From contig BEHT01000019.1 in NCBI GenBank assembly GCA_002898575.1, positions 1-62,637 on the forward strand: a stretch of DNA of 62,637 bases, written 5' to 3'. This stretch comes from a bacterium HR17. Lineage in GTDB: Bacteria; Armatimonadota; Fervidibacteria; Fervidibacterales; Fervidibacteraceae. Below, piece by piece: positions 1-62,637 of the stretch (positions are counted from its first letter, which is position 1; each line of letters starts with the position of its first letter). A model generated the notes under the pieces. It had not been told where the DNA came from. It saw only the letters and a list, made by a program, of their open reading frames with translations, and ran no database searches. A program made the translations under genes and the position numbers.

Positions 1-474
1 TGGGTCAACGGAAATCTGCACACCGTTAACGGTGAAATAGCCTGCCGTCACTGTCCCCAAAGCAGACTTGAGGCTTTGGAGTGTGCCGTTAGGGTCAACA
101 GGTGCGCCGATGCCTAAGGTGTAACCGCTAAAGCCTGAACTGACACGGGTCGCAGTCGCCAGTTGCTTGATGGTGATTTGGTAACTGCCTGCGACGGCAT
201 TGGCGTTCGCGGTCGCCCGCATCAGGTCAGGTGCTGAGGAAGTGGCGACGAAGGGCAAGGCTTGTCCTCTGGTGAGGAAAGGCGTGAGGGTACTTTGAAG
301 GTCGGACAACCTTTGCTGGATCTCTTGCCACAGTTCACTTTGCAGGCGCAAGCGGTCGCGTTGCTGCTGCAATTGGGTGATGGGTTGACGGCGGATTTCC
401 AAAAGGGCGTCAACGACTTGGTCAAAGTCAATGCCCGAAATCAACCCCGTAAAGCGAATAGGTGGTGTCGCCAC
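1..474 (-). CDS. fliD: Flagellar filament cap protein FliD, N-terminal part (cut by window edge)
   Basis: FliD (HAP2) caps the growing filament and helps flagellin fold at the tip. Only the first 158 codons are present; the gene runs off the left edge. The start is a GTG at 474, eight bases behind a GGAGG ribosome site, giving MATPPIRFTGLISGIDFD. The GLISGIDFDQVVDAL segment (about residues 10-24) is the typical FliD D0 helix start. It is followed by a Gln/Arg/Leu-rich coiled coil (about 28-62) and the beginning of the globular D2/D3 part. It lies downstream of fliC on the same strand, beyond the fliC terminator, so it needs either read-through or its own promoter. I could not identify such a promoter. 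The family call is secure. Confidence 0.9.
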   Translation of the reverse strand, partial: MATPPIRFTGLISGIDFDQVVDALLEIRRQPITQLQQQRDRLRLQSELWQEIQQRLSDLQSTLTPFLTRGQALPFVATSSAPDLMRATANANAVAGSYQITIKQLATATRVSSGFSGYTLGIGAPVDPNGTLQSLKSALGTVTAGYFTVNGVQISVDP

Positions 475-538
475 TGCGCTTCGCCTCCGTTTTCAACGCG
501 CATTGGACGGCGCCCTAGGAAAACAGCCCTTCGGCAGG

Positions 539-576
539 AAAAAGGACCGAGCGGCGGTGGGGTGACCGCCGCTCGG
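539..576 (-). terminator. Rho-independent terminator of fliC
   Basis: On the minus strand a perfect 12-bp stem (ccgagcggcggt / accgccgctcgg, positions 547-558 and 565-576) with a 6-base loop is followed by a TCCTTTTTCC tract. It lies 38 bases past the fliC stop codon and ahead of fliD, as expected for a strongly transcribed flagellin gene. Confidence 0.85.
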
Positions 577-614
577 CACGGACGGGGCGGCTACGGCGTC
601 GGGCTGCTCGGGCG

Positions 615-1439
615 TTAGCGCAACAATTGCAAGACCGTCTGCGGGACGGCGTTGGCTTGCGCCAGAGCAGCGACGCCCGTCTGCTGCAAGATTTGCAAGC
701 GGGTCAACTGAATGACCGCTTGCGCCATGTCCACATCGCGGATGCGGCTTTCCGCCGCCGATTGGTTCTCGTTAGCGATGTTGTTGTTGGAGACGATGCG
801 CTCCAAGCGGTTCTGGAAAGCCCCTAAGCGGGCACGCAAGTCAGTGACGAAACTGATGGCTTGGTCAATGGACACGATGGCGTTGGAGGCTGCACCCAGC
901 GTCGCCACGCTTAACCCATTCAGAGTCATCGCGGCTGTATTCACGGTAGCGATGGTGATGGCGACGACCTCGCCCGCATTGGCGCCAACTTGGAAGGTCA
1001 GCGGAGTGCTGGCAAAGGAACCGCTCAGCAACTTCTTGGTGTTGAACTGGGTCGTGTTGCCGATGTAATCCAGTTGCGCCAGCAGGTTATCCACTTCCTT
1101 TTGGATTTGCGCGCGGTCGGAGTCCGTCAGGTGATCGTTGGCGGCTTGGACTGCCAGTTCCCGCAGGCGTTGCAGGATGCTGTGGACTTCGTTGAGCGCC
1201 CCTTCCGCCGTTTGCACCAGCGAAATGCCGTGCTGGGCGTTATCGGTGGCAACTTGCAACCCGCGCACCTGCGTCCGCAGTTTCTCGGAGACCGCCAAGC
1301 CAGCGGCGTCGTCCGAGGCGCGGTTGATGCGCAACCCCGACGCCATCTTTTCCAAGACCTTGCTGAGTTCAAAGTCGGTGGCGACGAGGTTGCGGTGGAC
1401 ATTGAGCGCCGACACATTGGTGTTGATGCGCAGACCCAT
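615..1439 (-). CDS. fliC: Flagellin FliC (short)
   Basis: This is the filament subunit, secreted through the flagellar export channel. The protein is 274 residues from an ATG at 1439, preceded by AAGGAGGG; in-frame codons upstream to 1478 are not part of it. The N-terminal D0/D1 half (about 1-140) starts MGLRINTNVSALNVHR and carries LRINRASDDAAGLAV. The C-terminal D1/D0 half (about 190-274) carries NENQSAAESRIRDVDMA and ends in QLLR. The variable outer domain is reduced to about 45 residues, so the filament should be thin-walled, like other short flagellins. It is monocistronic in appearance, with a sigma-28-like promoter, a 5' hairpin and a strong terminator. It is divergent from the main flagellar operon. 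Confidence 0.97.
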   Translation of the reverse strand: MGLRINTNVSALNVHRNLVATDFELSKVLEKMASGLRINRASDDAAGLAVSEKLRTQVRGLQVATDNAQHGISLVQTAEGALNEVHSILQRLRELAVQAANDHLTDSDRAQIQKEVDNLLAQLDYIGNTTQFNTKKLLSGSFASTPLTFQVGANAGEVVAITIATVNTAAMTLNGLSVATLGAASNAIVSIDQAISFVTDLRARLGAFQNRLERIVSNNNIANENQSAAESRIRDVDMAQAVIQLTRLQILQQTGVAALAQANAVPQTVLQLLR

Positions 1440-1470
1440 CAAACATCCCTCCTTCGTGGCATGGCGTCTT

Positions 1471-1498
1471 GGACGCAAGGGCGTTCTTTCTTGCGTCC
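1471..1498 (-). other. 5' UTR hairpin of fliC mRNA
   Basis: A perfect 9-bp inverted repeat, GGACGCAAG / CTTGCGTCC, with a 10-base loop sits where the fliC transcript should begin, about 7 bases past the promoter -10 element. A hairpin at the very 5' end is a known way to slow mRNA decay. The role here is inferred. Confidence 0.6.
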
Positions 1499-1505
1499 GA
1501 TTTCG

Positions 1506-1533
1506 CTATCGGATTAAAGAGACGCGAACTTTA
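1506..1533 (-). promoter_or_regulatory. Sigma-28 (FliA)-type promoter of fliC
   Basis: Reading on the minus strand, TAAAGTTC (1533-1526) is followed after 12 bases by TCCGATAG (1513-1506). The sigma-28 consensus is TAAAGTTT-N11-GCCGATAA, so both boxes match well with a spacer one base long. The promoter lies 67 bases upstream of the fliC start. A cognate fliA gene is in this window at 24195-24926. The -10 box is also half of a small palindrome (TCCGAT / ATCGGA, 1496-1513). Confidence 0.7.
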
Positions 1534-1583
1534 GAGAAGACTGTGCTTAGAGAAACTGCGCTGTGTTGAATAATGGTTTTGCT

Positions 1584-1977
1584 CGGAGGGCGGCTCTCTG
1601 AGCCGCCGAAGAAAGCAATCGGCGCGTCAAGAGACGCGCCCTCCGAAGGTTGAAGGTTTATTCGGAGGGCGGCTCTCCTGAGCCGCTGAAGAGCAAGCGG
1701 CGTGTCCGGAGACACGCCCTCCGAGATGCAGAAGGTTTGTTCGGAGGGCGGCTCTCCTGAGCCGCCGAAGAAAGCAATCGGCGCGTCAAGAGACGCGCCC
1801 TCCGAAGGTTGAAGGTTTATTCGGAGGGCGGCTCTCCTGAGCCGCCGAAGAGCAATCGGCGCGTCAAGAGACGCGCCCTCCGAAGGTTGAAGGTTTATTC
1901 GGAGGGCGGCTCTCCTGAGCCGCCGCAAAAAAAGGCGTGAAAACCATAAGGGCGCGTCAGGAGACGCGCCCCCCGAG
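1584..1977 (+). repeat. Tandem array of five palindromic repeat units
   Basis: Five units of 78-80 bp start near 1584, 1663, 1742, 1822 and 1900. Each has outer arms cggaggg and ccctccg enclosing two hairpins. Hairpin A has arms ggcggctc / gagccgcc. Hairpin B has arms ggcgcgtc / gacgcgcc, or ggcgtgtc / gacacgcc in unit 2. A tail close to aaggttgaaggttta follows. Folded as single-stranded DNA or RNA, a unit would form a three-way junction. Unit 5 is degenerate in its middle. The array fills the gap between the divergent fliC and flgB promoters. A related array of opposite orientation is at 62243-62637. In-frame translations across the array are repeat artefacts. Confidence 0.9.
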
Positions 1978-2155
1978 GCATTGCCGAAAGGAAAATTCAA
2001 CCTAAAGCGAGAAACTGCCTCAATTGGGCAGGAGTTCCCTCAAACCTGCTCCCGTTTAAACCCGCTGCGCACCCGCAAGGTCCATCAACGGTCTAATTTG
2101 CGGCGGAGCAGCACGAAAAGGGAAAAATTGCCGCTAAAAATCCGTAAAATTGCCC

Positions 2156-2184
2156 TTGACAAGCCACCGCCGACAAGGTATGAT
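2156..2184 (+). promoter_or_regulatory. Sigma-70-type promoter of the main flagellar operon
   Basis: TTGACA (2156-2161) and TATGAT (2179-2184) are separated by exactly 17 bases, a near-perfect vegetative promoter. Transcription should begin near 2191, about 26 bases before flgB. The rest of 1978-2155 contains only a small hairpin (ctgcc / ggcag near 2024-2040) and no gene I can support. This is the only strong promoter I see for the run of genes to 30101. Confidence 0.8.
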
Positions 2185-2216
2185 TTAAGCGAAAATAAGC
2201 CAAAGGACGGTGACGG

Positions 2217-2558
2217 GTGATGGCGTTGGTCGGGCTGGAGCGAGCGTTGGATGTTTTGGTCATGCGGGCGCAAGTGTTGGCAGGCAATTTAGCGAACGCC
2301 AGCACACCCGGTTACTTGCGGCGCGATGTGCCTTTTTACGAAGCGATGCGGACAGCGTTGGCAGGGCAACCGTTAAGCCGTGTCCCAACGCGGTTGGACA
2401 TGACATCGGCGGTGCGGGGCGATGGAAACAACACGACGCCTGAAAAAGAACTGGCGGCTCTTACCGAAACATCCCTGCTTTATCGGACGATTTTGCAGTT
2501 GACGGAGAAGGGCTTAGCGCAACTGCAAGCGGCGATTACGGAAGGACGGCGCGTGTGA
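2217..2558 (+). CDS. flgB: Flagellar basal-body rod protein FlgB
   Basis: FlgB is one of the proximal rod proteins linking the MS-ring/export gate to the distal rod. The protein is about 113 residues, typical for the family. The N-terminal rod motif LAGNLANASTPGYLRRDV is visible at about residues 22-39. The C-terminal helix begins near ELAALTETSLLY. The start is GTG at 2217 or ATG at 2220; AAAGGA at 2202-2207 serves either. It is the first gene of the operon, followed directly by flgC and fliE, the conserved flgBC-fliE order. Confidence 0.95.
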   Translation: MMALVGLERALDVLVMRAQVLAGNLANASTPGYLRRDVPFYEAMRTALAGQPLSRVPTRLDMTSAVRGDGNNTTPEKELAALTETSLLYRTILQLTEKGLAQLQAAITEGRRV

Positions 2559-2578
2559 TGTAGCGGGAGGTGTTTGGC

Positions 2579-2965
2579 GTGTCCGTGTTTCGCGGATTGG
2601 ACATCAGTGCCAGCGGGATGACGGCTCATCGCTTGTGGCAGGAGGTGGCGGCGGTTAACATCGCCAACGCAGAAACCACCCGCACATCATCGGGAGAACC
2701 CTTTCGGCGCAAATTGGTCGTGCTGGTGCAAGACGGTTTGGGCGTGCGGGTGGCGGCGATCACGGATGACCCCGCTCCGTTCCGTTTGGTCTATGACCCC
2801 TCCCATCCAGACGCTGACCCCAACGGTTATGTGCGCTTGCCGAACGTCCATCCCGTCTTGGAGATGGTGGATTTGATGGCAGCGACGCGCGGTTATGAAA
2901 TGAATGCCCAGGCGATGGCGGTGCAGCGCCAAATGTTCCAGCAAACCTTGGATTTGCTGCGATGA
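2579..2965 (+). CDS. flgC: Flagellar basal-body rod protein FlgC
   Basis: FlgC is a proximal rod subunit. I place the start at GTG 2579, eight bases after GGGAGG (2565-2570), giving MSVFRGLDISASGM and 128 residues. A GTG at 2570 overlaps the ribosome site and is unlikely. The motif VAAVNIANAETTRT (about 23-36) corresponds to the rod/hook signature. The C-terminal ATRGYEMNAQAMAVQRQM is the usual helix that packs in the rod. It lies between flgB and fliE. Confidence 0.95.
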   Translation: MSVFRGLDISASGMTAHRLWQEVAAVNIANAETTRTSSGEPFRRKLVVLVQDGLGVRVAAITDDPAPFRLVYDPSHPDADPNGYVRLPNVHPVLEMVDLMAATRGYEMNAQAMAVQRQMFQQTLDLLR

Positions 2966-2988
2966 ACTGAGCAGGGGAGGTTCGCGAT

Positions 2989-3282
2989 ATGCCATTGGAA
3001 TCTGTGCGAGCGTTACAACAGGGGCAAGACCAAGAAGCGATCCGCCCGACGACGCAGGTCGTAAAAGCCTTTACGGAAGCGCTACGGGGGCTTTTGCAAG
3101 AGGTGGACGAACAGGACGCGCAAGCCGCTGAACTGAAACGGCGACTGTTGGTCGGCGAGCCGGTGCAATTGCATGAACTGCTACTGGCGGCGGAGAAGGC
3201 GCACTTGTCGTTTCAATTACTGCTTTCGGTGCGCAACCGCTTGTTGGAGGCTTACCAGGAGTTGACGCGCACGCCGTTGTAA
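2989..3282 (+). CDS. fliE: Flagellar hook-basal body protein FliE
   Basis: FliE joins the MS-ring and export gate to the rod. The 97-residue product has the normal family length and the conserved C-terminal half (VQLHELLLAAEKAHLSFQLL, then VRNRLLEAYQELTR). The ATG at 2989 is preceded by GGGGAGG. The gene lies between flgC and fliF, as in many flagellar operons. Confidence 0.95.
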   Translation: MPLESVRALQQGQDQEAIRPTTQVVKAFTEALRGLLQEVDEQDAQAAELKRRLLVGEPVQLHELLLAAEKAHLSFQLLLSVRNRLLEAYQELTRTPL

Positions 3283-3324
3283 GTCGCAGACGGTTCTGAC
3301 CCTTTGTCCGAACGGTGATGGCGC

Positions 3325-4890
3325 TTGGAGCGGCTGCGGCTTTGGTGGCAAAACCTGCCGTTAGAGCGCAAACGGGTTGCGGTGGCGGTCGGCATTGCAA
3401 GCGTCTGCGGGCTTATTCTGTCAATGTCCCTGTTAGGGCGCAAAGAGGCATGGACAACGCTCTACACCCATTTGACGCCTGAGGACTTGACAGCCGCCTC
3501 GGTGGAGTTAGCGCGAGCGGGCGTAACCTACCAAACGCGCACAGAGGAAGGGACATTGATGGTGCCTAACGAGCAAGTGGCACTTGCCCGAATGGTGTTG
3601 GCGCAGGCGGGGTTGCCCAAAACGGGGGCGTTTCAAGTGAAAGGGTTTGAACTGTTGGATCAAACCTCGTTGACCGCATCGGATTTCTTGCAGCGCACGA
3701 ATTATTTGCGGGCATTGCAAGGTGAGTTGGCGCGTTCCATCGCCACCTTAGAACCGATCGCCAACGCCCGCGTTCACCTGAATGTCCCTCAACCGACGGT
3801 GTTTGAGGAGCGTCGCCAAGAGCCGACCGCTTCCGTCGTCGTTGACCTCAAACCCGGGCGTTCCCTCTCCAAAGAGCAAGCGCAGGCGATCGTCTTCCTC
3901 GTGTCACGGGCGATAGAGGGGCTGAAGCCAGAAAATGTCGTCCTTGTGGACACCAGCGGTGATGTGATTTGGGCGGATGGCAGCTCCCCCGAAGCGTTGG
4001 AAGGCGCCGGAGACTACCTGCGTCTCCGCTGGCAAGCAGAGAGGGCAATGGAGCAACGCCTGCAGAGCCTGCTGGATCGCACTTTGGGTGCAGGACGGGC
4101 GTCTGTGCAAGTCAGCGTGGAATTAGCGATGGACCGGCGCCATACGGAGAGCGAACTGTATTTGCCTGCCGAAGGCGGCACGCAAGGCGTTCCAGCCACC
4201 CATTCTGAGGTGCAGGAAACATATCAAAGTCAAGGGGCACCTATCGCTGCGGGCGCGGCAGGGGCGGCGACGAACTTGCAGATGACGCCGCCGTTGCCAG
4301 TGACTTTGCTGGGGGGCAGTTACTCCAAGACGGAGCGCAAAACGGAATATCGCGTCTCGCGGCGTGTAGAACGGGTGGAACAGCCGCCCGGCGCCGTTCG
4401 GCGGGTTTCAGTAGCGGTGCTGGTGCGGGGCACGCTGACGCCGGCGGAGCAAACGGCGCTGCAACGCGCGGTCGGCGCTGCGGTCGGTTTGGACCCGGCG
4501 CGGGGCGATGCCGTCGTTGTAGTGCCGGTTCGGACAGAGCGCCCTGCAGGCGTCCCTCGTCTGGGGCGGGGGCGCACCCCTACGGCGCCTTTTCCGTGGA
4601 TCTGGCTGGCAGCCGTTGCGCTGGGGCTGCTAGTGCCAGTAACCCTCTTCGTGGCATGGCGTCGTCGGCGCCGGGGTGCTCCCCTTGCCCCGCCTCTGTC
4701 CGAGCCGACGCCCGAAGTTGCGCCTCAGCCGGCAATCCCACCACCGCCCAGCCCATCGCCTTTAGAGCAATTGCGGCAAGTCGCTCGCGAGTCCCCGAAC
4801 CGCCTCGCGGAAGTTTTGCGTTCGTGGCTTGCGGAAGACGCTGCCAGTCAACGAACGGACGGGGGCGTTGAAGAATGGAGCAAACGGTAG
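3325..4890 (+). CDS. fliF: Flagellar MS-ring protein FliF
   Basis: FliF forms the MS-ring in the inner membrane, the first structure assembled. It is 521 residues with a TTG start at 3325; an in-frame stop lies just upstream, so no earlier start exists in this frame. One transmembrane helix is at about 18-37 and a second at about 425-445. Between them are the ring-building motifs, including the YscJ/FliF domain around DQTSLTASDFLQRTNYLRA. The cytoplasmic tail contains SPNRLAEVLRSWLAED, the FliG-binding segment. The gene overlaps fliG by 16 bases, implying coupled translation. The lack of a strong ribosome site before the TTG is unusual for this operon. Confidence 0.96.
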   Translation: MERLRLWWQNLPLERKRVAVAVGIASVCGLILSMSLLGRKEAWTTLYTHLTPEDLTAASVELARAGVTYQTRTEEGTLMVPNEQVALARMVLAQAGLPKTGAFQVKGFELLDQTSLTASDFLQRTNYLRALQGELARSIATLEPIANARVHLNVPQPTVFEERRQEPTASVVVDLKPGRSLSKEQAQAIVFLVSRAIEGLKPENVVLVDTSGDVIWADGSSPEALEGAGDYLRLRWQAERAMEQRLQSLLDRTLGAGRASVQVSVELAMDRRHTESELYLPAEGGTQGVPATHSEVQETYQSQGAPIAAGAAGAATNLQMTPPLPVTLLGGSYSKTERKTEYRVSRRVERVEQPPGAVRRVSVAVLVRGTLTPAEQTALQRAVGAAVGLDPARGDAVVVVPVRTERPAGVPRLGRGRTPTAPFPWIWLAAVALGLLVPVTLFVAWRRRRRGAPLAPPLSEPTPEVAPQPAIPPPPSPSPLEQLRQVARESPNRLAEVLRSWLAEDAASQRTDGGVEEWSKR

Positions 4891-5930
4891 AGCGCCAACG
4901 CACTACCGTGAGCAAAGTGTCCGGGTTGCGCAAAGCGGCGATTTTGCTGTCGCTGCTTTCGCCCGAGGAAGCCGCCGGCGTCCTGCGGCACTTAGAAGAG
5001 TCCGAAGTGGAGAAATTGCTGGGCGAAATGGCGCGATTGGGTACAGTAAGCGACCAAGCAATTGATGACTTGCTAAAGGAAAGCCTGCAGCGGATTGCAC
5101 AGCCGCCGCCTATCGCATCGGGCGGGTTAGCAAAAGTGCGGTCGCTGTTGGTGCAAGCTTTCGGGGTTCATCAAGGCACCGCCCTTTGGTCCCGTTTGGA
5201 AGCGCTCCTCAGCGAACCTGCTGAGGACAAGGAAGATACGGAATTGCTGGCGAAACTGGGCAGTGTTCCCCCTCAACACATCGTAGAGTTAGTGCGCAAC
5301 GAGAACCCGCAAGCGATTGCTCTGCTGTTGGGCTTACTTCCCACCGCCCACGGGGCAGCAGTGTTAGGGGAACTGACACCTGAGTTGCGGGCGGAGGTGG
5401 CGTTCCGTTTGCTCATCACGGAGCCACCACCTGAAGAAGTGCTGGAAACCCTGCGCGCTTCACTGAAAGAAGTCATCGCCCCGACGGCGCAACGCGCTGT
5501 GACCCGCTTCAACGGGTTACAAGTGCTGGTGCAAATCCTGAGCAATGTCCCCCGTGAAGTTTACCAAGAAATCTTGACAGCGCTGGAGCAACGCAACCCT
5601 GAGTTGGCGGAGCGGGTTCAGCAAGCCATGTTCACCTTTGAGGATTTGGTCAAGTTGGACGACCGTTCGCTGCAACGGGTGCTGCGCGAGGTGGATATGC
5701 GCGAATTAGCCGTGGCGCTCAAAGGCGCCAGCGAGGAGTTGAAGGAAAAAATCTTCCACAACATGTCCCAACGCGCCGCTCAAATCTTGCGGGAGGAGAT
5801 GGACTTTATGGGTCCGGTGCGGCTGCGCGATGTCACATTGGCGCAGCGTAAGGTCGTGGACATCGTGCGCCGCTTGGAAGAAGCCGGCGAAATCGCCGTG
5901 CCGCGCGGCGGGGAGGAGGTGCTCGTCTGA
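4875..5930 (+). CDS. fliG: Flagellar motor switch protein FliG
   Basis: FliG is the torque-generating switch protein that sits on FliF and interacts with MotA. It has 351 residues with N, middle and C domains. The middle-domain EHPQ motif appears as ENPQ at about 143-146 (NENPQAIALLL). The C-terminal domain has the charged torque helix around VKLDDRSLQRVLREVD and ends with VVDIVRRLEEAGEI. It overlaps fliF at its start and fliH by one base at its end (TGATG). Confidence 0.97.
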   Translation: MEQTVERQRTTVSKVSGLRKAAILLSLLSPEEAAGVLRHLEESEVEKLLGEMARLGTVSDQAIDDLLKESLQRIAQPPPIASGGLAKVRSLLVQAFGVHQGTALWSRLEALLSEPAEDKEDTELLAKLGSVPPQHIVELVRNENPQAIALLLGLLPTAHGAAVLGELTPELRAEVAFRLLITEPPPEEVLETLRASLKEVIAPTAQRAVTRFNGLQVLVQILSNVPREVYQEILTALEQRNPELAERVQQAMFTFEDLVKLDDRSLQRVLREVDMRELAVALKGASEELKEKIFHNMSQRAAQILREEMDFMGPVRLRDVTLAQRKVVDIVRRLEEAGEIAVPRGGEEVLV

Positions 5931-6598
5931 TGCCGGTGCTGTTTCAACCTCTTTACCATCCCCAACCTGTGCCTTGGGACAACGGCATCGGACAGAACGG
6001 GTGCGACGCCCCGACCTCCCCGACATCCGCTGCGGAACACCCCAGCGCTGACGCGGAGATCTTGCGCCAAGCGCGGCAGGAAGGTTACGAGGCAGGATAC
6101 CGCGATGGGTTTCTCGCCGGGCAACAAGAGGGTTACCGACACGGTATTGCCGCTGCCAGCAAGCAGTTTCAGCAAGAGCGTGAAGAGTGGCATCGGCACA
6201 TCCAACACCTGACCGCAGCGCTGGGAGATGCCTTGAGGAGTGAACTGGCGAGTTTAATGGCGCGGACGGAAGAGTTGTTAACCGAGTTGGCGCTGGAAAT
6301 CGCCCGCAAGGTCGTGGAAGTGGAAATCACCAGCAACCCGGAAGTCGTCCGCCACGCTGTCTCGCAAGCCTTGCAAGAACTGCGTGGCGGCACCGTCACC
6401 GTCCGCGTCAATCCCGACGATTTTGTTCTGTTGGAACAGCACATCAACTTGCTGGATTTGAGCGCCGAGGGCGTTACGGTGCGGCTCGTTCCCGACGAAA
6501 GCGTAGAGCGCGGCGGTGTCGTCGCTGAGAGCGAACAAGGCGCCGTGGATTTGCAACCCACGACGAAATTTGCCCTCTTGCGCACTGAGGTGTTGTGA
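5930..6598 (+). CDS. fliH: Flagellar export ATPase regulator FliH
   Basis: FliH dimers form the peripheral stalk that links the FliI ATPase to the C-ring. The 222-residue product has a Pro-rich N-terminus and then a GxxxG-rich helix (EGYEAGYRDGFLAGQQEGY, about 49-67), a hallmark of FliH. The FliH/V-ATPase E-like C-terminal domain follows (LALEIARKVVEVEI, then VTVRVNPDDFVLL). It is translationally coupled to fliG and fliI by stop/start overlaps. Confidence 0.93.
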   Translation: MPVLFQPLYHPQPVPWDNGIGQNGCDAPTSPTSAAEHPSADAEILRQARQEGYEAGYRDGFLAGQQEGYRHGIAAASKQFQQEREEWHRHIQHLTAALGDALRSELASLMARTEELLTELALEIARKVVEVEITSNPEVVRHAVSQALQELRGGTVTVRVNPDDFVLLEQHINLLDLSAEGVTVRLVPDESVERGGVVAESEQGAVDLQPTTKFALLRTEVL

Positions 6599-7986
6599 CC
6601 ATGACGGAGCGGCAACGGCACACATGGCACAGCGCGCCGACGGACGACATCCCACCAAGCAAAACGCTGGGGCGCTTGGAACGGATGCGCCATCGGTTGA
6701 CTCACTGTGGCGTCGCCGGCGTGTTTGGGCGGTTGACGCAAGCGACAGGGCTTGTGCTGGAGAGCGTTTGCCCCTCGGCGTTCGTCGGTGAGTTGGCGTT
6801 CGTAGAATGCGACCCTGAGCCGTTGATGGCGGAAGTGGTGGGGTTCCGTAACGGGACGACTTTGCTGATGCCGTTGGGCGATTTGAACGGTCTGAGAATA
6901 GGTGCAAAGGTGCGCTTGACGCACCGCAGCCTGCAAGTGACGGTCAGCGAGCAATTGGTCGGACGAGTGCTGGACGGGTTAGGGCGCCCGCTGGATGGCA
7001 TGCCCATGCCGCCCGGCGAAGAACGCCCCATCCACAACAATCCGCCGTCGCCTTTGGAGCGCCCGCTCATCACAGAGCCGTTGCCCGTCGGCGTCCGCGC
7101 CATTGACGCCCTAGTGACACTGGGCAAAGGGCAACGCGTGGGCATTTTTGCCGGCAGCGGTGTCGGCAAATCCACGCTGTTAGGGATGTTGGCGCGGTTC
7201 GCCCAAGCGGATGTGTCCGTCATCGCCTTGATCGGGGAGCGCGGACGCGAAGTGCGGGAGTTTTTGGAACGGCAGTTGGGCGAGGAAGGGCTGCGCCGCT
7301 CCGTCGTCATCGTCGCCACTTCCGACCAGCCCCCGATCGTGCGGCTCAAAGGAGCGTTGGTGGCGATGACGATCGCTGAGTTTTTCCGCGACCAAGGCGC
7401 CGATGTGCTGTTCGTCATGGACAGTTTGACCCGATGGGCGATGGCAGGGCGCGAAGTCGGCTTAGCCATCGGGGAGCCGCCCACCTCGCGCGGTTACACG
7501 CCGTCGGTGTTCGCTATGATGCCGCGTTTCTTGGAGCGAGCGGGGCGCAGCGCTGTCGGCTCCATCACCGCTTTAGTCACGGTGTTAGTGGAAGGGGACG
7601 ATTTGAACGAACCGATTGCTGACCACGCCCGCTCCATTTTAGACGGGCACATCGTCTTGTCACGGGCGTTGACGGAACGCGGGCATCTGCCGCCTGTGGA
7701 TGTCCTCGCTTCGTTGAGCCGAGTCATGCCGGAAATCGTGTCTGCGGAGCATTGGCGGGCGGCGCAAACCGTCCGAACCCTTTTGGCAGCGTTGCGGGAT
7801 AACGAAGCCCTCTTGCGGTTAGGGGCTTACCGCCAAGGCACAGAGCCCGTTTTGGATGTCGCCATCAACCTGCGGGATGACTTGACCGCACTTCTCCGAC
7901 AAGACCGCGATGAGCGGGCAGAGTTCGCCGACACAGTGGCGCGTTTGTGCCACATCGCTGACCGCGTCGCTTTGCGCGATGCGTGA
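6595..7986 (+). CDS. fliI: Flagellum-specific ATP synthase FliI
   Basis: FliI is the hexameric ATPase that energises type III flagellar export. The Walker A GSGVGKST is at about 187-194, the catalytic segment LIGERGREVREF follows, and the Walker B region is VLFVMDSLTRWAMAGREVG. The full length of about 463 residues is slightly longer than average because of an N-terminal Gln/Arg-rich stretch. The start is GTG 6595, overlapping the fliH stop, or ATG 6601. The following gene is fliJ, the ATPase central stalk. Confidence 0.97.
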   Translation: MTMTERQRHTWHSAPTDDIPPSKTLGRLERMRHRLTHCGVAGVFGRLTQATGLVLESVCPSAFVGELAFVECDPEPLMAEVVGFRNGTTLLMPLGDLNGLRIGAKVRLTHRSLQVTVSEQLVGRVLDGLGRPLDGMPMPPGEERPIHNNPPSPLERPLITEPLPVGVRAIDALVTLGKGQRVGIFAGSGVGKSTLLGMLARFAQADVSVIALIGERGREVREFLERQLGEEGLRRSVVIVATSDQPPIVRLKGALVAMTIAEFFRDQGADVLFVMDSLTRWAMAGREVGLAIGEPPTSRGYTPSVFAMMPRFLERAGRSAVGSITALVTVLVEGDDLNEPIADHARSILDGHIVLSRALTERGHLPPVDVLASLSRVMPEIVSAEHWRAAQTVRTLLAALRDNEALLRLGAYRQGTEPVLDVAINLRDDLTALLRQDRDERAEFADTVARLCHIADRVALRDA

Positions 7987-8011
7987 CCGTGCCAAAGGAG
8001 GCGCTGACCGA

Positions 8012-8467
8012 ATGCGGCGGTTTCGGTTCGCTTTGGACGGAGTGCTCCAAGTGCGGCGCGTGGAAGAGCAGCAAGCCGAACGCCAGTTGCAACTGGCGCA
8101 AGCCAGGTTGCGTCAAGCCGAGGAAGCGCTGACAACCATCGCAGAAGAGCACGCCACAGCCGTCACGACTTTACGGCAACTGCTCGCTGAAGACGCCGAC
8201 GCCCATCAAATCCTCTTAGCCGTGCGCCGATTGGATGTTTTGGAACAGCGGCGCGCCCTCGCACAACAGCAAGTCGCCGCCGCTGAAGCCGAAGTGGAAC
8301 GGCGGTTGCAGGCATATCGGGAGTGCCGTCAACGGCGGGAATTGCTGGAAGAACTGCGCCAAAAGGCGTGGCGCCAGTGGCTCACCGATGCCCTGCGGGC
8401 TCAGCAAGTGCAAGCTGACGAGCGAGCAATGCGCGATTTCGCCGTCGCTCAAAGTAACGGGGAGTGA
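8012..8467 (+). CDS. fliJ: Flagellar export chaperone/stalk protein FliJ
   Basis: FliJ is the coiled-coil central stalk of the FliI hexamer and recycles export chaperones. I use the ATG at 8012, behind AAAGGAGG, giving MRRFRFALDGVLQVRRVEEQ and 151 residues. The FRFALDGVLQVRRVEEQQAE opening is typical of FliJ. The protein is a continuous antiparallel coiled coil rich in Ala, Glu, Gln and Arg. It is identified by this composition, its length and its position right after fliI. Confidence 0.9.
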   Translation: MRRFRFALDGVLQVRRVEEQQAERQLQLAQARLRQAEEALTTIAEEHATAVTTLRQLLAEDADAHQILLAVRRLDVLEQRRALAQQQVAAAEAEVERRLQAYRECRQRRELLEELRQKAWRQWLTDALRAQQVQADERAMRDFAVAQSNGE

Positions 8468-8473
8468 GCGCCG

Positions 8474-10096
8474 ATGGCGACACCGTCAATCAATGTCATC
8501 CCGACACCGACTGCAGATGTAACAGCAATGGAAGGCAAACTCGGCGTTGTCCCGACACCCGATGGGCTCAACGGTTTGATGGAACGGTTGCGGGCATTGG
8601 ACGGGCAACTGCTTGCGTTGTTGCTGGGGCAGTTGCCGTCAAATAGATCCTCGGCACCGTTCCTCGCCCATTTCGTGCAGGCGTTGCAACAGCCGTCGTC
8701 ACTCGCCGCGCCCACTGTTGGCTCTCTCGCATCGGGCACGGCAGATGCCTCGTTGCGCGTCGGTAATCCGCTGCTTGCCGCTCAGCCGACGGTCGTGCCG
8801 ATGCCGTCGCCGCGTCCGACACCCCAATCCGTGACGGCACCGAATGCCGGGTCAGCCGCACAAGAGTCCGTCATGCGGTTGATTGTGCAAACGGCACAGC
8901 GGCGTGGGGTTGACCCGGCGCTCGCGTTGGCGGTGGCTTGCGCCGAGAGCAACTTCAACCCGAACGCCGTTTCGCCCAAAGGGGCGATAGGTGTGATGCA
9001 GTTGATGCCAGCGACGGCAAGCGCACTCGGCGTCACGGACCCGTTTGACCCGGCTCACAACATTGACGGGGGCATCCGCTACCTCCGGCACCTTTTGGAG
9101 CGGTTCAACGGGCAAATTGCCCTCGCTGTCGCCGCTTACAACGCCGGTCCCAACGCTGTGCAGCGTTACAGTGGCGTGCCGCCATATCCCGAAACGCAAA
9201 CTTTTGTGCGGCGCGTCTTGGGATATTGGCAAATTTTTCGCGACCGAGTCGCCCACTTGTTGGCGGGCACATCTTCGGCAACGCCTACCGCGCCGTCTAA
9301 AGAGAACGCGTTACCGGCTGGGCAGAGCCCCCATTTCTCGGTCTTAGAAGGCGCGTCAGCGGTGTCGCCGAAAAACGAGGGCGGCTATGAACCCGTGAGC
9401 CTGCGGAAGGAGTTTGTGAGCGCCCCATCACTCGTGAGTCGGGCAGAACATCACCCGCTTGAACCATCGCAATTGCCGGGCTCTTCTACCGCTACAAATC
9501 ACGGATGGCGCATTGCAGCGTCTGCCGTCGCACCAGAGGAAACATCGTTGGATGCTCAAAAGCAACCCGAAATTCCCTCCGAGCGCTCCTCGTCATGGCG
9601 GGGCGTCGCTGAAGCGGGACAGCCAACGCCCTTCCCCTCACACGCGCCGGTAGCGTCGCAGCCGTCCCAGGTGTCTGAAGGCGCCTCGCGTCCTGCGCCG
9701 TCCGCTTCGCTTTCGCTGTCGGAAGCCCCATCAACGCCGTTAGGGGGGACGACGCCGAGGGTTGTGCCCCGCTTGAGCGCTGAAATGCCTGCCGCTGACG
9801 GTCGAGAAACTATCCGTGTGCAAGTGGCGTTGACGGGGCGTTCGCCGGAACCGTCGGTGCAGGTCGTCGTGCATGTGCCTGACGAGCGGGCGGCAACGCA
9901 ATTGCAATTGTCAACCCCCACGCTGCGCCAGCACCTTTGGGAGCAAGGCATTGCCTTGACGCACATGGGCGTTTTCGCCCAAACGCAACAGGAAAAGCGG
10001 CGCGATGTGACGGGGCTCGGCGAGGAGTGGCGGCGGCTCCCTCGCACCCCGATGCCCAAGAACGCGCCGTTAGACACCGATGGGTTGTGGGCGTGA
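8474..10096 (+). CDS. Fused lytic transglycosylase (SLT) / FliK-like hook-length control protein
   Basis: The 540-residue protein occupies the fliK position between fliJ and flgD. Residues about 130-250 are a lytic transglycosylase domain. ACAESNFNP holds the catalytic Glu (about 158), followed by GAIGVMQLMPATA, NIDGGIRYLRHLL and AVAAYNAGPNAV. The middle (about 260-435) is a Pro/Ser/Ala-rich low-complexity linker. The C-terminal part (about 440-500) has the FliK Flg_hook pattern: VQVALTGRSPEPSVQVVVHV, then a region ending LRQHLWEQGIALTHMGVF. There is no signal peptide, so export through the flagellar type III route is likely. It may both open the peptidoglycan and measure hook length. The window's FlgJ has only the rod-scaffold domain, which fits. 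The SLT call is strong and the FliK half is moderate. Confidence 0.85.
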   Translation: MATPSINVIPTPTADVTAMEGKLGVVPTPDGLNGLMERLRALDGQLLALLLGQLPSNRSSAPFLAHFVQALQQPSSLAAPTVGSLASGTADASLRVGNPLLAAQPTVVPMPSPRPTPQSVTAPNAGSAAQESVMRLIVQTAQRRGVDPALALAVACAESNFNPNAVSPKGAIGVMQLMPATASALGVTDPFDPAHNIDGGIRYLRHLLERFNGQIALAVAAYNAGPNAVQRYSGVPPYPETQTFVRRVLGYWQIFRDRVAHLLAGTSSATPTAPSKENALPAGQSPHFSVLEGASAVSPKNEGGYEPVSLRKEFVSAPSLVSRAEHHPLEPSQLPGSSTATNHGWRIAASAVAPEETSLDAQKQPEIPSERSSSWRGVAEAGQPTPFPSHAPVASQPSQVSEGASRPAPSASLSLSEAPSTPLGGTTPRVVPRLSAEMPAADGRETIRVQVALTGRSPEPSVQVVVHVPDERAATQLQLSTPTLRQHLWEQGIALTHMGVFAQTQQEKRRDVTGLGEEWRRLPRTPMPKNAPLDTDGLWA

Positions 10097-10113
10097 AAGG
10101 AGGGATTGACACG

Positions 10114-10539
10114 ATGCCAGCAGCGGTGAGCCCGTCAACGCCGGTCGCAGGGCAACAAGTTGCTGATGCCCGCCGGACAACTTTGTCCGCCAGCGACTTC
10201 TGGCAACTGTTGTTGAAGCAATTGCAAATGCAAGACCCGTTTAACACCGGCGACACACAGGCGATGTTGCAACAGTTCGTCAGTTTGCAAGTAGCGCAGA
10301 CGGCGACGGAAGTGGCGGACGGGTTGCAACGGTTGCAAGCGTTGTTGCTGCTGGGACGCAGCGTGCAAGCCGTCGTGAACGGGCAATTGCAAACGGGCAT
10401 GGTTGTCGGTGTCGCGCTGGCAGGAGATGGACCTACTCTGTCCGTTCGGGTCGGTGAGGGCACCGTGACGGTGCCGTTGAACAGCGTTTCAGGCGTATGG
10501 ATCGCTAACGCTGACGGAGGTGATGAGCGATGGGCGTGA
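10114..10539 (+). CDS. flgD: Hook-capping scaffold protein FlgD (minimal)
   Basis: FlgD caps the growing hook. The ATG at 10114 follows AAAGGAGGG and gives 141 residues; in-frame codons upstream overlap the previous gene. The conserved segment DFWQLLLKQLQMQDPFN (about 29-45) and MLQQFVSLQVAQTATEVADG are diagnostic. The protein ends soon after VTVPLNSVSGVWI, so the Ig-like FlgD tail domain is absent. The gene overlaps flgE by 10 bases. Confidence 0.93.
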   Translation: MPAAVSPSTPVAGQQVADARRTTLSASDFWQLLLKQLQMQDPFNTGDTQAMLQQFVSLQVAQTATEVADGLQRLQALLLLGRSVQAVVNGQLQTGMVVGVALAGDGPTLSVRVGEGTVTVPLNSVSGVWIANADGGDERWA

Positions 10540-11741
10540 TGCAGACGGCGTTGTCGGCGTTGAGCGCCGCCGATTTCATGCTGTCGGTGGCGACAAACAA
10601 TTTGGCAAACCTTAACACCGCAGGGTTCAAGTCGCAGAGCGTCAGTTTTTCCGACGCATTTTACCAGACCCTGCGGGCGTCCACAGCACCGATTTCCAAT
10701 GTCGGTGGCTCCAACCCGTTGCAGATCGGAACGGGTGTGTTTGTGAGTGCCATCGCCACGCGCATGGCGCAAGGGACTTTCACGCCGACGGGCATGTCCA
10801 CCGACTTGGCGATTTTGGGCAACGGGTTTTTTGCCGTCCAAAGGGGCGACCAAGTGCGCTTTACCCGCGACGGATCGTTCCGCTTAGACGCGCAGGGGCA
10901 CATGGTGCACATCGGTTCAGGCAGCATCTTGTTGGGATGGATCGCTGACGCCGCTGGCAACATCAACACGCAAGCCGCTCCGGTGCCTATCGTGTTGCCG
11001 ACGAGCAACCTCTCAGCGCAAGCGACAACCCGCACCCGGTTTGACGGCAACCTGGACAGCCGTCGCGCGATCGGTAGCGATGTGGACATGACTTTTTCGG
11101 TGTTTGACAGTTTGGGCAATCAGCACATCGTCCAGTTGACTTTCACAAAGACAGGCGTGAATACTTGGGACTGGCAAGCCCAGTTCAATGGCAACCCAGT
11201 TGGTAGCGGCACAGTCACTTTTGACAACAACGGTGTCGTTCAGAGCGGCGGCTCGGGCAATATTACCCTGACGCTGACCAACGGTGCCGCTTCCCCCCAG
11301 ACGATTGCGTTGGACTTTTCCAACATCCGCCAGTTGGCGTCGGAGACGACCATCGGGGCGACCTTCCAAGACGGCTTTCCGCCGGGCGACCTTGAAAGTT
11401 TCTCGGTGGACGCGCGGGGGGTCGTCATCGCCAGTTTCACCAACGGCGTCACGCGCCCTGTCGCCCAGATCGCCATCGCTATGTTTGCGAACCCTGAGGG
11501 CTTAGAGCGGGTCGGCGACAACTTGTTCAATGTGTCGGGCAACTCGGGTGCAGCCCGCTTCTTGCCGGCAGGTGTCGGCGGTGCCGGTCGCGTGCAAGGC
11601 GGCGGGTTGGAAATGTCCAATGTGGATTTGGCGCGCGAACTGACGCAGGTGCTTATCGCGCAACGCAGTTTCCAAGCTGCCGCCCGCACTATCTTGGCTG
11701 CAGACGAACTTATTCAGGAGGCATTGAACTTGCGGCGATAA
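10530..11741 (+). CDS. flgE: Flagellar hook protein FlgE
   Basis: FlgE polymerises into the universal joint between rod and filament. The protein has 403 residues. The rod/hook N-terminal motif is VATNNLANLNTAGFKSQSV (about 21-39), followed by NGFFAV and FTRDGSF of the FlgE/F/G beta domain. The C-terminal motif is LEMSNVDLARELTQVLIAQR, then QAAARTILAADELIQEAL. GGAGG precedes the ATG at 10530. It is linked to flgD and followed by flbD. Confidence 0.97.
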   Translation: MGVMQTALSALSAADFMLSVATNNLANLNTAGFKSQSVSFSDAFYQTLRASTAPISNVGGSNPLQIGTGVFVSAIATRMAQGTFTPTGMSTDLAILGNGFFAVQRGDQVRFTRDGSFRLDAQGHMVHIGSGSILLGWIADAAGNINTQAAPVPIVLPTSNLSAQATTRTRFDGNLDSRRAIGSDVDMTFSVFDSLGNQHIVQLTFTKTGVNTWDWQAQFNGNPVGSGTVTFDNNGVVQSGGSGNITLTLTNGAASPQTIALDFSNIRQLASETTIGATFQDGFPPGDLESFSVDARGVVIASFTNGVTRPVAQIAIAMFANPEGLERVGDNLFNVSGNSGAARFLPAGVGGAGRVQGGGLEMSNVDLARELTQVLIAQRSFQAAARTILAADELIQEALNLRR

Positions 11742-11833
11742 AGGGGTCGGCGATGGGCAGGTCAGCGGGCTAAGCGGGTTGTGTGAGGCGTGCTGACCTG
11801 CCCCTCCATCCACGCCGCTGGAGGCGAACAAGT

Positions 11834-12052
11834 ATGGTGTTGGTGCACCGACTGGACGGAAAGGGGTTTTACCTGAACGCCGAAATGGTGGAGACGGTGG
11901 AGTCAACACCCGACACCGTCATTGTGCTGAGCAACGGGCATCGCTACATCGTTGCCGAGCCGGCAGAGGAAGTGGTCGCCCGCATCTTGAGTTACCGACG
12001 ATTGATCGCTGGCGCATTCAATCGTGAACCTGAGGCTCAGGAGGGCAGGTGA
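11834..12052 (+). CDS. flbD: FlbD family flagellar operon protein
   Basis: A 72-residue protein starts at ATG 11834 behind TGGAGGCG; the longer in-frame reading from 11783 lacks a ribosome site. The pattern KGFYLNAEMVETVESTPDTV, then LSNGHRYIV and EEVVARI matches the small FlbD (YlzI) family. That family is conserved in flagellar operons between flgE and motA, but its function is not established. It should not be confused with the Caulobacter regulator also called FlbD. Confidence 0.88.
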   Translation: MVLVHRLDGKGFYLNAEMVETVESTPDTVIVLSNGHRYIVAEPAEEVVARILSYRRLIAGAFNREPEAQEGR

Positions 12053-12059
12053 GTGGACG

Positions 12060-12848
12060 ATGGATTTGGCGACGGTCCTCGGCATTGTCCTCGGCGTCGG
12101 CGCTTTGTTAGCGACGGCGATTTTGGAAGGCACCCATTTAAGCGTGTTGGTGAACATCCCTGCATTGGTGTTGATCGTCGGTGGGTCCATCGGCGCCACG
12201 CTGACTTCTTTTTCGCTGAGCGACTTTCTGCGGTTGCCGGGGTTTTTGCGGGATGCCCTGTTCGCACCGTCGTTGAGTTTGGCGGAGCGGGTTCAACAAC
12301 TCGTGGAGTTAGCCCAGAAAGCCCGTCGGGAAGGGTTGTTGGCGCTGGAAGAGGACGCCCGCAATATTGCCGACCCCTTCATGCAAAAAGGGTTGCAGTT
12401 GGTCGTGGACGGCACGGAACCCGATGTCGTGCAAGCCGTCTTGGAAAGCGAAATTGCCGTGTGGGAAGAACGCGAGAAGGTGGGCGAAGGGTTATTCATG
12501 GGCTTCGGAGGTTACGCCCCGACAATGGGCATCATGGGGGCGGTGTTGGGGTTGATGCACGCCCTCGGTCAATCGGATGACCCCAAGAAGATGGCTCACG
12601 CGATTGCTGTCGCGTTCGTCGCGACGCTGTATGGTGTCGGGTTCGCTAACTTAATTTGCCTGCCGTTAGCCGGCAAACTCAAAGCCCGTCTTGCCGAGCG
12701 GCGTGCCCTTTACGAGTTGACGATGGCAGGTATCTTGGCGATTCAAGCCGGCGAGAACCCGCGCTTAGTCGCGGAGAAACTGGCGTCTTACTTACCGCCT
12801 GCCGAGCGCGCCAAGGTGACGGAGCAATCTATCGGTGCCGCGGCGTAA
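12060..12848 (+). CDS. motA: Flagellar motor stator protein MotA
   Basis: MotA forms the pentameric ring of the stator ion channel around the MotB dimer and drives FliG. I place the start at ATG 12060 (MDLATVLGIVLGVG), giving 262 residues; the upstream in-frame GTG is inside flbD. Four membrane helices are visible, two near the N-terminus and two in the segment from GGYAPTMGIMGAVLGL to LYGVGFANLICLPL. The long cytoplasmic loop between helices 2 and 3 carries the charged residues for FliG. It is followed by motB. Confidence 0.95.
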   Translation: MDLATVLGIVLGVGALLATAILEGTHLSVLVNIPALVLIVGGSIGATLTSFSLSDFLRLPGFLRDALFAPSLSLAERVQQLVELAQKARREGLLALEEDARNIADPFMQKGLQLVVDGTEPDVVQAVLESEIAVWEEREKVGEGLFMGFGGYAPTMGIMGAVLGLMHALGQSDDPKKMAHAIAVAFVATLYGVGFANLICLPLAGKLKARLAERRALYELTMAGILAIQAGENPRLVAEKLASYLPPAERAKVTEQSIGAAA

Positions 12849-12888
12849 AGCGGAACACCCGCTCGCAAGTGCAAAGGTGGGTTGACCG

Positions 12889-13719
12889 ATGGCGACGACG
12901 GCGAACCGCAAACACGCTGGTGGGGGCGAAGGCGGCGGTGGACATGAAACCGCCGGCATGATGCGGTGGTTGATCACCTACGCCGACATGATCACTTTGC
13001 TGCTGGCGTTGTTCATCATGCTCTACGCCATCAGCACGCTGGACATCCAGCGCTTCAAGGCATTGATGGAGGAGTTTCAGGTGTTGTTTGGCGGCGGAGC
13101 GACGCTCGTGGAAGGCGGGCGGGGCATGTTGAAGTTTGGGGCGCCGGAAAGCCGACGCCCCCTCGTCGTGCCGCTGCTGCCGGGCAAAAAACCAGAGATG
13201 CACGAAGAAGAAGAAAGCGTGGAACGCTATGTGGAGCAACAACGCTTGGAAGGTAAAGTCCTTGTCCACCGTGAAGAACGCGGTTTGGTCATCAGCCTGT
13301 TAACCGACGGGATTTTCTTTGAGAAAGGGAGCGCAGTTTTATCGCCTGCGGCGCGTAAAGTGCTGCGCGATTTAGCGCCGGTGATTCAACGGTCCCAGCG
13401 CTTTGTGCGGGTGGAAGGGCACACCTGTGACTTGCCGATTCACACCCCGCGTTACCCCAGCAACTGGGAACTTTCCGTTGCGCGCGCTGTGGCAGTCGTG
13501 CGCTACCTGATCGGTTGCGGGGTTTCAGCGTCTCGGCTTTCCGCTGTCGGCTACGGCGAATATTGCCCGTTGGTGCCCAACACTAACGAAGAAAACCGTC
13601 GGTTGAACCGCCGCGTGGATATCGTGCTGCTTGCCGAGGAGGGACAGAAAGCCGAGCCGGCTTACCGCCCGCCACAGCGACCGGGGCAACGATCTCCGTC
13701 GGGAGGGGCAATGCCATGA
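12889..13719 (+). CDS. motB: Flagellar motor stator protein MotB
   Basis: MotB anchors the stator to peptidoglycan and supplies the ion-binding Asp. The protein has 276 residues. The single helix is about 26-48, in which YADMITLLLALFIMLYA carries the essential Asp at about residue 33. A periplasmic linker leads to an OmpA-like domain (about 145-255) with FVRVEGHTCD, NWELSVARAVAVVRYL and NRRLNRRVDIVLL. The C-terminus is Pro/Arg-rich. The next gene overlaps its stop by 4 bases. Confidence 0.96.
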   Translation: MATTANRKHAGGGEGGGGHETAGMMRWLITYADMITLLLALFIMLYAISTLDIQRFKALMEEFQVLFGGGATLVEGGRGMLKFGAPESRRPLVVPLLPGKKPEMHEEEESVERYVEQQRLEGKVLVHREERGLVISLLTDGIFFEKGSAVLSPAARKVLRDLAPVIQRSQRFVRVEGHTCDLPIHTPRYPSNWELSVARAVAVVRYLIGCGVSASRLSAVGYGEYCPLVPNTNEENRRLNRRVDIVLLAEEGQKAEPAYRPPQRPGQRSPSGGAMP

Positions 13720-14006
13720 ACCGACGGTGGTGGAAAGGTGTCGCGTGGGTTGTCGCTTTTGTCGCCGCGTTGGAAGCGTTGTGGCTGGCGGTTCGTGCGC
13801 CCGGTTCGGACGCATTGACCGAAGATGTCCGCCAAGTTATTGAACGCCATCAGATGCGTTACTACGGGGACTTAACGACCCGTCAGTTTCACCGCGCAGA
13901 ATGCCGCAGTGCGGCGACAATTCCGCCGCGCTATCGGGTGCTGTTCTTGTCGCGACGGGCTGCGTTAGAGATGGGGTTGACTCCATGTCCGCAGTGTCAG
14001 CCATGA
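13716..14006 (+). CDS. Small membrane-anchored protein with Cys/His metal-binding motif
   Basis: I do not recognise a named family. The 96-residue product has one N-terminal helix (about 8-27, WKGVAWVVAFVAALEALWLA) after Arg-Arg. A short soluble domain follows with FHRAEC (His59, Cys63), later FLSRRAALEMGL, then a PCPQC pair (Cys91, Cys94). The spacing of an HxxxC and a late CxxC after an AlaxxxGlyxxPro turn resembles Ada-type zinc-binding modules found at the ends of secreted nucleases. It starts inside the motB stop (ATGA overlap) and precedes fliL, so it is made with the stator. With the helix at the N-terminus, the domain is probably periplasmic. The function is unknown. Confidence 0.75.
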   Translation: MNRRWWKGVAWVVAFVAALEALWLAVRAPGSDALTEDVRQVIERHQMRYYGDLTTRQFHRAECRSAATIPPRYRVLFLSRRAALEMGLTPCPQCQP

Positions 14007-14021
14007 AGGGGGTGCAATGTG

Positions 14022-14570
14022 ATGCATCGGGTAGGACGGTTGCCTATCTTGATGGTGGTAGCGGCAGCGTTGGCGGCTGGCGCCGCCGCCGCTGGAATCA
14101 GCGCTCTCATGATGCGCCGCGTAGTTGCCACGCCACCCACCAAGCAAAAGGTGGAAGTCGTGCCCATCACTTTTTTCTATTCCCTTGGCGAACAAACAGT
14201 CAACCTGCGCGAACCCGGACGCTACTTAAAAGTCGGCATTGAACTGGAGGTGCTGGCAAAGGGAGGGGCTCACGCTTTGGAAGCGTCGGAGACATCCACC
14301 GCACAGAAAACCGCCGGCGAAGGTGGGGGAGACGAGAAGAACCACACCAATTTGCCCCCGTTGGCGCTAGCGACAAAAGCGGAACTGGACGAAAAGCGGG
14401 CACAGGTGCTGGACTTGGTAATTGAGGAGTTGTCAGCCTCCTCCTTTAAGGACTTGCTCACCCCAAAAGGGCGGCGCGAACTGCGCCAACGCATCCGTAA
14501 GGCAGTCAATCAAGTCCTGTCCAGCGGTGAAGTCCAGCAAGTTTACTTCACGACTTTTCTCGCCCAGTGA
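14022..14570 (+). CDS. fliL: Flagellar basal body-associated protein FliL
   Basis: FliL is a single-pass membrane protein that surrounds and stabilises the stator. The start is ATG 14022 behind AAGGGGG (a GTG at 14019 is possible), giving 182 residues. The helix is about 8-30. The FliL core starts with VVPITFFYSLGEQTVNLREP and GRYLKVGIELEV. It ends with RAQVLDLVIEELSASSF, LRQRIRKAVNQVL and VQQVYFTTFLAQ. A Gly/Glu-rich insertion of about 40 residues (near 85-125) interrupts the core and is unusual. Confidence 0.92.
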   Translation: MHRVGRLPILMVVAAALAAGAAAAGISALMMRRVVATPPTKQKVEVVPITFFYSLGEQTVNLREPGRYLKVGIELEVLAKGGAHALEASETSTAQKTAGEGGGDEKNHTNLPPLALATKAELDEKRAQVLDLVIEELSASSFKDLLTPKGRRELRQRIRKAVNQVLSSGEVQQVYFTTFLAQ

Positions 14571-14591
14571 TTGGGGAAAGGGGGATCGTCA

Positions 14592-15572
14592 ATGCAGCAA
14601 GGGCTGAGCCCGGAGGAGTTGCAAGCGTTGTTGGTTCAGCGCAAAGAAGCGACCGGCGCAGGGCAACGGCAACGCCGATTGCGCAAGGACACGACGGTGC
14701 GCCCCTTCTCGTTGGTGTCGTCGTTGACCCTTACGCCGCGTCAACGGGCGATGTTGCACCAATGGGCGGAACAGATGGCGCACGCTCTGCGTTACACCTT
14801 GATCTCCATGCTCCGCATAGCGGTGGAAGTGCGGTTGCAGAGCGATGCGTTAGTCCCTTTGACGGCTTTGGTCAAAGAGTGGCAAAAGGGGGCATACATC
14901 GCCACCTTTTCTCCGTTGGGTGTGTTGGGCAATGACCATTGTGTGGCGTTGAGCACGCCGTTGGCAATGGTCGCGTTGGACCGATTGCTGGGCGGTCCCG
15001 GTCTTCCGTCGTCGGTCCAACGGGCGCTGGGTCGGTTGGAAGTCAGCCTCTTGCTGCGGTTTATGGAGCAACTGGGGCGTGTGTTAGTGGGGGTGATCGG
15101 TGGGGAGGCGTCAGAGAACCAAACGGTGCGGGCGTCGGTGCTCCTGTCTACGCCGGAGCAATTGACACTGTTCACAGACCAACAGATGGTTTACACCTTT
15201 TGCTACGAGATTCGGTTGGGTGCAGAGAGTGGGCAGGCGTGGCTTTGTTTGCACGCCGACGCTTTGAAAGGGTTGGAACGGTCTGGCGGTCCCAAAATCT
15301 CGTCTCCCCCCGATCGGGCGCGTCAACATCCCGTCGCAGCCTTACCGCTGACCCTGCGGGTCGTCTTGGGAAAAGGGCGAGTCTCCTTCCGGGAGTTGCA
15401 ACGGTTGCGGGTCGGTGATGTGTTGCTCTTGGACGCTTTTAAGGGAACGCCTGTGCCGCTTTGCTGGGGCGAAAGGACGCTCTGTTTGGTGCGCCCTGGC
15501 GTGCGAGGTGGACAGTTCGCCGTGCAAGTGGTGGAGGAACAATCCGTCGCGCAGCGAGGTGACTTGTCGTGA
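14592..15572 (+). CDS. fliM: Flagellar motor switch protein FliM
   Basis: FliM is the C-ring switch component that binds CheY-P. The start at ATG 14592 follows AAAGGGGGA and gives 326 residues. The N-terminus MQQGLSPEELQALL matches the CheY-binding LSQxEIDALL-type helix. The middle domain is divergent but retains LDRLLGGPG. The C-terminal SpoA-like domain contains VRVVLGKGRVSFRELQRLRV-like sequence (near 255-275). The stop overlaps the fliN GTG by 4 bases. The middle domain diverges from textbook FliM, but context and both ends support the call. Confidence 0.92.
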   Translation: MQQGLSPEELQALLVQRKEATGAGQRQRRLRKDTTVRPFSLVSSLTLTPRQRAMLHQWAEQMAHALRYTLISMLRIAVEVRLQSDALVPLTALVKEWQKGAYIATFSPLGVLGNDHCVALSTPLAMVALDRLLGGPGLPSSVQRALGRLEVSLLLRFMEQLGRVLVGVIGGEASENQTVRASVLLSTPEQLTLFTDQQMVYTFCYEIRLGAESGQAWLCLHADALKGLERSGGPKISSPPDRARQHPVAALPLTLRVVLGKGRVSFRELQRLRVGDVLLLDAFKGTPVPLCWGERTLCLVRPGVRGGQFAVQVVEEQSVAQRGDLS

Positions 15573-15889
15573 GTGAACAACGCCCTGAAGCCCAGCCGGT
15601 GTCATTTCCCCCGCTCACCGATGAGGAGCGCATCGGACAGGAGAGCGCGGTGCCTTGGGAATTGCTCGCCACGCTGGAGCTGCCTGTTCAGGTAGAACTG
15701 GGGCGCGTGGAGGTGCGCGTCCAAGAGTTGCTGGAACTTACCCCCGGCAGTATCTTGGAACTGGACAAAGCCGTCGGTGAGCCCGTTGAAGTCTATGTCG
15801 CCGGGCGGTTAATTGCGCGGGGAGAAGTGGTCGTCGTTTTGGGTGAGCGGTTAGGGGTGCGGATCACAGAGTTGATCCGACCGACTTGA
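15569..15889 (+). CDS. fliN: Flagellar motor switch protein FliN
   Basis: FliN completes the lower C-ring and docks FliH. It has 106 residues starting at GTG 15569, in a GTGA overlap with fliM. The SpoA domain (about 33-103) shows LELPVQVELGRVEVRVQELL, PGSILELDKAVGEPVEVYV and GERLGVRITEL, the standard FliN core. Confidence 0.95.
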   Translation: MSEQRPEAQPVSFPPLTDEERIGQESAVPWELLATLELPVQVELGRVEVRVQELLELTPGSILELDKAVGEPVEVYVAGRLIARGEVVVVLGERLGVRITELIRPT

Positions 15890-15920
15890 AAAAACACGGC
15901 ACTTAAGGACGGTGGGCGGC

Positions 15921-17009
15921 ATGGAACTGATGGACGCATCGGCTGCTCGGGTGCTCGCAAGTTGCCTTGTCACCTGCGGTGTGGTGTGGGGGTTGGGATG
16001 GTGGTTACGGCGCAGCCTGCCCCAATGGTCAAACCGCCGTCAACAGTTGCGGGTCGTTGAAGGGCTTCCGTTGGGGGGAGGGCGGTACCTGCTGCTGGTC
16101 AAGTGTGGCGAACGCCAGATGTTGTTAGCCCTCACACCGCAGCATGGGGTGCAGCTGCTCGCCGATTTCCCCGCCAGCGAGCCTGAAGAAGCGGCGCAAC
16201 TGAAAGGGCGCAACGGTGATGTGCAAACGGACGAGAGGGCGCCAAAAGACAATGTCAGGCACAACAGCCGCTGGGTGTGGTCTTCATGGTTGCCTCTGCT
16301 GACCTTGCTTGTGATATTGCTCGTTGGTGCCGTCGCTGCCGCCCAATCACCGACAGCCTCCGCTGTCCGCTCACAACTGAGTGTCGGGCGAGAAGCGGTG
16401 CAGATTTTGTTGGTGTTGACTTTGATTGCGTTGGCGCCGTTTCTGCTGTCGGTCATGACTTGTTTCACCCGTATCGTCATCGTGCTGAGCCTGTTGCGGA
16501 TGGCCTTGGGCACGCCACAGACGCCGCCCAATCCCGTCGTTATCGGCATGGCGTTGTTTTTAACGCTGTTCGTCATGGCGCCAACTTTGCAGGAAGCCAA
16601 CGAGAAAGGGTTACGCCCTTTCTTGCAGGGGCACCTAAGCGTGGAGCGGGCTGTCGCTGAAGGTTATCGCCCGTTTCAGCGTTTTATGCTGCGGCAGGTG
16701 CGGGAGCAAGACATCGCTTTGTTTCTGCGCATCGCGCGACTGCCCAACCCTCAGCGCCCCGAAGATGTGCCGGCGCACATTCTCGTTCCCGCGTTTATTC
16801 TCAGCGAGGTGCGCACCGGCTTTGAAATCGGCTTTTTGCTCTCGGTGCCCTTTCTCGTCGTGGATGTCGTCATTGCCAGTGTGTTGATGGGGTTGGGCAT
16901 GTTGATGGTGCCGCCCATGCTCATCTCCCTGCCGCTCAAACTGCTGTTGTTCGTGTTGGCGGACGGATGGCATCTCCTAATGCGCGGCTTAGCGCTCAGC
17001 GTCCGATGA
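15921..17009 (+). CDS. fliP: Fused flagellar export proteins FliO-FliP
   Basis: One 362-residue ORF (ATG 15921, AAGGA upstream) covers two normally separate export-gate proteins. Residues about 1-95 look like FliO: one N-terminal helix (about 9-28), then RRQQLRVVEGLPLGGGRYLL and ERQMLLALTPQHGVQLL. After a charged linker (about 95-115) comes a complete FliP of about 245 residues. Its signal-like first helix (about 118-142, ending GAVAAAQ) is retained. The FliP core has LVLTLIALAPFLLSVMT, RIVIVLSLLRMALGTPQTP, FILSEVRTGFEIGFLL and MVPPMLISLPLKLLLFVLAD. I see no stop codon or internal ribosome site at the junction. FliO is a dispensable FliP-stability factor in other bacteria, so fusion fits a chaperone role. 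fliQ and fliR follow. Confidence 0.9.
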   Translation: MELMDASAARVLASCLVTCGVVWGLGWWLRRSLPQWSNRRQQLRVVEGLPLGGGRYLLLVKCGERQMLLALTPQHGVQLLADFPASEPEEAAQLKGRNGDVQTDERAPKDNVRHNSRWVWSSWLPLLTLLVILLVGAVAAAQSPTASAVRSQLSVGREAVQILLVLTLIALAPFLLSVMTCFTRIVIVLSLLRMALGTPQTPPNPVVIGMALFLTLFVMAPTLQEANEKGLRPFLQGHLSVERAVAEGYRPFQRFMLRQVREQDIALFLRIARLPNPQRPEDVPAHILVPAFILSEVRTGFEIGFLLSVPFLVVDVVIASVLMGLGMLMVPPMLISLPLKLLLFVLADGWHLLMRGLALSVR

Positions 17010-17028
17010 ACGGAAGGGGAGAGCGGCG

Positions 17029-17301
17029 ATGACCCCAGCGTTCGCTGTGGATGTGATGCGCCAAGCGATGTTGGTCGGGTTGACCTTGGCGTTGCCGCCG
17101 TTGCTGGCGGTGCTCGTTGTCGGCTTGATTATCGGGATTTTGCAAGCGGCGACAGGTATTCAGGAGTTCACTTTGACCTTTGTCCCCAAGGTGCTGACGG
17201 TGTTGGCGCTCGCGCTGTTGTTGGGCGCGTTGGGGCTGGGATTGGCGAGTGAGTTCACGGCACGGGTGTTAAGCCTGATTCCGCAGGTGACTGGGCAATG
17301 A
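17029..17301 (+). CDS. fliQ: Flagellar export gate protein FliQ
   Basis: FliQ is part of the FliP5Q4R1 export gate. The 90-residue product has two membrane helices (about 13-38 and 55-77), and TGIQEFTLTFVPKVL between them is characteristic. The ATG at 17029 follows GGGGAG. It overlaps fliR by 4 bases. Confidence 0.95.
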   Translation: MTPAFAVDVMRQAMLVGLTLALPPLLAVLVVGLIIGILQAATGIQEFTLTFVPKVLTVLALALLLGALGLGLASEFTARVLSLIPQVTGQ

Positions 17302-18071
17302 ATGTCCCTGACGCTTTGCTAACGATGTGGACGCAATGGTTAGTGGCGGCGGCACGCTTCGGCGGCGCATTAGCGCTCATGCCAGCGCTTGCGGTGCCGC
17401 AGGTGCCACCGTTAGCCCGTAGCGTCGTTGTGCTGGGTGCGGCGCTCGCCGGCGTAGCGTTCGTCCCACCGGTGAACGCTGACACGCCTGCAGCCTTGGT
17501 GTTCGTGCTGGTGCGGGAAGCGGTGATCGGGATACTTATCGGGATGACATTTGCCGCGTTCGTGTGGTTGTGGGAGTGGGTGGGTGAACTGGCGGACTGG
17601 CAGGTGGGGTTTGGCTTTGCGGCGTTGGCTGATCCCGTCATGGGCACGCGCGTCGCCATTATCGCCCGCGCCGCGACTTTGCTGGCGGGCGTGTCGTTCT
17701 TCCAACTGGGCGGGCATCACCTGCTGTTGCGCACCGTGGCGGAGAGTTACCGCTTGCTGCCAGTTGGGACGACGCTGCGGTTCACGCCGCAGTTGGGTGA
17801 AGCGTGGTTCAACCTATTGGCGCAAGGGTTCGTGACAGCGTTGCCGCTCATCGTCCCGACTTTAGGCGCTGTCTTGTTGATAGACCTCGTGTTGGGGTTG
17901 ATGGGGCGAGCCGCACCTCAAGTGGGAGTGTTGCTCTGGGGTATGCCCGCTCGCGTCATCGTTTGCTTGTTTGTGACAGCGACGGCGCTGACAGCCATGC
18001 CATCGCTCGCCGAGCGGCTGTTGAATCGGCTGGTGACCGCTATCCCTTCGCTTTTGGCAGCGCTGCGGTGA
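17298..18071 (+). CDS. fliR: Flagellar export gate protein FliR
   Basis: FliR caps the helical FliP/Q gate. It has 257 residues with about six membrane helices. FliR features include ARFGGALALMPALAVPQVPP near the start, REAVIGILIGMTFAAFVWLW in the middle, and LIDLVLGLMGRAAPQVGVLL near the C-terminus. The start overlaps fliQ (ATGA). Confidence 0.95.
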   Translation: MNVPDALLTMWTQWLVAAARFGGALALMPALAVPQVPPLARSVVVLGAALAGVAFVPPVNADTPAALVFVLVREAVIGILIGMTFAAFVWLWEWVGELADWQVGFGFAALADPVMGTRVAIIARAATLLAGVSFFQLGGHHLLLRTVAESYRLLPVGTTLRFTPQLGEAWFNLLAQGFVTALPLIVPTLGAVLLIDLVLGLMGRAAPQVGVLLWGMPARVIVCLFVTATALTAMPSLAERLLNRLVTAIPSLLAALR

Positions 18072-18087
18072 TGAGAGGTGAACAACG

Positions 18088-19125
18088 ATGTTGTGGTCTG
18101 ACAAAACAGAAGCACCGACGCCCAAACGGAGGGAAGACGCGCGCAAGCAAGGCATCGTGCCGCGCAGCGCTGAATTGACCGGCACAGTCGTTTTGCTTAT
18201 CGGCGCCGTCGCAGCCGGATGGTTTTTGCCACAGTGGTGGCGAACGATGACGCAAGGACTTTCTGCCCTCATTATGCATAACGACTGGACCCCTTTGCTC
18301 CGCTACACCTTAATGCCGACTTTGCTGTTCGTGGCGCTGCTGATGGGCGTCGCATTCATCGTCGGCTTGGTTCAAACGAAGTTCTTGTTCACCCTTCAAC
18401 CGTTGCGTTGGGATTGGCAGAAAGTCAACCCAATGGCAGGGATACGGCGTATGTTCTCGGCGATGGCGCTGTGGGATGCAATGCGCAACCTACTCAAAGC
18501 CGTAATCGTCGCTTACATCGGGTTTGTGACCTTGCGCGGGCAGATGGATGCAGTGTTAGGCGGCACGCAATGGGGCGTCGTGGAAGGAGCGGCTACAATC
18601 GGTCACATAGCCGTGCAATTGTTTTGGCGCTGCCTGATTGCCCTGCTTATCTTGGCGGCGATGGATTACGCCGTCCAATGGTGGCGCGTGGAGCGGTCTC
18701 TGCGCATGACACGCCAAGAAATTAAGGATGAACTGAAACAATTTGAGGGTGACCCATCTGTCAAAGCCCGCTTGCGTCGGCGCTATCGCCAATTGGTCAT
18801 GCACCGCCAACTGCAACGGGTGCGTGAAGCGACTGTCGTCGTCACCAACCCCACGCATTACGCGGTCGCGTTGCGCTACGCCCCAAAAGAAATGCCCGCT
18901 CCGCAGGTCATCGCCAAGGGCAGCGATTGGTTGGCCCAGCGCATCGTTCAAGAAGCGCGCCGACACAGCGTCCCCATCGTCACTAACGCTCCGTTGGCGC
19001 AAGCCCTAATGAAGGTCAATATCGGGGCATTGATTCCACCTGAACTTTATCAGGCTGCCGCTGAAGTGCTGGCGTATGTCTTCCGCGTTACGGGACGCGC
19101 AAAGGAGGTGTTGGGTGAAGCATGA
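18088..19125 (+). CDS. flhB: Flagellar export switch protein FlhB
   Basis: FlhB controls the change of export specificity from rod/hook to filament proteins. It has 345 residues. The N-terminus SDKTEAPTPKRREDARKQG is typical, and four membrane helices follow to about residue 200. The cytoplasmic domain has the NPTH autocleavage motif at about 254-257, then YAPKEMPAPQVIAKG. The substrate switch needs a FliK-type partner, here probably the SLT-FliK fusion. A 214-base gap separates flhB from flhA. Confidence 0.96.
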   Translation: MLWSDKTEAPTPKRREDARKQGIVPRSAELTGTVVLLIGAVAAGWFLPQWWRTMTQGLSALIMHNDWTPLLRYTLMPTLLFVALLMGVAFIVGLVQTKFLFTLQPLRWDWQKVNPMAGIRRMFSAMALWDAMRNLLKAVIVAYIGFVTLRGQMDAVLGGTQWGVVEGAATIGHIAVQLFWRCLIALLILAAMDYAVQWWRVERSLRMTRQEIKDELKQFEGDPSVKARLRRRYRQLVMHRQLQRVREATVVVTNPTHYAVALRYAPKEMPAPQVIAKGSDWLAQRIVQEARRHSVPIVTNAPLAQALMKVNIGALIPPELYQAAAEVLAYVFRVTGRAKEVLGEA

Positions 19126-19339
19126 AAGAACAGAAAAAGTGGGGTCGCGTCACCAATACCAGATGCGCGATAACTGCCAAGTGCCTCGGAACGCCGACGC
19201 GCAGCCTTTGCTCCAGAACGATTCAGCGTCACCGAGCACCGCTTTGCCGGAGACACGCTGCCGAGGCACCTCACCCTCGCCAAAACACTGACCGCACGAC
19301 AAGATAGCCGACGCGCCATGTAAGGAGGCTTTGGCGGGC

Positions 19340-21385
19340 ATGGTGTCCAAAACGGTAGGACTTAAGCAAAATGAAGTATGGACAGTGGTGGCGGTGGGGT
19401 CGGTGTTGGCGATGTTGTTGGTGCCGATGCCGCCGATGTTGCTGGATTTGCTGTTGCTGTTGCATTTTGTCGGGGCGTTGGCGCTGTTCTTCATCGTCCT
19501 GATGCTGCGTGAGCCGTTAGAGTTCTCGTCTTTTCCGTCGGTTTTGTTGTTCGCGGCGTTGTTTCGGACGGCGTTGTCCGTCGCTGTGATGCGAGCGATT
19601 TTGACCAACGGCTTGGCTGGGCAGTTGGTTGTCTCTGTTGGGGAATGGGTGTTAGGGGGAAATTTCCTCGTCGGCGTCGTGTTGTTCCTAACGCTGGTCA
19701 TCGTGCAATTTGCCGTCGTGACGGGTGGGGCTAACCGCATCGCGGAAGTGGCGGCGCGGTTCACTTTGGACGCGCTGCCCGGCAAGCAAATGAGCATTGA
19801 CGCTGACTTGTCGGCAGGGTTGATCACCGAGGAAGAAGCGCGCCGCCGCCGCAAACAGTTGGAACTGGAAGCCGATTTTTACGGAGCGATGGACGGTGCC
19901 GCCAAGTTCATGCGGGGCGATGCGGTCACGGCGTTTTTGGTGGCGGTGTTGTGTTTTGTCGGCGGCTTGCTTATCGGCGTCTGGCAACGGGGCGAAAGTT
20001 GGGAGACGGCGCTGCGCACCTACGCTTTGTTGACTGTCGGGCAAGGGTTACTCGTTCAAATTCCCGCTTTGTTAGTCTCCGCTGCCGCAGGGTTCATCGT
20101 CACGCGTGCCGCTTCGGATGAAAGTTTGGGCGCGACAGTCGCTAAGGAGGCGAAAGCGCAACCGGATGCGTTGCTGTTTGCTGCGGGTATCGCGGCGCTG
20201 CTGGGGTTGCTGCCGGGGTTGCCGAAGGTGCCTTTTCTGGTGCTGAGCATCGGGATGGGCGTTGGAGCATGGTGGCTGCGGCAGCAAGCCCTCAAACCGC
20301 CAGCACAACCGACGACACCGTCAGTGACGCAGCACCCTCAGGATTTCACCGCGTTCGTGCGGGTTGACCCGGTTGAAGTGGAGTTAGGTTTTGCGCTGGT
20401 GCCAATGGCGATGGAGCAAGAAGGCGGGAAATTGCTGCACCGTATCACGAACCTGCGACGGAAACTGGCGGAGGAATTGGGCTTATTGGTGCCTCCCGTG
20501 CGGGTGCGGGATAACTTGTTGCTGCCTCCCAACCGTTATGTTATTAAAGTGCGTGGGGCGAAAGTGAGCGAAGGCGACTGTTACCCCCATAACTTGTTAG
20601 CCATCGGCGCTCCGCAATTGCCACCGTTGGAAGGGGTCGCCGCAAGAGATCCAGCGTTTGGGCTCCCCGCTTACTGGATTGCCCCGGACAAAAAGCGTGA
20701 GGCGGAGCGGTGCGGTTACACCGTCGTGGACGCGGAAACGACCATCATCACCCACTTGTCTGAAGTCATCAAAGCCTACGCCCCAGACATTATGTCCCGC
20801 CAGGAAGTTCAGGCGCTGTTGGAGCAAGTGCGCCAGACCCATCCCGCTGTCGTGGAAGAGGTCACGCCCCAGTTGCTTTCGCGCAGTGAAATCCACCAAG
20901 TCCTCTGTAACCTGTTGGCGGAGGGTGTGCCTATCAAAGACATGGTCGCTATCTTGGAGGCGATGGCGGATGCCGCCCGTCTCAGTAAGGACACGGATTT
21001 TTTGACCGAGCGTGTCCGCCGCCGTTTAGCCCGCCTCATTTGCCAACTCGTTCAATTGCCGGATGGGACTTTGCCAATCATCGCCTTAGACCCAGCAATG
21101 GAGCAGCGACTGTTGACACATGTTCAGGAAACGGACGGGGGGCGACTCCTCGTGCCCGACCCAGGGCTGTGGCAGCGGTTGGTAGAAGAGATCGCCCGCG
21201 CCGCTGAGCGCGTGGCGGCTGAGGGTGTGCAACCCGTGCTTGTTTGCAGCGGGGCGTTGCGGCTGCCGTTGCGCCGGCTGTTAGGGCGGTTTCTGCCGCG
21301 TTTGCCGGTCATCAGTTACGAGGAAGTCAATGCCGCAAAGGTGTCTATGCAAACCAAAGCGGTTGTGGGAGGTGACTTGGCGTGA
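19340..21385 (+). CDS. flhA: Flagellar export gate protein FlhA
   Basis: FlhA is the large nonameric export-gate subunit that docks chaperone-cargo complexes. The start is ATG 19340, eleven bases after AAGGAGG; a TTG at 19331 is too close to that site. The product has 681 residues. About eight membrane helices fill residues 15-310. The FHIPEP signature region is visible as EVAARFTLDALPGKQMSID. The C-terminal cytoplasmic domain (about 345-681) includes LLVPPVRVRDNLLLPPNRYV and HLSEVIKAYAPDIMSRQEVQ. It overlaps flhF by 4 bases (GTGA). Confidence 0.97.
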   Translation: MVSKTVGLKQNEVWTVVAVGSVLAMLLVPMPPMLLDLLLLLHFVGALALFFIVLMLREPLEFSSFPSVLLFAALFRTALSVAVMRAILTNGLAGQLVVSVGEWVLGGNFLVGVVLFLTLVIVQFAVVTGGANRIAEVAARFTLDALPGKQMSIDADLSAGLITEEEARRRRKQLELEADFYGAMDGAAKFMRGDAVTAFLVAVLCFVGGLLIGVWQRGESWETALRTYALLTVGQGLLVQIPALLVSAAAGFIVTRAASDESLGATVAKEAKAQPDALLFAAGIAALLGLLPGLPKVPFLVLSIGMGVGAWWLRQQALKPPAQPTTPSVTQHPQDFTAFVRVDPVEVELGFALVPMAMEQEGGKLLHRITNLRRKLAEELGLLVPPVRVRDNLLLPPNRYVIKVRGAKVSEGDCYPHNLLAIGAPQLPPLEGVAARDPAFGLPAYWIAPDKKREAERCGYTVVDAETTIITHLSEVIKAYAPDIMSRQEVQALLEQVRQTHPAVVEEVTPQLLSRSEIHQVLCNLLAEGVPIKDMVAILEAMADAARLSKDTDFLTERVRRRLARLICQLVQLPDGTLPIIALDPAMEQRLLTHVQETDGGRLLVPDPGLWQRLVEEIARAAERVAAEGVQPVLVCSGALRLPLRRLLGRFLPRLPVISYEEVNAAKVSMQTKAVVGGDLA

Positions 21386-22584
21386 TCGTGCGGTGCTTTG
21401 AAGGGCGATCTATGTCCGAAGTGATGGAACGGGTGCGACGGGAACTGGGCGATGACGCCGTCATCCTGCACACGCAACAGCGCAAAGGCTTTTGGCCGTG
21501 GCTGCGGCGCCTCCCATCGGTGCGGGTGTGGGCGGCGCTGAGCGCCCGTCCGATGACGCCGTCGGAAAACGGCGATGCCGGTCGGAAGGCGGCAGCCCTC
21601 ACTGTGACGGGGCAATCCGGCTCAGAAGCGCCTCAACCGCCCGCCAAAGGCGCCAGTCAACGCCGACGGTCTCCTCGGGCAAAGGGCAAAACGGTTGCAA
21701 ACTCCAACGCTTTAGCGGAACTGTCCTTACGCATGGAGCGGCAACTCCAGTTGCTGACCGCGACACTCTGGCAACGCGAAGCGGCAGCGGCACCTATCGG
21801 CGTGCTTAGCGCCCTTTGGCAATGCGGCGTGGATTTGGAGACGCTCCAAAGCCTCTGCGACGGGGTGCAACTGCCGTCCGACGAAAACGACCTCATGTCG
21901 TGGTTGCACGAAATGTTGCGCAACTATTTGCCCGTCACAGGCGGTGTGTCCCCCACGACGAAAACGGCGGTGTTGGTCGGTCCGACAGGCGTAGGGAAGA
22001 CGACCACTGTCGCCAAAATCGCTGCCCACCAATTGATGCAGCGCCGACGCCGTGTGGCGTTGGTGACGGTAGATGTGTTTCGCATCGGCGCCGTTCAACA
22101 ACTGGAAACTTACGCGCGGTTGATGGGCTTGCCGTTCTTCGTCGCTACACTGCCCGACGAAGCAGAACGGTGCGTTTTACAAGCCCGCCAAGTGGCGGAC
22201 TTGATCCTCGTAGACACGATTGGGCGCAGTCCTAAGCAAACGGAGCAATTGACAGCGTTGTGGGAATTGGTGGCAGCCACCAATCCCGACGAGGTGTATC
22301 TGACCCTTCCCGCGAACGGCAACCCCGCCGACTTAGCGTTAGCCGGTGAACAGTTCGCAATTTTCTGTCCGACCAGTCTGATCGTCACCAAACTGGACGA
22401 AGCGACGCAACCGGGCGTGTTGGTGAACTTGACCCGGCGCTTGCGTTTGCCCATCGCCTACATCACTGTCGGCCAAAATGTCCCCGACGATTTAGAAATC
22501 CCCACATCCGACCGATTAGCCACATGGGTGCTGGCACCGTTGACGAAACGCCTTACGCCTGCGGAGGTGACCGGCGATGCGTGA
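21382..22584 (+). CDS. flhF: Flagellar placement SRP-like GTPase FlhF
   Basis: FlhF is the SRP-family GTPase that sets flagellar position and number. The 400-residue product has the N-terminal B domain beginning MIVRCFEGRSMSEVMERVRR, then a Pro/Arg-rich stretch, then the NG domain from about 110. G1 is GPTGVGKTTT (about 200-209). The G2-like segment is VTVDVFRIGAVQQLETYA. G3 is VDTIGRS, with Ile where DTAGR is usual, and G4 is TKLDEA. The start codon is GTG. It overlaps flhG by 8 bases. Confidence 0.95.
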   Translation: MIVRCFEGRSMSEVMERVRRELGDDAVILHTQQRKGFWPWLRRLPSVRVWAALSARPMTPSENGDAGRKAAALTVTGQSGSEAPQPPAKGASQRRRSPRAKGKTVANSNALAELSLRMERQLQLLTATLWQREAAAAPIGVLSALWQCGVDLETLQSLCDGVQLPSDENDLMSWLHEMLRNYLPVTGGVSPTTKTAVLVGPTGVGKTTTVAKIAAHQLMQRRRRVALVTVDVFRIGAVQQLETYARLMGLPFFVATLPDEAERCVLQARQVADLILVDTIGRSPKQTEQLTALWELVAATNPDEVYLTLPANGNPADLALAGEQFAIFCPTSLIVTKLDEATQPGVLVNLTRRLRLPIAYITVGQNVPDDLEIPTSDRLATWVLAPLTKRLTPAEVTGDA

Positions 22585-23449
22585 CCAGGCGATGCGGCTG
22601 CGGGAGTTGTTTGCCCCGTCCCCGCCAGCACCAAGCCAACGCACCCATGCCGTCGCTATCGCCAGCGGCAAAGGCGGTGTCGGGAAAACGACTATCTCGG
22701 TCAACTTGTCGCTGGCGTTGGGAGATTTGGGTCACACCGTGCTCTTGTGGGACGCCGATTTCTCGTTGGCAAATGCCAATGTCTTGCTGAACTTACAAGT
22801 CAGCAAAACGGTGCGGGAATTGATTGACGGCTCTGCGGCCTTAGAGGAAGTGTTGCTTTCGGTCACTGACAAAGTGTGGTTGCTGCCAGGGGCATCGGGC
22901 ATCGCAGAATTGGCGCGTATGGACGGACACGCTTTTACGACCATCCGCACGCGCTTGACCGCAATGGAAGAGCGGTTCGCCTTTATCCTCGCCGACGCTG
23001 CCGCTGGCATCGGTTCAGATGTGTTGTCTGTCTGCATGGCGGCTCACGAACTGCTGCTGGTCACGACCCCCGAGCCGACGGCGTTGACGGATGCCTACGG
23101 ATTGCTCAAAGCTCTCGCCCGTCAAGGGTTCAACCAACCCATCCACATCGTGTTGAACATGGTGGACAGCCCCAGCGAATGCGAAGCCGGCGAGCGGTTG
23201 TGCCAAGTTGTGAAGCGGTTTTTGGGAATGACCGCTCAAGTCATCGCTACCGTGCCGTTCAGCCTTTGGGTGCACGAAGCGGTGCTGCGGCAAATTCCCC
23301 TTCTCCACCTTGCCCCCTCTTGTCCGACCGCCAAAGGCGTGCGGGAGTTAGCCCGACGCTTAGCGAGCCGTTCGCCCGGTGACGACCGTTCAGCCAACGG
23401 GCGGCCGTCGTTTCTGCAGCGGCTATTGAGCTTTTTGCGGTCCGAATAA
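22577..23449 (+). CDS. flhG: Flagellar number regulator FlhG (MinD-like ATPase)
   Basis: FlhG (YlxH/FleN) is the MinD/ParA ATPase that stimulates FlhF GTPase and limits flagellar number. It has 290 residues. The N-terminal MRDQAMRLRELF carries the DQAxxLR activator helix known to bind FlhF. The deviant Walker A SGKGGVGKTT is at about 30-39, and LWDADFSLANANVLLNL follows. No obvious regulatory insertion is seen. Confidence 0.94.
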   Translation: MRDQAMRLRELFAPSPPAPSQRTHAVAIASGKGGVGKTTISVNLSLALGDLGHTVLLWDADFSLANANVLLNLQVSKTVRELIDGSAALEEVLLSVTDKVWLLPGASGIAELARMDGHAFTTIRTRLTAMEERFAFILADAAAGIGSDVLSVCMAAHELLLVTTPEPTALTDAYGLLKALARQGFNQPIHIVLNMVDSPSECEAGERLCQVVKRFLGMTAQVIATVPFSLWVHEAVLRQIPLLHLAPSCPTAKGVRELARRLASRSPGDDRSANGRPSFLQRLLSFLRSE

Positions 23450-23476
23450 GCACTCACGCAAAAGGAGCGAGCGGGC

Positions 23477-24184
23477 ATGGATCCGAGGGCACTGTTACGA
23501 CGCGGGCAAACTGTCGTGCTGGAAGCACCCCTGCACCGACAGAAACTCGTTTGTGTCGTTGATGGTGCAGCGGTTGATCGCCTGTTTCTGGTCTCTTTGG
23601 TCGGTTCAGAAGGACCGAGCGTTTTTGAACCTGGGCAGATTGTGGTCGGCTATGCGCAAACACCGATACGCGTTTACCAATTTGAAAGCGTCGTGCTGCA
23701 AAGTCAGTCGCAACCGACACCGACAGTCGTTATAGCGATGCCCGATACGCTGACGCCTGTGCAGCGACGCCGCTTCTTTCGCGTGGAAGTGCTTTTCGTA
23801 GCCCAACTAATGAGCAAGGACGATCCCCGTGCCCCCGCAGTAAGTGCAACGGGTGTGGACATCAGCGCCGGCGGTCTCGGTGTCAGTGTTGATCGTGCCG
23901 ACCTGTATCCGGAGTTTCCTCAAGAAATCGGCAAACCCGTGCGGGTCGTTTGCGCTCTGCCCCCGGTGGAGGGTGAATTGCCTGAGCCCACCAAAGTGGA
24001 AGCCATCGGTGAAATCGTCTGGGTCACGCGCCACGAACGCTGGTTGCGCATGGGCATCGCTTTCATAGACATCGACCCGAAAGTGCGGGAGCACATCGTC
24101 GCATGGTGCTTTGCGTTTCAGCGGCGCTTGCTGCGCATGGGGCTGCTATCGCCGCGACGCGATACATCACGCCGCAGAGAGTGA
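23477..24184 (+). CDS. PilZ-domain c-di-GMP-binding flagellar brake protein (YcgR-like)
   Basis: The 235-residue protein has a YcgR-like N-terminal beta domain (about 8-90) and a C-terminal PilZ domain (about 95-215). The two c-di-GMP-binding motifs are intact: RRRFFR (about 97-102, RxxxR) and DISAGG (about 128-133, DxSxxG). Such proteins slow the motor or alter switching when c-di-GMP rises. Its place between flhG and fliA makes it part of the flagellar operon, so braking capacity is produced with the motor. Confidence 0.9.
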   Translation: MDPRALLRRGQTVVLEAPLHRQKLVCVVDGAAVDRLFLVSLVGSEGPSVFEPGQIVVGYAQTPIRVYQFESVVLQSQSQPTPTVVIAMPDTLTPVQRRRFFRVEVLFVAQLMSKDDPRAPAVSATGVDISAGGLGVSVDRADLYPEFPQEIGKPVRVVCALPPVEGELPEPTKVEAIGEIVWVTRHERWLRMGIAFIDIDPKVREHIVAWCFAFQRRLLRMGLLSPRRDTSRRRE

Positions 24185-24194
24185 GGTGTGAGGG

Positions 24195-24926
24195 ATGTTG
24201 ACAAAACGCCAATTAGCCGAGTGCTGGCAGGCTTACAAAACCCATCGCGACGAAGCGAGCCAAGAGGCGTTGGTGAAGGCTTACTTGCCGCTGGTCAAGC
24301 GCACTGTCGCCCGCATCAAGCCGATGTTGCCTCCGTCCGTAGAGGAGGATGACCTCATCAGTTACGGCTTGATCGGGCTGCTGGAAGCAATGGACCGGTT
24401 TGACCAACATCGCGGCGTGCCGTTTGAAGCCTTCGCCGTTCAACGCATTCGCGGCGCGATCTTGGACGGTTTGCGGTCAATGGGTTGGCTCCCCCGTTCG
24501 GCTTACCACCGCGCCAAGCAGTTGCAGGACACGATTGAATCGTTGGAGCAGCGCCTCGGGCATGCCCCGTCAGAGCAAGAATTGGCGCAGGAACTTTGCT
24601 TGTCGGACGATGAATACGCGCACTTCGTCGTGGAGTCCGCACCGGTGACCGTCCTGCCGTTGGAAGAGATCATGCCGTTGATGGAGCGGATGGACGACGG
24701 GCACTTCGCTGAGGAGCAACGGCGGCGCGAATTAGTGGAAGTTCTTGCCAGAGCGATTGAACGCTTGCCAGAACGAGAACGCTTGGTCATCACGCTCTAT
24801 TTCTACGAACAACTGACCCTCAAGGAAATCGCGCAAATTCTGAAGTTGACGGAAGGACGCGTTTGCCAACTCAAAGCGCAAGCGTTGGCGCGCTTGCGTG
24901 TGGCGCTGAAACGCGCCGGGTGGTAA
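24195..24926 (+). CDS. fliA: Flagellar sigma factor FliA (sigma-28)
   Basis: The product is the late flagellar sigma factor of 243 residues, the usual family length. Region 2 includes LVKRTVARIKPMLPPSVEED and then DLISYGLIGLLEAMDRFD. Region 3 is around PSEQELAQELCLSDDEY. Region 4 has LPERERLVITLYFYEQLTL and a helix-turn-helix ending in TEGRVCQLKAQALARLR. A matching promoter lies before fliC. I found no flgM anti-sigma gene in the window. Confidence 0.95.
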   Translation: MLTKRQLAECWQAYKTHRDEASQEALVKAYLPLVKRTVARIKPMLPPSVEEDDLISYGLIGLLEAMDRFDQHRGVPFEAFAVQRIRGAILDGLRSMGWLPRSAYHRAKQLQDTIESLEQRLGHAPSEQELAQELCLSDDEYAHFVVESAPVTVLPLEEIMPLMERMDDGHFAEEQRRRELVEVLARAIERLPERERLVITLYFYEQLTLKEIAQILKLTEGRVCQLKAQALARLRVALKRAGW

Positions 24927-24928
24927 CG

Positions 24929-25114
24929 ATGCAAGCCCATCAACGCGTGGAGCAAGTGCGCACCGATGTGCGGTGGGATCGCATCGCGCCGTCGCGAGAC
25001 CGCCAGGGCACCGCACGGTCGCCCAAACAACAGCCCAAAGAGGGTCCCGAGTCCCCCAAAAAGCCTAAGGGCAGCGGGGAAAGCACCGAAAGGCAATTGG
25101 ACGCCTTGGCGTAA
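24929..25114 (+). CDS. Small charged hypothetical protein after fliA
   Basis: The ATG at 24929 starts two bases after the fliA stop and would give a 61-residue hydrophilic protein. It begins MQAHQRVEQVRTDVRWDRI, and its second half is Lys/Pro/Ser/Glu-rich and probably disordered. Only a weak GGGTGG lies upstream, so it depends on coupling to fliA. I do not recognise a family. An FlgM-like regulator would be a natural product at this place, but the sequence does not show the FlgM helix pattern clearly. It may not be expressed. Confidence 0.4.
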   Translation: MQAHQRVEQVRTDVRWDRIAPSRDRQGTARSPKQQPKEGPESPKKPKGSGESTERQLDALA

Positions 25115-25147
25115 CAAAGGCGTCAGGCAAAAAGGAGGTGTCACACC

Positions 25148-25396
25148 GTGACGACTTTGCTCGGTTTCACTTTACTGGCGTTGGTCGGTGTTATGGTCGG
25201 GATGTTCGTCGCCGTTTACCGCTGGATGCACAAACCATCGGTCAGCGATGAAACGCTGGAAGCGTTGTGGAGCATCGTCGTCGCCTTGCACGAAACGACT
25301 CAGCGGTTGGAAACAGCCGCTGACCGGTTGGAGCGGTTGCTGACCGAGCACGCCAACGGTAAGCGCCCGAGCGCTGTTGGGGGTGAGCGACGGTGA
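25148..25396 (+). CDS. Small membrane protein with coiled coil
   Basis: An 82-residue product starts at GTG 25148 behind AAAAGGAGG. One membrane helix is at about 4-24 (LLGFTLLALVGVMVGMFVAV). It is followed by an amphipathic helix of about 40 residues (VALHETTQRLETAADRLERL) and a short charged tail. Position and layout resemble the SwrB/YlxL type of single-pass coiled-coil proteins that follow the flagellar sigma factor in Bacillus, but sequence similarity is not evident. It overlaps flgF by 4 bases. Confidence 0.7.
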   Translation: MTTLLGFTLLALVGVMVGMFVAVYRWMHKPSVSDETLEALWSIVVALHETTQRLETAADRLERLLTEHANGKRPSAVGGERR

Positions 25397-26124
25397 GCGT
25401 CGGGTTTTACAACGCCGCCTCGGCGATGATGGTTCGGCTCAATGAACTGGACATCATCGCCCACAACTTGGCAAACGCTGAAACGCCCGGCTACAAATCA
25501 CAGCGACTCGGCTTCCGCAACTTCGGCGAGACTTTCCTGTGGGCGATCAGCGGGACGAACGATCAACCGCCCGCACGGCTGCCGTTGGGCGTCACTGTCG
25601 GCGAACAACGAGTGAACTTGCAAGCCGGTGCCTTGCGCCCGACGGGCAACCCGTTAGATGTCGCCATTAACGGCGACGGTTGGTTCATCGTTCAAACGCC
25701 GCAAGGTGTCCGTTACACCCGAAAAGGCAGTTTCGCTTTGGCACGGGACGGCACGCTCGTGACGGCAGAGGGCTTCCCCGTTTTGGGCGACAACAATCAG
25801 CCCGTCCGCGTTCCGACAAATGTTGCCGCTTCTGTGCGCATCGCTGAGACGGGTGAAATTTTTGCAGGCACGCAACGACTGGGGCGGTTGCAAATCGTCA
25901 CACTCCAAAGCGTTCAACCCGCTGGCGAAGGCTACTACGCAGGTGTCAACCCGCAACCGGCGAACGCGCGCGTTGCACAAGGGATGCTGGAAAACAGCAA
26001 TGTCCAAGTCATCACAGAACTGGTGCGGATGCTGAACGCGTTGCGCACCTACGAGATGAGCACCCGCACCTTTTCGGCGTTTGAGGCGAGCAAGCAAGCC
26101 CTGTTGGAGGCGACAAGGGCATGA
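25393..26124 (+). CDS. flgF: Flagellar rod protein FlgF
   Basis: This is a 243-residue rod protein of the FlgE/F/G family with GTG start 25393, in a GTGA overlap. Its N-terminal signature is IIAHNLANAETPGYKSQ (about 21-37). The central domain has NPLDVAINGDGWFIVQTPQG and YTRKGSFALARDGTLV, and the C-terminus has LENSNVQVITELVRMLNALR. It stands next to flgG and is the shorter, more divergent of the pair, so I call it FlgF (proximal rod). A FlgG paralogue (FlgG1) is the alternative. Confidence 0.88.
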   Translation: MSVGFYNAASAMMVRLNELDIIAHNLANAETPGYKSQRLGFRNFGETFLWAISGTNDQPPARLPLGVTVGEQRVNLQAGALRPTGNPLDVAINGDGWFIVQTPQGVRYTRKGSFALARDGTLVTAEGFPVLGDNNQPVRVPTNVAASVRIAETGEIFAGTQRLGRLQIVTLQSVQPAGEGYYAGVNPQPANARVAQGMLENSNVQVITELVRMLNALRTYEMSTRTFSAFEASKQALLEATRA

Positions 26125-26233
26125 AGCAAGCGCATAAGCATGGAAGGGGCTCAGGGGATAACCTGCTCGGGGGTAGAAGCCAACCCATGCGCCTGGGCGT
26201 CTTCACGCATTCCAAAACGGAGGTGAGTGACGG

Positions 26234-27022
26234 ATGATTCGGGCGTTGTGGACGGCAGCAGCCGGCATGAACGCCGAGCAGTTGACGGTGGATGTTATCG
26301 CCAACAACTTGGCGAACATCAACACCGCTGGCTTCAAGCGCAGTCGCGTGGACTTTCAAGACTTGCTGTATCAGACGGAGCGCGTGCCGGGCACGGCGTC
26401 AGCGCGCAACGCGCAAGTGCCCGCTGGCATCCAAGTCGGTTTGGGGTCGCGCCCTGGTGCCGTCTACAAAATCTTTGCGCAAGGCACCTTCCAGCAAACG
26501 GGCAACCCGCTGGACTTGGCGATTGAGGGCGACGGTTTCTTCCAAGTCCAACTGCCCGATGGGCGCATCGCTTACACCCGCGATGGGGCGTTCAAACTGG
26601 ACAACCAAGGGCGCATCGTCACCTCAGACGGCTTCCCCATCCTGCCTGAAATCACCGTCCCGCCCGATGCCCTCAGCGTCAGCATCGGGCAAGACGGCAC
26701 CGTTTCGGTCATGCTGCCGGGGCAAACGCAACCGCAAGAGGTCGGGCAAATTCAACTGGCGCGGTTCGTCAACCCTGCGGGGCTGCAATCCATCGGGCGC
26801 AACTTGTTCGTGGCGACTTTTGCGTCGGGCGAACCGCAAATTGGGACGCCCGGCTTGGAAGGCTTCGGCAGCGTCGCCCAGGGTTTCCTTGAGATGAGCA
26901 ATGTCAAGGTCGTGGAAGAGATGGTCGCGCTTATCACGGCGCTCCGCGCCTACGAGGTCAACTCCAAAGCCATCCAAACTGCTGACGAAATGCTGTCCAT
27001 CGCCAATCAAGTGCGGCGGTAA
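26234..27022 (+). CDS. flgG: Flagellar distal rod protein FlgG
   Basis: FlgG forms the distal rod crossing the periplasm. It has 262 residues starting with [36 protein letters not shown] (about 22-41) is the classic FlgG motif, followed by [40 protein letters not shown] and [21 protein letters not shown] precedes the ATG. The 109 bases before it hold no gene I can support. Confidence 0.96.
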
Positions 27023-27031
27023 AGCGTAGGT

Positions 27032-27092
27032 TCGGGGGGCAACGCCCCCGTGCGCCGATTGCAGCGCGCCTGCGGCGTGCCCTCCGACTTTG
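27032..27092 (+). repeat. Solitary degenerate copy of the palindromic repeat
   Basis: Between flgG and flgA, tcggggggc at the start can pair with gccctccga at the end, with one G-T wobble. The two arms enclose two hairpins: gggggc-aac-gccccc, and a GC-rich one near 27061-27081. A gattgc stretch lies between them. The order of arms, two hairpins and a ttgaggt-like tail matches the units at 1584-1977. It is diverged, so the assignment is moderate. Confidence 0.5.
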
Positions 27093-27106
27093 AGGTGAAC
27101 GAAAAG

Positions 27107-27889
27107 ATGCGTTGGTGGCGGTTGCCGATCATCATCGCTGCCCTTGCGACCGCCGCTGTCGGCAACGAGGACCGACCGTCGGTGCGCATCACTTTGCGCG
27201 ACAAAGCGGAAATCGCCGATGCGACGGTGCGATTGGGTGACATCGCAGAAGTGACAGCGTTATGTGAAACGGGCGCAAAGCACCTCGCCACATTGCGCGC
27301 TTTGCCGATAGCGCCGGCACCGTTGCCCCGTTACCGCCGTGTCATTACGGCAGGTGAAGTCGCGACAAAACTGGCGCAAGCCGGTTGGCGCGATGGCGAT
27401 TGCCTTCTGGACGGCGCCAACCAGGTGCTTGTCGTTCGGTCAGGGCGGGCTGTGACAGCGAGCGAACTGGAAGCAGCGCTGCAGAAAGCGCTCAACACGC
27501 CCGTCAAGTTGCTGCTGCCGCTGCCGCCTGTCATCGTGCCCGACGGCGCATTGACGGTGCAAACCGAGACGCATCCATCGCCCCGCGCGGTGTTGCCCGT
27601 CACGGTGCTCGTTAACGGGCGACCTGTCGCAACGCTCAGGCTGCTGGTGCAAGTCACAGAAAAAGCGAATGGGCAAGCCGTTGCGTCCCGCCCCGCCAGT
27701 TTCGCCGTTCGTCGGCGGCAAACGGTGCGGCTCGTCGCGCGTGTCGGCAGCGTTGTCGTGGAAGCACAAGGGACAGCGTTGCAGGACGGCAAACTCGGCG
27801 ATGAAGTGCTTGTTGTCGTCGCGTGGAGCAGAACGCCGCTGAAAGGATTGGTCAGCGGTGAAAGAGAGGTGACGGTTGCGTCATGGTGA
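27107..27889 (+). CDS. flgA: Flagellar P-ring assembly chaperone FlgA
   Basis: FlgA is the periplasmic chaperone for FlgI polymerisation. The start at ATG 27107 gives 260 residues with a signal peptide (MRWWRLPIIIAALATAAVG); the earlier in-frame ATG lies in the repeat. The SAF-like C-terminal domain is recognisable in FAVRRRQTVRLVARVGSVVV, AQGTALQDGKLGDEV and the preceding beta-rich part. It sits before flgJ, flgH and flgI, so it belongs to the P/L-ring module. Confidence 0.88.
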   Translation: MRWWRLPIIIAALATAAVGNEDRPSVRITLRDKAEIADATVRLGDIAEVTALCETGAKHLATLRALPIAPAPLPRYRRVITAGEVATKLAQAGWRDGDCLLDGANQVLVVRSGRAVTASELEAALQKALNTPVKLLLPLPPVIVPDGALTVQTETHPSPRAVLPVTVLVNGRPVATLRLLVQVTEKANGQAVASRPASFAVRRRQTVRLVARVGSVVVEAQGTALQDGKLGDEVLVVVAWSRTPLKGLVSGEREVTVASW

Positions 27890-28152
27890 TAGGGGAGAAA
27901 GGGGCAATTCCTAAAGTCAGCGGTGACGCAAAGGAGCAAGTGCGTCTGCACAAGGTGTGCAAGGACTTTGAGGCGTTTCTTGTCAGTTACTTGCTGCAAC
28001 AGATGTGGCGGGCAGCGGAAAGCGTGGGCGGAGAAAAACCCTTCATGAACCACGCCTACCGCGACCTGTTCGCTTTTGAGTTTGCCCGAGCGTTGACGCC
28101 TTCACTGCGGTTGGGCGTTGCCGAAGCGCTGTATCGTGAACTCGCCAAGTAG
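27883..28152 (+). CDS. flgJ: Rod-scaffold protein FlgJ (single domain)
   Basis: An 89-residue product corresponds to the N-terminal rod-cap domain of FlgJ: HKVCKDFEAFLVSYLLQQMW, then NHAYRDLFAFEFARAL. The muramidase domain found in enteric FlgJ is absent. A lytic transglycosylase is instead fused to the FliK-like protein at 8474-10096. It overlaps the flgA end by 7 bases. Confidence 0.88.
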   Translation: MVIGEKGAIPKVSGDAKEQVRLHKVCKDFEAFLVSYLLQQMWRAAESVGGEKPFMNHAYRDLFAFEFARALTPSLRLGVAEALYRELAK

Positions 28153-28196
28153 GGGCACATGTTAATGCGCCCGACAACTCAAAGGAGGCGACGACG

Positions 28197-28820
28197 ATGC
28201 GTCGGCAACTCGGCGTAACGCTGACGCTGTTACTGAGCGGGGTCGCTTTTGCTCAAACCCAACCGTCATCTGCTGGTTCCCAGTCCTCAGCCCCCAACTC
28301 CCAACCCTACCATCCGCTGCTGTTCCTCTTCCGCGACGACAAAGCCTTCCGCGTCGGCGACATCGTGACGGTGTTGGTGACGCAAACGGCAGTCGCATCA
28401 GCGACCTCGCAGACGCAAACGCAAAAGCAAATCAACGTCCAAACGCAAGCGGGTGCGGGCGTGTTCAGTTTCATCCCGCAAGCAGGCTTGCAGCACCAAG
28501 GCAGTTTCGCATCGCAAGCGCAGGAGCGGAAAAACCTAAGCGTTATCACGACGATCGCTTGCCGCGTCGTGGAAGTCAGCCCGACAGGGTTGCTGCGCAT
28601 TGAAGGGTCGCAAGAGTTCACCATTGACAAGCGCAAGCAATCGGTCAAGTTGTCGGGTTGGGTGCGCCCGACGGACATCTCACCCAACAACACCGTTTTG
28701 TCCACACAAGTCGCCGAAGCCCGTCTGGACTTCAAGGGCGACTGGAAGACACGGCGGGGCAAAAACCTGCTGGAACGCATCGTGGAAGGCTTCAACCGCA
28801 TCCTGCGGATTTTGTTTTGA
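28197..28820 (+). CDS. flgH: Flagellar L-ring protein FlgH
   Basis: FlgH forms the L-ring in the outer membrane. It has 207 residues with an N-terminal signal (MRRQLGVTLTLLLSGVAFAQ). The family core shows RVGDIVTVLVTQTAVASATS, LSVITTIACRVVEVSPTGLL, IEGSQEFTID and VKLSGWVRPTDISPNNTVLS. Enteric FlgH is a lipoprotein. Here the signal peptide ends in an AFAQ-type signal peptidase I site and no lipobox Cys is present. AAGGAGGCG precedes the ATG. Confidence 0.94.
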   Translation: MRRQLGVTLTLLLSGVAFAQTQPSSAGSQSSAPNSQPYHPLLFLFRDDKAFRVGDIVTVLVTQTAVASATSQTQTQKQINVQTQAGAGVFSFIPQAGLQHQGSFASQAQERKNLSVITTIACRVVEVSPTGLLRIEGSQEFTIDKRKQSVKLSGWVRPTDISPNNTVLSTQVAEARLDFKGDWKTRRGKNLLERIVEGFNRILRILF

Positions 28821-28892
28821 GGCGACGGCATGGTGTCGGGCGCAATCTCGGGCGCCCGCACGGAGCGTCACTTCGCGAAGGAGGCGACACTG

Positions 28893-30101
28893 ATGCGCTG
28901 GCAAATCGGCGTGATGTTGGCGCTGGTGTTGAACGGCGTCGGGTTCGCCCAAACCCCGCCGTCTGGCGGTTCCCCATCTCCAACCCCAGTGCCCAGCACC
29001 AAACCTGCCAACCCGCAAACGCCTGCTCCTCCGTCTCCCGTCGCGCGTTCGGCGTCCCCGATGGAAGTGCGGCTGAAGGACATCGCGACGGTGCATTGGG
29101 GCTTGGAGGTGCCACTGGTCGGTTACGGCTTGGTCGTTGGGTTGGATGGGACGGGCGATTCGCGCCAAGTGGCGTTTACAGTGCAATCCATTGCCAACAT
29201 GCTGCGGCGCTTCGGCGTCAATGTTGACCCGACGCGCCTGCAGTTGCGCAATGTCGCAGCGGTCATGGTCACCGCGACACTGCCGCCCTTTGCAAAAGTC
29301 GGCGACCGTTTGGATGTGCTGGTTTCTGCTATCGGTGACGCTCGCAGTTTGCACGGTGGCGTTTTGCTACAAACCCCGTTGCAAGCGGCGGACGGCGAAG
29401 TTTACGCCGTCGCCCAAGGTCCGATCTCCATCGGCGGCTTCAACGTGCAAGCGGGAGGGGCAGCCGTGCAGAAAAACCATCCGACGGCAGGGCGCGTCGT
29501 CAACGGGGCAGCGGTGGTGCGTTCGTTTGCGCCGAGCGGCAGCGTTTACGCCAGCGAGTTGGAGGTGCGGTTGATTGCACCGGATGCGACCAATGCAGCG
29601 AAAATCGCGCAAGCGCTCAACGAGCGGTTCGGCAAAGCGATCGCGGAAGCGGTTAGCCCCGCAGCGGTGCGGGTGCGAGTGCCTGACGAGTTCGCCGGCA
29701 AAATCCCTGACTTCGTGGCACAAGTGGAGCAAACGCTTGTTCAACCGGACATGCGGGCGAAAGTCGTCATCAACGAGCGGACGGGCACGGTCGTGATGGG
29801 CGGCAATGTGCGGATCTTGCCCGTCGTCGTTGCGCACGGGGCATTGCGCGTGGAAATTCAACCGGAAGTGACCGTCGCTCAGCCGCCTCCCTTTTCGCCT
29901 GGCACCACCGTTGTCGTGCCGACGGCGCGCATTAGAGCCGAAGAGCAAAGGGCACAAGTGGCGATTTTGCAATCGGGTGCGACAGTGCAAGATTTGGTGC
30001 AAGCCTTACAAGCGCTGCGAGTGACGCCCCGCGATTTGATCGCCATCTTGCAAGCCCTTAAGCAATCGGGTGCGTTGCTGGCGGATGTGGAAGTCCAGTG
30101 A
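28893..30101 (+). CDS. flgI: Flagellar P-ring protein FlgI
   Basis: FlgI forms the P-ring in the peptidoglycan layer. The start at ATG 28893 follows AAGGAGG and gives 402 residues with a signal peptide (MRWQIGVMLALVLNGVGFAQ); earlier in-frame codons have no ribosome site. A Pro/Ser-rich spacer (about 21-55) is longer than in most FlgI proteins. The core has VRLKDIATV, NPLVGYG-type LVGYGLVVGLDGTGD, SIANMLRRFGV and LDVLVSAIGDARSLHGGVLL. It ends the flagellar run and converges on the next gene with only 17 bases between. Confidence 0.96.
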   Translation: MRWQIGVMLALVLNGVGFAQTPPSGGSPSPTPVPSTKPANPQTPAPPSPVARSASPMEVRLKDIATVHWGLEVPLVGYGLVVGLDGTGDSRQVAFTVQSIANMLRRFGVNVDPTRLQLRNVAAVMVTATLPPFAKVGDRLDVLVSAIGDARSLHGGVLLQTPLQAADGEVYAVAQGPISIGGFNVQAGGAAVQKNHPTAGRVVNGAAVVRSFAPSGSVYASELEVRLIAPDATNAAKIAQALNERFGKAIAEAVSPAAVRVRVPDEFAGKIPDFVAQVEQTLVQPDMRAKVVINERTGTVVMGGNVRILPVVVAHGALRVEIQPEVTVAQPPPFSPGTTVVVPTARIRAEEQRAQVAILQSGATVQDLVQALQALRVTPRDLIAILQALKQSGALLADVEVQ

Positions 30102-30118
30102 AGCGCGACACACCCCCT

Positions 30119-31075
30119 TTAGCGGCGGCGCCAGACGAGGTAGTCAAGGGCGACGGCGAGGATGATGACGACGCCGATGACGACCTTTTGCCAGAACGCC
30201 GAGACATCCAGCAACACCATGCCGTTGCGCAAGACACCGATGAGCGCCGCACCGACGGCGGTGCCAAGCACTGACCCTTGCCCGCCCATGAGGCTGATGC
30301 CGCCGATGACAGCGGCAGCGATAGCGTCCAACTCGTAGCCCAACGCGTCGGACGGACGCACCGATCCCAAGCGCGCTGTCGCCAACAACCCTGCTAACGC
30401 CGACAACACGCCGCAGTAGGCGTAAGCGAACAACTTGACGCGGCGCACAGGAACGCCCGAAAGGTGGGCTGCCATTTCGTTGCCGCCGACGGCGTAAAGG
30501 TAGCGCCCGATGCGCGTGAACCGCAGCAACGCCCAAGTGAGCGCGATAACGCCCGCTGCCACCCAAACGGGCACGGGCACTTTGAGCCAATCCCCTTGCC
30601 CGAAAAACTGAAACGCCGTCGGCACCCCTGAGATCTGAAAGCCGCCCGTCATCACTTCCGCCAAACCCCGTGCGATGCTCATCATGCCCAAAGTCGCCAC
30701 AAAGGGGGGTAAACGCAACACAGTTATGCTGCCCCCGTTGGCTAACCCGCACACTAATCCGACGCCCAACCCTGTCAAAGTTGCTAACTGCCACGACCAA
30801 TCGGCGTTAACGCAAAGGTGCGCCATGACGACGGACGAAAATGCCCACACCGACCCGATGCTCAGGTCGATGCCAGCCGTGATGATGACGACGCTGACGC
30901 CCGTCGCCAAGATGGCATTGAACGAGGCTTGCCGCAAAAGCGTCAGCAGGTTGTCGGGTGTCAGGAACAGGTTTTCGCCCGCTTTCCAGCGGGTCGCGAT
31001 GCTCAGCGCGACGCAAATGAGCGACAAACCCAAGAGGGAACTGAACTGTTGCGTCCACAGACGCCACCGACTCAT
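30119..31075 (-). CDS. Sugar ABC transporter permease (RbsC/RhaP-like)
   Basis: This is a 318-residue inner-membrane permease of the ribose-type ABC family. It has about eight to ten helices and the conserved motifs IITAGIDLSIGSVWAFSS, VRLPPFVATLGMM-like LRLPPFVATLGMMSIARGL, and GYELDAIAAAVIGGISLMGG. I use the ATG at 31075; a GTG at 31084 is possible. It carries no ATPase. The fused ATPase-permease at 38606-41089 is its likely partner, with two different permeases per transporter as in rhamnose systems. No substrate-binding protein is in the window. Confidence 0.9.
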   Translation of the reverse strand: MSRWRLWTQQFSSLLGLSLICVALSIATRWKAGENLFLTPDNLLTLLRQASFNAILATGVSVVIITAGIDLSIGSVWAFSSVVMAHLCVNADWSWQLATLTGLGVGLVCGLANGGSITVLRLPPFVATLGMMSIARGLAEVMTGGFQISGVPTAFQFFGQGDWLKVPVPVWVAAGVIALTWALLRFTRIGRYLYAVGGNEMAAHLSGVPVRRVKLFAYAYCGVLSALAGLLATARLGSVRPSDALGYELDAIAAAVIGGISLMGGQGSVLGTAVGAALIGVLRNGMVLLDVSAFWQKVVIGVVIILAVALDYLVWRRR

Positions 31076-31130
31076 CGCTCCCACTCACCTTCCCCGTGGC
31101 TGTGGCGTGTCGCAAAGGGAAAGAAACGGT

Positions 31131-32186
31131 TTATGGACGACGGCGCCGACGCCATTTGTCCAACAGATCGTCCAGCGAGGGCAAATGGACGCCGCGACTG
31201 GCGCACTCTTGCGCCAGCAAGACCCGAAACTCCTCGGTCAAGCGGCAGGCGAAAGTTGCCAACCGTTGCATCTCGTCGGCGTTCAGCGGGTCAACGATGT
31301 GGGCGACGGCTTTGACCAAGCCGTAAAGTTGATGCGGGTCGGTAGGCAACGGCGCGTCGGGTTCGTAAAGTGCCCGCCAAGGGTCAACCGTCGGAACACT
31401 GATTTGCAGCGACGCGAGGAAATGCACGCCGATGGAGCGTCCCAGCCAACCGACAATCAGTGGGGCGATGGCGCTGACGGGCATTTGTGTTCGTTCAGCG
31501 GCGTGCAGCAAATCGGAGACCATGTGCCAACTGCGAGGCGTCGTCAGCACTTGGTGCTGCGTCGGGTCAAGGCGTTGCGGTTCGGCGTAAAGGTGGTCGG
31601 GGTTGCTCTCCAAGTAAGCCAACACCGCTGCGTGGATGCCGGCGCGGTGCGCCCACTGCAGCCAATGCGTGATGTCGGCGCGGCAAAGGAGGTGACAAAA
31701 GCGGTTGACCAGCGGTGCGGGCAATTCGTTCGCCAAAGTAGACGCTGACGGCGGGTTACCCGCTGCGACGCGCCAACCGTCCACTCGCACATCGCCCAAC
31801 CGTCCTTCTAAGACCAACGGGAACACGGCACGCAAAGTCGGCAGTTCCGCCATGTTCAATTCGTCCAAAAAATGCACGGCGGGTTGGTCGTGGGGCGCAA
31901 AAGTTTCCGGCGGCAGCCAAACGGTGACACGGCGCTGATGGTCGGGCACGGGTACGCCCCGCAGGTCAAAAGGTTCCATCGTCGGCAAGTGGACAGGGAT
32001 GAGGCGTAACCCGCGCTCGCTTGCCCATTCGCGCACGACAGAGGTTTTGCCGATGCCTGTTACGCCCCACAAAAAGGGCACTTGCCCCGCCGCGTGCAAA
32101 AGGTCCAGCAGCCGCTTGAGAGGTTCGCCGACGGCGACGGCGTAGCGTTCCGTGTCCAGCCAATCGCGTTCTGCCATGGGCGTCAC
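31131..32186 (-). CDS. MoxR-like AAA+ ATPase
   Basis: This is a 351-residue AAA+ protein. The Walker A is GVTGIGKTS (about 42-50), and the Walker B is AVHFLDELNMAELPTLRAVF. Sensor-like residues follow in VAAGNPP, then LVNRFCHLL, which contains an arginine-finger-type Arg. MoxR-type ATPases act as chaperones with von Willebrand domain partners, but no such partner is adjacent. The start is GTG 32186, in a GTGA overlap with the upstream gene; ATG 32177 is an alternative. The overlap implies co-production with the AIR-synthase-like protein. Confidence 0.82.
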   Translation of the reverse strand: MTPMAERDWLDTERYAVAVGEPLKRLLDLLHAAGQVPFLWGVTGIGKTSVVREWASERGLRLIPVHLPTMEPFDLRGVPVPDHQRRVTVWLPPETFAPHDQPAVHFLDELNMAELPTLRAVFPLVLEGRLGDVRVDGWRVAAGNPPSASTLANELPAPLVNRFCHLLCRADITHWLQWAHRAGIHAAVLAYLESNPDHLYAEPQRLDPTQHQVLTTPRSWHMVSDLLHAAERTQMPVSAIAPLIVGWLGRSIGVHFLASLQISVPTVDPWRALYEPDAPLPTDPHQLYGLVKAVAHIVDPLNADEMQRLATFACRLTEEFRVLLAQECASRGVHLPSLDDLLDKWRRRRRP

Positions 32187-33205
32187 CCAAACAGGCGCAC
32201 GATTTCGTCTTTGGCAAACATGGGCAACGGTTCGCTCCGACCATCAGGATAACGCAGGAACACAGCGGCTTGACCGTGTCCGCTGACCGTGCCGATGCGG
32301 AAAGCGGCGATGCCTGCGTTGTGCAGGGCATCCAAAACTTTGCCTGCGTCGGTGGCGGCGACACAAAGCAGCAACGCGCCGGACGCAATTGTGCCCCACG
32401 GGTTGAGCCCCAACGCCGCGCACAGTTGACGCCCTTCGGGCAACACGGGTACCGCGTCAGCGTCAACTTCAATCGTCACTTGGGACGCCTCCGCCAGTTC
32501 CCACAGCCCCATCGCCAGACCACCTTCCGTCGGGTCGTGCATTGCGTGGACGGTTGCCGCTTGGCACGCCACGAGGGCGTCCCGCACCACGCTGATGCCG
32601 GGGTCAAACAGAAACTGCTGGGCCCGCTCAATGAGCGCGACGGGCACACCTTGTTGGCGCAATATTTCTGCGGCTTCGCGGGCGATGATGGCAGTGCCTT
32701 CAACAGGCACCCCCTTCGTCACCAACACGGCGTCGCCGACCTGCGCTTTGGCGCTGGTGACGAGGCGGTCTTTCGCCACCTCGCCCAACATCGTGCCGAC
32801 CACGATGGTGCGGGGGAGTTCAGGCGTGATTTCTGTGTGCCCGCCGATGAAGGCGATGTCCAACGACCGACAGGCGTCCGCCATCTGCGTGAAAATTGAT
32901 CGCACCCATCCCGCGTCCGTTCGTCCCTCAGGCAACAGAACCGTCGCCAGAAACCAGCGGGGCTGAGCGCCCATTGTCGCCACATCGTTGGCGTTGATAT
33001 GGACGGCATACCAGCCGATGAGGTCCGTAGCGAAGGTGATGGGATCAGTGGTAGCGACCAAGTATCGGTCGCCCATGTCCACGACAGCGGCGTCTTCACC
33101 GATACGCGGACCGATGACCGTGCGTTCATCCAGCGGCAACCCGCTCAATAAGTCCCGCAGCAACCGGTAGTCCAACTTGCCCGCCGAAAAATCGTAGCCG
33201 CTCAT
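32183..33205 (-). CDS. AIR synthase-related protein (HypE/ThiL-like fold)
   Basis: The 340-residue protein has the N- and C-terminal domains of the PurM/HypE/SelD/ThiL superfamily. The ATP-binding signature is visible in RIGEDAAVVDMGDRYLVATT, INANDVATMGAQPRWFLAT and FIGGHTEITPELP. A late AMHDPTEGGLAMGLWELAEA follows, as in HypE. The start is ATG 33205; the in-frame extension to 33349 has no ribosome site. The superfamily phosphorylates or dehydrates small substrates, but the substrate here cannot be read. No hydrogenase or selenium genes are nearby. It is coupled to the MoxR-like gene. Confidence 0.8.
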   Translation of the reverse strand: MSGYDFSAGKLDYRLLRDLLSGLPLDERTVIGPRIGEDAAVVDMGDRYLVATTDPITFATDLIGWYAVHINANDVATMGAQPRWFLATVLLPEGRTDAGWVRSIFTQMADACRSLDIAFIGGHTEITPELPRTIVVGTMLGEVAKDRLVTSAKAQVGDAVLVTKGVPVEGTAIIAREAAEILRQQGVPVALIERAQQFLFDPGISVVRDALVACQAATVHAMHDPTEGGLAMGLWELAEASQVTIEVDADAVPVLPEGRQLCAALGLNPWGTIASGALLLCVAATDAGKVLDALHNAGIAAFRIGTVSGHGQAAVFLRYPDGRSEPLPMFAKDEIVRLFG

Positions 33206-33376
33206 GGGCTGTGCGTTCACCGCCTTTGTCTCGTTGGGTGTGCTGGCAATAGCAACGCGGCGGTGCAGCGTGGCGCACCCTTTAACGATAGCGCCGTCTT
33301 CTTCGCCCTTGCAGTCGGCAGGGGCGTTGCCATCCTTATTGGCAGGCAAGTTAGGGACTTGGAGGTGACATCAGCG

Positions 33377-34414
33377 ATGGCAGTGCAGGTGGCTGTCGTC
33401 GGTTTGGGGTTCATGGGCGTGACACATTACCGCAGTTACAAAAAAGTCAAAGGCGCTCGGGTCGTCGCGGTCTTCAGCCGTGACCCGAAGAAGTTAGCGG
33501 GCGATTGGCGCAGCGTGCGGGGCAACTTGCCGACCGAAACAGGCGGGCGGGAAGACTTAGGCGGCGTCAAGCGCTACGACGACTTGGACGCCGTCTTGCG
33601 TGACCCCGAAGTAGACTTGGTGGACATCTGTCTGCCGACCCATTTGCACGCGGAGGCGACCCTGAAAGCCTTGCAAGCGGGCAAGCATGTGCTCGTGGAA
33701 AAGCCCATCGCTTTGACCCTGCGGGACGCCGACAGGATGGTGGAGACAGCGCAAAAGGTCGGGCGCTTTTTGATGGTCGGGCAAGTGCTGCGCTTTTTCC
33801 CTGAATTTCGGCTGCTGAAGGACATGCAGGACAGCGGGCAATATGGACGGCTGAAGGGGCTGCATTTGAAGCGCGTCATCAGCAAGCCGACTTGGGCTGC
33901 CGACAATTGGTTTGCTGACCCGAAAAAGAGCGGCGGTCCCATCGTTGACCTGCACATCCATGACGCCGATTTCGTCGTGTTCCTGTTTGGCTTGCCTGAA
34001 AGTGTCTTCACGACGGGTTGGGTTGACCCGCAGCGGGACACACCTGAATACTTCGTGACGCAGTATCGGTTCGCCGACCGCGAGGTGACAGTCACGGCGA
34101 TGGGCGGCGATGCGGCGATGCCCAAGTGGGTCTTTGAGCACGGCTACGATGCGTTCTTTGAGCGGGCGACGGTGGAGTTCAACTCCCGTTGGGGCAAACC
34201 GCCATCGCTGTTCACGGAAGACGGCAAGCAGCGGGAAGTGCGCTTGAAAACCGTTGACGCCTTTGCGGCGGAGTTGCAATACGCTGTTGACTGTGTCCGC
34301 AAAAACGAGCCGCCCGTTTTGCTATCGGGGGAAAGCGCCCGCAACGCCTTGCTGTTGTGTCTGAAGGAAGCAGAGTCGCTGCGTAAGGGTAAACCCGTCA
34401 AGGTGACGGCATGA
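33377..34414 (+). CDS. Gfo/Idh/MocA family NAD(P)-dependent oxidoreductase
   Basis: The 345-residue protein starts at ATG 33377 behind TTGGAGGTG. The Rossmann motif VVGLGFMGVTHYRSYKKV is at about 6-23, and the family motif GKHVLVEKPIALTLRDAD is at about 108-125. The C-terminal beta-sheet domain includes GGPIVDLHIHDADFVVFLFG, which holds the usual catalytic His/Asp region. Such enzymes oxidise or epimerise sugars and inositols. The substrate is unknown. Nearby sugar transport and kinase genes suggest carbohydrate metabolism. Confidence 0.88.
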   Translation: MAVQVAVVGLGFMGVTHYRSYKKVKGARVVAVFSRDPKKLAGDWRSVRGNLPTETGGREDLGGVKRYDDLDAVLRDPEVDLVDICLPTHLHAEATLKALQAGKHVLVEKPIALTLRDADRMVETAQKVGRFLMVGQVLRFFPEFRLLKDMQDSGQYGRLKGLHLKRVISKPTWAADNWFADPKKSGGPIVDLHIHDADFVVFLFGLPESVFTTGWVDPQRDTPEYFVTQYRFADREVTVTAMGGDAAMPKWVFEHGYDAFFERATVEFNSRWGKPPSLFTEDGKQREVRLKTVDAFAAELQYAVDCVRKNEPPVLLSGESARNALLLCLKEAESLRKGKPVKVTA

Positions 34415-34428
34415 GGTGACTGTCCCCG

Positions 34429-35097
34429 ATGTCGGCTTCTCGACCCCAGCGATTGAACCTTTTGCGGCGCTACTTTTTGACAGGCTTGGCGGTGTTGGCA
34501 CCGTTGCTGTTGACGCTGTTCATCTTCGGCTACCTGCTCCAACTGGTGCACCGGTTAGTCGGTGTGCCGGTGGAGCGATTCCTTGCCGCCCAAATCGGCA
34601 AAGAGATGTCGGGTTGGGTCTCGGCGCTGGTAGGCGTCATTGTCGTCATGTTGTTGGTCTTGCTGGTGGGCACCGTCGCCTCAACGGTCGTCGGGCGCCG
34701 GTTGTTCGGCTACTGGGAGCGGGTGCTGTTGCAGCTGCCGCTGGTGCGCACCGTCTACGCACCTGCCAAGCAAATCGTGGAGTTTTTCGTCAACCCGTCC
34801 GCAATGCAATTTGGTGCGGTCGTCTTGGTGCGCTACCCACACCCAGATAGTTACGCCATCGGCTTTATCACGGGGCGAGATGTGGAACCCATCAACGCGG
34901 CGACAGGGCGGCGGTTGGTCAATGTCTTCGTCCCCTTCGCTCCGGTGCCCATGACGGGCACTTTGCTTCTGGTGCCAGAAGAGGAGGTGGTGCCCGTCGA
35001 CTTGAGCGTGGAAGAGGCGCTCAAAATGATCGTGTCTGGTGGCGTCGCGGCACCGACGAAGGGTGAAATCCCGTCTCAGACGACCGAGCGGTCCTGA
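34429..35097 (+). CDS. DUF502 family membrane protein
   Basis: The 222-residue protein has two membrane helices (about 15-40 and 60-85). DUF502 features follow: RLFGYWERVLLQLPLVRTVY, APAKQIVEFF, and a soluble domain with FVPFAPVPMTGTLLLVPEEE. The function of the family is unknown. Its 3' end overlaps the convergent Crp-family gene by 22 bases. Confidence 0.85.
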   Translation: MSASRPQRLNLLRRYFLTGLAVLAPLLLTLFIFGYLLQLVHRLVGVPVERFLAAQIGKEMSGWVSALVGVIVVMLLVLLVGTVASTVVGRRLFGYWERVLLQLPLVRTVYAPAKQIVEFFVNPSAMQFGAVVLVRYPHPDSYAIGFITGRDVEPINAATGRRLVNVFVPFAPVPMTGTLLLVPEEEVVPVDLSVEEALKMIVSGGVAAPTKGEIPSQTTERS

Positions 35098-35777
35098 CCG
35101 ATCGGCATCGCTTGGCTCAAGAGGGTTTTCAACGCCTCAGGTTTGGCGATTTCCCATCCTTCTTTGCCACGGCGAAGCACGCCTTCCCGTTGCAACTGAC
35201 TGACGATGCGGCTGGCGGTCTCCCGGGCTAATCCGCACCGTTTCGCCAACATGTTGACCGTCAACCACTTGGGTAGTTTACCTGAGCGGGCGTATTCCAA
35301 CAACGCCCAAGCGATGCGCTGTTGCGCGCTCAGCCACGCCATCCGCAGCACCAATTCGTCCGTTTCCCGCAGCCGCCGTGTCACCGTTAGCAACAGTTCC
35401 CACATGAGTTGAGGCGTGCGTTCCAGCAGCGGTAAAAAATCGGAGCGGCGAATAATCAGCATCTCGCCATCGCTCAGGGCGATAACATCCGCTGACCGCC
35501 CTTGACCGTCAATGAGGGCTAACTCCCCAAACACATCGCCTTCGCCCAAAATGTTGAGCAGAACTTCACGCCCTTCGTCGTCCACGCCGACCACTTCCAC
35601 CTGCCCGTGCAAAAGGACAAACATCGTTGTCCCAAGGTCGCCTTTGGAACACAACAGTTCGCCGGATGAGAATGTGTAGCGAACGGCGACTTGAGCGATG
35701 TGCCGCAAATATTGGAGCGGCATGTGTTGAAACAACGGCACCCGCTGCAAAGCGGCGAGGGTGTCAGTCGTCACCAT
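35076..35777 (-). CDS. Crp/Fnr-family transcription regulator
   Basis: The 233-residue protein has a cyclic-nucleotide-type beta barrel (about 15-130; GDLGTTMFVLLHGQVEVVGV, GEGDVFGELALIDGQGRSAD). A C-terminal winged helix (about 150-222) carries CGLARETASRIVSQLQREGV. The phosphate-binding cassette GELALIDGQGRSA resembles cAMP-binding forms, and no Fnr-type Cys cluster is present. Its regulon is not evident. It is divergent from the gene at 35874, so it may act on the 96-base shared intergenic region. Confidence 0.9.
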   Translation of the reverse strand: MVTTDTLAALQRVPLFQHMPLQYLRHIAQVAVRYTFSSGELLCSKGDLGTTMFVLLHGQVEVVGVDDEGREVLLNILGEGDVFGELALIDGQGRSADVIALSDGEMLIIRRSDFLPLLERTPQLMWELLLTVTRRLRETDELVLRMAWLSAQQRIAWALLEYARSGKLPKWLTVNMLAKRCGLARETASRIVSQLQREGVLRRGKEGWEIAKPEALKTLLSQAMPIGQDRSVV

Positions 35778-35873
35778 TTCGCTTCTCCCCCTTCAAAGCG
35801 GCGCCGTAAATGTGTCGGCAAAATTAGCGCGATACTTAATGGTGCCTACGCTGTTCTCCACACGGAGGCGAGC

Positions 35874-37499
35874 ATGAACGCCAAGACACGCACCGCACTC
35901 ATCATTTTAACAGTCCTGATCACATGGCTTCCTTACTTGTTCGGGTGGTTCATCACGCCGCCCGGCACCCGTTACTTTTGGCTCATCTATAACCCCGACG
36001 ACCAAAATGTCCACCTAATGTGGGCGCGTCAAGCGATGGAGGGCGCATGGCGGTTCTCTGACCTTTACACGACCGAACCGCACGCCGGTCTGTTCGTCCA
36101 CCTCTACGCCCTCGTCCTCGGTTGGTTCTGCCGTCTGACAGGGCTCTCCCTGCATCTCGCCTACCAGCTGTTTCGGACGCTCGTCGCCGCCTTTTTCCTT
36201 GCCGTCGCGTTGCGATGGGGCGACGAACTTCTACCCCACTCGCGTGCCCGCACCGCTTTTGCGGGGCTGGTCGCTTTCTCTTCGGGTGTGGGATGGTTAC
36301 CCGTCCTGCTTTGGTGGCAAGGGGGGCAACGACCGCCCGTCTTTTTCGTGGATGTCAGCCCTGAATTAATGATGCCCGAAGCCAACTCTTTCCTGTCGCT
36401 GACGGTCGCACCGTTAGCCGCCTTAGGCGTGGCGTTGGTGTTGACGGTGTTTTTGCACCTGCAAACCGTCTGCACTGCACCTGATTTGCGTGCCGCCGTT
36501 CGTTCCGCTGCCATCGCCGCTTGCAGCGGTGCTGTCCTTGCCAATATCCACACTTACGCTGCCATCCCGATGTTGCTGGCGATAGTGCTGTGGCAAGTGG
36601 GTGACGGCGTTCTCACGCGCTCGTGGCGATGGCGCCAACGGTTGACCATTGCGGTTGCGTGCGTGCCGTGTTTGCTTGTCATCGTCGTCCAAGCGGTTGT
36701 GTTTTCCCGCGATGTCGCCTTTGCGCAAAAGGCGGCGACGCCGACTTTGACGCCCCCTTGGTTTGTCTTGCTGGGTAGTTACGGGTTGGTGGTGGCGATG
36801 GCGTTTGCGGGTTTGCCTGTCGCATTGCGGCGGGTGCGCGACGGCGAACGGCAATGGCTGTTGCCTCTCAGCTGGTTGCTGGCGTTACTGATTGCCATCC
36901 ACTTGCCCGTCAGTTTCCAGCGCAAGATGATTGAAGGGCTGCATGTCGCCCTTTGTTGGCTGGCGGCGCTTGCGTGGGGCGCGTGGGCGCAACGGCACTC
37001 GTTGTTGCGGCATCGGTTGGCGTTGGTGACACTCATTGTCGCAACGGCACCGTCCCATATCGCTTTTTTCGCCCTCAACAGTCACTGGCTCATCCACAAC
37101 AACTTGTTGCCCGAACGGCGCTTACAGCCGCCTTACTACCTGACCGAGGGTCATTTGCGGTTGATGGCGTGGCTGGAACGCCACGCCCACCGCGACGACG
37201 CAGTGTTGTGCCATCCGATGCTGGGCAACTATTTGCCCGTGCTGACGGGGCGCAAAGTGTTCGTCGGGCATTGGGCGGAGACTTTGCGGTTCGCCGACAA
37301 ATTGCGAACCGCTGTGGCGATCTGGTCTGGAGCACTGCCAGCAGACCAAGCCCGCCAGCTCTTTCGCCGACACCGATTGCGTTACGCGTTGGAAACGGAG
37401 TTTGAACGGGGTGCGACCGGCGGTGCGACGGCATTGGCGAATTACGGTTCCGTTGTCTTCCAATTAGGCGACGATAAGGTGATACGATTGGGCTGGTAA
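35874..37499 (+). CDS. Polytopic membrane protein, possible lipid-linked-sugar glycosyltransferase
   Basis: I use the ATG at 35874, behind CGGAGGCG, giving 541 residues. The in-frame extension to 35691 would overlap the divergent Crp gene. About eleven to twelve membrane helices are spread along the chain. The first periplasmic loop has PDDQNVHLMWARQAMEG, a pattern with an Asp-Asp-like charged pair, as in GT-C enzymes. A soluble C-terminal domain (about 430-541) has HRDDAVLCHPMLGNYLPVLT. The GT-C class assignment is tentative. It precedes a flippase-like membrane protein. Confidence 0.6.
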   Translation: MNAKTRTALIILTVLITWLPYLFGWFITPPGTRYFWLIYNPDDQNVHLMWARQAMEGAWRFSDLYTTEPHAGLFVHLYALVLGWFCRLTGLSLHLAYQLFRTLVAAFFLAVALRWGDELLPHSRARTAFAGLVAFSSGVGWLPVLLWWQGGQRPPVFFVDVSPELMMPEANSFLSLTVAPLAALGVALVLTVFLHLQTVCTAPDLRAAVRSAAIAACSGAVLANIHTYAAIPMLLAIVLWQVGDGVLTRSWRWRQRLTIAVACVPCLLVIVVQAVVFSRDVAFAQKAATPTLTPPWFVLLGSYGLVVAMAFAGLPVALRRVRDGERQWLLPLSWLLALLIAIHLPVSFQRKMIEGLHVALCWLAALAWGAWAQRHSLLRHRLALVTLIVATAPSHIAFFALNSHWLIHNNLLPERRLQPPYYLTEGHLRLMAWLERHAHRDDAVLCHPMLGNYLPVLTGRKVFVGHWAETLRFADKLRTAVAIWSGALPADQARQLFRRHRLRYALETEFERGATGGATALANYGSVVFQLGDDKVIRLGW

Positions 37500-37599
37500 G
37501 GCAATCGCATGAAGTCCCGATACTGTCGCTCATCGCTGTTGTCCAACTCTTGTGGAAATTGTGCCTTTGGTCGTTGAAAAGCCCGATTCGTGGTGAAGC

Positions 37600-38580
37600 G
37601 TGTTGCGCAACAACGAATGGCTTATCAAAAGCGTCCGCGTGGCGATCACGATCGGTTTCACCGTCTTGGCGGTAAAAGCCGTCCGCTGGGACAAAATGGC
37701 GCTGGCGTTCCAGCACGCGTCCGCTGGCGCGGCGGCTGTCGCGGCGTTCATCTACGCACTGCTGCAATGTCTTTCGGCGACGCGGTGGTGGGCGATTGCC
37801 CGCGCTGCGCAGATGGCGTTGGCGTGGACTGACGCCGTTGCCGCGTTTTATGTCGGCATGTTTTTCAACCTGTTTTTGCCTGGCTTGGTCGGTGGGGATG
37901 CGGTGCGGGCGTTGTTGGTCGCTCGCAAAACGAACCACTCCACCGCTCACGCCTTCGGCATCGTTTACGCCGACCGCACCGTCGGGTTCATCGCCATGTT
38001 GCTCGTCGGGGCATGGGGCGCCGTCGCGTTGCACTTAACGCATCGTCAACTGGTATGGCAACCGCTGGTGTGGGGCGCCGTTTTTGCTGTCGGCGTGACC
38101 GCTGCGCTGGTCGTCTCGCTCAGCCTCCTCAGCCGATGGAGCACCCACATTTGGGCGCGACGCATCGGGCGTTTCGCCGACGGCATCGTCGCTTTCCTCG
38201 TCCGCCCTCAAACAGGCGGGGCAGTGTTCGCCATCGCGCTGGCATATCACCTGCTCTTGACCGCCACCTTGATGATGCTGGGCAAAGCCGCAGGCATTCA
38301 CGGGCAACCCTTTGCCGCTTACGCGATGGTCGTCGCCATCGCGACGGTCATCGGCTCGCTGCCGGTTTCGCTGCACGGGTTAGGCGTGCGGGAATTGGCA
38401 AGCGTGCAACTATGGGCGTTGCTTGGCATCCCAGCGGAAACGGCGATGCTGTGGGCGCTTTTGTGGCGCGTGATGGTGTGGCTCACAGCCTTGCCAGGTG
38501 GGCTCGTCTATTGGCTTTGGGCGGACAAAACTGTTTGGCAAGACATCCACGCCGTCGCTCAAAAATTGAAGGTCGCCTGA
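37600..38580 (+). CDS. Lysylphosphatidylglycerol synthase-type / AglD-like integral membrane protein
   Basis: The 326-residue protein starts at GTG 37600 and has eight or so membrane helices of the LPG_synthase_TM (UPF0104) type. Signatures are FYVGMFFNLFLPGLVGGDAV, ARKTNHSTAHAFGIVYADR and IGSLPVSLHGLGVRELA. Members move or modify lipid-linked sugars or amino acids. It lacks the aminoacyl-transferase domain. The preceding possible GT-C protein suggests a cell-surface glycosylation role (inference). Confidence 0.82.
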   Translation: MLRNNEWLIKSVRVAITIGFTVLAVKAVRWDKMALAFQHASAGAAAVAAFIYALLQCLSATRWWAIARAAQMALAWTDAVAAFYVGMFFNLFLPGLVGGDAVRALLVARKTNHSTAHAFGIVYADRTVGFIAMLLVGAWGAVALHLTHRQLVWQPLVWGAVFAVGVTAALVVSLSLLSRWSTHIWARRIGRFADGIVAFLVRPQTGGAVFAIALAYHLLLTATLMMLGKAAGIHGQPFAAYAMVVAIATVIGSLPVSLHGLGVRELASVQLWALLGIPAETAMLWALLWRVMVWLTALPGGLVYWLWADKTVWQDIHAVAQKLKVA

Positions 38581-38605
38581 CGGTCGCCCTTTAGCGATAT
38601 GCCTT

Positions 38606-41089
38606 TCATGTGCCCTTACGATGCCGCCACGCGTCTATCGCCACACTCAACAAAATCAACCCGCCTAAGGCAAAAGTGTCCCATTCGCCGGGCACCTGCA
38701 GAAAAGTCAGTGCCGAATGCAACACGCTAACAGCGAACGCACCTAACGCCGCACCGACGACCGATCCGGCACCGCCGAAAATGTTCACGCCCCCCAAAAC
38801 CGCTGCCGTGATGACCGCCAACTCAAACCCTTTGCCCGTTTCCGATTGGACGACAGGGAACCGCGCCGCATAGAGCAACGCCGCCAATCCCGTCAACGCA
38901 CCGCCCAAGACGAACACGCTGACGATGCGCTGCCGAACAGGCACGCCCGCGATCCACGCCGCTGTCATGTTGCTACCGATGGCGTAAAGGTCGCGTCCCC
39001 ACACTGTCTGCGAAAGAGCAAGCCCCAACAGCACTAACACGGCAGCCGCCACCCAAACGGGATTGGGCACGCCCATCACTTCCCCGATACCCAGCCACCG
39101 AAAACTGTCAGGCAACCCGATGACCCAATAGCCTTTGGTGAACACCAACATCATACCCCGCACGATGCCCAACATCCCCAGCGTCACGACGACCGACGAA
39201 ATAGCGAGGCGCGTCGTTAAGGCACCGTTGACCCAACCGATGCCGGCGCCCAACGCGACCGCGACGGCGAGGACCGACGGCAACGCCCATCCGCTTTTGG
39301 CAGCGTGTCCCGCAGCCATCGCGCACGCGCCCAACATGGAGCCGACGGACAAATCCAAGTTGCCCGAAACGATGACGGCGGTCATTGCACCCGCTGCCAG
39401 CAAAGTCGGCGCACTCTCTTGCACCAGCGTGAGCCAATGCTCCCCCGCCAGAAACGCAGGGTTACGCCAACCGACGAAACTTGCGACGGCGACGATAAAT
39501 AGCAGCAAACTCACTTCCCGTGACAACAACCACCGTCGCAACGGCGAATAGGCGTTGACCGCCATCGTTTGCGGTTCGGATACGGCGGCGACGGGGCGGA
39601 CGGTGTCCGATGCGAAGGCGGCGCGCAAGATGTCCTGCGGCGATGCGTCGGGTTCAAATTCACCGACGATGCGTCCCTGCCGCATCACGACGATGCGGTC
39701 GCTGAGCGCCTGCAACTCTTCCAATTCGCTGGAGATGAGCAGAATCCCTTTGCCTTGCGCCTTCAGGTCAGCCACGAGCCGGTGGATTTCGCTTTTGGTC
39801 GCGACATCAATGCCGTGGGTCGGCTCGTCCAAGATGAGCAATTGCGGTTCGGTTAGCAGCCATTTTGCCAGCGCGACCTTTTGCTGATTGCCCCCTGAAA
39901 GTTGCGCGACGGGTTGTTCCGGGCTTGTCGCCCGCACCCGCAAAGCCGCGACTTGCTTTTGTGCGACCGTGCGTTCGCCCCGTTCGTTCACGACACCGAA
40001 ACGGCTGAATTGGCGCAAGTTGGGTAACGCGATGTTTTCACGGATGCTGCGGGGCAATAGCAACCCCTGCCGCAGACGGTCTTCAGGCAAGTAAGCAAGT
40101 CCCGCTGCTAACGCCTCTTGCGGGTTGCGAAACCGCACGGGTTTGCCTTGCCATTCCACGACCCCCGATGCGATGGGACGCAACCCGACGAGGGCTTGCG
40201 CCAACTCGCTCCGCCCTGCTCCGACCAACCCAAACAGCCCGACAATTTCACCTGCCCGCACTTCCAAACACACGCCTTCAGCAAATGACGGGACACAAAC
40301 ATCGCCCAACCGCAGCAACAGTTTGCCCCGATGCGCCGAACGCGCCGCTGGAGAGAGCGATACGACAGGTCTGCCTGCCATCAAGGCGATAAGTTGCTCT
40401 CGTGTCGCTTCGGCTGCAGGCAGTGTCGCCACTTTTTCGCCGTCCCGCAAAACCGTGACGCGGTCGGCGAGTTCCAACACTTCGTCCAAGCGATGGCTGA
40501 CGAACAAAATGCTCACGCCTTGCCCCTTGAGTCGTCGCAGGATGGCGAACAAGCGTTCGGCTTCTGAACGGGATAGGGCTGCCGTCGGTTCGTCCAAGAC
40601 GAGCCAGCGCGCCTGCAGCGATAGCGCACGGGCAAGTGCGACGAGTTGCTGTTGAGCAGCGGACAAATTGCCGACGGGCGTATCTAGCGGCAGTGTCGCC
40701 CCCAATTCCGCCAACAGCGCCGCCGCTTGCTGGTGAGCGTATCGCCACCGCACAAGCCCCCCACGGGTCGGTAAATGCCCCAACAAGATGTTTTCGGTGA
40801 CCGACAGGTGGGGGCACAACATCGGCGTTTGGTGGATGACGACGATGCCATGTCGTTGGGCATCGCGCGGGTCGGTAAAGCGAACGGGCTTGCCGTCCAA
40901 CAGCACCGCACCGCTGTCGGGTGGGAAAACGCCACCCGCGATTTTGATGAGGGTGCTTTTGCCCGCGCCATTTTCGCCGACAAGGGCGTGAATTTCGCCC
41001 GCTGCCAATGTCAGCGTCACGCCCCTAAGCGCCTGAACGCCCGCGAAACTTTTGCCGATGTCTCGCAACTCCAATGTCCCTTTCGCCAT
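38606..41089 (-). CDS. Fused sugar ABC transporter: two ATPase domains plus permease (RbsA-RbsC type)
   Basis: This 827-residue protein joins a tandem ATPase to a permease. ATPase 1 (about 4-235) has GENGAGKST, LSAAQQQLVALARAL and LVLDEPTAALSRSE. ATPase 2 (about 255-495) has a degenerate Walker A, GLVGAGRSE, and LSGGNQQKVALAKWL, as usual for RbsA-like proteins. The permease (about 520-827) has VIVSGNLDLSVGSMLGA and ELAVITAAVLGGVNIFGGAG. I choose ATG 41089 over GTG 41098. RbsA and RbsC are normally separate. The permease at 30119-31075 would be its second channel subunit. No binding protein is nearby. Confidence 0.92.
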   Translation of the reverse strand: MAKGTLELRDIGKSFAGVQALRGVTLTLAAGEIHALVGENGAGKSTLIKIAGGVFPPDSGAVLLDGKPVRFTDPRDAQRHGIVVIHQTPMLCPHLSVTENILLGHLPTRGGLVRWRYAHQQAAALLAELGATLPLDTPVGNLSAAQQQLVALARALSLQARWLVLDEPTAALSRSEAERLFAILRRLKGQGVSILFVSHRLDEVLELADRVTVLRDGEKVATLPAAEATREQLIALMAGRPVVSLSPAARSAHRGKLLLRLGDVCVPSFAEGVCLEVRAGEIVGLFGLVGAGRSELAQALVGLRPIASGVVEWQGKPVRFRNPQEALAAGLAYLPEDRLRQGLLLPRSIRENIALPNLRQFSRFGVVNERGERTVAQKQVAALRVRATSPEQPVAQLSGGNQQKVALAKWLLTEPQLLILDEPTHGIDVATKSEIHRLVADLKAQGKGILLISSELEELQALSDRIVVMRQGRIVGEFEPDASPQDILRAAFASDTVRPVAAVSEPQTMAVNAYSPLRRWLLSREVSLLLFIVAVASFVGWRNPAFLAGEHWLTLVQESAPTLLAAGAMTAVIVSGNLDLSVGSMLGACAMAAGHAAKSGWALPSVLAVAVALGAGIGWVNGALTTRLAISSVVVTLGMLGIVRGMMLVFTKGYWVIGLPDSFRWLGIGEVMGVPNPVWVAAAVLVLLGLALSQTVWGRDLYAIGSNMTAAWIAGVPVRQRIVSVFVLGGALTGLAALLYAARFPVVQSETGKGFELAVITAAVLGGVNIFGGAGSVVGAALGAFAVSVLHSALTFLQVPGEWDTFALGGLILLSVAIDAWRHRKGT

Positions 41090-41273
41090 CGCTGTCACCG
41101 TTCACAGTCACCTGCCGTGCCGTCGCGGGGCGTAATCACCAGCAACTCTCGCGTCGCTGCCGTCGCCCCTTCGCACCCCAGTCGTCCCCGCCGAGCGGCG
41201 GGTAGGAAAGCGCCGGCATTTCCGCTTTGCTGTCACCATCGGTCACGCCAGCGGGGCGAGTTTCCTGCAGCGC

Positions 41274-43910
41274 TCACACAACGATGTTGACGATTTTGCC
41301 GGGGACGACAACGATGCGTTTGATTTGCTTGCCTTCAAGGTGGGTGCGGACATGGGGCTCTTGCAGCGCTTGCTGCTTGATGAACTCCTCATCGGCACCG
41401 ACAGGAACGACAAGGCGTCCCCGCACCCGACCGTTGACTTGCACGACGATAGTGACCGTCTCTTCTGCCAGCGCTTCTTCATCCACCTTTGCCCACGCTT
41501 GTGTGAACAGGCTCCCTGCGTTGCCCAATCGCTCCCAAAGTTCGTCGGTGATGTGCGGTGCAAAGGGGTGCAAAATCCGCAGGAACAGATCAATGGCTTC
41601 CGACACAACCGTCTTGCTTTCCTCGCGCCCTTTGCCTTTCATCCCTCGTCCCGTTTGCTCCACGAACGGTTGCAGTTCGTTCAGCAACTCCATCATTGCG
41701 GCGATGGCGGTGTTGAAGCGGAAACCTTCAATGTCTTCGGTAACGGTTCTGATTGTTTGGTGGACTTTGCGGCGCAGCGCTTTTTCTGCGTCGTTCAGGT
41801 GAGGTTTCACAGCGGGCAAGCGGTCGCGCCAATCGCTTGTGAACAAATTGTGCGTGATGGCGGTGAGCACTGTCCGCCACAACCGCCCCAAAAAGCGGTA
41901 GCATCCCTCCACACCGACAGGCGTCCATTCGGCGTCTTGGTCGGCAGGACCGAGGAACAAGATGAACAACCGTCCCGTGTCGGCGCCGTAGCGCTCGCAA
42001 ATCTCTTCGGGCGTGACGATGTTGAGTTTGCTTTTGCTCATCTTGTCCTTCGTGATGACGGTTTCGCTGCCGCACACTCGGCAGATAGCGACGACTTTGC
42101 CGTCCGTTTCGCTCCGCTCCACTTCTTTCGGACGGCGGTAGGTTTGGCACTTCGGACACCAATACGCCTCGTGGTAAATCATCCCTTGCGTGAACAGGCG
42201 GGTGAACGGCTCACGGAAGTTGACCAAGCCCATGTCGTAGAGCACCTTGGTGATGAAGCGCGAATACATCAGGTGCCCGACGGCGTGTTCAATGCCGCCG
42301 ACATATTGGTCAACAGGCATCCAGTAGTTGACTTTTTCGGGGTCAAAGATGGCGTGGTCGTTTTTCGGGTCGCAAAAGCGCAGGAAATACCACGACGAGT
42401 CCACGAAGGTGGACATCGTGTCCGTCTCACGCTTGGCAGGTTTACCGCACTTGGGGCAATTTGTGTCGGCGAACTCCGGCACTTGCGAAAGGGGCGAACC
42501 GCCTTTGCCCGTGATTTTCACATCCCTCGGCAGCAAAACGGGCAATTGGTCTTCAGGCACAGGGACGATCCCGCAATCGTCGCAGTAAACGATGGGGATG
42601 GGTGTGCCCCAATAGCGTTGACGCGAAATGAGCCAATCGCGCAACCGATATTGAACGCTGCGCTTGCCAATCCCCAACTTCTCCATGTGATCGGCGATGG
42701 CTTCTTTCGCTTCCTCGCTCCACATGCCTGTGAACTGAGCGGAGTTAACCATGATGCCCGGCTCAACATACGCTTGCGTCATCGTCGCTTCGTCCAAATC
42801 GGTGGCGGGTGGCTTGATGACGACTTTGACGGGCAAGCCGTATCGGCGGGCGAATTCTAAGTCTCGTTGGTCGTGAGCGGGCACTGCCATGATGGCGCCG
42901 GTGCCATATTCCATCAGCACATAATCTGCCGTCCACATCGGGACGCGTTCGCCCGTGAGCGGGTGGATGGCGTAAGCGTCAAGGAAAACGCCGCGCTTCT
43001 CTGCCGTCTCGGCAGTTCGCTCCTCCATGCTTTCCATCAGCAATTCGGTGACTGCTTTCTCAAGTTCCGTCTTCCGAGGTGAGCGCTCAATGAGTTTCGG
43101 GACGAGGGGATGTTCCGGTGCAAGGACGACAAAAGTTACGCCGTAAACGGTGTCAATGCGGGTCGTGAACACCCGCACCTTTTCGTCAAGCCCGTCCACC
43201 TCAAAGTCAAACTCAACGCCGACACTTTTACCGATCCAGTTGCGCTGCATGACCTTGACCCGTTCAGGCCAGTGCTCCAACAACTCAAGGTCTTGCAGCA
43301 GTTGCTCGGCGTAAGCGGTTGTGCGCAGGAACCATTGCTCCAGCCACTTTTTCGTCACGGGCGTGCCGCAGCGCCAACAAACACCCCGCTCCGCTTCCTC
43401 ATCCGCCAGCGTCGTTTGGCAGGATGGGCACCAGTTAACGGGTGCAGGGCGCCGATACGCCAAGCCCCGCTCGTAAAGTTTCAGAAACAGCCATTGGTTC
43501 CACCGATAGTAGTCAGGGTCGCAGGTGCGGATTTCGCGGCGCCAGTCAAAACTGATGCCGAGCAGGTCAAACTGCTGGCGCATGCGGGTGATGCATCGGT
43601 CAATCCAATCGGCAGGGTGGTAACCGAACTGGATGGCGGCGTTCTCGGCGGGCAAGCCAAAGGCGTCGTAACCCATCGGGTGCAGGACATTGAAGCCTTG
43701 CATCCGCTTGAACCGGCTGATGACATCGCCGATGATGTAGTTACGCATGTGCCCCATGTGCAGTTCGCCCGACGGGTAAGGGAACATGTCAAGGTAGTAG
43801 AACTTTGGGCGCGACGGGTCTTCTGTGACCGTGAACAATTGCCGTTCGTCCCACCGCTTTTGCCATTTGGGCTCAATCTCCTGCGGATTGTAGCGTTCCA
43901 GTTCAGCCAT
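41274..43910 (-). CDS. leuS: Leucyl-tRNA synthetase
   Basis: LeuS charges tRNA-Leu with leucine. The start at ATG 43910 follows AAGGAGGG and gives 878 residues, MAELERYNPQEIEPKWQKRW. The open frame continues upstream to 44141, but that part is leader. The class I motifs are PYPSGELHMGHMRNY (HIGH-type HMGH) and KDKMSKSKLN. Zinc-type Cys clusters appear at NWCPSCQTTLADEEAERG and YWCPKCQTYRR, and also at CPKCGKPAKRE. The editing domain includes TTRIDTVYGVTFVVLAP and the C-terminal part VVVPGKIVNIVV. It probably has its own leader regulation. Confidence 0.97.
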   Translation of the reverse strand: MAELERYNPQEIEPKWQKRWDERQLFTVTEDPSRPKFYYLDMFPYPSGELHMGHMRNYIIGDVISRFKRMQGFNVLHPMGYDAFGLPAENAAIQFGYHPADWIDRCITRMRQQFDLLGISFDWRREIRTCDPDYYRWNQWLFLKLYERGLAYRRPAPVNWCPSCQTTLADEEAERGVCWRCGTPVTKKWLEQWFLRTTAYAEQLLQDLELLEHWPERVKVMQRNWIGKSVGVEFDFEVDGLDEKVRVFTTRIDTVYGVTFVVLAPEHPLVPKLIERSPRKTELEKAVTELLMESMEERTAETAEKRGVFLDAYAIHPLTGERVPMWTADYVLMEYGTGAIMAVPAHDQRDLEFARRYGLPVKVVIKPPATDLDEATMTQAYVEPGIMVNSAQFTGMWSEEAKEAIADHMEKLGIGKRSVQYRLRDWLISRQRYWGTPIPIVYCDDCGIVPVPEDQLPVLLPRDVKITGKGGSPLSQVPEFADTNCPKCGKPAKRETDTMSTFVDSSWYFLRFCDPKNDHAIFDPEKVNYWMPVDQYVGGIEHAVGHLMYSRFITKVLYDMGLVNFREPFTRLFTQGMIYHEAYWCPKCQTYRRPKEVERSETDGKVVAICRVCGSETVITKDKMSKSKLNIVTPEEICERYGADTGRLFILFLGPADQDAEWTPVGVEGCYRFLGRLWRTVLTAITHNLFTSDWRDRLPAVKPHLNDAEKALRRKVHQTIRTVTEDIEGFRFNTAIAAMMELLNELQPFVEQTGRGMKGKGREESKTVVSEAIDLFLRILHPFAPHITDELWERLGNAGSLFTQAWAKVDEEALAEETVTIVVQVNGRVRGRLVVPVGADEEFIKQQALQEPHVRTHLEGKQIKRIVVVPGKIVNIVV

Positions 43911-43990
43911 CAGTGTTGCCCTCCTTGCCGACAAGCCGTTGCGTTCACCACGCCACACTAAGTTTTGCACGCGGGCTTGGTCGGGACGCA

Positions 43991-44024
43991 CAAAAGAGAA
44001 AGCCCCGCCCCTTGCGGGGCGGGG
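43991..44024 (-). terminator. Terminator-like hairpin in the leuS leader
   Basis: On the minus strand a 9-bp GC stem (ccccgcccc / ggggcgggg, 44003-44011 and 44016-44024) with a 4-base loop is followed by CTTTCTCTTTTG. It points toward leuS and lies 81-114 bases before its start. No gene lies upstream on this strand, so it is better explained as an attenuator than as a gene-end terminator. The pairing strand would also be GC-rich on the plus strand, but no U-run exists there. Confidence 0.65.
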
Positions 44025-44057
44025 AAAAGGGCGGATAAGAGCGCTGGGCAGACCCTG

Positions 44058-44103
44058 AAAAAAAGGATGCTGCACACGATATGGCGATGCAAGCGCCGCA
44101 TCC
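44058..44103 (-). promoter_or_regulatory. Second terminator-like element with alternative pairing in the leuS leader
   Basis: On the minus strand GGATGC (44103-44098) can pair with nearby GCATC (44090-44086). Alternatively it can pair with GCATCC (44070-44065), which is directly followed by seven T residues. Mutually exclusive pairings ahead of a T-run are typical of attenuators. I did not find a T-box consensus. The rest of the 403 bases between leuS and the LacI-family gene (43911-44313) holds this leader plus the regulator's promoter, and no gene. Confidence 0.4.
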
Positions 44104-44241
44104 GTTACAAACGCACACCGCTCGGTCAAAAGTTCCCGCACCCGACCGGCGCTTTTGTCTGCGCCCTCGCTGCCCCCTATTCAGGACTGATGCTCCCCCG
44201 CCTTGTCCGATCATCACCCGTGCCCCCCACTTTACGCCCTC

Positions 44242-44270
44242 TTGACAGCAAGGCTGCCTTGACGCATAAT
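44242..44270 (+). promoter_or_regulatory. Sigma-70-type promoter of the LacI-family gene
   Basis: TTGACA (44242-44247) and CATAAT (44265-44270) are separated by 17 bases. Transcription should start near 44277, about 37 bases before the GTG start of the regulator. This is a strong vegetative promoter match. Confidence 0.75.
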
Positions 44271-44294
44271 TTTACCAAAACGATTTACTAAAAC
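44271..44294 (+). promoter_or_regulatory. Direct repeat downstream of the promoter, candidate operator
   Basis: TTTACCAAAAC (44271-44281) is repeated as TTTACTAAAAC (44284-44294) 13 bases further on, with one mismatch. The repeat covers the predicted transcription start of the LacI-family gene, a good place for autoregulation. LacI proteins usually prefer inverted repeats, so the link to this regulator is uncertain. Confidence 0.35.
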
Positions 44295-44313
44295 ACAGAA
44301 GGAGCGAAAGCGC

Positions 44314-45372
44314 GTGGCGCGTCATTCGGGGAATGTGACCATCAAGGATGTGGCGGCGGCTGCCGGCGTGAGTGTGGCGACGGTCTCCAGCGTCCTGAAC
44401 GGGCGCGACCACGCTCGGGTTGCGGCGGCGACCCGTCAGCGCATTCTGGAAACTGCCCAGCGCTTGGGCTACCGACCGAAGCGGTCGGCGCAAGCGCTGC
44501 GGACGGGCTTAACCGGTGCGGTCGGGCTTTCGGTGCCCCTTTGCCCCGATGCCTTGTTATCGCCGTTCTTTTACGAAGCGGTGCGCGGCGCCCTTAAAGC
44601 CGCCAAACAGCGCGGATGGCTGGTGACCATCTTGGGCTTTCAGGATCGGCAGGAAGAACTGGTGCTCCTGCAGGCGGCGATGGAACAGCGGTCAGTGGAC
44701 GGCGTGGTGCTGTTTGACCCCTGCGACGATGACCCTCGCATCCCTCTGCTTAAGGGACGGCTCCCCTTCGTCGTGGTCGGGCGGTGTGCCGACCCCGAAG
44801 TGCCGACAGTAGACAACGACAACCTGCTGGCTGCCAAACTGGCAACGCAGCATCTGCTCAACTTGGGGCATCGCCGCATCGCTTTCGTTCACATCCCGTT
44901 GCAGTTTGCGACGGCTCAAGACCGGTTAGCGGGCTACCGCGCCGCGCTGGAAGAGGCGGGGGTGCCTTTTGAGCCGAACTTATTGGCAGAAGCGAAAGGT
45001 TATTACGGGGTAGAGGCGGGTTTTCGGGCGTTTTCAGCGCTGCTGGATCGCGCTGTAGAGCCGCCCACAGCAGTGCTGGCGATGGACGACGCGTTGGCGT
45101 TGGGTGTGCTTCAAGCGGCGCAGCGCCGGGGGTTGCGGGTGTCCGAGGACCTTGCTGTCATCGGGTTCAACGATGCCCCTTTCAGCGCTCATTGCGAACC
45201 GCCGCTGACGACGGTGCGCATCTTCGGCGAAACATTGGTCGCTTACGCGACCGATATGTTGCTGCGCCTCATTCACGGGGAGCCTGTCGCTCCCTGGCGG
45301 TTACTGGTGCCGACGCAACTCATCGTCCGCGCTTCGTGCGGAGCGATGAAGCAAACGAATCCCGCTGCGTAG
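44314..45372 (+). CDS. LacI-family transcription regulator
   Basis: The 352-residue protein starts at GTG 44314 behind AGAAGGAGCG. The DNA-binding helix-turn-helix is at about 8-30 (VTIKDVAAAAGVSVATVSSV), with the hinge helix after RSAQALRTG. The periplasmic-binding-like effector domain follows (about 65-340; HRRIAFVHIPLQFATAQDR, LAVIGFNDAPFSAHCEPPL). The effector is unknown. It probably controls sugar use, perhaps the secreted amylase or the sugar ABC genes in this window. Confidence 0.92.
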   Translation: MARHSGNVTIKDVAAAAGVSVATVSSVLNGRDHARVAAATRQRILETAQRLGYRPKRSAQALRTGLTGAVGLSVPLCPDALLSPFFYEAVRGALKAAKQRGWLVTILGFQDRQEELVLLQAAMEQRSVDGVVLFDPCDDDPRIPLLKGRLPFVVVGRCADPEVPTVDNDNLLAAKLATQHLLNLGHRRIAFVHIPLQFATAQDRLAGYRAALEEAGVPFEPNLLAEAKGYYGVEAGFRAFSALLDRAVEPPTAVLAMDDALALGVLQAAQRRGLRVSEDLAVIGFNDAPFSAHCEPPLTTVRIFGETLVAYATDMLLRLIHGEPVAPWRLLVPTQLIVRASCGAMKQTNPAA

Positions 45373-45384
45373 GAGGGATGCGTC

Positions 45385-46293
<909 letters not shown>

Positions 46294-46306
46294 GGGGTGA
46301 GGGTTG

Positions 46307-46468
46307 ATGCTGCGGCGTGAACTTTCATTGCCTGTCGCCATCGGCATCATCGTCGTCGTTTTGCTGTTGGTCGTCGCAATTTTCTGGCGTAAAGCGTCGC
46401 CGCCCACCGAAGCCGTCTTGCAAAAGTGGGCGCCCCACCCGCAGCAGCAGCAGATGCAGCGCCGGTAA
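46307..46468 (+). CDS. Tiny single-helix membrane peptide after the pseudopilin
   Basis: This 53-residue ORF starts at ATG 46307, 13 bases after the pseudopilin stop, behind GGGGTGAGGG. It is MLRRELSLPVAIGIIVVVLL, then a hydrophobic run to about 26, then Arg-Lys, then a Pro/Gln-rich tail. One membrane helix with a positive N-terminus indicates an inner-membrane location. Its function is unknown, and its association with the pseudopilin suggests a linked role. The ORF is short but well formed. Confidence 0.6.
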   Translation: MLRRELSLPVAIGIIVVVLLLVVAIFWRKASPPTEAVLQKWAPHPQQQQMQRR

Positions 46469-46528
46469 CCGTCCGTTATGGCAAAATGCTGCCGCACTCT
46501 TTTTTGCCGAAACGGAGCGATGGAAAGC

Positions 46529-48352
46529 ATGGGTGTTGTCTGGTGTGTGGCAGCAGTGCTGGTGCTCAGCGGGTGGGAGTGGCTGGCGGCGAGCGTGCCG
46601 CCGACCGTGACGAAGGTGGAACCACCTGATTGGTGGGTGCCGTCAGCGCGTCAATCCGTGCTGCTCCTTTGCTATGGGCAGGGGTTGCAGCGGGCGCAAG
46701 TGGTCGCCACTGCCCCCACCCTCACGGTGACCCAAGTGCGCCCCAGCGCTGACGGCGCCTACTTGTTTGTGCGGGTGCGCCTTGCGCCAACAGCGACCCC
46801 GCGTTCGGTGCGTCTGCTTGTGCGCACCCCGAACGGTGAGACAACAGTGCCGTTCGCGTTGCGCCCGCGCCCTGCCGCACCGATGTTAGGCAAAGGGTTA
46901 CCCAACAACGCTGTCATCTACCTGCTGATGCCCGACCGCTTTTGCAACGGTGACCCAGCCAACGATGACCCGAAAGGGTTAGGCACTTGTGACCGGCGCA
47001 ACCTGCGGGCGTATCACGGCGGTGACCTTGATGGACTTCGGCGCCAATTGCCTTACCTGCGGGCGTTGGGTGTGACAGCCCTCTGGCTGACACCCGTTTA
47101 CGACAACGACGACGCCTCGCCCGATGAGTATCACGGCTACCATCCCGTTGACTTTTTCGCAGTGGACGAACATTTGGGGACGCTGGAGACCTACCGTGCC
47201 TTTGTCCGCGACGCTCATCGGTGGGGCATGAGAGTCGTGCAAGACCATGTGCTCAACCATTGCGGACCCAAACATGTTTGGGTGCGTCGTCCGCCGACGC
47301 CCCGTTGGTTTCACCCCAAAGCCCCCGCCGATTACCGCTTGCGATGGCTGCTGTTCCCTGAAGCGCCGTCGGCGTTCAAACGGCGCATTACCGACGGTTG
47401 GCTTTTCGGGTTCTTGCCTGACCTCAATCAAGACGACCCGCTGGTCGCTGAGTATCTCATCCAGCACAGCCTTTGGTGGTTGGTGACGACAGGCGCCGAT
47501 GCCGTGCGCTTGGACACAGCGGTGTATTTGCCCCGCGCGTTTCTGGCGCGCTGGCGTCGCGCGTTACGGCAAGAAGTGCCCCATGTGACCGTTATCGGCG
47601 AGGTGTTGTCCGTTCCCCCTGACCCCCACTTGCAGGCGTTTTTTCAAGGTGGGCGCAAAAGTTACGACGGTGTGGACACGGGCTTGGACAGCGTGTTTGA
47701 CTTTGCGGTGGCGCGAGCGGTGCGCGAAGTGTTTGGACGCGATGCCCCCGTTCGCCACTTGCGTGAAGTGCTGGATTGCGACCGCCTTTACCCGGCGCCA
47801 CACCGCCTTGTCACGCTGCTGGGCAACCACGATTTTCCCCGCTTCATGACCGTCGCCCGTGCTGACAACCGCTGGCAGCGGTTGATGTTAGCGGCATTGT
47901 TTTTGGTCACGACCCGCGGTGCGGTGCAGTGGTATTACGGCGACGAAATCGGCATGGAAGGCGGGCACGACCCCGACAACCGCCGCGATTTTCCAGGCGG
48001 CTTCCCCAGCGATAACCGCAGCGCGTTTTTGTCCGCTGAACGCACACCTGACGAAAACGCCCTCTGGACGGCGCTCCAACAGTTGTTTCGCTTGCGTCAG
48101 CGCTTCCCTTGGCTGGCGAGTGCACCGACCCGTTGGCACCGCGCCGACGATGGCGTCATCGTTTACGAGCGTCCGCACAAGGGGTTGCGGTTGTTCATCG
48201 CTATCAACAAAAGCGACCGCCCAATCGTGCTGACAGTGCCGCTAGGCGCTACTGAGACGCTGTTTGGCGATGCCTATTTGCGCACCGTCGGGTGCCAGCA
48301 GCACTTAACCGTTCCGCCTTGGAGCGGCACTATCGTTACGGTGCGGCGGTGA
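46529..48352 (+). CDS. Secreted GH13 alpha-amylase family enzyme (neopullulanase/cyclomaltodextrinase type)
   Basis: I place the start at ATG 46529 (GGAG at 46514), giving 607 residues with a signal peptide (MGVVWCVAAVLVLSGWEWLA). An N-terminal beta domain (about 25-120) is of the cyclomaltodextrinase-N type. The catalytic barrel has YHGGDLDGLRRQLPYLRALG and VVQDHVLNHCG, with the nucleophile Asp in ADAVRLDTAVYL. The acid Glu is in TVIGEVL, and the transition-state Asp is in LLGNHDFPR. GDEIGMEGGHDPDNRRDF is characteristic. It likely hydrolyses alpha-1,4 glucans outside the cytoplasm. It is downstream of the LacI regulator. Confidence 0.93.
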   Translation: MGVVWCVAAVLVLSGWEWLAASVPPTVTKVEPPDWWVPSARQSVLLLCYGQGLQRAQVVATAPTLTVTQVRPSADGAYLFVRVRLAPTATPRSVRLLVRTPNGETTVPFALRPRPAAPMLGKGLPNNAVIYLLMPDRFCNGDPANDDPKGLGTCDRRNLRAYHGGDLDGLRRQLPYLRALGVTALWLTPVYDNDDASPDEYHGYHPVDFFAVDEHLGTLETYRAFVRDAHRWGMRVVQDHVLNHCGPKHVWVRRPPTPRWFHPKAPADYRLRWLLFPEAPSAFKRRITDGWLFGFLPDLNQDDPLVAEYLIQHSLWWLVTTGADAVRLDTAVYLPRAFLARWRRALRQEVPHVTVIGEVLSVPPDPHLQAFFQGGRKSYDGVDTGLDSVFDFAVARAVREVFGRDAPVRHLREVLDCDRLYPAPHRLVTLLGNHDFPRFMTVARADNRWQRLMLAALFLVTTRGAVQWYYGDEIGMEGGHDPDNRRDFPGGFPSDNRSAFLSAERTPDENALWTALQQLFRLRQRFPWLASAPTRWHRADDGVIVYERPHKGLRLFIAINKSDRPIVLTVPLGATETLFGDAYLRTVGCQQHLTVPPWSGTIVTVRR

Positions 48353-48354
48353 TT

Positions 48355-48415
48355 GCCCGACATCATCGGGCGCACCCTTACGGAAGGCGCGCTTCTGGCG
48401 CGCCGAAAATTTTTT
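48355..48415 (+). terminator. Two-hairpin terminator region after the amylase gene
   Basis: Directly after the stop codon is a hairpin gcccga-catca-tcgggc (48355-48371). A second one, ggcgcgc-ttctg-gcgcgcc (48386-48404), is followed by gaaaatttttt. The second hairpin has a T-run five bases downstream and probably ends the amylase transcript. The pairing is convincing and the termination role is inferred. Confidence 0.55.
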
Positions 48416-48434
48416 CGGTGCGGAGGGATCACCC

Positions 48435-48998
48435 TTGGGCAAGGTGTTGGTGCTCTACGACAGCGCAACGGGCAATACGAAAAAAATGGCGGAACTGGTC
48501 GCCCAGGGCGCTGCAAAGGTGCCGGGCGCACAAGTGCGGCTCAAATCGGTAGACGAAGCCAGCCCCGAAGACATCCTTTGGTGCGACGGGCTGGCAGTGG
48601 GGTCGCCGACCAACATGGGCGTTTTGTCGTGGAAGATGAAACGCTTTTGGGACGAAACAGTCGCCGATTTGTGGGGCAAAGTGGACGGAAAAATTGCGTG
48701 TGCCTTTTCGTCGTCAGGCGGTTGGGGCGGCGGCGCTGAACTAGCCTGTTGGTCGCTCTTGACGGTGCTGATGAATTTTGGCTTCCTCGTGTTTGGCGTG
48801 ACCGACTATGTCGGCAAAAAGTTCACGCTGCACTACGGCGCTGTCGTCGCCGGCGAGCCCCGCACTGAAGCGGAACGCGCTGCCTGCGAGCGCTTGGGCG
48901 AACGATTAGCGCAATGGGTCGCTGTGTTTGTGGACGGGCGCAAGGAGTTGCATCCCGTGTCGCGTCGCCGCGATGAAGGTGATGATGAAAGCGAGTGA
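48435..48998 (+). CDS. Flavodoxin-like / WrbA-type flavoprotein
   Basis: The 187-residue protein starts at TTG 48435 behind GGAGGG. The FMN phosphate loop is LYDSATGNTKKMA (about 7-19). The flavin ring loops are AVGSPTNMGVLSWKMKRF and SSSGGWGGGAELACWSLLTV. These are as in NAD(P)H quinone reductases of the WrbA type and in flavodoxins. A charged C-terminal tail of about 25 residues is extra. Its partner is unknown. It is preceded by a terminator, so it has separate expression. Confidence 0.85.
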   Translation: MGKVLVLYDSATGNTKKMAELVAQGAAKVPGAQVRLKSVDEASPEDILWCDGLAVGSPTNMGVLSWKMKRFWDETVADLWGKVDGKIACAFSSSGGWGGGAELACWSLLTVLMNFGFLVFGVTDYVGKKFTLHYGAVVAGEPRTEAERAACERLGERLAQWVAVFVDGRKELHPVSRRRDEGDDESE

Positions 48999-49045
48999 CG
49001 CCCCGCCCTGCTCCCCGAATTCGCCGATGAAGGAGGGCTCAAAAA

Positions 49046-51028
49046 GTGCAGCCAGTGACGGTGGCGCCGCAGCGGGCGACGCAGCCCTTGCACGGGCTTT
49101 CGTTCCGTGCCCTCGCTCTCGGTGCGCTTTTCAGCGTCGGCGCCGTCCTGATCGTTTCCTACGCCGAACTGGTCGTCAAGGAAATCCAAATTGCGATTTG
49201 CCAGTTCAACCCAGCGGCGTTGGGGTTGCTGGCGGTGTTGGTGGCGCTCAACGGGGTAGTGTCGTGGGGGCTACGGCGTCCGTTTCTGCGCCCGCACGAA
49301 GTCCTCATCGTTTACACGATGACGGTGCTGGCGGCGATGATCGCATCGCGGGGTCTGATGGAGAAATTGCTGCCGGCGCTCGTCGCCGTCAACTATTTCG
49401 CCAACCCGCAAAACCGTTGGGCGGAATCCTTTTTCCCTCACATCCCCCGCTGGCTCGTCCCCTTTGACCCGACGGGGTTGGAGCGTCAGCCCGTTGCCCG
49501 CTACTTTTACGAGGGCAGCAAGGGTGTCGTCATCTGGAGCGAGTGGTTGACTCCGCTGGCGGCGTGGGCAACAGTTGTCGCCGGCGTGTGGATGTGTTTT
49601 CTCGCCATCGCTGTCGTGTGGCGGCGGCAATGGGCAGACCACGAAAAACTCAACTTCCCGTTGACACAACCGCCGCTGCAATTGATTGACCCGACCAACC
49701 GGGCTCACCTGTGGCGCAACCGTTTGGCGTGGCTGGGCTTTGGCTTTTCGGCGTTTGTTTTTTTCGTCAACGGGCTCAATCGTCTTTATCCCGTCGTCCC
49801 GCAGATTCGGGTGGCGTGGACGCTCAACGATTACCTCACCGAGCGCCCTTTCAACGCCATCTTCTTCACCCCCGTTTACACCTCATATGCCGCCATCGGC
49901 TTCGCCTACTTTTTGCCGACGCAACTGCTGTTTAGCCTCTGGTTCTTTTTCTGGCTGACTCGGCTGCAAGACATCGTGCTGGCGTGGCTGGGCTACGAGC
50001 ACATGATGGTCAACATGCCGTTGTATCCGACCCGGCTTTACATCGGCTATCAAGTGCTGGGGGCGTATCTGGTGCTGGTGTGGTTTTTCTGGCGAGCGGC
50101 ATTGCCTTATCTCAAGCAGGTGGTGGCAAAAGTCTTGGGGCGCAACACCCTTGACGACCGCAATGAACTGATGTCCTACCGCGCCGCTGTCCTGTTGGGC
50201 GCGGCTGGATTGCTCATCGCTGTCGGTTGGGGCATCGCAGCGGGCTTGTCGCCGATGATCGCCGTCGTGGAGTTTGGCGTTTACCTCGGCGTCGTTGTGT
50301 TGGTGATGGCGCGCAGCGTCGCTGAAGGCGGGCTGATGATGACCGAAACCTCCTTTCGCCCCATTGACCTGATGCGGTTGTTCGTGCCCAAGCACCAACT
50401 GGGTGCCCGTCCCTTGACCGTCTTGGGCTTCACCGACGCGGTCTTCACCCGTGACCTACGGGGGCTGTTGGTTACGCCCTTGCTGGACAGCCTGAAGATG
50501 AGCGAGCAAGTGCACCTGTCGCGACGGGCGCTGTTGTTGCCGGCGGTGGCGGCGATGGTCATCGGCTTCGTCACCGCCGCCGTCTACCAACTCAAACTGC
50601 CCTACACCCACGGCGCGCTGACGATGTATTGGTATGCCTACCAAGGCAACCCCCGATGGGCGTTTGAAGACCACATCGGCGCTATCGTGGGGCAGGACAA
50701 TCCGCCCGGCTACATACGGGGTTTCTTCCTCGTCGGCGTCGTGCTGACTTACGGGATGGTCGTGGCGCGGTCACATTTTTGGTGGTTCCCGCTGCACCCG
50801 TTGGCTTACGCTTTGAGTGCGTCGTGGACGCTGATCGTGTTTTGGTTCCCGATTTTCGTGGCGTGGCTTATCAAAAGCCTCATTTTGCGTTACGCCGGTG
50901 TGCGGGCATTTCACCGTTACACGCCGTTTTTTGTCGGGCTGATTTACGGTGAGTTTTTCACAGCAGTCCTTTGGGCGGTGCACGCTTGGTTGACCCGCAA
51001 ACCTGCCCCTTTCTTTCCGTGGCCTTGA
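49046..51028 (+). CDS. Large polytopic membrane protein, DUF6785/DUF6784-like
   Basis: The 660-residue protein starts at GTG 49046 behind AAGGAGGG. It has about twelve to fourteen membrane helices. Motifs include LRRPFLRPHEVLIVYTMTVL, NFPLTQPPLQLIDP and GYEHMMVNMPLYPTRLYIGY, with HPLAYALSASWTLIVFWFPI near the end. I recognise the layout of large uncharacterised membrane proteins in Armatimonadota and Planctomycetota. No transporter motif assigns a substrate, and the exact family name is tentative. Confidence 0.65.
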   Translation: MQPVTVAPQRATQPLHGLSFRALALGALFSVGAVLIVSYAELVVKEIQIAICQFNPAALGLLAVLVALNGVVSWGLRRPFLRPHEVLIVYTMTVLAAMIASRGLMEKLLPALVAVNYFANPQNRWAESFFPHIPRWLVPFDPTGLERQPVARYFYEGSKGVVIWSEWLTPLAAWATVVAGVWMCFLAIAVVWRRQWADHEKLNFPLTQPPLQLIDPTNRAHLWRNRLAWLGFGFSAFVFFVNGLNRLYPVVPQIRVAWTLNDYLTERPFNAIFFTPVYTSYAAIGFAYFLPTQLLFSLWFFFWLTRLQDIVLAWLGYEHMMVNMPLYPTRLYIGYQVLGAYLVLVWFFWRAALPYLKQVVAKVLGRNTLDDRNELMSYRAAVLLGAAGLLIAVGWGIAAGLSPMIAVVEFGVYLGVVVLVMARSVAEGGLMMTETSFRPIDLMRLFVPKHQLGARPLTVLGFTDAVFTRDLRGLLVTPLLDSLKMSEQVHLSRRALLLPAVAAMVIGFVTAAVYQLKLPYTHGALTMYWYAYQGNPRWAFEDHIGAIVGQDNPPGYIRGFFLVGVVLTYGMVVARSHFWWFPLHPLAYALSASWTLIVFWFPIFVAWLIKSLILRYAGVRAFHRYTPFFVGLIYGEFFTAVLWAVHAWLTRKPAPFFPWP

Positions 51029-51040
51029 CACCCGTCTCCC

Positions 51041-51070
51041 TTGCCACTAGTGGGGCGCAGTTGCTATCAT
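51041..51070 (+). promoter_or_regulatory. Sigma-70-type promoter of dnaX
   Basis: TTGCCA (51041-51046) and TATCAT (51065-51070) are separated by 18 bases, about 34 bases upstream of the dnaX start. The 75-base gap has no gene. Confidence 0.55.
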
Positions 51071-51103
51071 CAGTGCGGTCGGAACGGATTGGAGGGGTAT
51101 CGG

Positions 51104-52711
51104 ATGGGTTACGAGACGCTGTATCGCAAATACCGTCCGCGCCGGTTTTCGGAAGTCGTGGGGCAAACGCCTGTCGTGCGGGCGTTACGCAACGCCCTCG
51201 CCTCCGGGCGTATCGCCCACGCCTACCTCTTCTGCGGGCAGCGCGGCACCGGTAAAACGACGACCGCGCGCCTCTTGGCGATGGCGCTCAACTGTGAACA
51301 GGGCGTCACGCCGGATCCCTGCGGCGTGTGCGCCGCGTGCGATAGCATCGTCAAAGGGACGGCGATGGATGTGTTGGAAATTGACGCTGCCTCCCACACC
51401 GGTGTGGAAGCGGTGCGTGAGGTCATCATAGACCGCGTCGCTTTTTTGCCTGCCGCTTTGCGCTATCGCGTTTACATCATTGACGAAGTGCACATGCTGT
51501 CCACGGCGTCGTTCAACGCTTTGCTGAAGACGCTGGAGGAACCGCCGCCGCAAGTCGTTTTCGTGCTTGCGACCACCGACCCGCACAAAGTGCCGGCGAC
51601 GGTGCGGTCGCGATGTTTGCGGTTTGATTTCCGTCCGGTCCCAGCGCACGAGATTGCCCAGCGGTTGGCGTTCGTGTTGGAGCAGGAAGGCTGGCAAGGG
51701 CGCTACGACCCGGCTGCCCTCACCCTCATCGCCCGTGCGGCGCGGGGCGCTTTGCGCGACGCCCTTACGATGCTGGAACAGGCGATGAACTTCGCCGAAG
51801 ACCGCTTGACCGTTGAGTTAGTCAGTGCGCTACTGGGCGTGACCGATGACGAGTTTTTGGCGCGCATCGTCGCCGCCTTGCACGCCAACGAGGTCCCGAC
51901 CCTCTGGCGCTTGGTGGCGGAAGCCGTGGAGAGCGGGCGCGATCTGCACCAACTGGTGCACGACCTTGCCGCCTACTTGCGCGGGTTGTTACAAGCCCGT
52001 GTCGGCGCTTTGACTGACGACGAAACCTCGGACTTCGTTCGCCAGCAAGCGCCGCTGTTTGATGAAGCCCAGTTGATGCGGTTGGTGCGGGCGGCGTGGG
52101 AATTGGAGCGCGACCTGCGTTTGGCAAGTGACAGCCAATTGGCGTTGGAAATCGGTTTGTTGCACCTCGCTTTGCTTTTGCACCAACGCCCGGTTGAGCA
52201 GCACCCTACGGAAACGGTCCTGCCGACGGCGGCATCGGCTGCGGTGCCGGCACCTATAGCGCCGACGAAAACACCCGTTCCGTCCGTCGTCGCTGAGTCA
52301 CCCGCTGCACCGACGGACACCGGCGCGGTGTCCGTTCCCGCTCCCGACGGTGCGGTGACCGTTGACTACATTCGCCAACACTGGAACATCTTTATGGACA
52401 ACCTCAAGCGCGAGTCGCTCGTCGCTTACACCTTCTTGCTGAACGCCGAAGCGACCGACTTGCAAGGCGACCAACTGGTGCTCACCTTCCAACAAGCGTT
52501 CTCTTACGACTGTGTCAACGAGCGCACCCACCGCGAGACGATTGAGCGGGTGTTGCGCGAAGTGTTCCAAATGCCCAATTTACGGCTCAAGCCGGTGCTT
52601 TCAGCGCGCGTGACCCCGCCGACTGTCGGTAAACCCGTGAGCGCCCCCGAAAACGGTAGTCAGCAAGTGGACACGGAAGAGTTTCTTAACTCGCTGTTTG
52701 AATCGCCTTAA
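51104..52711 (+). CDS. dnaX: DNA polymerase III subunits tau/gamma
   Basis: DnaX is the clamp-loader ATPase. The start at ATG 51104 follows GGAGGGG and gives 535 residues (MGYETLYRKYRPRRFSEVVG). Walker A is GQRGTGKT (about 45-52). The zinc Cys are at about 64, 73, 76 and 79. Walker B is IIDEVHMLS and the SRC motif is ATVRSRCLRFDF. Domain III is followed by a Pro/Ala-rich linker and a C-terminal tau-like domain (about 420-535). holB for the delta-prime subunit is nearby on the opposite strand. Confidence 0.96.
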   Translation: MGYETLYRKYRPRRFSEVVGQTPVVRALRNALASGRIAHAYLFCGQRGTGKTTTARLLAMALNCEQGVTPDPCGVCAACDSIVKGTAMDVLEIDAASHTGVEAVREVIIDRVAFLPAALRYRVYIIDEVHMLSTASFNALLKTLEEPPPQVVFVLATTDPHKVPATVRSRCLRFDFRPVPAHEIAQRLAFVLEQEGWQGRYDPAALTLIARAARGALRDALTMLEQAMNFAEDRLTVELVSALLGVTDDEFLARIVAALHANEVPTLWRLVAEAVESGRDLHQLVHDLAAYLRGLLQARVGALTDDETSDFVRQQAPLFDEAQLMRLVRAAWELERDLRLASDSQLALEIGLLHLALLLHQRPVEQHPTETVLPTAASAAVPAPIAPTKTPVPSVVAESPAAPTDTGAVSVPAPDGAVTVDYIRQHWNIFMDNLKRESLVAYTFLLNAEATDLQGDQLVLTFQQAFSYDCVNERTHRETIERVLREVFQMPNLRLKPVLSARVTPPTVGKPVSAPENGSQQVDTEEFLNSLFESP

Positions 52712-52761
52712 CCTTGAGGCGATGATTGCATCTGGTCGCTGCGGGTATGGAGGTGACTGCG

Positions 52762-54438
52762 ATGGCGGTGCGGGCGTTTTTGGGGTTGGATGTCGGGACG
52801 CAGAGCGTCAAGGGACGCGCCGTTGACGAGCGCGGCAACTTGCTGGCGGAAGCCAGCACCGAGTATCCCCTCTACATCCCCCAACCGGGCTGGACTGAAC
52901 AGGAGCCGGCGGAGATGTGGCAGGCGGCTTGCGCGACCATCCGCAAGGTCGTGGAAGCGCTGCAGCGGTGTGACCCGCCGGCAGAAATCGCCGCCGTTTG
53001 CGCGACGGGGCAAATGCACACGATGATTTTGCTGGACGCCCAAAAGCAACCGCTGGGGCGTGCGTTGTTGTGGAACGACGGACGGGCAGCCCAAGACGCC
53101 GAGCGCGGTGCGGCGTTGCTCAAAGCCCACTTGGGCGACCGCTACCTGGTGGAAACCCTCTGCAACGACTTCCTCGCCAACTGGACAGGGGCGCACCTGT
53201 TCTATGTCCGCAACCGCGCCGACGAATTCGCCAAAGGCGTCCGCACGCCGGAAACAGAGCGCTGGTTCCACGCATGGGAACGCGCCAGCACCTTCGTCAC
53301 ACCGCGTGATTTCATCGTCCTCCAACTGACGGGCGAAGTCGCGATGGACATGTGCGGTGGGTCGGAAACTTCGCTGATGGACATCCCCAACAAGCGGTGG
53401 GCGCTGGACGCTTTCAAGGTGCTGGGTATTGACCAACTGCAGCCGCCGCCCCTTTACGAGCCGGGCACCGTCATCGGTCAAGTCACCCGGTCCGCCGCCG
53501 ATGCGACAGGTCTGAGGGAAGGGACTTTGGTCGTGGCGGGCGCTGGCGACTGCTTGGCAGGGGCGTTGGCGGGCGGTGTCCTGAAGGTCGGGCAGGTGCT
53601 GTTCACGCTGGGCACCAGTGGCGTCGTCGTCGCGCCTATCGGGGAAAAGCCGTTAGTGGACGAACAACTGCGGACGCAGGTGCATTTTTCCACCGTGCCC
53701 AATGTCCTCATCAATATGGCGTGTGTCAACGGAGCGGGTATCGGGTTGCGGCTGTTCCGCGATGTGCTGGGCGACGCTTACAGGGTGATGGCGGGCAAGT
53801 TGGGCGTTGACCCTTACGACCTACTGACGAGACGGGCGCAGCAAGCCCCGCCAGGCAGCCACGGTGTCTTGTTTTCACCTTACATCACGGGCGACCGCAT
53901 CGTCAAAGCGCCGCAAGGGCGCGGGGCATGGTATGGCTTGACGGCGTTTCTCATGGAGCCTGAGAGCAAGGGCGACGCTTGCCTTCTCCGCGCCGTGCTG
54001 GAAGGGGTTTGCTTTGCGGTGCGGGATGGCTGGGAAATTATTCGTCGGTTGCTGGCGGGCGTTTCCTTTGAGCCCATCCGTATGGTCGGTGGCGGCTCCC
54101 GCAGCCCCTTCTGGTGCCAACTGACCGCTGACATTTTGGGACATCCCGTCGCCACGACGACAGCGGAAGACGCCTCTTACGGTGTGGCGTTGTTGGCGGG
54201 TGTCGGGGCAGGTGCCTTCAGCCTGCAGGAAGCCGCCGAGCGCATCCGCATCGTCCGCGTGTTTGAGCCTGACAGCGCCCTTGCCGCCTTCTACGAGCGG
54301 TTTTACCGTGAGGTCTATCGCGGGCACTACGACCGCAGTCAGCGGGATTTAGACGCTGCCATTGAGCAAGTGTTGCGCGGTGCGGAGTATGCAGCGGTGT
54401 TACGAGCGTGGTCAGATAAGCCTGCCAATGAAACTTAG
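52762..54438 (+). CDS. FGGY-family carbohydrate kinase (xylulokinase-like)
   Basis: The 558-residue protein starts at ATG 52762 behind TGGAGGTG. The N-terminal phosphate-binding motif is AFLGLDVGTQSVKGRAVDER. The FGGY middle has AAVCATGQMHTMILLD, and LWNDGRAAQDAERG also resembles xylulokinases. The C-terminal domain has VGGGSRSPFWCQLTADIL and ASYGVALLAGVGAG. It likely phosphorylates a pentulose, or a related ketose or alditol. The next gene is a sugar isomerase-like TIM barrel, which supports a sugar pathway. The precise substrate cannot be read. Confidence 0.87.
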   Translation: MAVRAFLGLDVGTQSVKGRAVDERGNLLAEASTEYPLYIPQPGWTEQEPAEMWQAACATIRKVVEALQRCDPPAEIAAVCATGQMHTMILLDAQKQPLGRALLWNDGRAAQDAERGAALLKAHLGDRYLVETLCNDFLANWTGAHLFYVRNRADEFAKGVRTPETERWFHAWERASTFVTPRDFIVLQLTGEVAMDMCGGSETSLMDIPNKRWALDAFKVLGIDQLQPPPLYEPGTVIGQVTRSAADATGLREGTLVVAGAGDCLAGALAGGVLKVGQVLFTLGTSGVVVAPIGEKPLVDEQLRTQVHFSTVPNVLINMACVNGAGIGLRLFRDVLGDAYRVMAGKLGVDPYDLLTRRAQQAPPGSHGVLFSPYITGDRIVKAPQGRGAWYGLTAFLMEPESKGDACLLRAVLEGVCFAVRDGWEIIRRLLAGVSFEPIRMVGGGSRSPFWCQLTADILGHPVATTTAEDASYGVALLAGVGAGAFSLQEAAERIRIVRVFEPDSALAAFYERFYREVYRGHYDRSQRDLDAAIEQVLRGAEYAAVLRAWSDKPANET

Positions 54439-54455
54439 CGACGGAGGTGGTTGAG

Positions 54456-55316
54456 ATGGCGGTCCGTCCCTTCGCCGTCGGCATCATGTTGGGCGTCCAT
54501 CAAGACCCCCGCGTCAGCGTGGAGAAGTGCAAAAAGGTCGGGGTGACCAACGCCCAACTGGGTGTGCCGCCCGACGAATGGCTGACGCTGGAAGGCGCCC
54601 GCGAGGTCAAACGGATGTTTGACGACGCCGGCGTGACTATCACGACGGTCTTCTGCGGCTTTGAGGGCGAACGCTATGACGACATCGAAACGGTGCGCCG
54701 AACGGTCGGCTATGTCCCCGAAGAGACCCGCGAAGAACGCGTCCGCAAAACGCTGCAAATTGCTGAGTGGGCTTACGCGATGGGGGTCAAACGCATCGCC
54801 GCGCACTTCGGCTTCATCCCTGAAGACCCGACAGACATCCGCTACCCCATTTGCGTGGAGACGATGCAGCGCATCTGCGACTACCTGCTCCCCAAAGGCA
54901 TGACTTTCGGCTTGGAAACGGGGCAGGAGAGCGCCGACACGCTGCTACGGTTTATCCGCGATGTCGGGCGCAAAAACCTCAATGTCAACTTTGACCCCGC
55001 TAACATGATTTTGTATGGCACGGAAGACCCCATCCCCGCATTGCGCAAGGTCGCCAAGTATGTCGTCAGTGTGCATTGCAAGGACGGCAAATGGCCGACG
55101 GAGCCGGGCAAACTGGGCACGGAAGTGCCGTTGGGCGAGGGCGAAGTCGGTATTGACCGCTTCATCGCGACCCTCAAGCGCATCGGCTACAAAGGACCGC
55201 TGACGATAGAGCGGGAAGTGCCCGACCCGCCGCAGACCGACGACATGCTCAAAGGCAAAGCGCTGTTGGAGTCGCTGGTCAAGGGCGGCGCTAAGCGGAC
55301 GGTCGCCCGGCGCTGA
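54456..55316 (+). CDS. Sugar phosphate isomerase/epimerase-like TIM barrel
   Basis: The 286-residue protein starts at ATG 54456 behind ACGGAGGTGG. It has the xylose-isomerase-like (AP endonuclease 2) TIM-barrel pattern. Metal-site candidates are the Glu in MTFGLETGQESADTLLRF, the Asp in LNVNFDPANMILYG, the His in VVSVHCKDGK and the Glu in GPLTIEREVPDP. It is 18 bases from the kinase, so the pair probably works on one sugar. Its 3' end overlaps the convergent holB gene by 26 bases. Confidence 0.85.
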   Translation: MAVRPFAVGIMLGVHQDPRVSVEKCKKVGVTNAQLGVPPDEWLTLEGAREVKRMFDDAGVTITTVFCGFEGERYDDIETVRRTVGYVPEETREERVRKTLQIAEWAYAMGVKRIAAHFGFIPEDPTDIRYPICVETMQRICDYLLPKGMTFGLETGQESADTLLRFIRDVGRKNLNVNFDPANMILYGTEDPIPALRKVAKYVVSVHCKDGKWPTEPGKLGTEVPLGEGEVGIDRFIATLKRIGYKGPLTIEREVPDPPQTDDMLKGKALLESLVKGGAKRTVARR

Positions 55317-56412
55317 GGGTTTCCAGCGCCAAGACTTCCAGCGCCAGTTGCGGGTTGGCGTTTAGCGGTGGGCGGATAGCCCGCAAGGTCTGTCGCAGCC
55401 GTTGTAAGACGCTGACAGCCTGTTCAGCGGTAACGCCCCATCGGCGCAATTCGTCGGCACGATCGGCGTTGACCACGAGGTCGTCGGCGCCCCATGCGAG
55501 GGCACAAAGGTCGCGCCAGCCCAACATCAAATGTTCCAACCGCGCCTCCAACTGACGCCGTTGGGCAGCTAGTGGGGTGTCGTCGCCTTCGTCTTCGTCA
55601 ACACCCTTCGTGCACAGTTCGGCGAAGCGGAAAACATCCCACGCTTCCATCGTCACCATCAGGTGCAAGAGGCTCCAAAGGTGGTCGTGTTGCTCTCGCC
55701 AAGCCGCATCCCGCAAGGCGTTGAACGCCCATCCGATGCGCCCTCGTGCCAACCGCGCCAAGCGGTCTGCTTCCCGGTCTGGTGCGCCATGCCGCCGCAA
55801 CGCTGCCACAATTTCGCGGGTCGGCACTAACCGAAACCGCACGGGTTGGCAGCGCGACCGAACGGTCGCCGGTAGCGCCCACGGGTTGGCGCTGACCAAA
55901 ATCAAAAGCGTGCGTTCCGGTGGCTCCTCCAGCGTCTTGAGCAACGCTGCCGCTGCTTCGTCCGTCAGGCGCTCCGCTTCGTCCACGATGACGACCCGCC
56001 ACCGTCCTGCTGGCGCGGCGCTCACTTGCTCGCGGACGAGGCGAACGGCACCGACGCCGACGGACAGTTTGGGCTTGAGTTTCGTCGTGTCAACTGGTTC
56101 GCCCTCTTTGGCTTTTTCGGCGGCTTCCCAATACGCCGCCATCCAAGTGTCCACTAAAAGGATGGAGGGATGCGTGTTAGCGTAAGATGAGCGGTCGGGG
56201 TCCACATGCCGACAGGACCGGCAACGCCCGCAGGGCGTCAGGCTGGCTTGCGGCGCCGCGCAGTTGAGCCACTGTGCCCACCGCAGCGCCAGCGTCCGTT
56301 TGCCGACCTGCGACGGACCTGCAAACAGCCATGCGTGGGGCAAAGTGCTCCGTTCACTGACGCGGTGCAACATCGTCACCGCGTGCCCGTTGCCAACAAA
56401 CTCGGTTGCCAT
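55291..56412 (-). CDS. holB: DNA polymerase III delta-prime subunit
   Basis: The 373-residue clamp-loader subunit starts at ATG 56412. A degenerate P-loop (GPSQVGKRT) precedes Cys pairs (CGRCRSC) like those of DnaX. RVVIVDEAERLTDEAAAALL and LPATVRSRCQPVRF (SRC motif) are clear. The C-terminal helical collar follows. It is encoded just downstream of tmk with a 37-base overlap, a common tmk-holB arrangement. Confidence 0.9.
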   Translation of the reverse strand: MATEFVGNGHAVTMLHRVSERSTLPHAWLFAGPSQVGKRTLALRWAQWLNCAAPQASLTPCGRCRSCRHVDPDRSSYANTHPSILLVDTWMAAYWEAAEKAKEGEPVDTTKLKPKLSVGVGAVRLVREQVSAAPAGRWRVVIVDEAERLTDEAAAALLKTLEEPPERTLLILVSANPWALPATVRSRCQPVRFRLVPTREIVAALRRHGAPDREADRLARLARGRIGWAFNALRDAAWREQHDHLWSLLHLMVTMEAWDVFRFAELCTKGVDEDEGDDTPLAAQRRQLEARLEHLMLGWRDLCALAWGADDLVVNADRADELRRWGVTAEQAVSVLQRLRQTLRAIRPPLNANPQLALEVLALETLSAGRPSA

Positions 56413-57017
56413 CGGTGAATCGCCTCGCTGACCAACGCTATGCAGGTTTGCAGGACTTCGTCCAACGAGCGGTGGGCATCCACGACCTTGATGCGGTGCG
56501 GTTCCTCCTGCGCCAATTGCAAGTAACCTGCCCGCACCCGTCGGTGAAAAGCGAGGTCGCGCCGCTCAAAAGCGGTCGTGCGTGCCACGCGTTGGAGCCC
56601 AATGACAGGGTCAAGGTCCAGCAGCAAAGTGAGGTGGGGCTGCAAGTCGCCCGTCGCCAAGGCGTTGAGCGTCCGCAAGCCCTTCAAGGGCAACCCTAAC
56701 CCGAAGCCTTGATAGGCGAGGGTGCTGTCGGTGTAGCGGTCGCATAAGACGACATCGCCCCGTTGCAAGGCGGGGCGGATGACTTGCGCTACATGCTCGG
56801 CGCGGCTCGCCAAAAACAGGAACGCCTCCGCCCAACCCGAACGGTGTCCGCCTTGCAGCAGCCACGCCCGCACATGGGCACCTAAGGGTGTTCCACCCGG
56901 CTCTGCGGTCACGACGACAGGCACGCCCGCTTGCCGTAAGCGGTCCGCCACCGCCTGCACAACGGTCGTCTTACCGCTGCCTTCCACACCTTCCACAGTG
57001 ATGAAGACGCCTTGCAT
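56376..57017 (-). CDS. tmk: Thymidylate kinase
   Basis: Tmk makes dTDP from dTMP for DNA synthesis. The start at ATG 57017 follows TAGGAGGC and gives 213 residues; the in-frame extension to 57107 is not needed. The P-loop is EGVEGSGKTT (about 9-18). The lid and DRY regions are TAEPGGTPLGAHVRAWLL and CDRYTDSTLAYQGFG. Its 3' end overlaps holB. It is divergent from the glycosidase gene, with a 98-base intergenic region. Confidence 0.95.
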   Translation of the reverse strand: MQGVFITVEGVEGSGKTTVVQAVADRLRQAGVPVVVTAEPGGTPLGAHVRAWLLQGGHRSGWAEAFLFLASRAEHVAQVIRPALQRGDVVLCDRYTDSTLAYQGFGLGLPLKGLRTLNALATGDLQPHLTLLLDLDPVIGLQRVARTTAFERRDLAFHRRVRAGYLQLAQEEPHRIKVVDAHRSLDEVLQTCIALVSEAIHRWQPSLLATGTR

Positions 57018-57115
57018 CGTTGTGCCTCCTACCGTGCGCGGTTGAATTGCCAAAAGCAAGTATGCAGCGGCAGGCTTTAACGGTGCCACTGACGTGACGC
57101 CGAACAAAGCGGGTG

Positions 57116-59026
57116 ATGGGGGTGCGAAGGGAGATGGCTTGGAAAGATGTCGCCCTTTTAGTGCTGCTTTGCACGGCGGTCAACGGCATGCCGGGGCAGG
57201 AGTTTCCTGTCCGCCCGTATGTTGACCCAACCCAACTGGATGTGCCTTGGCCCAAACACAGCCATCTAAAAGTGCCTTGGCGCGGCTACCTTGAAACGCG
57301 CAGCGGTTACGAGTTTTTGAAGGGCATCGGTGTCAACTACAATGTGCCCGACCGCCATGACCTTGCCATCCGCTTGTTGGCAGAGGCGGGTTTCAAAACT
57401 TTCCGCATAGAAATCGGCTGGGGCAGTGTCAACTGGGACGAGACGCACATTAACGGTGAAGGGCGATGGCGCACGGTCTTGCAACTTTGCAAACGCTACG
57501 GCATTCGCCCGACCCTCTTGCTCAACGCCCATCACGGCGTTCCCTGTCCGCTCCGGTTTTTTGAGCGCCACTTAACAGCCGATGCCCCTAACGGCAGCCG
57601 CACGATTAAACTGGACGATGTCACCGACATCGTTCCGCGCTACAGCGGACTGTGCAACTTGACCCACTATTGTGCCTGCGAGGTGTTCATCACTGAGGTC
57701 AACCCGCAAACGGGTGAATGCCAGTTGAGCAAGCCGCTGCCGAAAGACTTGAAAGCGGGGCAGCGGGTTACGCTGGCGACGCTTAAATACTTGCCTGCCT
57801 ATCCCGTCGGCACGCCCGAGTTTGAGGCGACGGCGAAAGGTTGGCTGCGTTATGTGCAACTCGTCGTGGACCTGCTCAAAAGCGTCGGGGTAGATGCCTT
57901 TGACTTGGAGGTTTGGAATGAGTTGTCCTTTGGCTCCAACTTCATGAACGGGTGGGGCATCAACAACTACTATGACCCGCCTATCGTGCAGTTCAAGGCT
58001 GACTTCCTGCATCCAGGTGGGCACGCGTGGGAGATCGCCCGCAGGACGGTAGATCTGGTTAAATCCCAATGCCCGCAGGCGCGCTGTATCTGGGGCTTTT
58101 CCAACACGACCTTTTTCCACACGCTCATTGAAAAATTGCCGCCTTTGACTGACGGGCAAAGTTACCATCCTTACGGCACGGGCACGAGAAAGTTGCCCGA
58201 ACATGAACAAGCGCGCGACGAACCGTGGCGCTGTTTGGAAGGCGACATCCCGAAGACTGAACTGCGCATGCCCGAAGGTTGGGCGCATACCTTCGTGCAG
58301 ACCGAGAGTTTGATGCGCTTGCTCAACCCAGAGGGGCGCCTCAAGCGCAAGCCGCAGGGCATAGAGCGCTTTTTCCACTACATGACAGAGCACGGCGTCG
58401 CCCCACCTGAATGCGGCGTCACCGACGAGCGAGGCGCGTGGCTTTTGAAAGCCAAAACGGTGTTGCGGGCGTTCTGTTTCTGGCTCAACAAAGGCATAGA
58501 TGTAATGCACTACTTTTGCGCCTACGGCGAACGCCCGACAGACATGGGTGTGTTGCCGACAAATCTGGAAACGCTGCCCGACGACGCCCCCTTTGAACAG
58601 GTGGCAACTTTGCCGATGAAAGCGCTGCGCAATTTGACCCGCACCTTCGCCGACAGCCGCCCGCTCAAACAAGGGCGCCGACTCTCCGTTGATGTCGTCG
58701 CTTTGGGCGAGCAAACGCCGATTTACACCGTCGCCGGCAAGACGCTGTGGCATCGCGATGTGTTTGCCTTCCTGCCTTTCCAATGCCACGACCGCAAGTT
58801 CGTCATCGCCGTTTACACGATGACTTACGATGTGACGCGACCGATCGCTCCAGAGCGTTACCGTTTGACCATCTCAGGGTTCGGCGGCACACCCGAACGG
58901 GTCCACCTGTATGACCCACTGACGGACAAAACGGTTCCCATCACGGTGTTGCGGCGGGGGAAGGACAACCTCGCCGTGGAGATGGCAGTCGTTGATTACC
59001 CGCGCTTGCTCGTCGTAGACCTGTAA
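57116..59026 (+). CDS. Secreted clan GH-A glycoside hydrolase-like protein
   Basis: The roughly 636-residue protein has a signal peptide (RREMAWKDVALLVLLCTAV, then a likely cut near GMPGQ). The start is ATG 57116 (GTG 57113 also possible), with ATG 57134 as an alternative. The barrel includes FKTFRIEIGWGSVNWDE, FDLEVWNELSFGSNF with the acid/base Glu of the Asn-Glu pair, and a later HTFVQTESLMRLL as the candidate nucleophile Glu. A C-terminal beta domain (about 500-636) follows. The layout resembles families GH39 and related GH-A proteins; the substrate is unknown. An internal segment of about 75 residues (near 160-235) is unusual and looks like an inserted beta domain. Confidence 0.75.
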   Translation: MGVRREMAWKDVALLVLLCTAVNGMPGQEFPVRPYVDPTQLDVPWPKHSHLKVPWRGYLETRSGYEFLKGIGVNYNVPDRHDLAIRLLAEAGFKTFRIEIGWGSVNWDETHINGEGRWRTVLQLCKRYGIRPTLLLNAHHGVPCPLRFFERHLTADAPNGSRTIKLDDVTDIVPRYSGLCNLTHYCACEVFITEVNPQTGECQLSKPLPKDLKAGQRVTLATLKYLPAYPVGTPEFEATAKGWLRYVQLVVDLLKSVGVDAFDLEVWNELSFGSNFMNGWGINNYYDPPIVQFKADFLHPGGHAWEIARRTVDLVKSQCPQARCIWGFSNTTFFHTLIEKLPPLTDGQSYHPYGTGTRKLPEHEQARDEPWRCLEGDIPKTELRMPEGWAHTFVQTESLMRLLNPEGRLKRKPQGIERFFHYMTEHGVAPPECGVTDERGAWLLKAKTVLRAFCFWLNKGIDVMHYFCAYGERPTDMGVLPTNLETLPDDAPFEQVATLPMKALRNLTRTFADSRPLKQGRRLSVDVVALGEQTPIYTVAGKTLWHRDVFAFLPFQCHDRKFVIAVYTMTYDVTRPIAPERYRLTISGFGGTPERVHLYDPLTDKTVPITVLRRGKDNLAVEMAVVDYPRLLVVDL

Positions 59027-59054
59027 AGCGGCGTTGGCGTTTTGCCACAACACT

Positions 59055-60200
59055 TCACATGGCGCGTTGAGTTAACCGTCGGCGGGCTGTGAGCACTTTT
59101 TGCAAGGCTTCGTCAGGCGTTGCGCCCGTCGCTGTCAAATGCCCCATCTTGCGCCCCGGTCGGGCTTCTGCTTTGCCGTAAAGGTGCAACTTCACATCGG
59201 CGAGTTCCAACACCGCCACCCAATTGGGTTGGCTATTTTGCCATAAATCGCCGAGCAAGTTGGCGATGGCAGCGGGACGGTAAAGTTCCGTTGAGCCCAG
59301 CGGCAAGTTGCAAATCGCGCGGACGAGTTGTTCAAACTGCGAAGTGACAGCAGCATCAAAAGTTTGGTGCCCGCTGTTGTGCGGGCGGGGCGCCAACTCG
59401 TTCACCAGCAATCGTCCATCCATCGCGACGAACATCTCCACGCACAACAGCCCGACGACCCCCAACACCTGCGCGATCGCCAACGCCAACTCTTGTGCCT
59501 GTTTCGCTAACGCCGCCGGAATGCGGGCGGGCATGACGGAAGTGTCCAGGATGTGGTTGGCGTGGGTGTTCTCGGCGACTGGGTAAACGGACTCGTCGCC
59601 GTTCAAGTTGCGGGCGACGATGACAGAAACTTCCCGCTCCAACGGCACAAACTCCTCCAGCACACAGTCTCCGCACCCCAACGCTTGCCACGCCTTTTCG
59701 GCAGCATCGGGGTGATCAAGGCGCACTTGCCCTTTGCCATCGTAGCCGCCTACCGCCGTCTTGAGCACAGCGGGACAGCCGATGGCGTCAACGGCTTGCC
59801 GCAACTCCTCAGCGTTGCGCACCGGGCGAAACTGCGGGACGGGAAAACCGTGTCGGGCAAGGAAAGTTTTCTCGGCGATGCGGTTTTGGGCGATACGCAA
59901 GACGCCGCTGGACGGGCGAACGGGCACAAACTGCTCAATCGCTTCCAGCGTCGCAGCGGGCACATTTTCAAACTCCGCTGTGACGACAGCGCATCGTTGC
60001 GCCAACACTTTCGCCGCTTCCACATCGCTGTAAGGCGCGATGATTTCCTCGTCAGCGACTTGCCCTGCGGGACAGTCGGGCGTTGGGTCTAAGACGATGA
60101 CGCGATAGCCCATGCGTTTTGCCGCTATCGCCGCCATCCGACCCAACTGCCCACCCCCGAAGATTCCGATCGTGCTGCCAGGCAGAATAACCCCGCTCAT
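59055..60200 (-). CDS. purK: N5-carboxyaminoimidazole ribonucleotide synthase PurK
   Basis: PurK uses ATP and bicarbonate to carboxylate AIR in purine synthesis. It has 381 residues from ATG 60200 behind AAAGGGGGTG. The ATP-grasp fold shows IGIFGGGQLGRMAAIAAKRM, YDGKGQVRL, EEFVPLEREVSVIVAR and ELAPRPHNSGHQTFDAAVTS. It follows purE on the same strand with a 70-base gap, the usual purE-purK pair. Confidence 0.95.
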   Translation of the reverse strand: MSGVILPGSTIGIFGGGQLGRMAAIAAKRMGYRVIVLDPTPDCPAGQVADEEIIAPYSDVEAAKVLAQRCAVVTAEFENVPAATLEAIEQFVPVRPSSGVLRIAQNRIAEKTFLARHGFPVPQFRPVRNAEELRQAVDAIGCPAVLKTAVGGYDGKGQVRLDHPDAAEKAWQALGCGDCVLEEFVPLEREVSVIVARNLNGDESVYPVAENTHANHILDTSVMPARIPAALAKQAQELALAIAQVLGVVGLLCVEMFVAMDGRLLVNELAPRPHNSGHQTFDAAVTSQFEQLVRAICNLPLGSTELYRPAAIANLLGDLWQNSQPNWVAVLELADVKLHLYGKAEARPGRKMGHLTATGATPDEALQKVLTARRRLTQRAM

Positions 60201-60270
60201 AGTGCACCCCCTTTGCCGAGCATGGATTTTGCGGTGTGCGAGGGGTCGCGGTGACGTCGTCAGGATTTTA

Positions 60271-60759
60271 TCACTCAGGAATTGAACTTTGCAGCACCGC
60301 TTGCGTTTGGGCGTGGCGGTAAGCGCGCAAGCGTTCGCGGATGTCGGGATATTTGTTGCCCAAAATTGCCGCCGCCAGCAACGCAGCGTTGACGGCGCCT
60401 GCCCGTCCGATCGCCAATGTCCCGACGGGCACGCCTGCTGGCATCTGCACGATGGACAGCAGTGAATCCAGCCCGTTCAACGCCGCGCTGGGCACGGGCA
60501 CGCCTAAGACAGGCACAAGCGTCTTGGACGCTGTCATGCCCGGCAAATGCGCCGCACCGCCTGCGCCTGCGATGATGACTTCCAAACCCCGCTCTTCCGC
60601 TGTCGCGGCATACTCAAACATCCAGTCGGGCGTGCGGTGGGCGCTGACGATGCGCACCTCGTAGGGAATGCTCAACTCTTTGAGCGTTTCGGCGGCATGC
60701 TTCATCGTCTCCCAATCGGAGACGCTACCCATGATGATGCCGACCAAGGGTTGCGTCAC
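60271..60759 (-). CDS. purE: N5-carboxyaminoimidazole ribonucleotide mutase PurE
   Basis: PurE moves the carboxylate to the carbon in the step after PurK. I choose the GTG at 60759, eight bases after GGAGG, giving 162 residues. An upstream GTG/ATG pair (60768, 60765) overlaps the ribosome site. The active-site motifs are [13 protein letters not shown] and [14 protein letters not shown], and [17 protein letters not shown] is also canonical. The gene heads the purEK unit. Confidence 0.95.
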
Positions 60760-60872
60760 CCTCATCACCTCCGTGTCCGACGCAATTTTGCCGTTTGGGA
60801 CACGCTTGCTGCGGTGAAGGTTGTGCCAAGATTTTGGCGACCGGTAATGCTGTGACGGAGGTGCTCCGATGT

Positions 60873-62204
60873 ATGGAAGCGATGCTGCGGGGAACGATGC
60901 GCATCAACGAACGCGGGCATTTGGAAATCGGTGGCTGCGACTGTGTGGAACTGGCGCAAAAATTGGGGACACCGCTGTTCGTCATGGACGAAGCGCTGAT
61001 CCGGGACAACTGCCGCCGCTATAAAAACGCTTTTGCCCGGTGCTACCCAGCGGAAGTCCGCATCGCTTATGCGGCTAAAGCCTTTTTCGTCTTGGCGATG
61101 GCGAAACTGGTGGACGAAGAAGGGTTGTGGCTAGATGTGGCGTCGGGCGGCGAACTGTTTACGGCGTTGCAAGCGAAGTTTCCCCCCCAACGCATTTACC
61201 TGCACGGCAACTTTAAATCGGACGACGAATTGACGATGGCGTTGCGTCATCGGGTTGGGCGCATCGTCGTGGACAGTTTTGAAGAGTTGGAGCGGCTGAA
61301 CGAATTGGCACGGCACCACGCGACGGTCGCCGACATCCTGTTGCGCGTCACGCCGGGCATAGAAGCCCACACGCACGAGTTCATCCGCACGGGGCAGTTT
61401 GACACCAAGTTCGGTTTTTCGCTGACAGACGGTATCGCGTTGGAAGCGACCGAGCGCGCCCTTTCGTCGCCCCATTTGCGTTTGCACGGCTTTCATTGCC
61501 ACATCGGTTCGCAGGTGTTTGAGACAGAGCCCTACCGTGTCGCCACCGAACAAATGTTTGCTTTCGCCGACCAAGTGCGGCGGGCGACGGGATTTGCGAC
61601 GGCGGAACTCAACCTCGGCGGCGGGTTAGGAGTCCGCTATACGCCCGACGACGACCCGCCTGGCATTGAGACCTTCGCGGCAGCGTTGTGCGCTGCCGTG
61701 CAGGAGATGGCGCAACGCTTTCGGTTTGACTTGCCCACATTGGTGATTGAACCGGGGCGCTCTATCGTCGGCGAAGCGGGCACGACCCTCTACACCATCG
61801 GCGTCGTCAAGGCAATCCCGCAGGTGCGCACTTATGTGTCGGTGGACGGCGGGATGAGCGACAACCCGCGCCCTGCCCTTTACGGCGCCCGCTATTTCGC
61901 CCTCATCGCCAACAAAGCCGACCAACCTGCCGACAAAGTCGTGACCGTCGCAGGCAAACATTGCGAAAGCGACATCCTCATCCGCGACATCGCTCTCGCC
62001 GACCCGCAGCCGGGCGATATCCTCGCCGTCTTTACGACGGGCGCTTACCACTACAGCATGGCGAGCAACTACAACCGCTTCCCGCGCCCGGCGGTCGTTT
62101 TTGTACGGGACGGTAAAGCGCGTTTGGTCGTGCGGCGGGAAACTTGGGATGATTTGCTGCGCTGTGATGTCTGGGACGACATGGTGATATCTGGCTGGAC
62201 CTGA
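60873..62204 (+). CDS. lysA: Diaminopimelate decarboxylase
   Basis: LysA makes L-lysine from meso-diaminopimelate, using PLP. The start is ATG 60873, nine bases after GGAGGTG, giving 443 residues. In-frame codons back to 60795 have no ribosome site. Features include [18 protein letters not shown] with the PLP-binding Lys, [35 protein letters not shown] and the active-site Cys in [13 protein letters not shown]. The C-terminal [19 protein letters not shown] is standard. A weak TTGTGC-N18-TAATGC promoter at 60821-60850 may drive it. Confidence 0.96.
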
Positions 62205-62242
62205 AAGGCTGGCAAAGTTGAATGTTCCTTTCAGCCGTGCCT

Positions 62243-62637
62243 CGGCGGGCGCGTCTTTTGATGCGCCGCTTGCTTTTCGGCGTCTCAGGAGAGCCGCCCT
62301 CCGAACGAACCTTCGGCGCCTCGGAGGGCGCATCTCTGATGCGCCGCTTTTGGCGGCTCAGGAGAGCCGCCCTCCGAACGAACCTTCAACATCTCGGCGG
62401 GCGCATCTCTGATGCGCCGCTTTTGGCGGCTCAGGAGAGCCGCCCTCCGAACGAACCTTCAACATCTCGGCGGGCGCATCTCTGATGCGCCGCTTTTGGC
62501 GGCTCAGGAGAGCCGCCCTCCGAACGAACCTTCAACATCTCGGCGGGCGCATCTCTGATGCGCCGCTTTTGGCGGCTCAGGAGAGCCGCCCTCCGAACGA
62601 ACCTTCGGCGCCTCGGCGGGCGCATCTCTGATGCGCC
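62243..62637 (+). repeat. Tandem palindromic repeat array (inverted relative to the first array)
   Basis: Units start near 62243, 62322, 62395, 62468, 62541 and 62614; the last is cut by the window edge. The period is 73 bp (79 for the first). Each unit has outer arms cggcggg (or cggaggg) and ccctccg. The two hairpins are ggcgcatc / gatgcgcc and ggcggctc / gagccgcc. The latter is the same hairpin A as in the first array. Read on the minus strand, the units have the same order as at 1584-1977. The array follows the lysA stop by about 40 bases and may act as its 3' end. Confidence 0.9.

Follow-up and report, generated by a model that had tools for sequence, protein, structure and literature searches.

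The window analysed here, a stretch of 62,637 nucleotides from bacterium HR17 (contig BEHT01000019.1), contains two arrays of a short palindromic repeat, the first of which sits between the divergent fliC and flgB-like genes (Table 1). Both arrays are built from one half-unit in alternating orientation, whose 24-nt consensus, GGAG + GGCG-NN-TC-NNNN-GA-NN-CGCC, consists of a tag, GGAG (minor versions GGCG and GGGG), followed by a hairpin with an 8-bp stem and a loop of 3-4 nt. Specifically, array 1 (1585-1974) is composed of ten half-units arranged as five inverted pairs with a pair spacing of 78-80 bp, and array 2 of eleven half-units with a spacing of 73 bp, cut off by the contig end. At ≤3 mismatches the window holds 15 half-unit matches, versus 0.04 expected by chance, and no Rfam family matches it at the gathering score.

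Table 1. Coordinates of the half-units and neighbouring features in the window
Feature	Position	Strand	Description
fliC, flagellin gene, left of array 1	615..1478	-	Flagellin_N, Flagellin_C
Half-unit 1	1585..1607	+	G-type (GC/GC), head GGAG, loop TCT
Half-unit 2	1621..1644	-	C-type (CG/CG), head GGAG
Half-unit 3	1664..1687	+	G-type; final C->T (ends GCT), giving G.T at stem base
Half-unit 4	1699..1722	-	C-type variant TG/CA, compensated
Half-unit 5	1743..1766	+	G-type (GC/GC)
Half-unit 6	1780..1803	-	C-type (CG/CG)
Half-unit 7	1823..1846	+	G-type (GC/GC)
Half-unit 8	1858..1881	-	C-type (CG/CG)
Half-unit 9	1901..1924	+	G-type (GC/GC)
Half-unit 10	1951..1974	-	C-type (CG/CG), head GGGG, not GGAG
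Sigma-70-like promoter, between array 1 and flgB	2156..2184	+	TTGACA-17-TATGAT
flgB-like ORF, right of array 1	2217..2558	+	Named by eye (N-terminal NLANASTPGYLRRD, fliF at 3325); no Pfam match at E≤0.001
PLP-dependent decarboxylase, lysA-like	60795..62204	+	Array 2 comes after its stop codon
Array 2	62244..62637	both	C-type on +, mostly CA/TG, loop TCT, head mostly GGCG
Array 2, minus-strand half-units		-	G-type, head GGAG, alternating with plus-strand C-type

The first-pass annotation had recognised at 1584-1977 a repeat family with a spacing of 78-80 bp, and its coordinates proved right, the ten half-units of array 1 being located there. The three versions of the second hairpin that it distinguished were also recovered, that is, GGCGCGTC/GACGCGCC, GGCGTGTC/GACACGCC (1699-1722) and GGCGCATC/GATGCGCC (array 2). 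Its hairpins A and B turn out to be a single element read in the two orientations. Because A and B are one inverted element, the pairing of the outer arms CGGAGGG/CCCTCCG, adduced there as evidence of structure, is a by-product of the inversion and does not constitute independent evidence of a junction. The three-way junction that had been proposed agrees with the predicted fold of one dimer as single-stranded DNA, which consists of two hairpins and an outer stem (-25.2 kcal/mol, z -4.9); as RNA, however, a long imperfect hairpin is predicted to be about equally stable, or slightly better (-42.3, z -5.3).

Copy number, dimer composition and genomic setting

The whole genome (3.15 Mb, 75 contigs) contains 684 half-units at ≤2 mismatches, i.e. 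roughly 700, with 0 in a reversed-pattern control. An initial loose half-unit scan gave 499 matches and was noisy, and counts were taken instead from seed-only and strict scans; the sample statistics rest on 853 kb of genome stretches. In this sample, which has 54 clusters of up to 19 half-units each, the strict scan detects 105 G-type (GC, GT) and 100 C-type (CG, CA, TG) half-units. According to the same scan, tail-to-tail dimers are always heterotypic, combining a G-type with a C-type half-unit (84/84), and head-to-head neighbours likewise always join G-type to C-type (54/54). Identical partners would form long perfect palindromes, which are unstable. The 84/84 rule offers a clean case for the question of why REP dimers avoid identical partners, a heterodimer preference that has been recorded as unexplained (PMC3733652).

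With regard to location, 34 of the 50 placeable clusters are intergenic, intergenic DNA making up 10.7% of the sample. In particular, the 54 clusters are found in tandem (24), convergent (5) and divergent (5) gaps, inside called ORFs (16, a rough count, as ORFs were called greedily) and at ends (4), and they are distributed over gap types like the background (264 tandem, 67 convergent and 81 divergent gaps), with no preference for convergent gaps seen (5/34 versus 67/412).

These figures bear on the role in transcription ending that had been suggested for the repeats, whereby the hairpins would be terminators or 3′-end stabilisers, kept for ending or protecting transcripts. Such a function would be in line with the GC-richness of the hairpins, with an excess of terminator-like calls in array 1 (8 versus 1.9 in shuffles) and with the position of array 2 directly 3′ of lysA. 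Nevertheless, we consider it very unlikely and not supported, since the calls in the array have no genuine run of T after them (tails read, for example, GATTGCTTTC), a T-tract being absent as a rule, array 1 is placed upstream of two divergent genes, and the spread of clusters over gap types, with 5/34 convergent, matches the background. In addition, termination would leave unexplained the GGAG tag, the inverted heterodimers and the flanking of RAYT genes by the repeats described below.

Pairing of the hairpin stems

The hairpin had been thought to vary only by compensatory changes. Paired changes are indeed found, but "only" is too strong a word, as three half-units of the window are incompletely paired: for example, 62244-62267 (GGCGCGTC/GATGCGCC) carries an uncompensated G.T wobble and 62279-62302 (GGCGGCTC/GAGACGCC) one mismatch. 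For an unbiased stem test, hairpins with ≥6/8 stem positions paired were chosen by the 5′ seed GGAGGGCG alone in 853 kb of genome. The variable dinucleotides turned out to be complementary in 126 of these 145 hairpins, where 43.0 would be expected if they were independent and the maximum of 2000 shuffles was 60. The complementary hairpins belong to the classes GC/GC (61), CG/CG (30), CA/TG (23), GT/AC (10), TG/CA (1) and CT/AG (1), and the set of 145 also includes the uncompensated intermediates CA/CG (8), GT/GC (4) and CG/TG (2). Moreover, a scan fixing just GGCG/CGCC and leaving the inner pairs free yields 30 kinds of hairpin in 135 copies, almost all of them paired.

The same picture emerges from 45 distinct half-units of this and related genomes, a set for which a hairpin finder picked the rows from RAYT loci and which leaves out three unpaired seed matches: over the eight-pair stem, 93.9% of cells are paired (72.1 when shuffled), double-changed cells number 69 (19.8 when shuffled), a count of sequences and not of independent events, and the covariation score, likewise counting sequences, is 0.491 (0.105 when shuffled, ≤0.078 in slid controls). 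The covariation check on collected copies had been set beforehand, with unpaired arms or a lack of further copies as the refuting outcomes; further copies with paired arms were found. The view of the first-pass annotation that the structure is kept by paired changes is supported by both the 126/145 complementary hairpins and the covariation score.

Hairpin-templated correction is known for quasi-palindromes, and most variants differ by paired transitions, as might be anticipated if stem pairing arose solely from hairpin-templated mutation, i.e. template switching, in the absence of selection. We regard this as improbable, given that other genomes stably retain G.A/A.G mismatches within this family (GGCGAATC/GATGAGCC), so that pairing is not automatically restored, and that neither the tag nor the link with RAYTs would be accounted for.

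Relationship with REP elements and RAYT genes

REPs have been described as GTAG- or CGTC-tagged, mostly from Proteobacteria. In the literature, the REP tag at the foot of the hairpin is GT[AG]G (PMC6006769, PMC3686654). The HR17 repeats share with the GTAG super-family of REP, BIME and REPIN elements (PMC2817692, PMC3733652, PMC6006769, PMC8266576) the association of a tag with a short hairpin, the high copy number, the mostly intergenic location, the inverted pairs (often heterodimers), the tandem clusters and the flanking of RAYTs in relatives; they differ in having GGAG instead of GT[AG]G and no cognate RAYT in their own assembly. In other words, of the features by which a GTAG REP is recognised, a palindrome in many copies and a mostly extragenic location are found and the GT[AG]G tag is not, and the inverted pairs and conserved-spacing clusters of BIME/REPIN organisation are found as well. 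E. coli BIMEs (Y with Z1/Z2 REPs) are similarly clustered inverted pairs of two related, unlike half-units, although there is no sequence kinship beyond the position of the tag, the tag in HR17 is GGAG, and the HR17 stems are perfect where those of E. coli are bulged. CGTC-tagged REPs (PMC3733652) are comparable in REP anatomy, in a non-GTAG tag and in the existence of families with no cognate RAYT in the genome; however, their tag and stems differ, and they flank no RAYT, whereas GGAG repeats do so in relatives. That the repeats are REP/BIME elements of a GGAG-tagged family is well supported. A GGAG tag was not found in the RAYT/REP literature searched, whose coverage was incomplete and did not include the "atypical structures" of subclass 2.6 (PMC6006769), and a literature search for the repeat sequences found nothing.

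An exact scan for GGAGGGCGNNTCTCCTGANNNGCC in 84,980 species genomes retrieves mainly Geminisphaera colitermitum TAV2, where the form is GGAGGGCGGGTCTCCTGACCCGCC, Kiritimatiellae/PVC MAGs and Armatimonadetes SKYB128; single matches in Alcanivorax, Kaistia and Methylocystis are at chance level. With a looser GGAG pattern, 20 of the 291 genomes of the phylum have at least 10 copies, HR17 having the most (400). The common form among those phylum genomes is GGAGGGCGAGGCTCCYGCCGAGCC, which has a G.A/A.G mismatch within the stem, and the 9 and 3 GGAG copies of two congeners are likewise of the mismatched form. The GGAGGGCGAGGCTCCYGCCGAGCC repeats of other Armatimonadota and of PVC, of which no description was found, share tag, frame, stem length and loop with those of HR17 and clearly belong to one family, but they keep the tandem G.A/A.G mismatch where the HR17 copies are mostly fully paired. 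As the mismatched form is common in the phylum and in the congeners, perfect stems together with very high copy number are derived in the bacterium HR17 species. At the level of single sites, an array 3′ of the orthologous lysA is absent in two congeners, in an empty-site comparison that covers the left side only because the contig ends inside array 2; for the fliC-flgB site, no FliF homologue was found in the four nearest genomes.

SKYB128, of the same order, also has GGAGGGTGGCTCTCCTGAGCCACC, which is the G-type half-unit of HR17 with one further compensated pair. Moreover, GGAGGGCGAATCTCCTGATGAGCC is letter-identical in SKYB128 (L105) and in Kiritimatiellae/PVC MAGs (L131, L134, L144, L157, L160, L166). 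This identity suggests either the transfer of a whole REPtron between phyla or a very strong constraint.

In relatives, GGAGGGCG half-units (GGAGGGYG) flank RAYT genes on one or both sides (L105, L100, L108, L227). For example, the 152-aa RAYT of SKYB128 (L105) lies amid 14 half-units and the RAYT of Geminisphaera (L227) is flanked by GGAG half-units; overall, RAYTs with such flanks occur in other Armatimonadota and in Verrucomicrobiota/Kiritimatiellae. A FastTree phylogeny was built from 109 RAYT domains, part of whose loci were found with a profile made from three GGAG RAYTs, and tags were labelled from the flanking hairpins by one rule for all tags. Most of the GGAG-flanked RAYTs fall into one clade of 43 domains (SH 98), which retains the HUH motif and comprises 32 GGAG-labelled, 11 unlabelled and 0 GT[AG]G-labelled members; its sister groups are GT[AG]G-labelled, and the labelled rows need just 5 tag changes. 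The link between tag and clade is largely one phylogenetic event. Of the 291 phylum genomes, 7 combine a GGAG RAYT with 10 or more GGAG copies (Fisher p=3e-5 for the co-occurrence).

Membership of the same transposase superfamily, and the fact that IS608 ends likewise consist of a hairpin with a 5′ tetranucleotide (PMC6006769), could point to the repeats being not REPs but the MITE-like ends of an IS200/IS605 element. This is extremely improbable, as the half-units are organised in inverted pairs and arrays, with no cargo bounded by a left and a right end, and as the flanked genes are recognised by NF047646 as REP-associated transposases and, in a profile of three clade members, match the TnpAREP structure 4er8 (E=2e-13).

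In E. coli TnpAREP, residues W94, Q95, E100, H101 and R104 lie in the GTAG-reading region (PMC6006769). At the tag-reading positions the GGAG clade largely retains W, Q, D and R, but it has Thr or Arg in place of the GTAG-contacting His101: among the 41 readable members this column is T in 29, R in 10, V in 2 and never H, while 25 RAYTs from GT[AG]G groups, the sister groups included, have H (21) or R (4) there. The Geminisphaera RAYT of L227, which falls outside the clade, also has Arg at this position (WQEDYWDRIVR), and a GTAG-labelled RAYT of the same genome (L222) has His (WQRESFDHWVR). The relation between tag and residue 101 is a correlation with few independent events. It is an even question whether GGAG REPs and their RAYTs represent a REPtron lineage of their own that spans phyla and whose guide tetranucleotide shifted from GTAG to GGAG alongside a switch from His101 to Thr/Arg. 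If so, the guide of a domesticated single-stranded DNA transposase would be readable from its protein sequence. Together with the RAYT clade that goes with it (Armatimonadota, Verrucomicrobiota/Kiritimatiellae), this third tag offers a natural specificity switch. As E. coli residues have been reported to interact with GTAG and position 101 is never His in the readable members of the GGAG clade, the choice of a REP by its RAYT becomes testable by single-residue and single-base swaps.

Two features of the Geminisphaera REPtron (L227:1351-2267) may be mentioned here: the pair of GGAG half-units encloses additional inner hairpins, and the outer stems of its dimers are homotypic, which is not the case in the HR17 genome.

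Putative mobilisation of the family in HR17

The sole full RAYT of the HR17 genome (C41:29322-29720; NF047646, 122 bits against a cut-off of 80) is flanked by GGTAGCGTCG-hairpin-CGACGG dimers of a GTAG-tagged family, and its motif, WQRGFYEHIVR, has the GTAG-type His. A profile of GGAG RAYTs finds in the assembly the C41 RAYT alone (48.6 bits) and no member of the GGAG clade, nor do GGAG half-units flank any RAYT there. The REP/BIME attribution of the first-pass annotation holds, and putative RAYT mobilisers of the kind that it envisaged exist in relatives, but none of GGAG type is present in this assembly. As to the completeness of the latter, 7 of 9 right ends of contigs of known length lie ≤160 bp from a half-unit (3.2% for random points), and the ends of C1, C2, C5, C6, C8, C9 and C19 lie in GGAG arrays. 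It follows that GGAG arrays break the assembly and that any RAYT lying amid arrays could have dropped out of it; gene content near array-bounded contig ends is probably under-reported. Consequently, the GGAG copies of HR17 may be either orphans or elements whose RAYT fell into the gaps caused by the arrays.

Taken as a whole, it is highly probable that the repeats are GGAG-tagged REPs, organised as BIME/REPIN-like inverted pairs, amplified to roughly 700 half-units and presumably mobilised by a RAYT like those of the relatives. According to the mechanism that we propose, hairpin and tag would become accessible in single-stranded DNA, such as the lagging-strand template, and a RAYT (a Y1 HUH transposase) would bind and cut them by analogy with TnpAREP, GGAG serving as guide through a tag-reading motif that accepts GGAG and not GTAG. 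Copying or relocation would then carry the element, in most cases an inverted pair, to new sites, most of them intergenic, where arrays would enlarge by tandem duplication. The folded hairpin would be the sole substrate, and stem pairing would be kept for this reason, possibly with the help of hairpin-templated repair. In HR17, amplification could be ascribed to a GGAG RAYT that is now lost or unassembled.

The main competing explanation, which we judge unlikely though less so than the others considered above, is that orphan repeats spread with no GGAG RAYT, by means of the C41 GTAG RAYT, of another enzyme, or of recombination and slippage alone. Its strength lies in the lack of any other full RAYT besides the C41 gene among those found, in the growth of arrays by tandem duplication and in the precedent of CGTC REPs, which have no dedicated transposase (PMC3733652); furthermore, 13 of the 20 genomes that reach 10 copies have no detected GGAG RAYT, and orphan families are therefore plausible. 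On the other hand, the C41 RAYT has a GTAG family of its own at its flanks and the GTAG-type His, published RAYTs pair with their own REP family (PMC6006769), and slippage alone cannot disperse 54 clusters across 853 kb.

Two genes of HR17 were considered as mobilisers and set aside. The C41 RAYT was rejected as first choice because the REP family around it is another one, tagged with GTAG: dimers GGTAGCGTCGTCCCTTGTGGACGACGG/CCGTCGGGGATAAACCCCGACGCTACC, unrelated to the GGAG family, are found on both sides of the gene (L031:972-2132; RAYT gene 1384-1908) and have few copies elsewhere in the sample. A Y1-like ORF of C45, about 3 kb from a GGAG array, is a weak RAYT match (40.9 bits) with no flanking GGAG units. 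Within this Y1-transposase-like ORF (minus strand, about 4879-5494), a third REP dimer, of GTAGGGGC type, is located at L109:5145-5235 and leaves the reading frame unbroken, much like insertions that have been reported in RAYT subclass 2.4 (PMC6006769).
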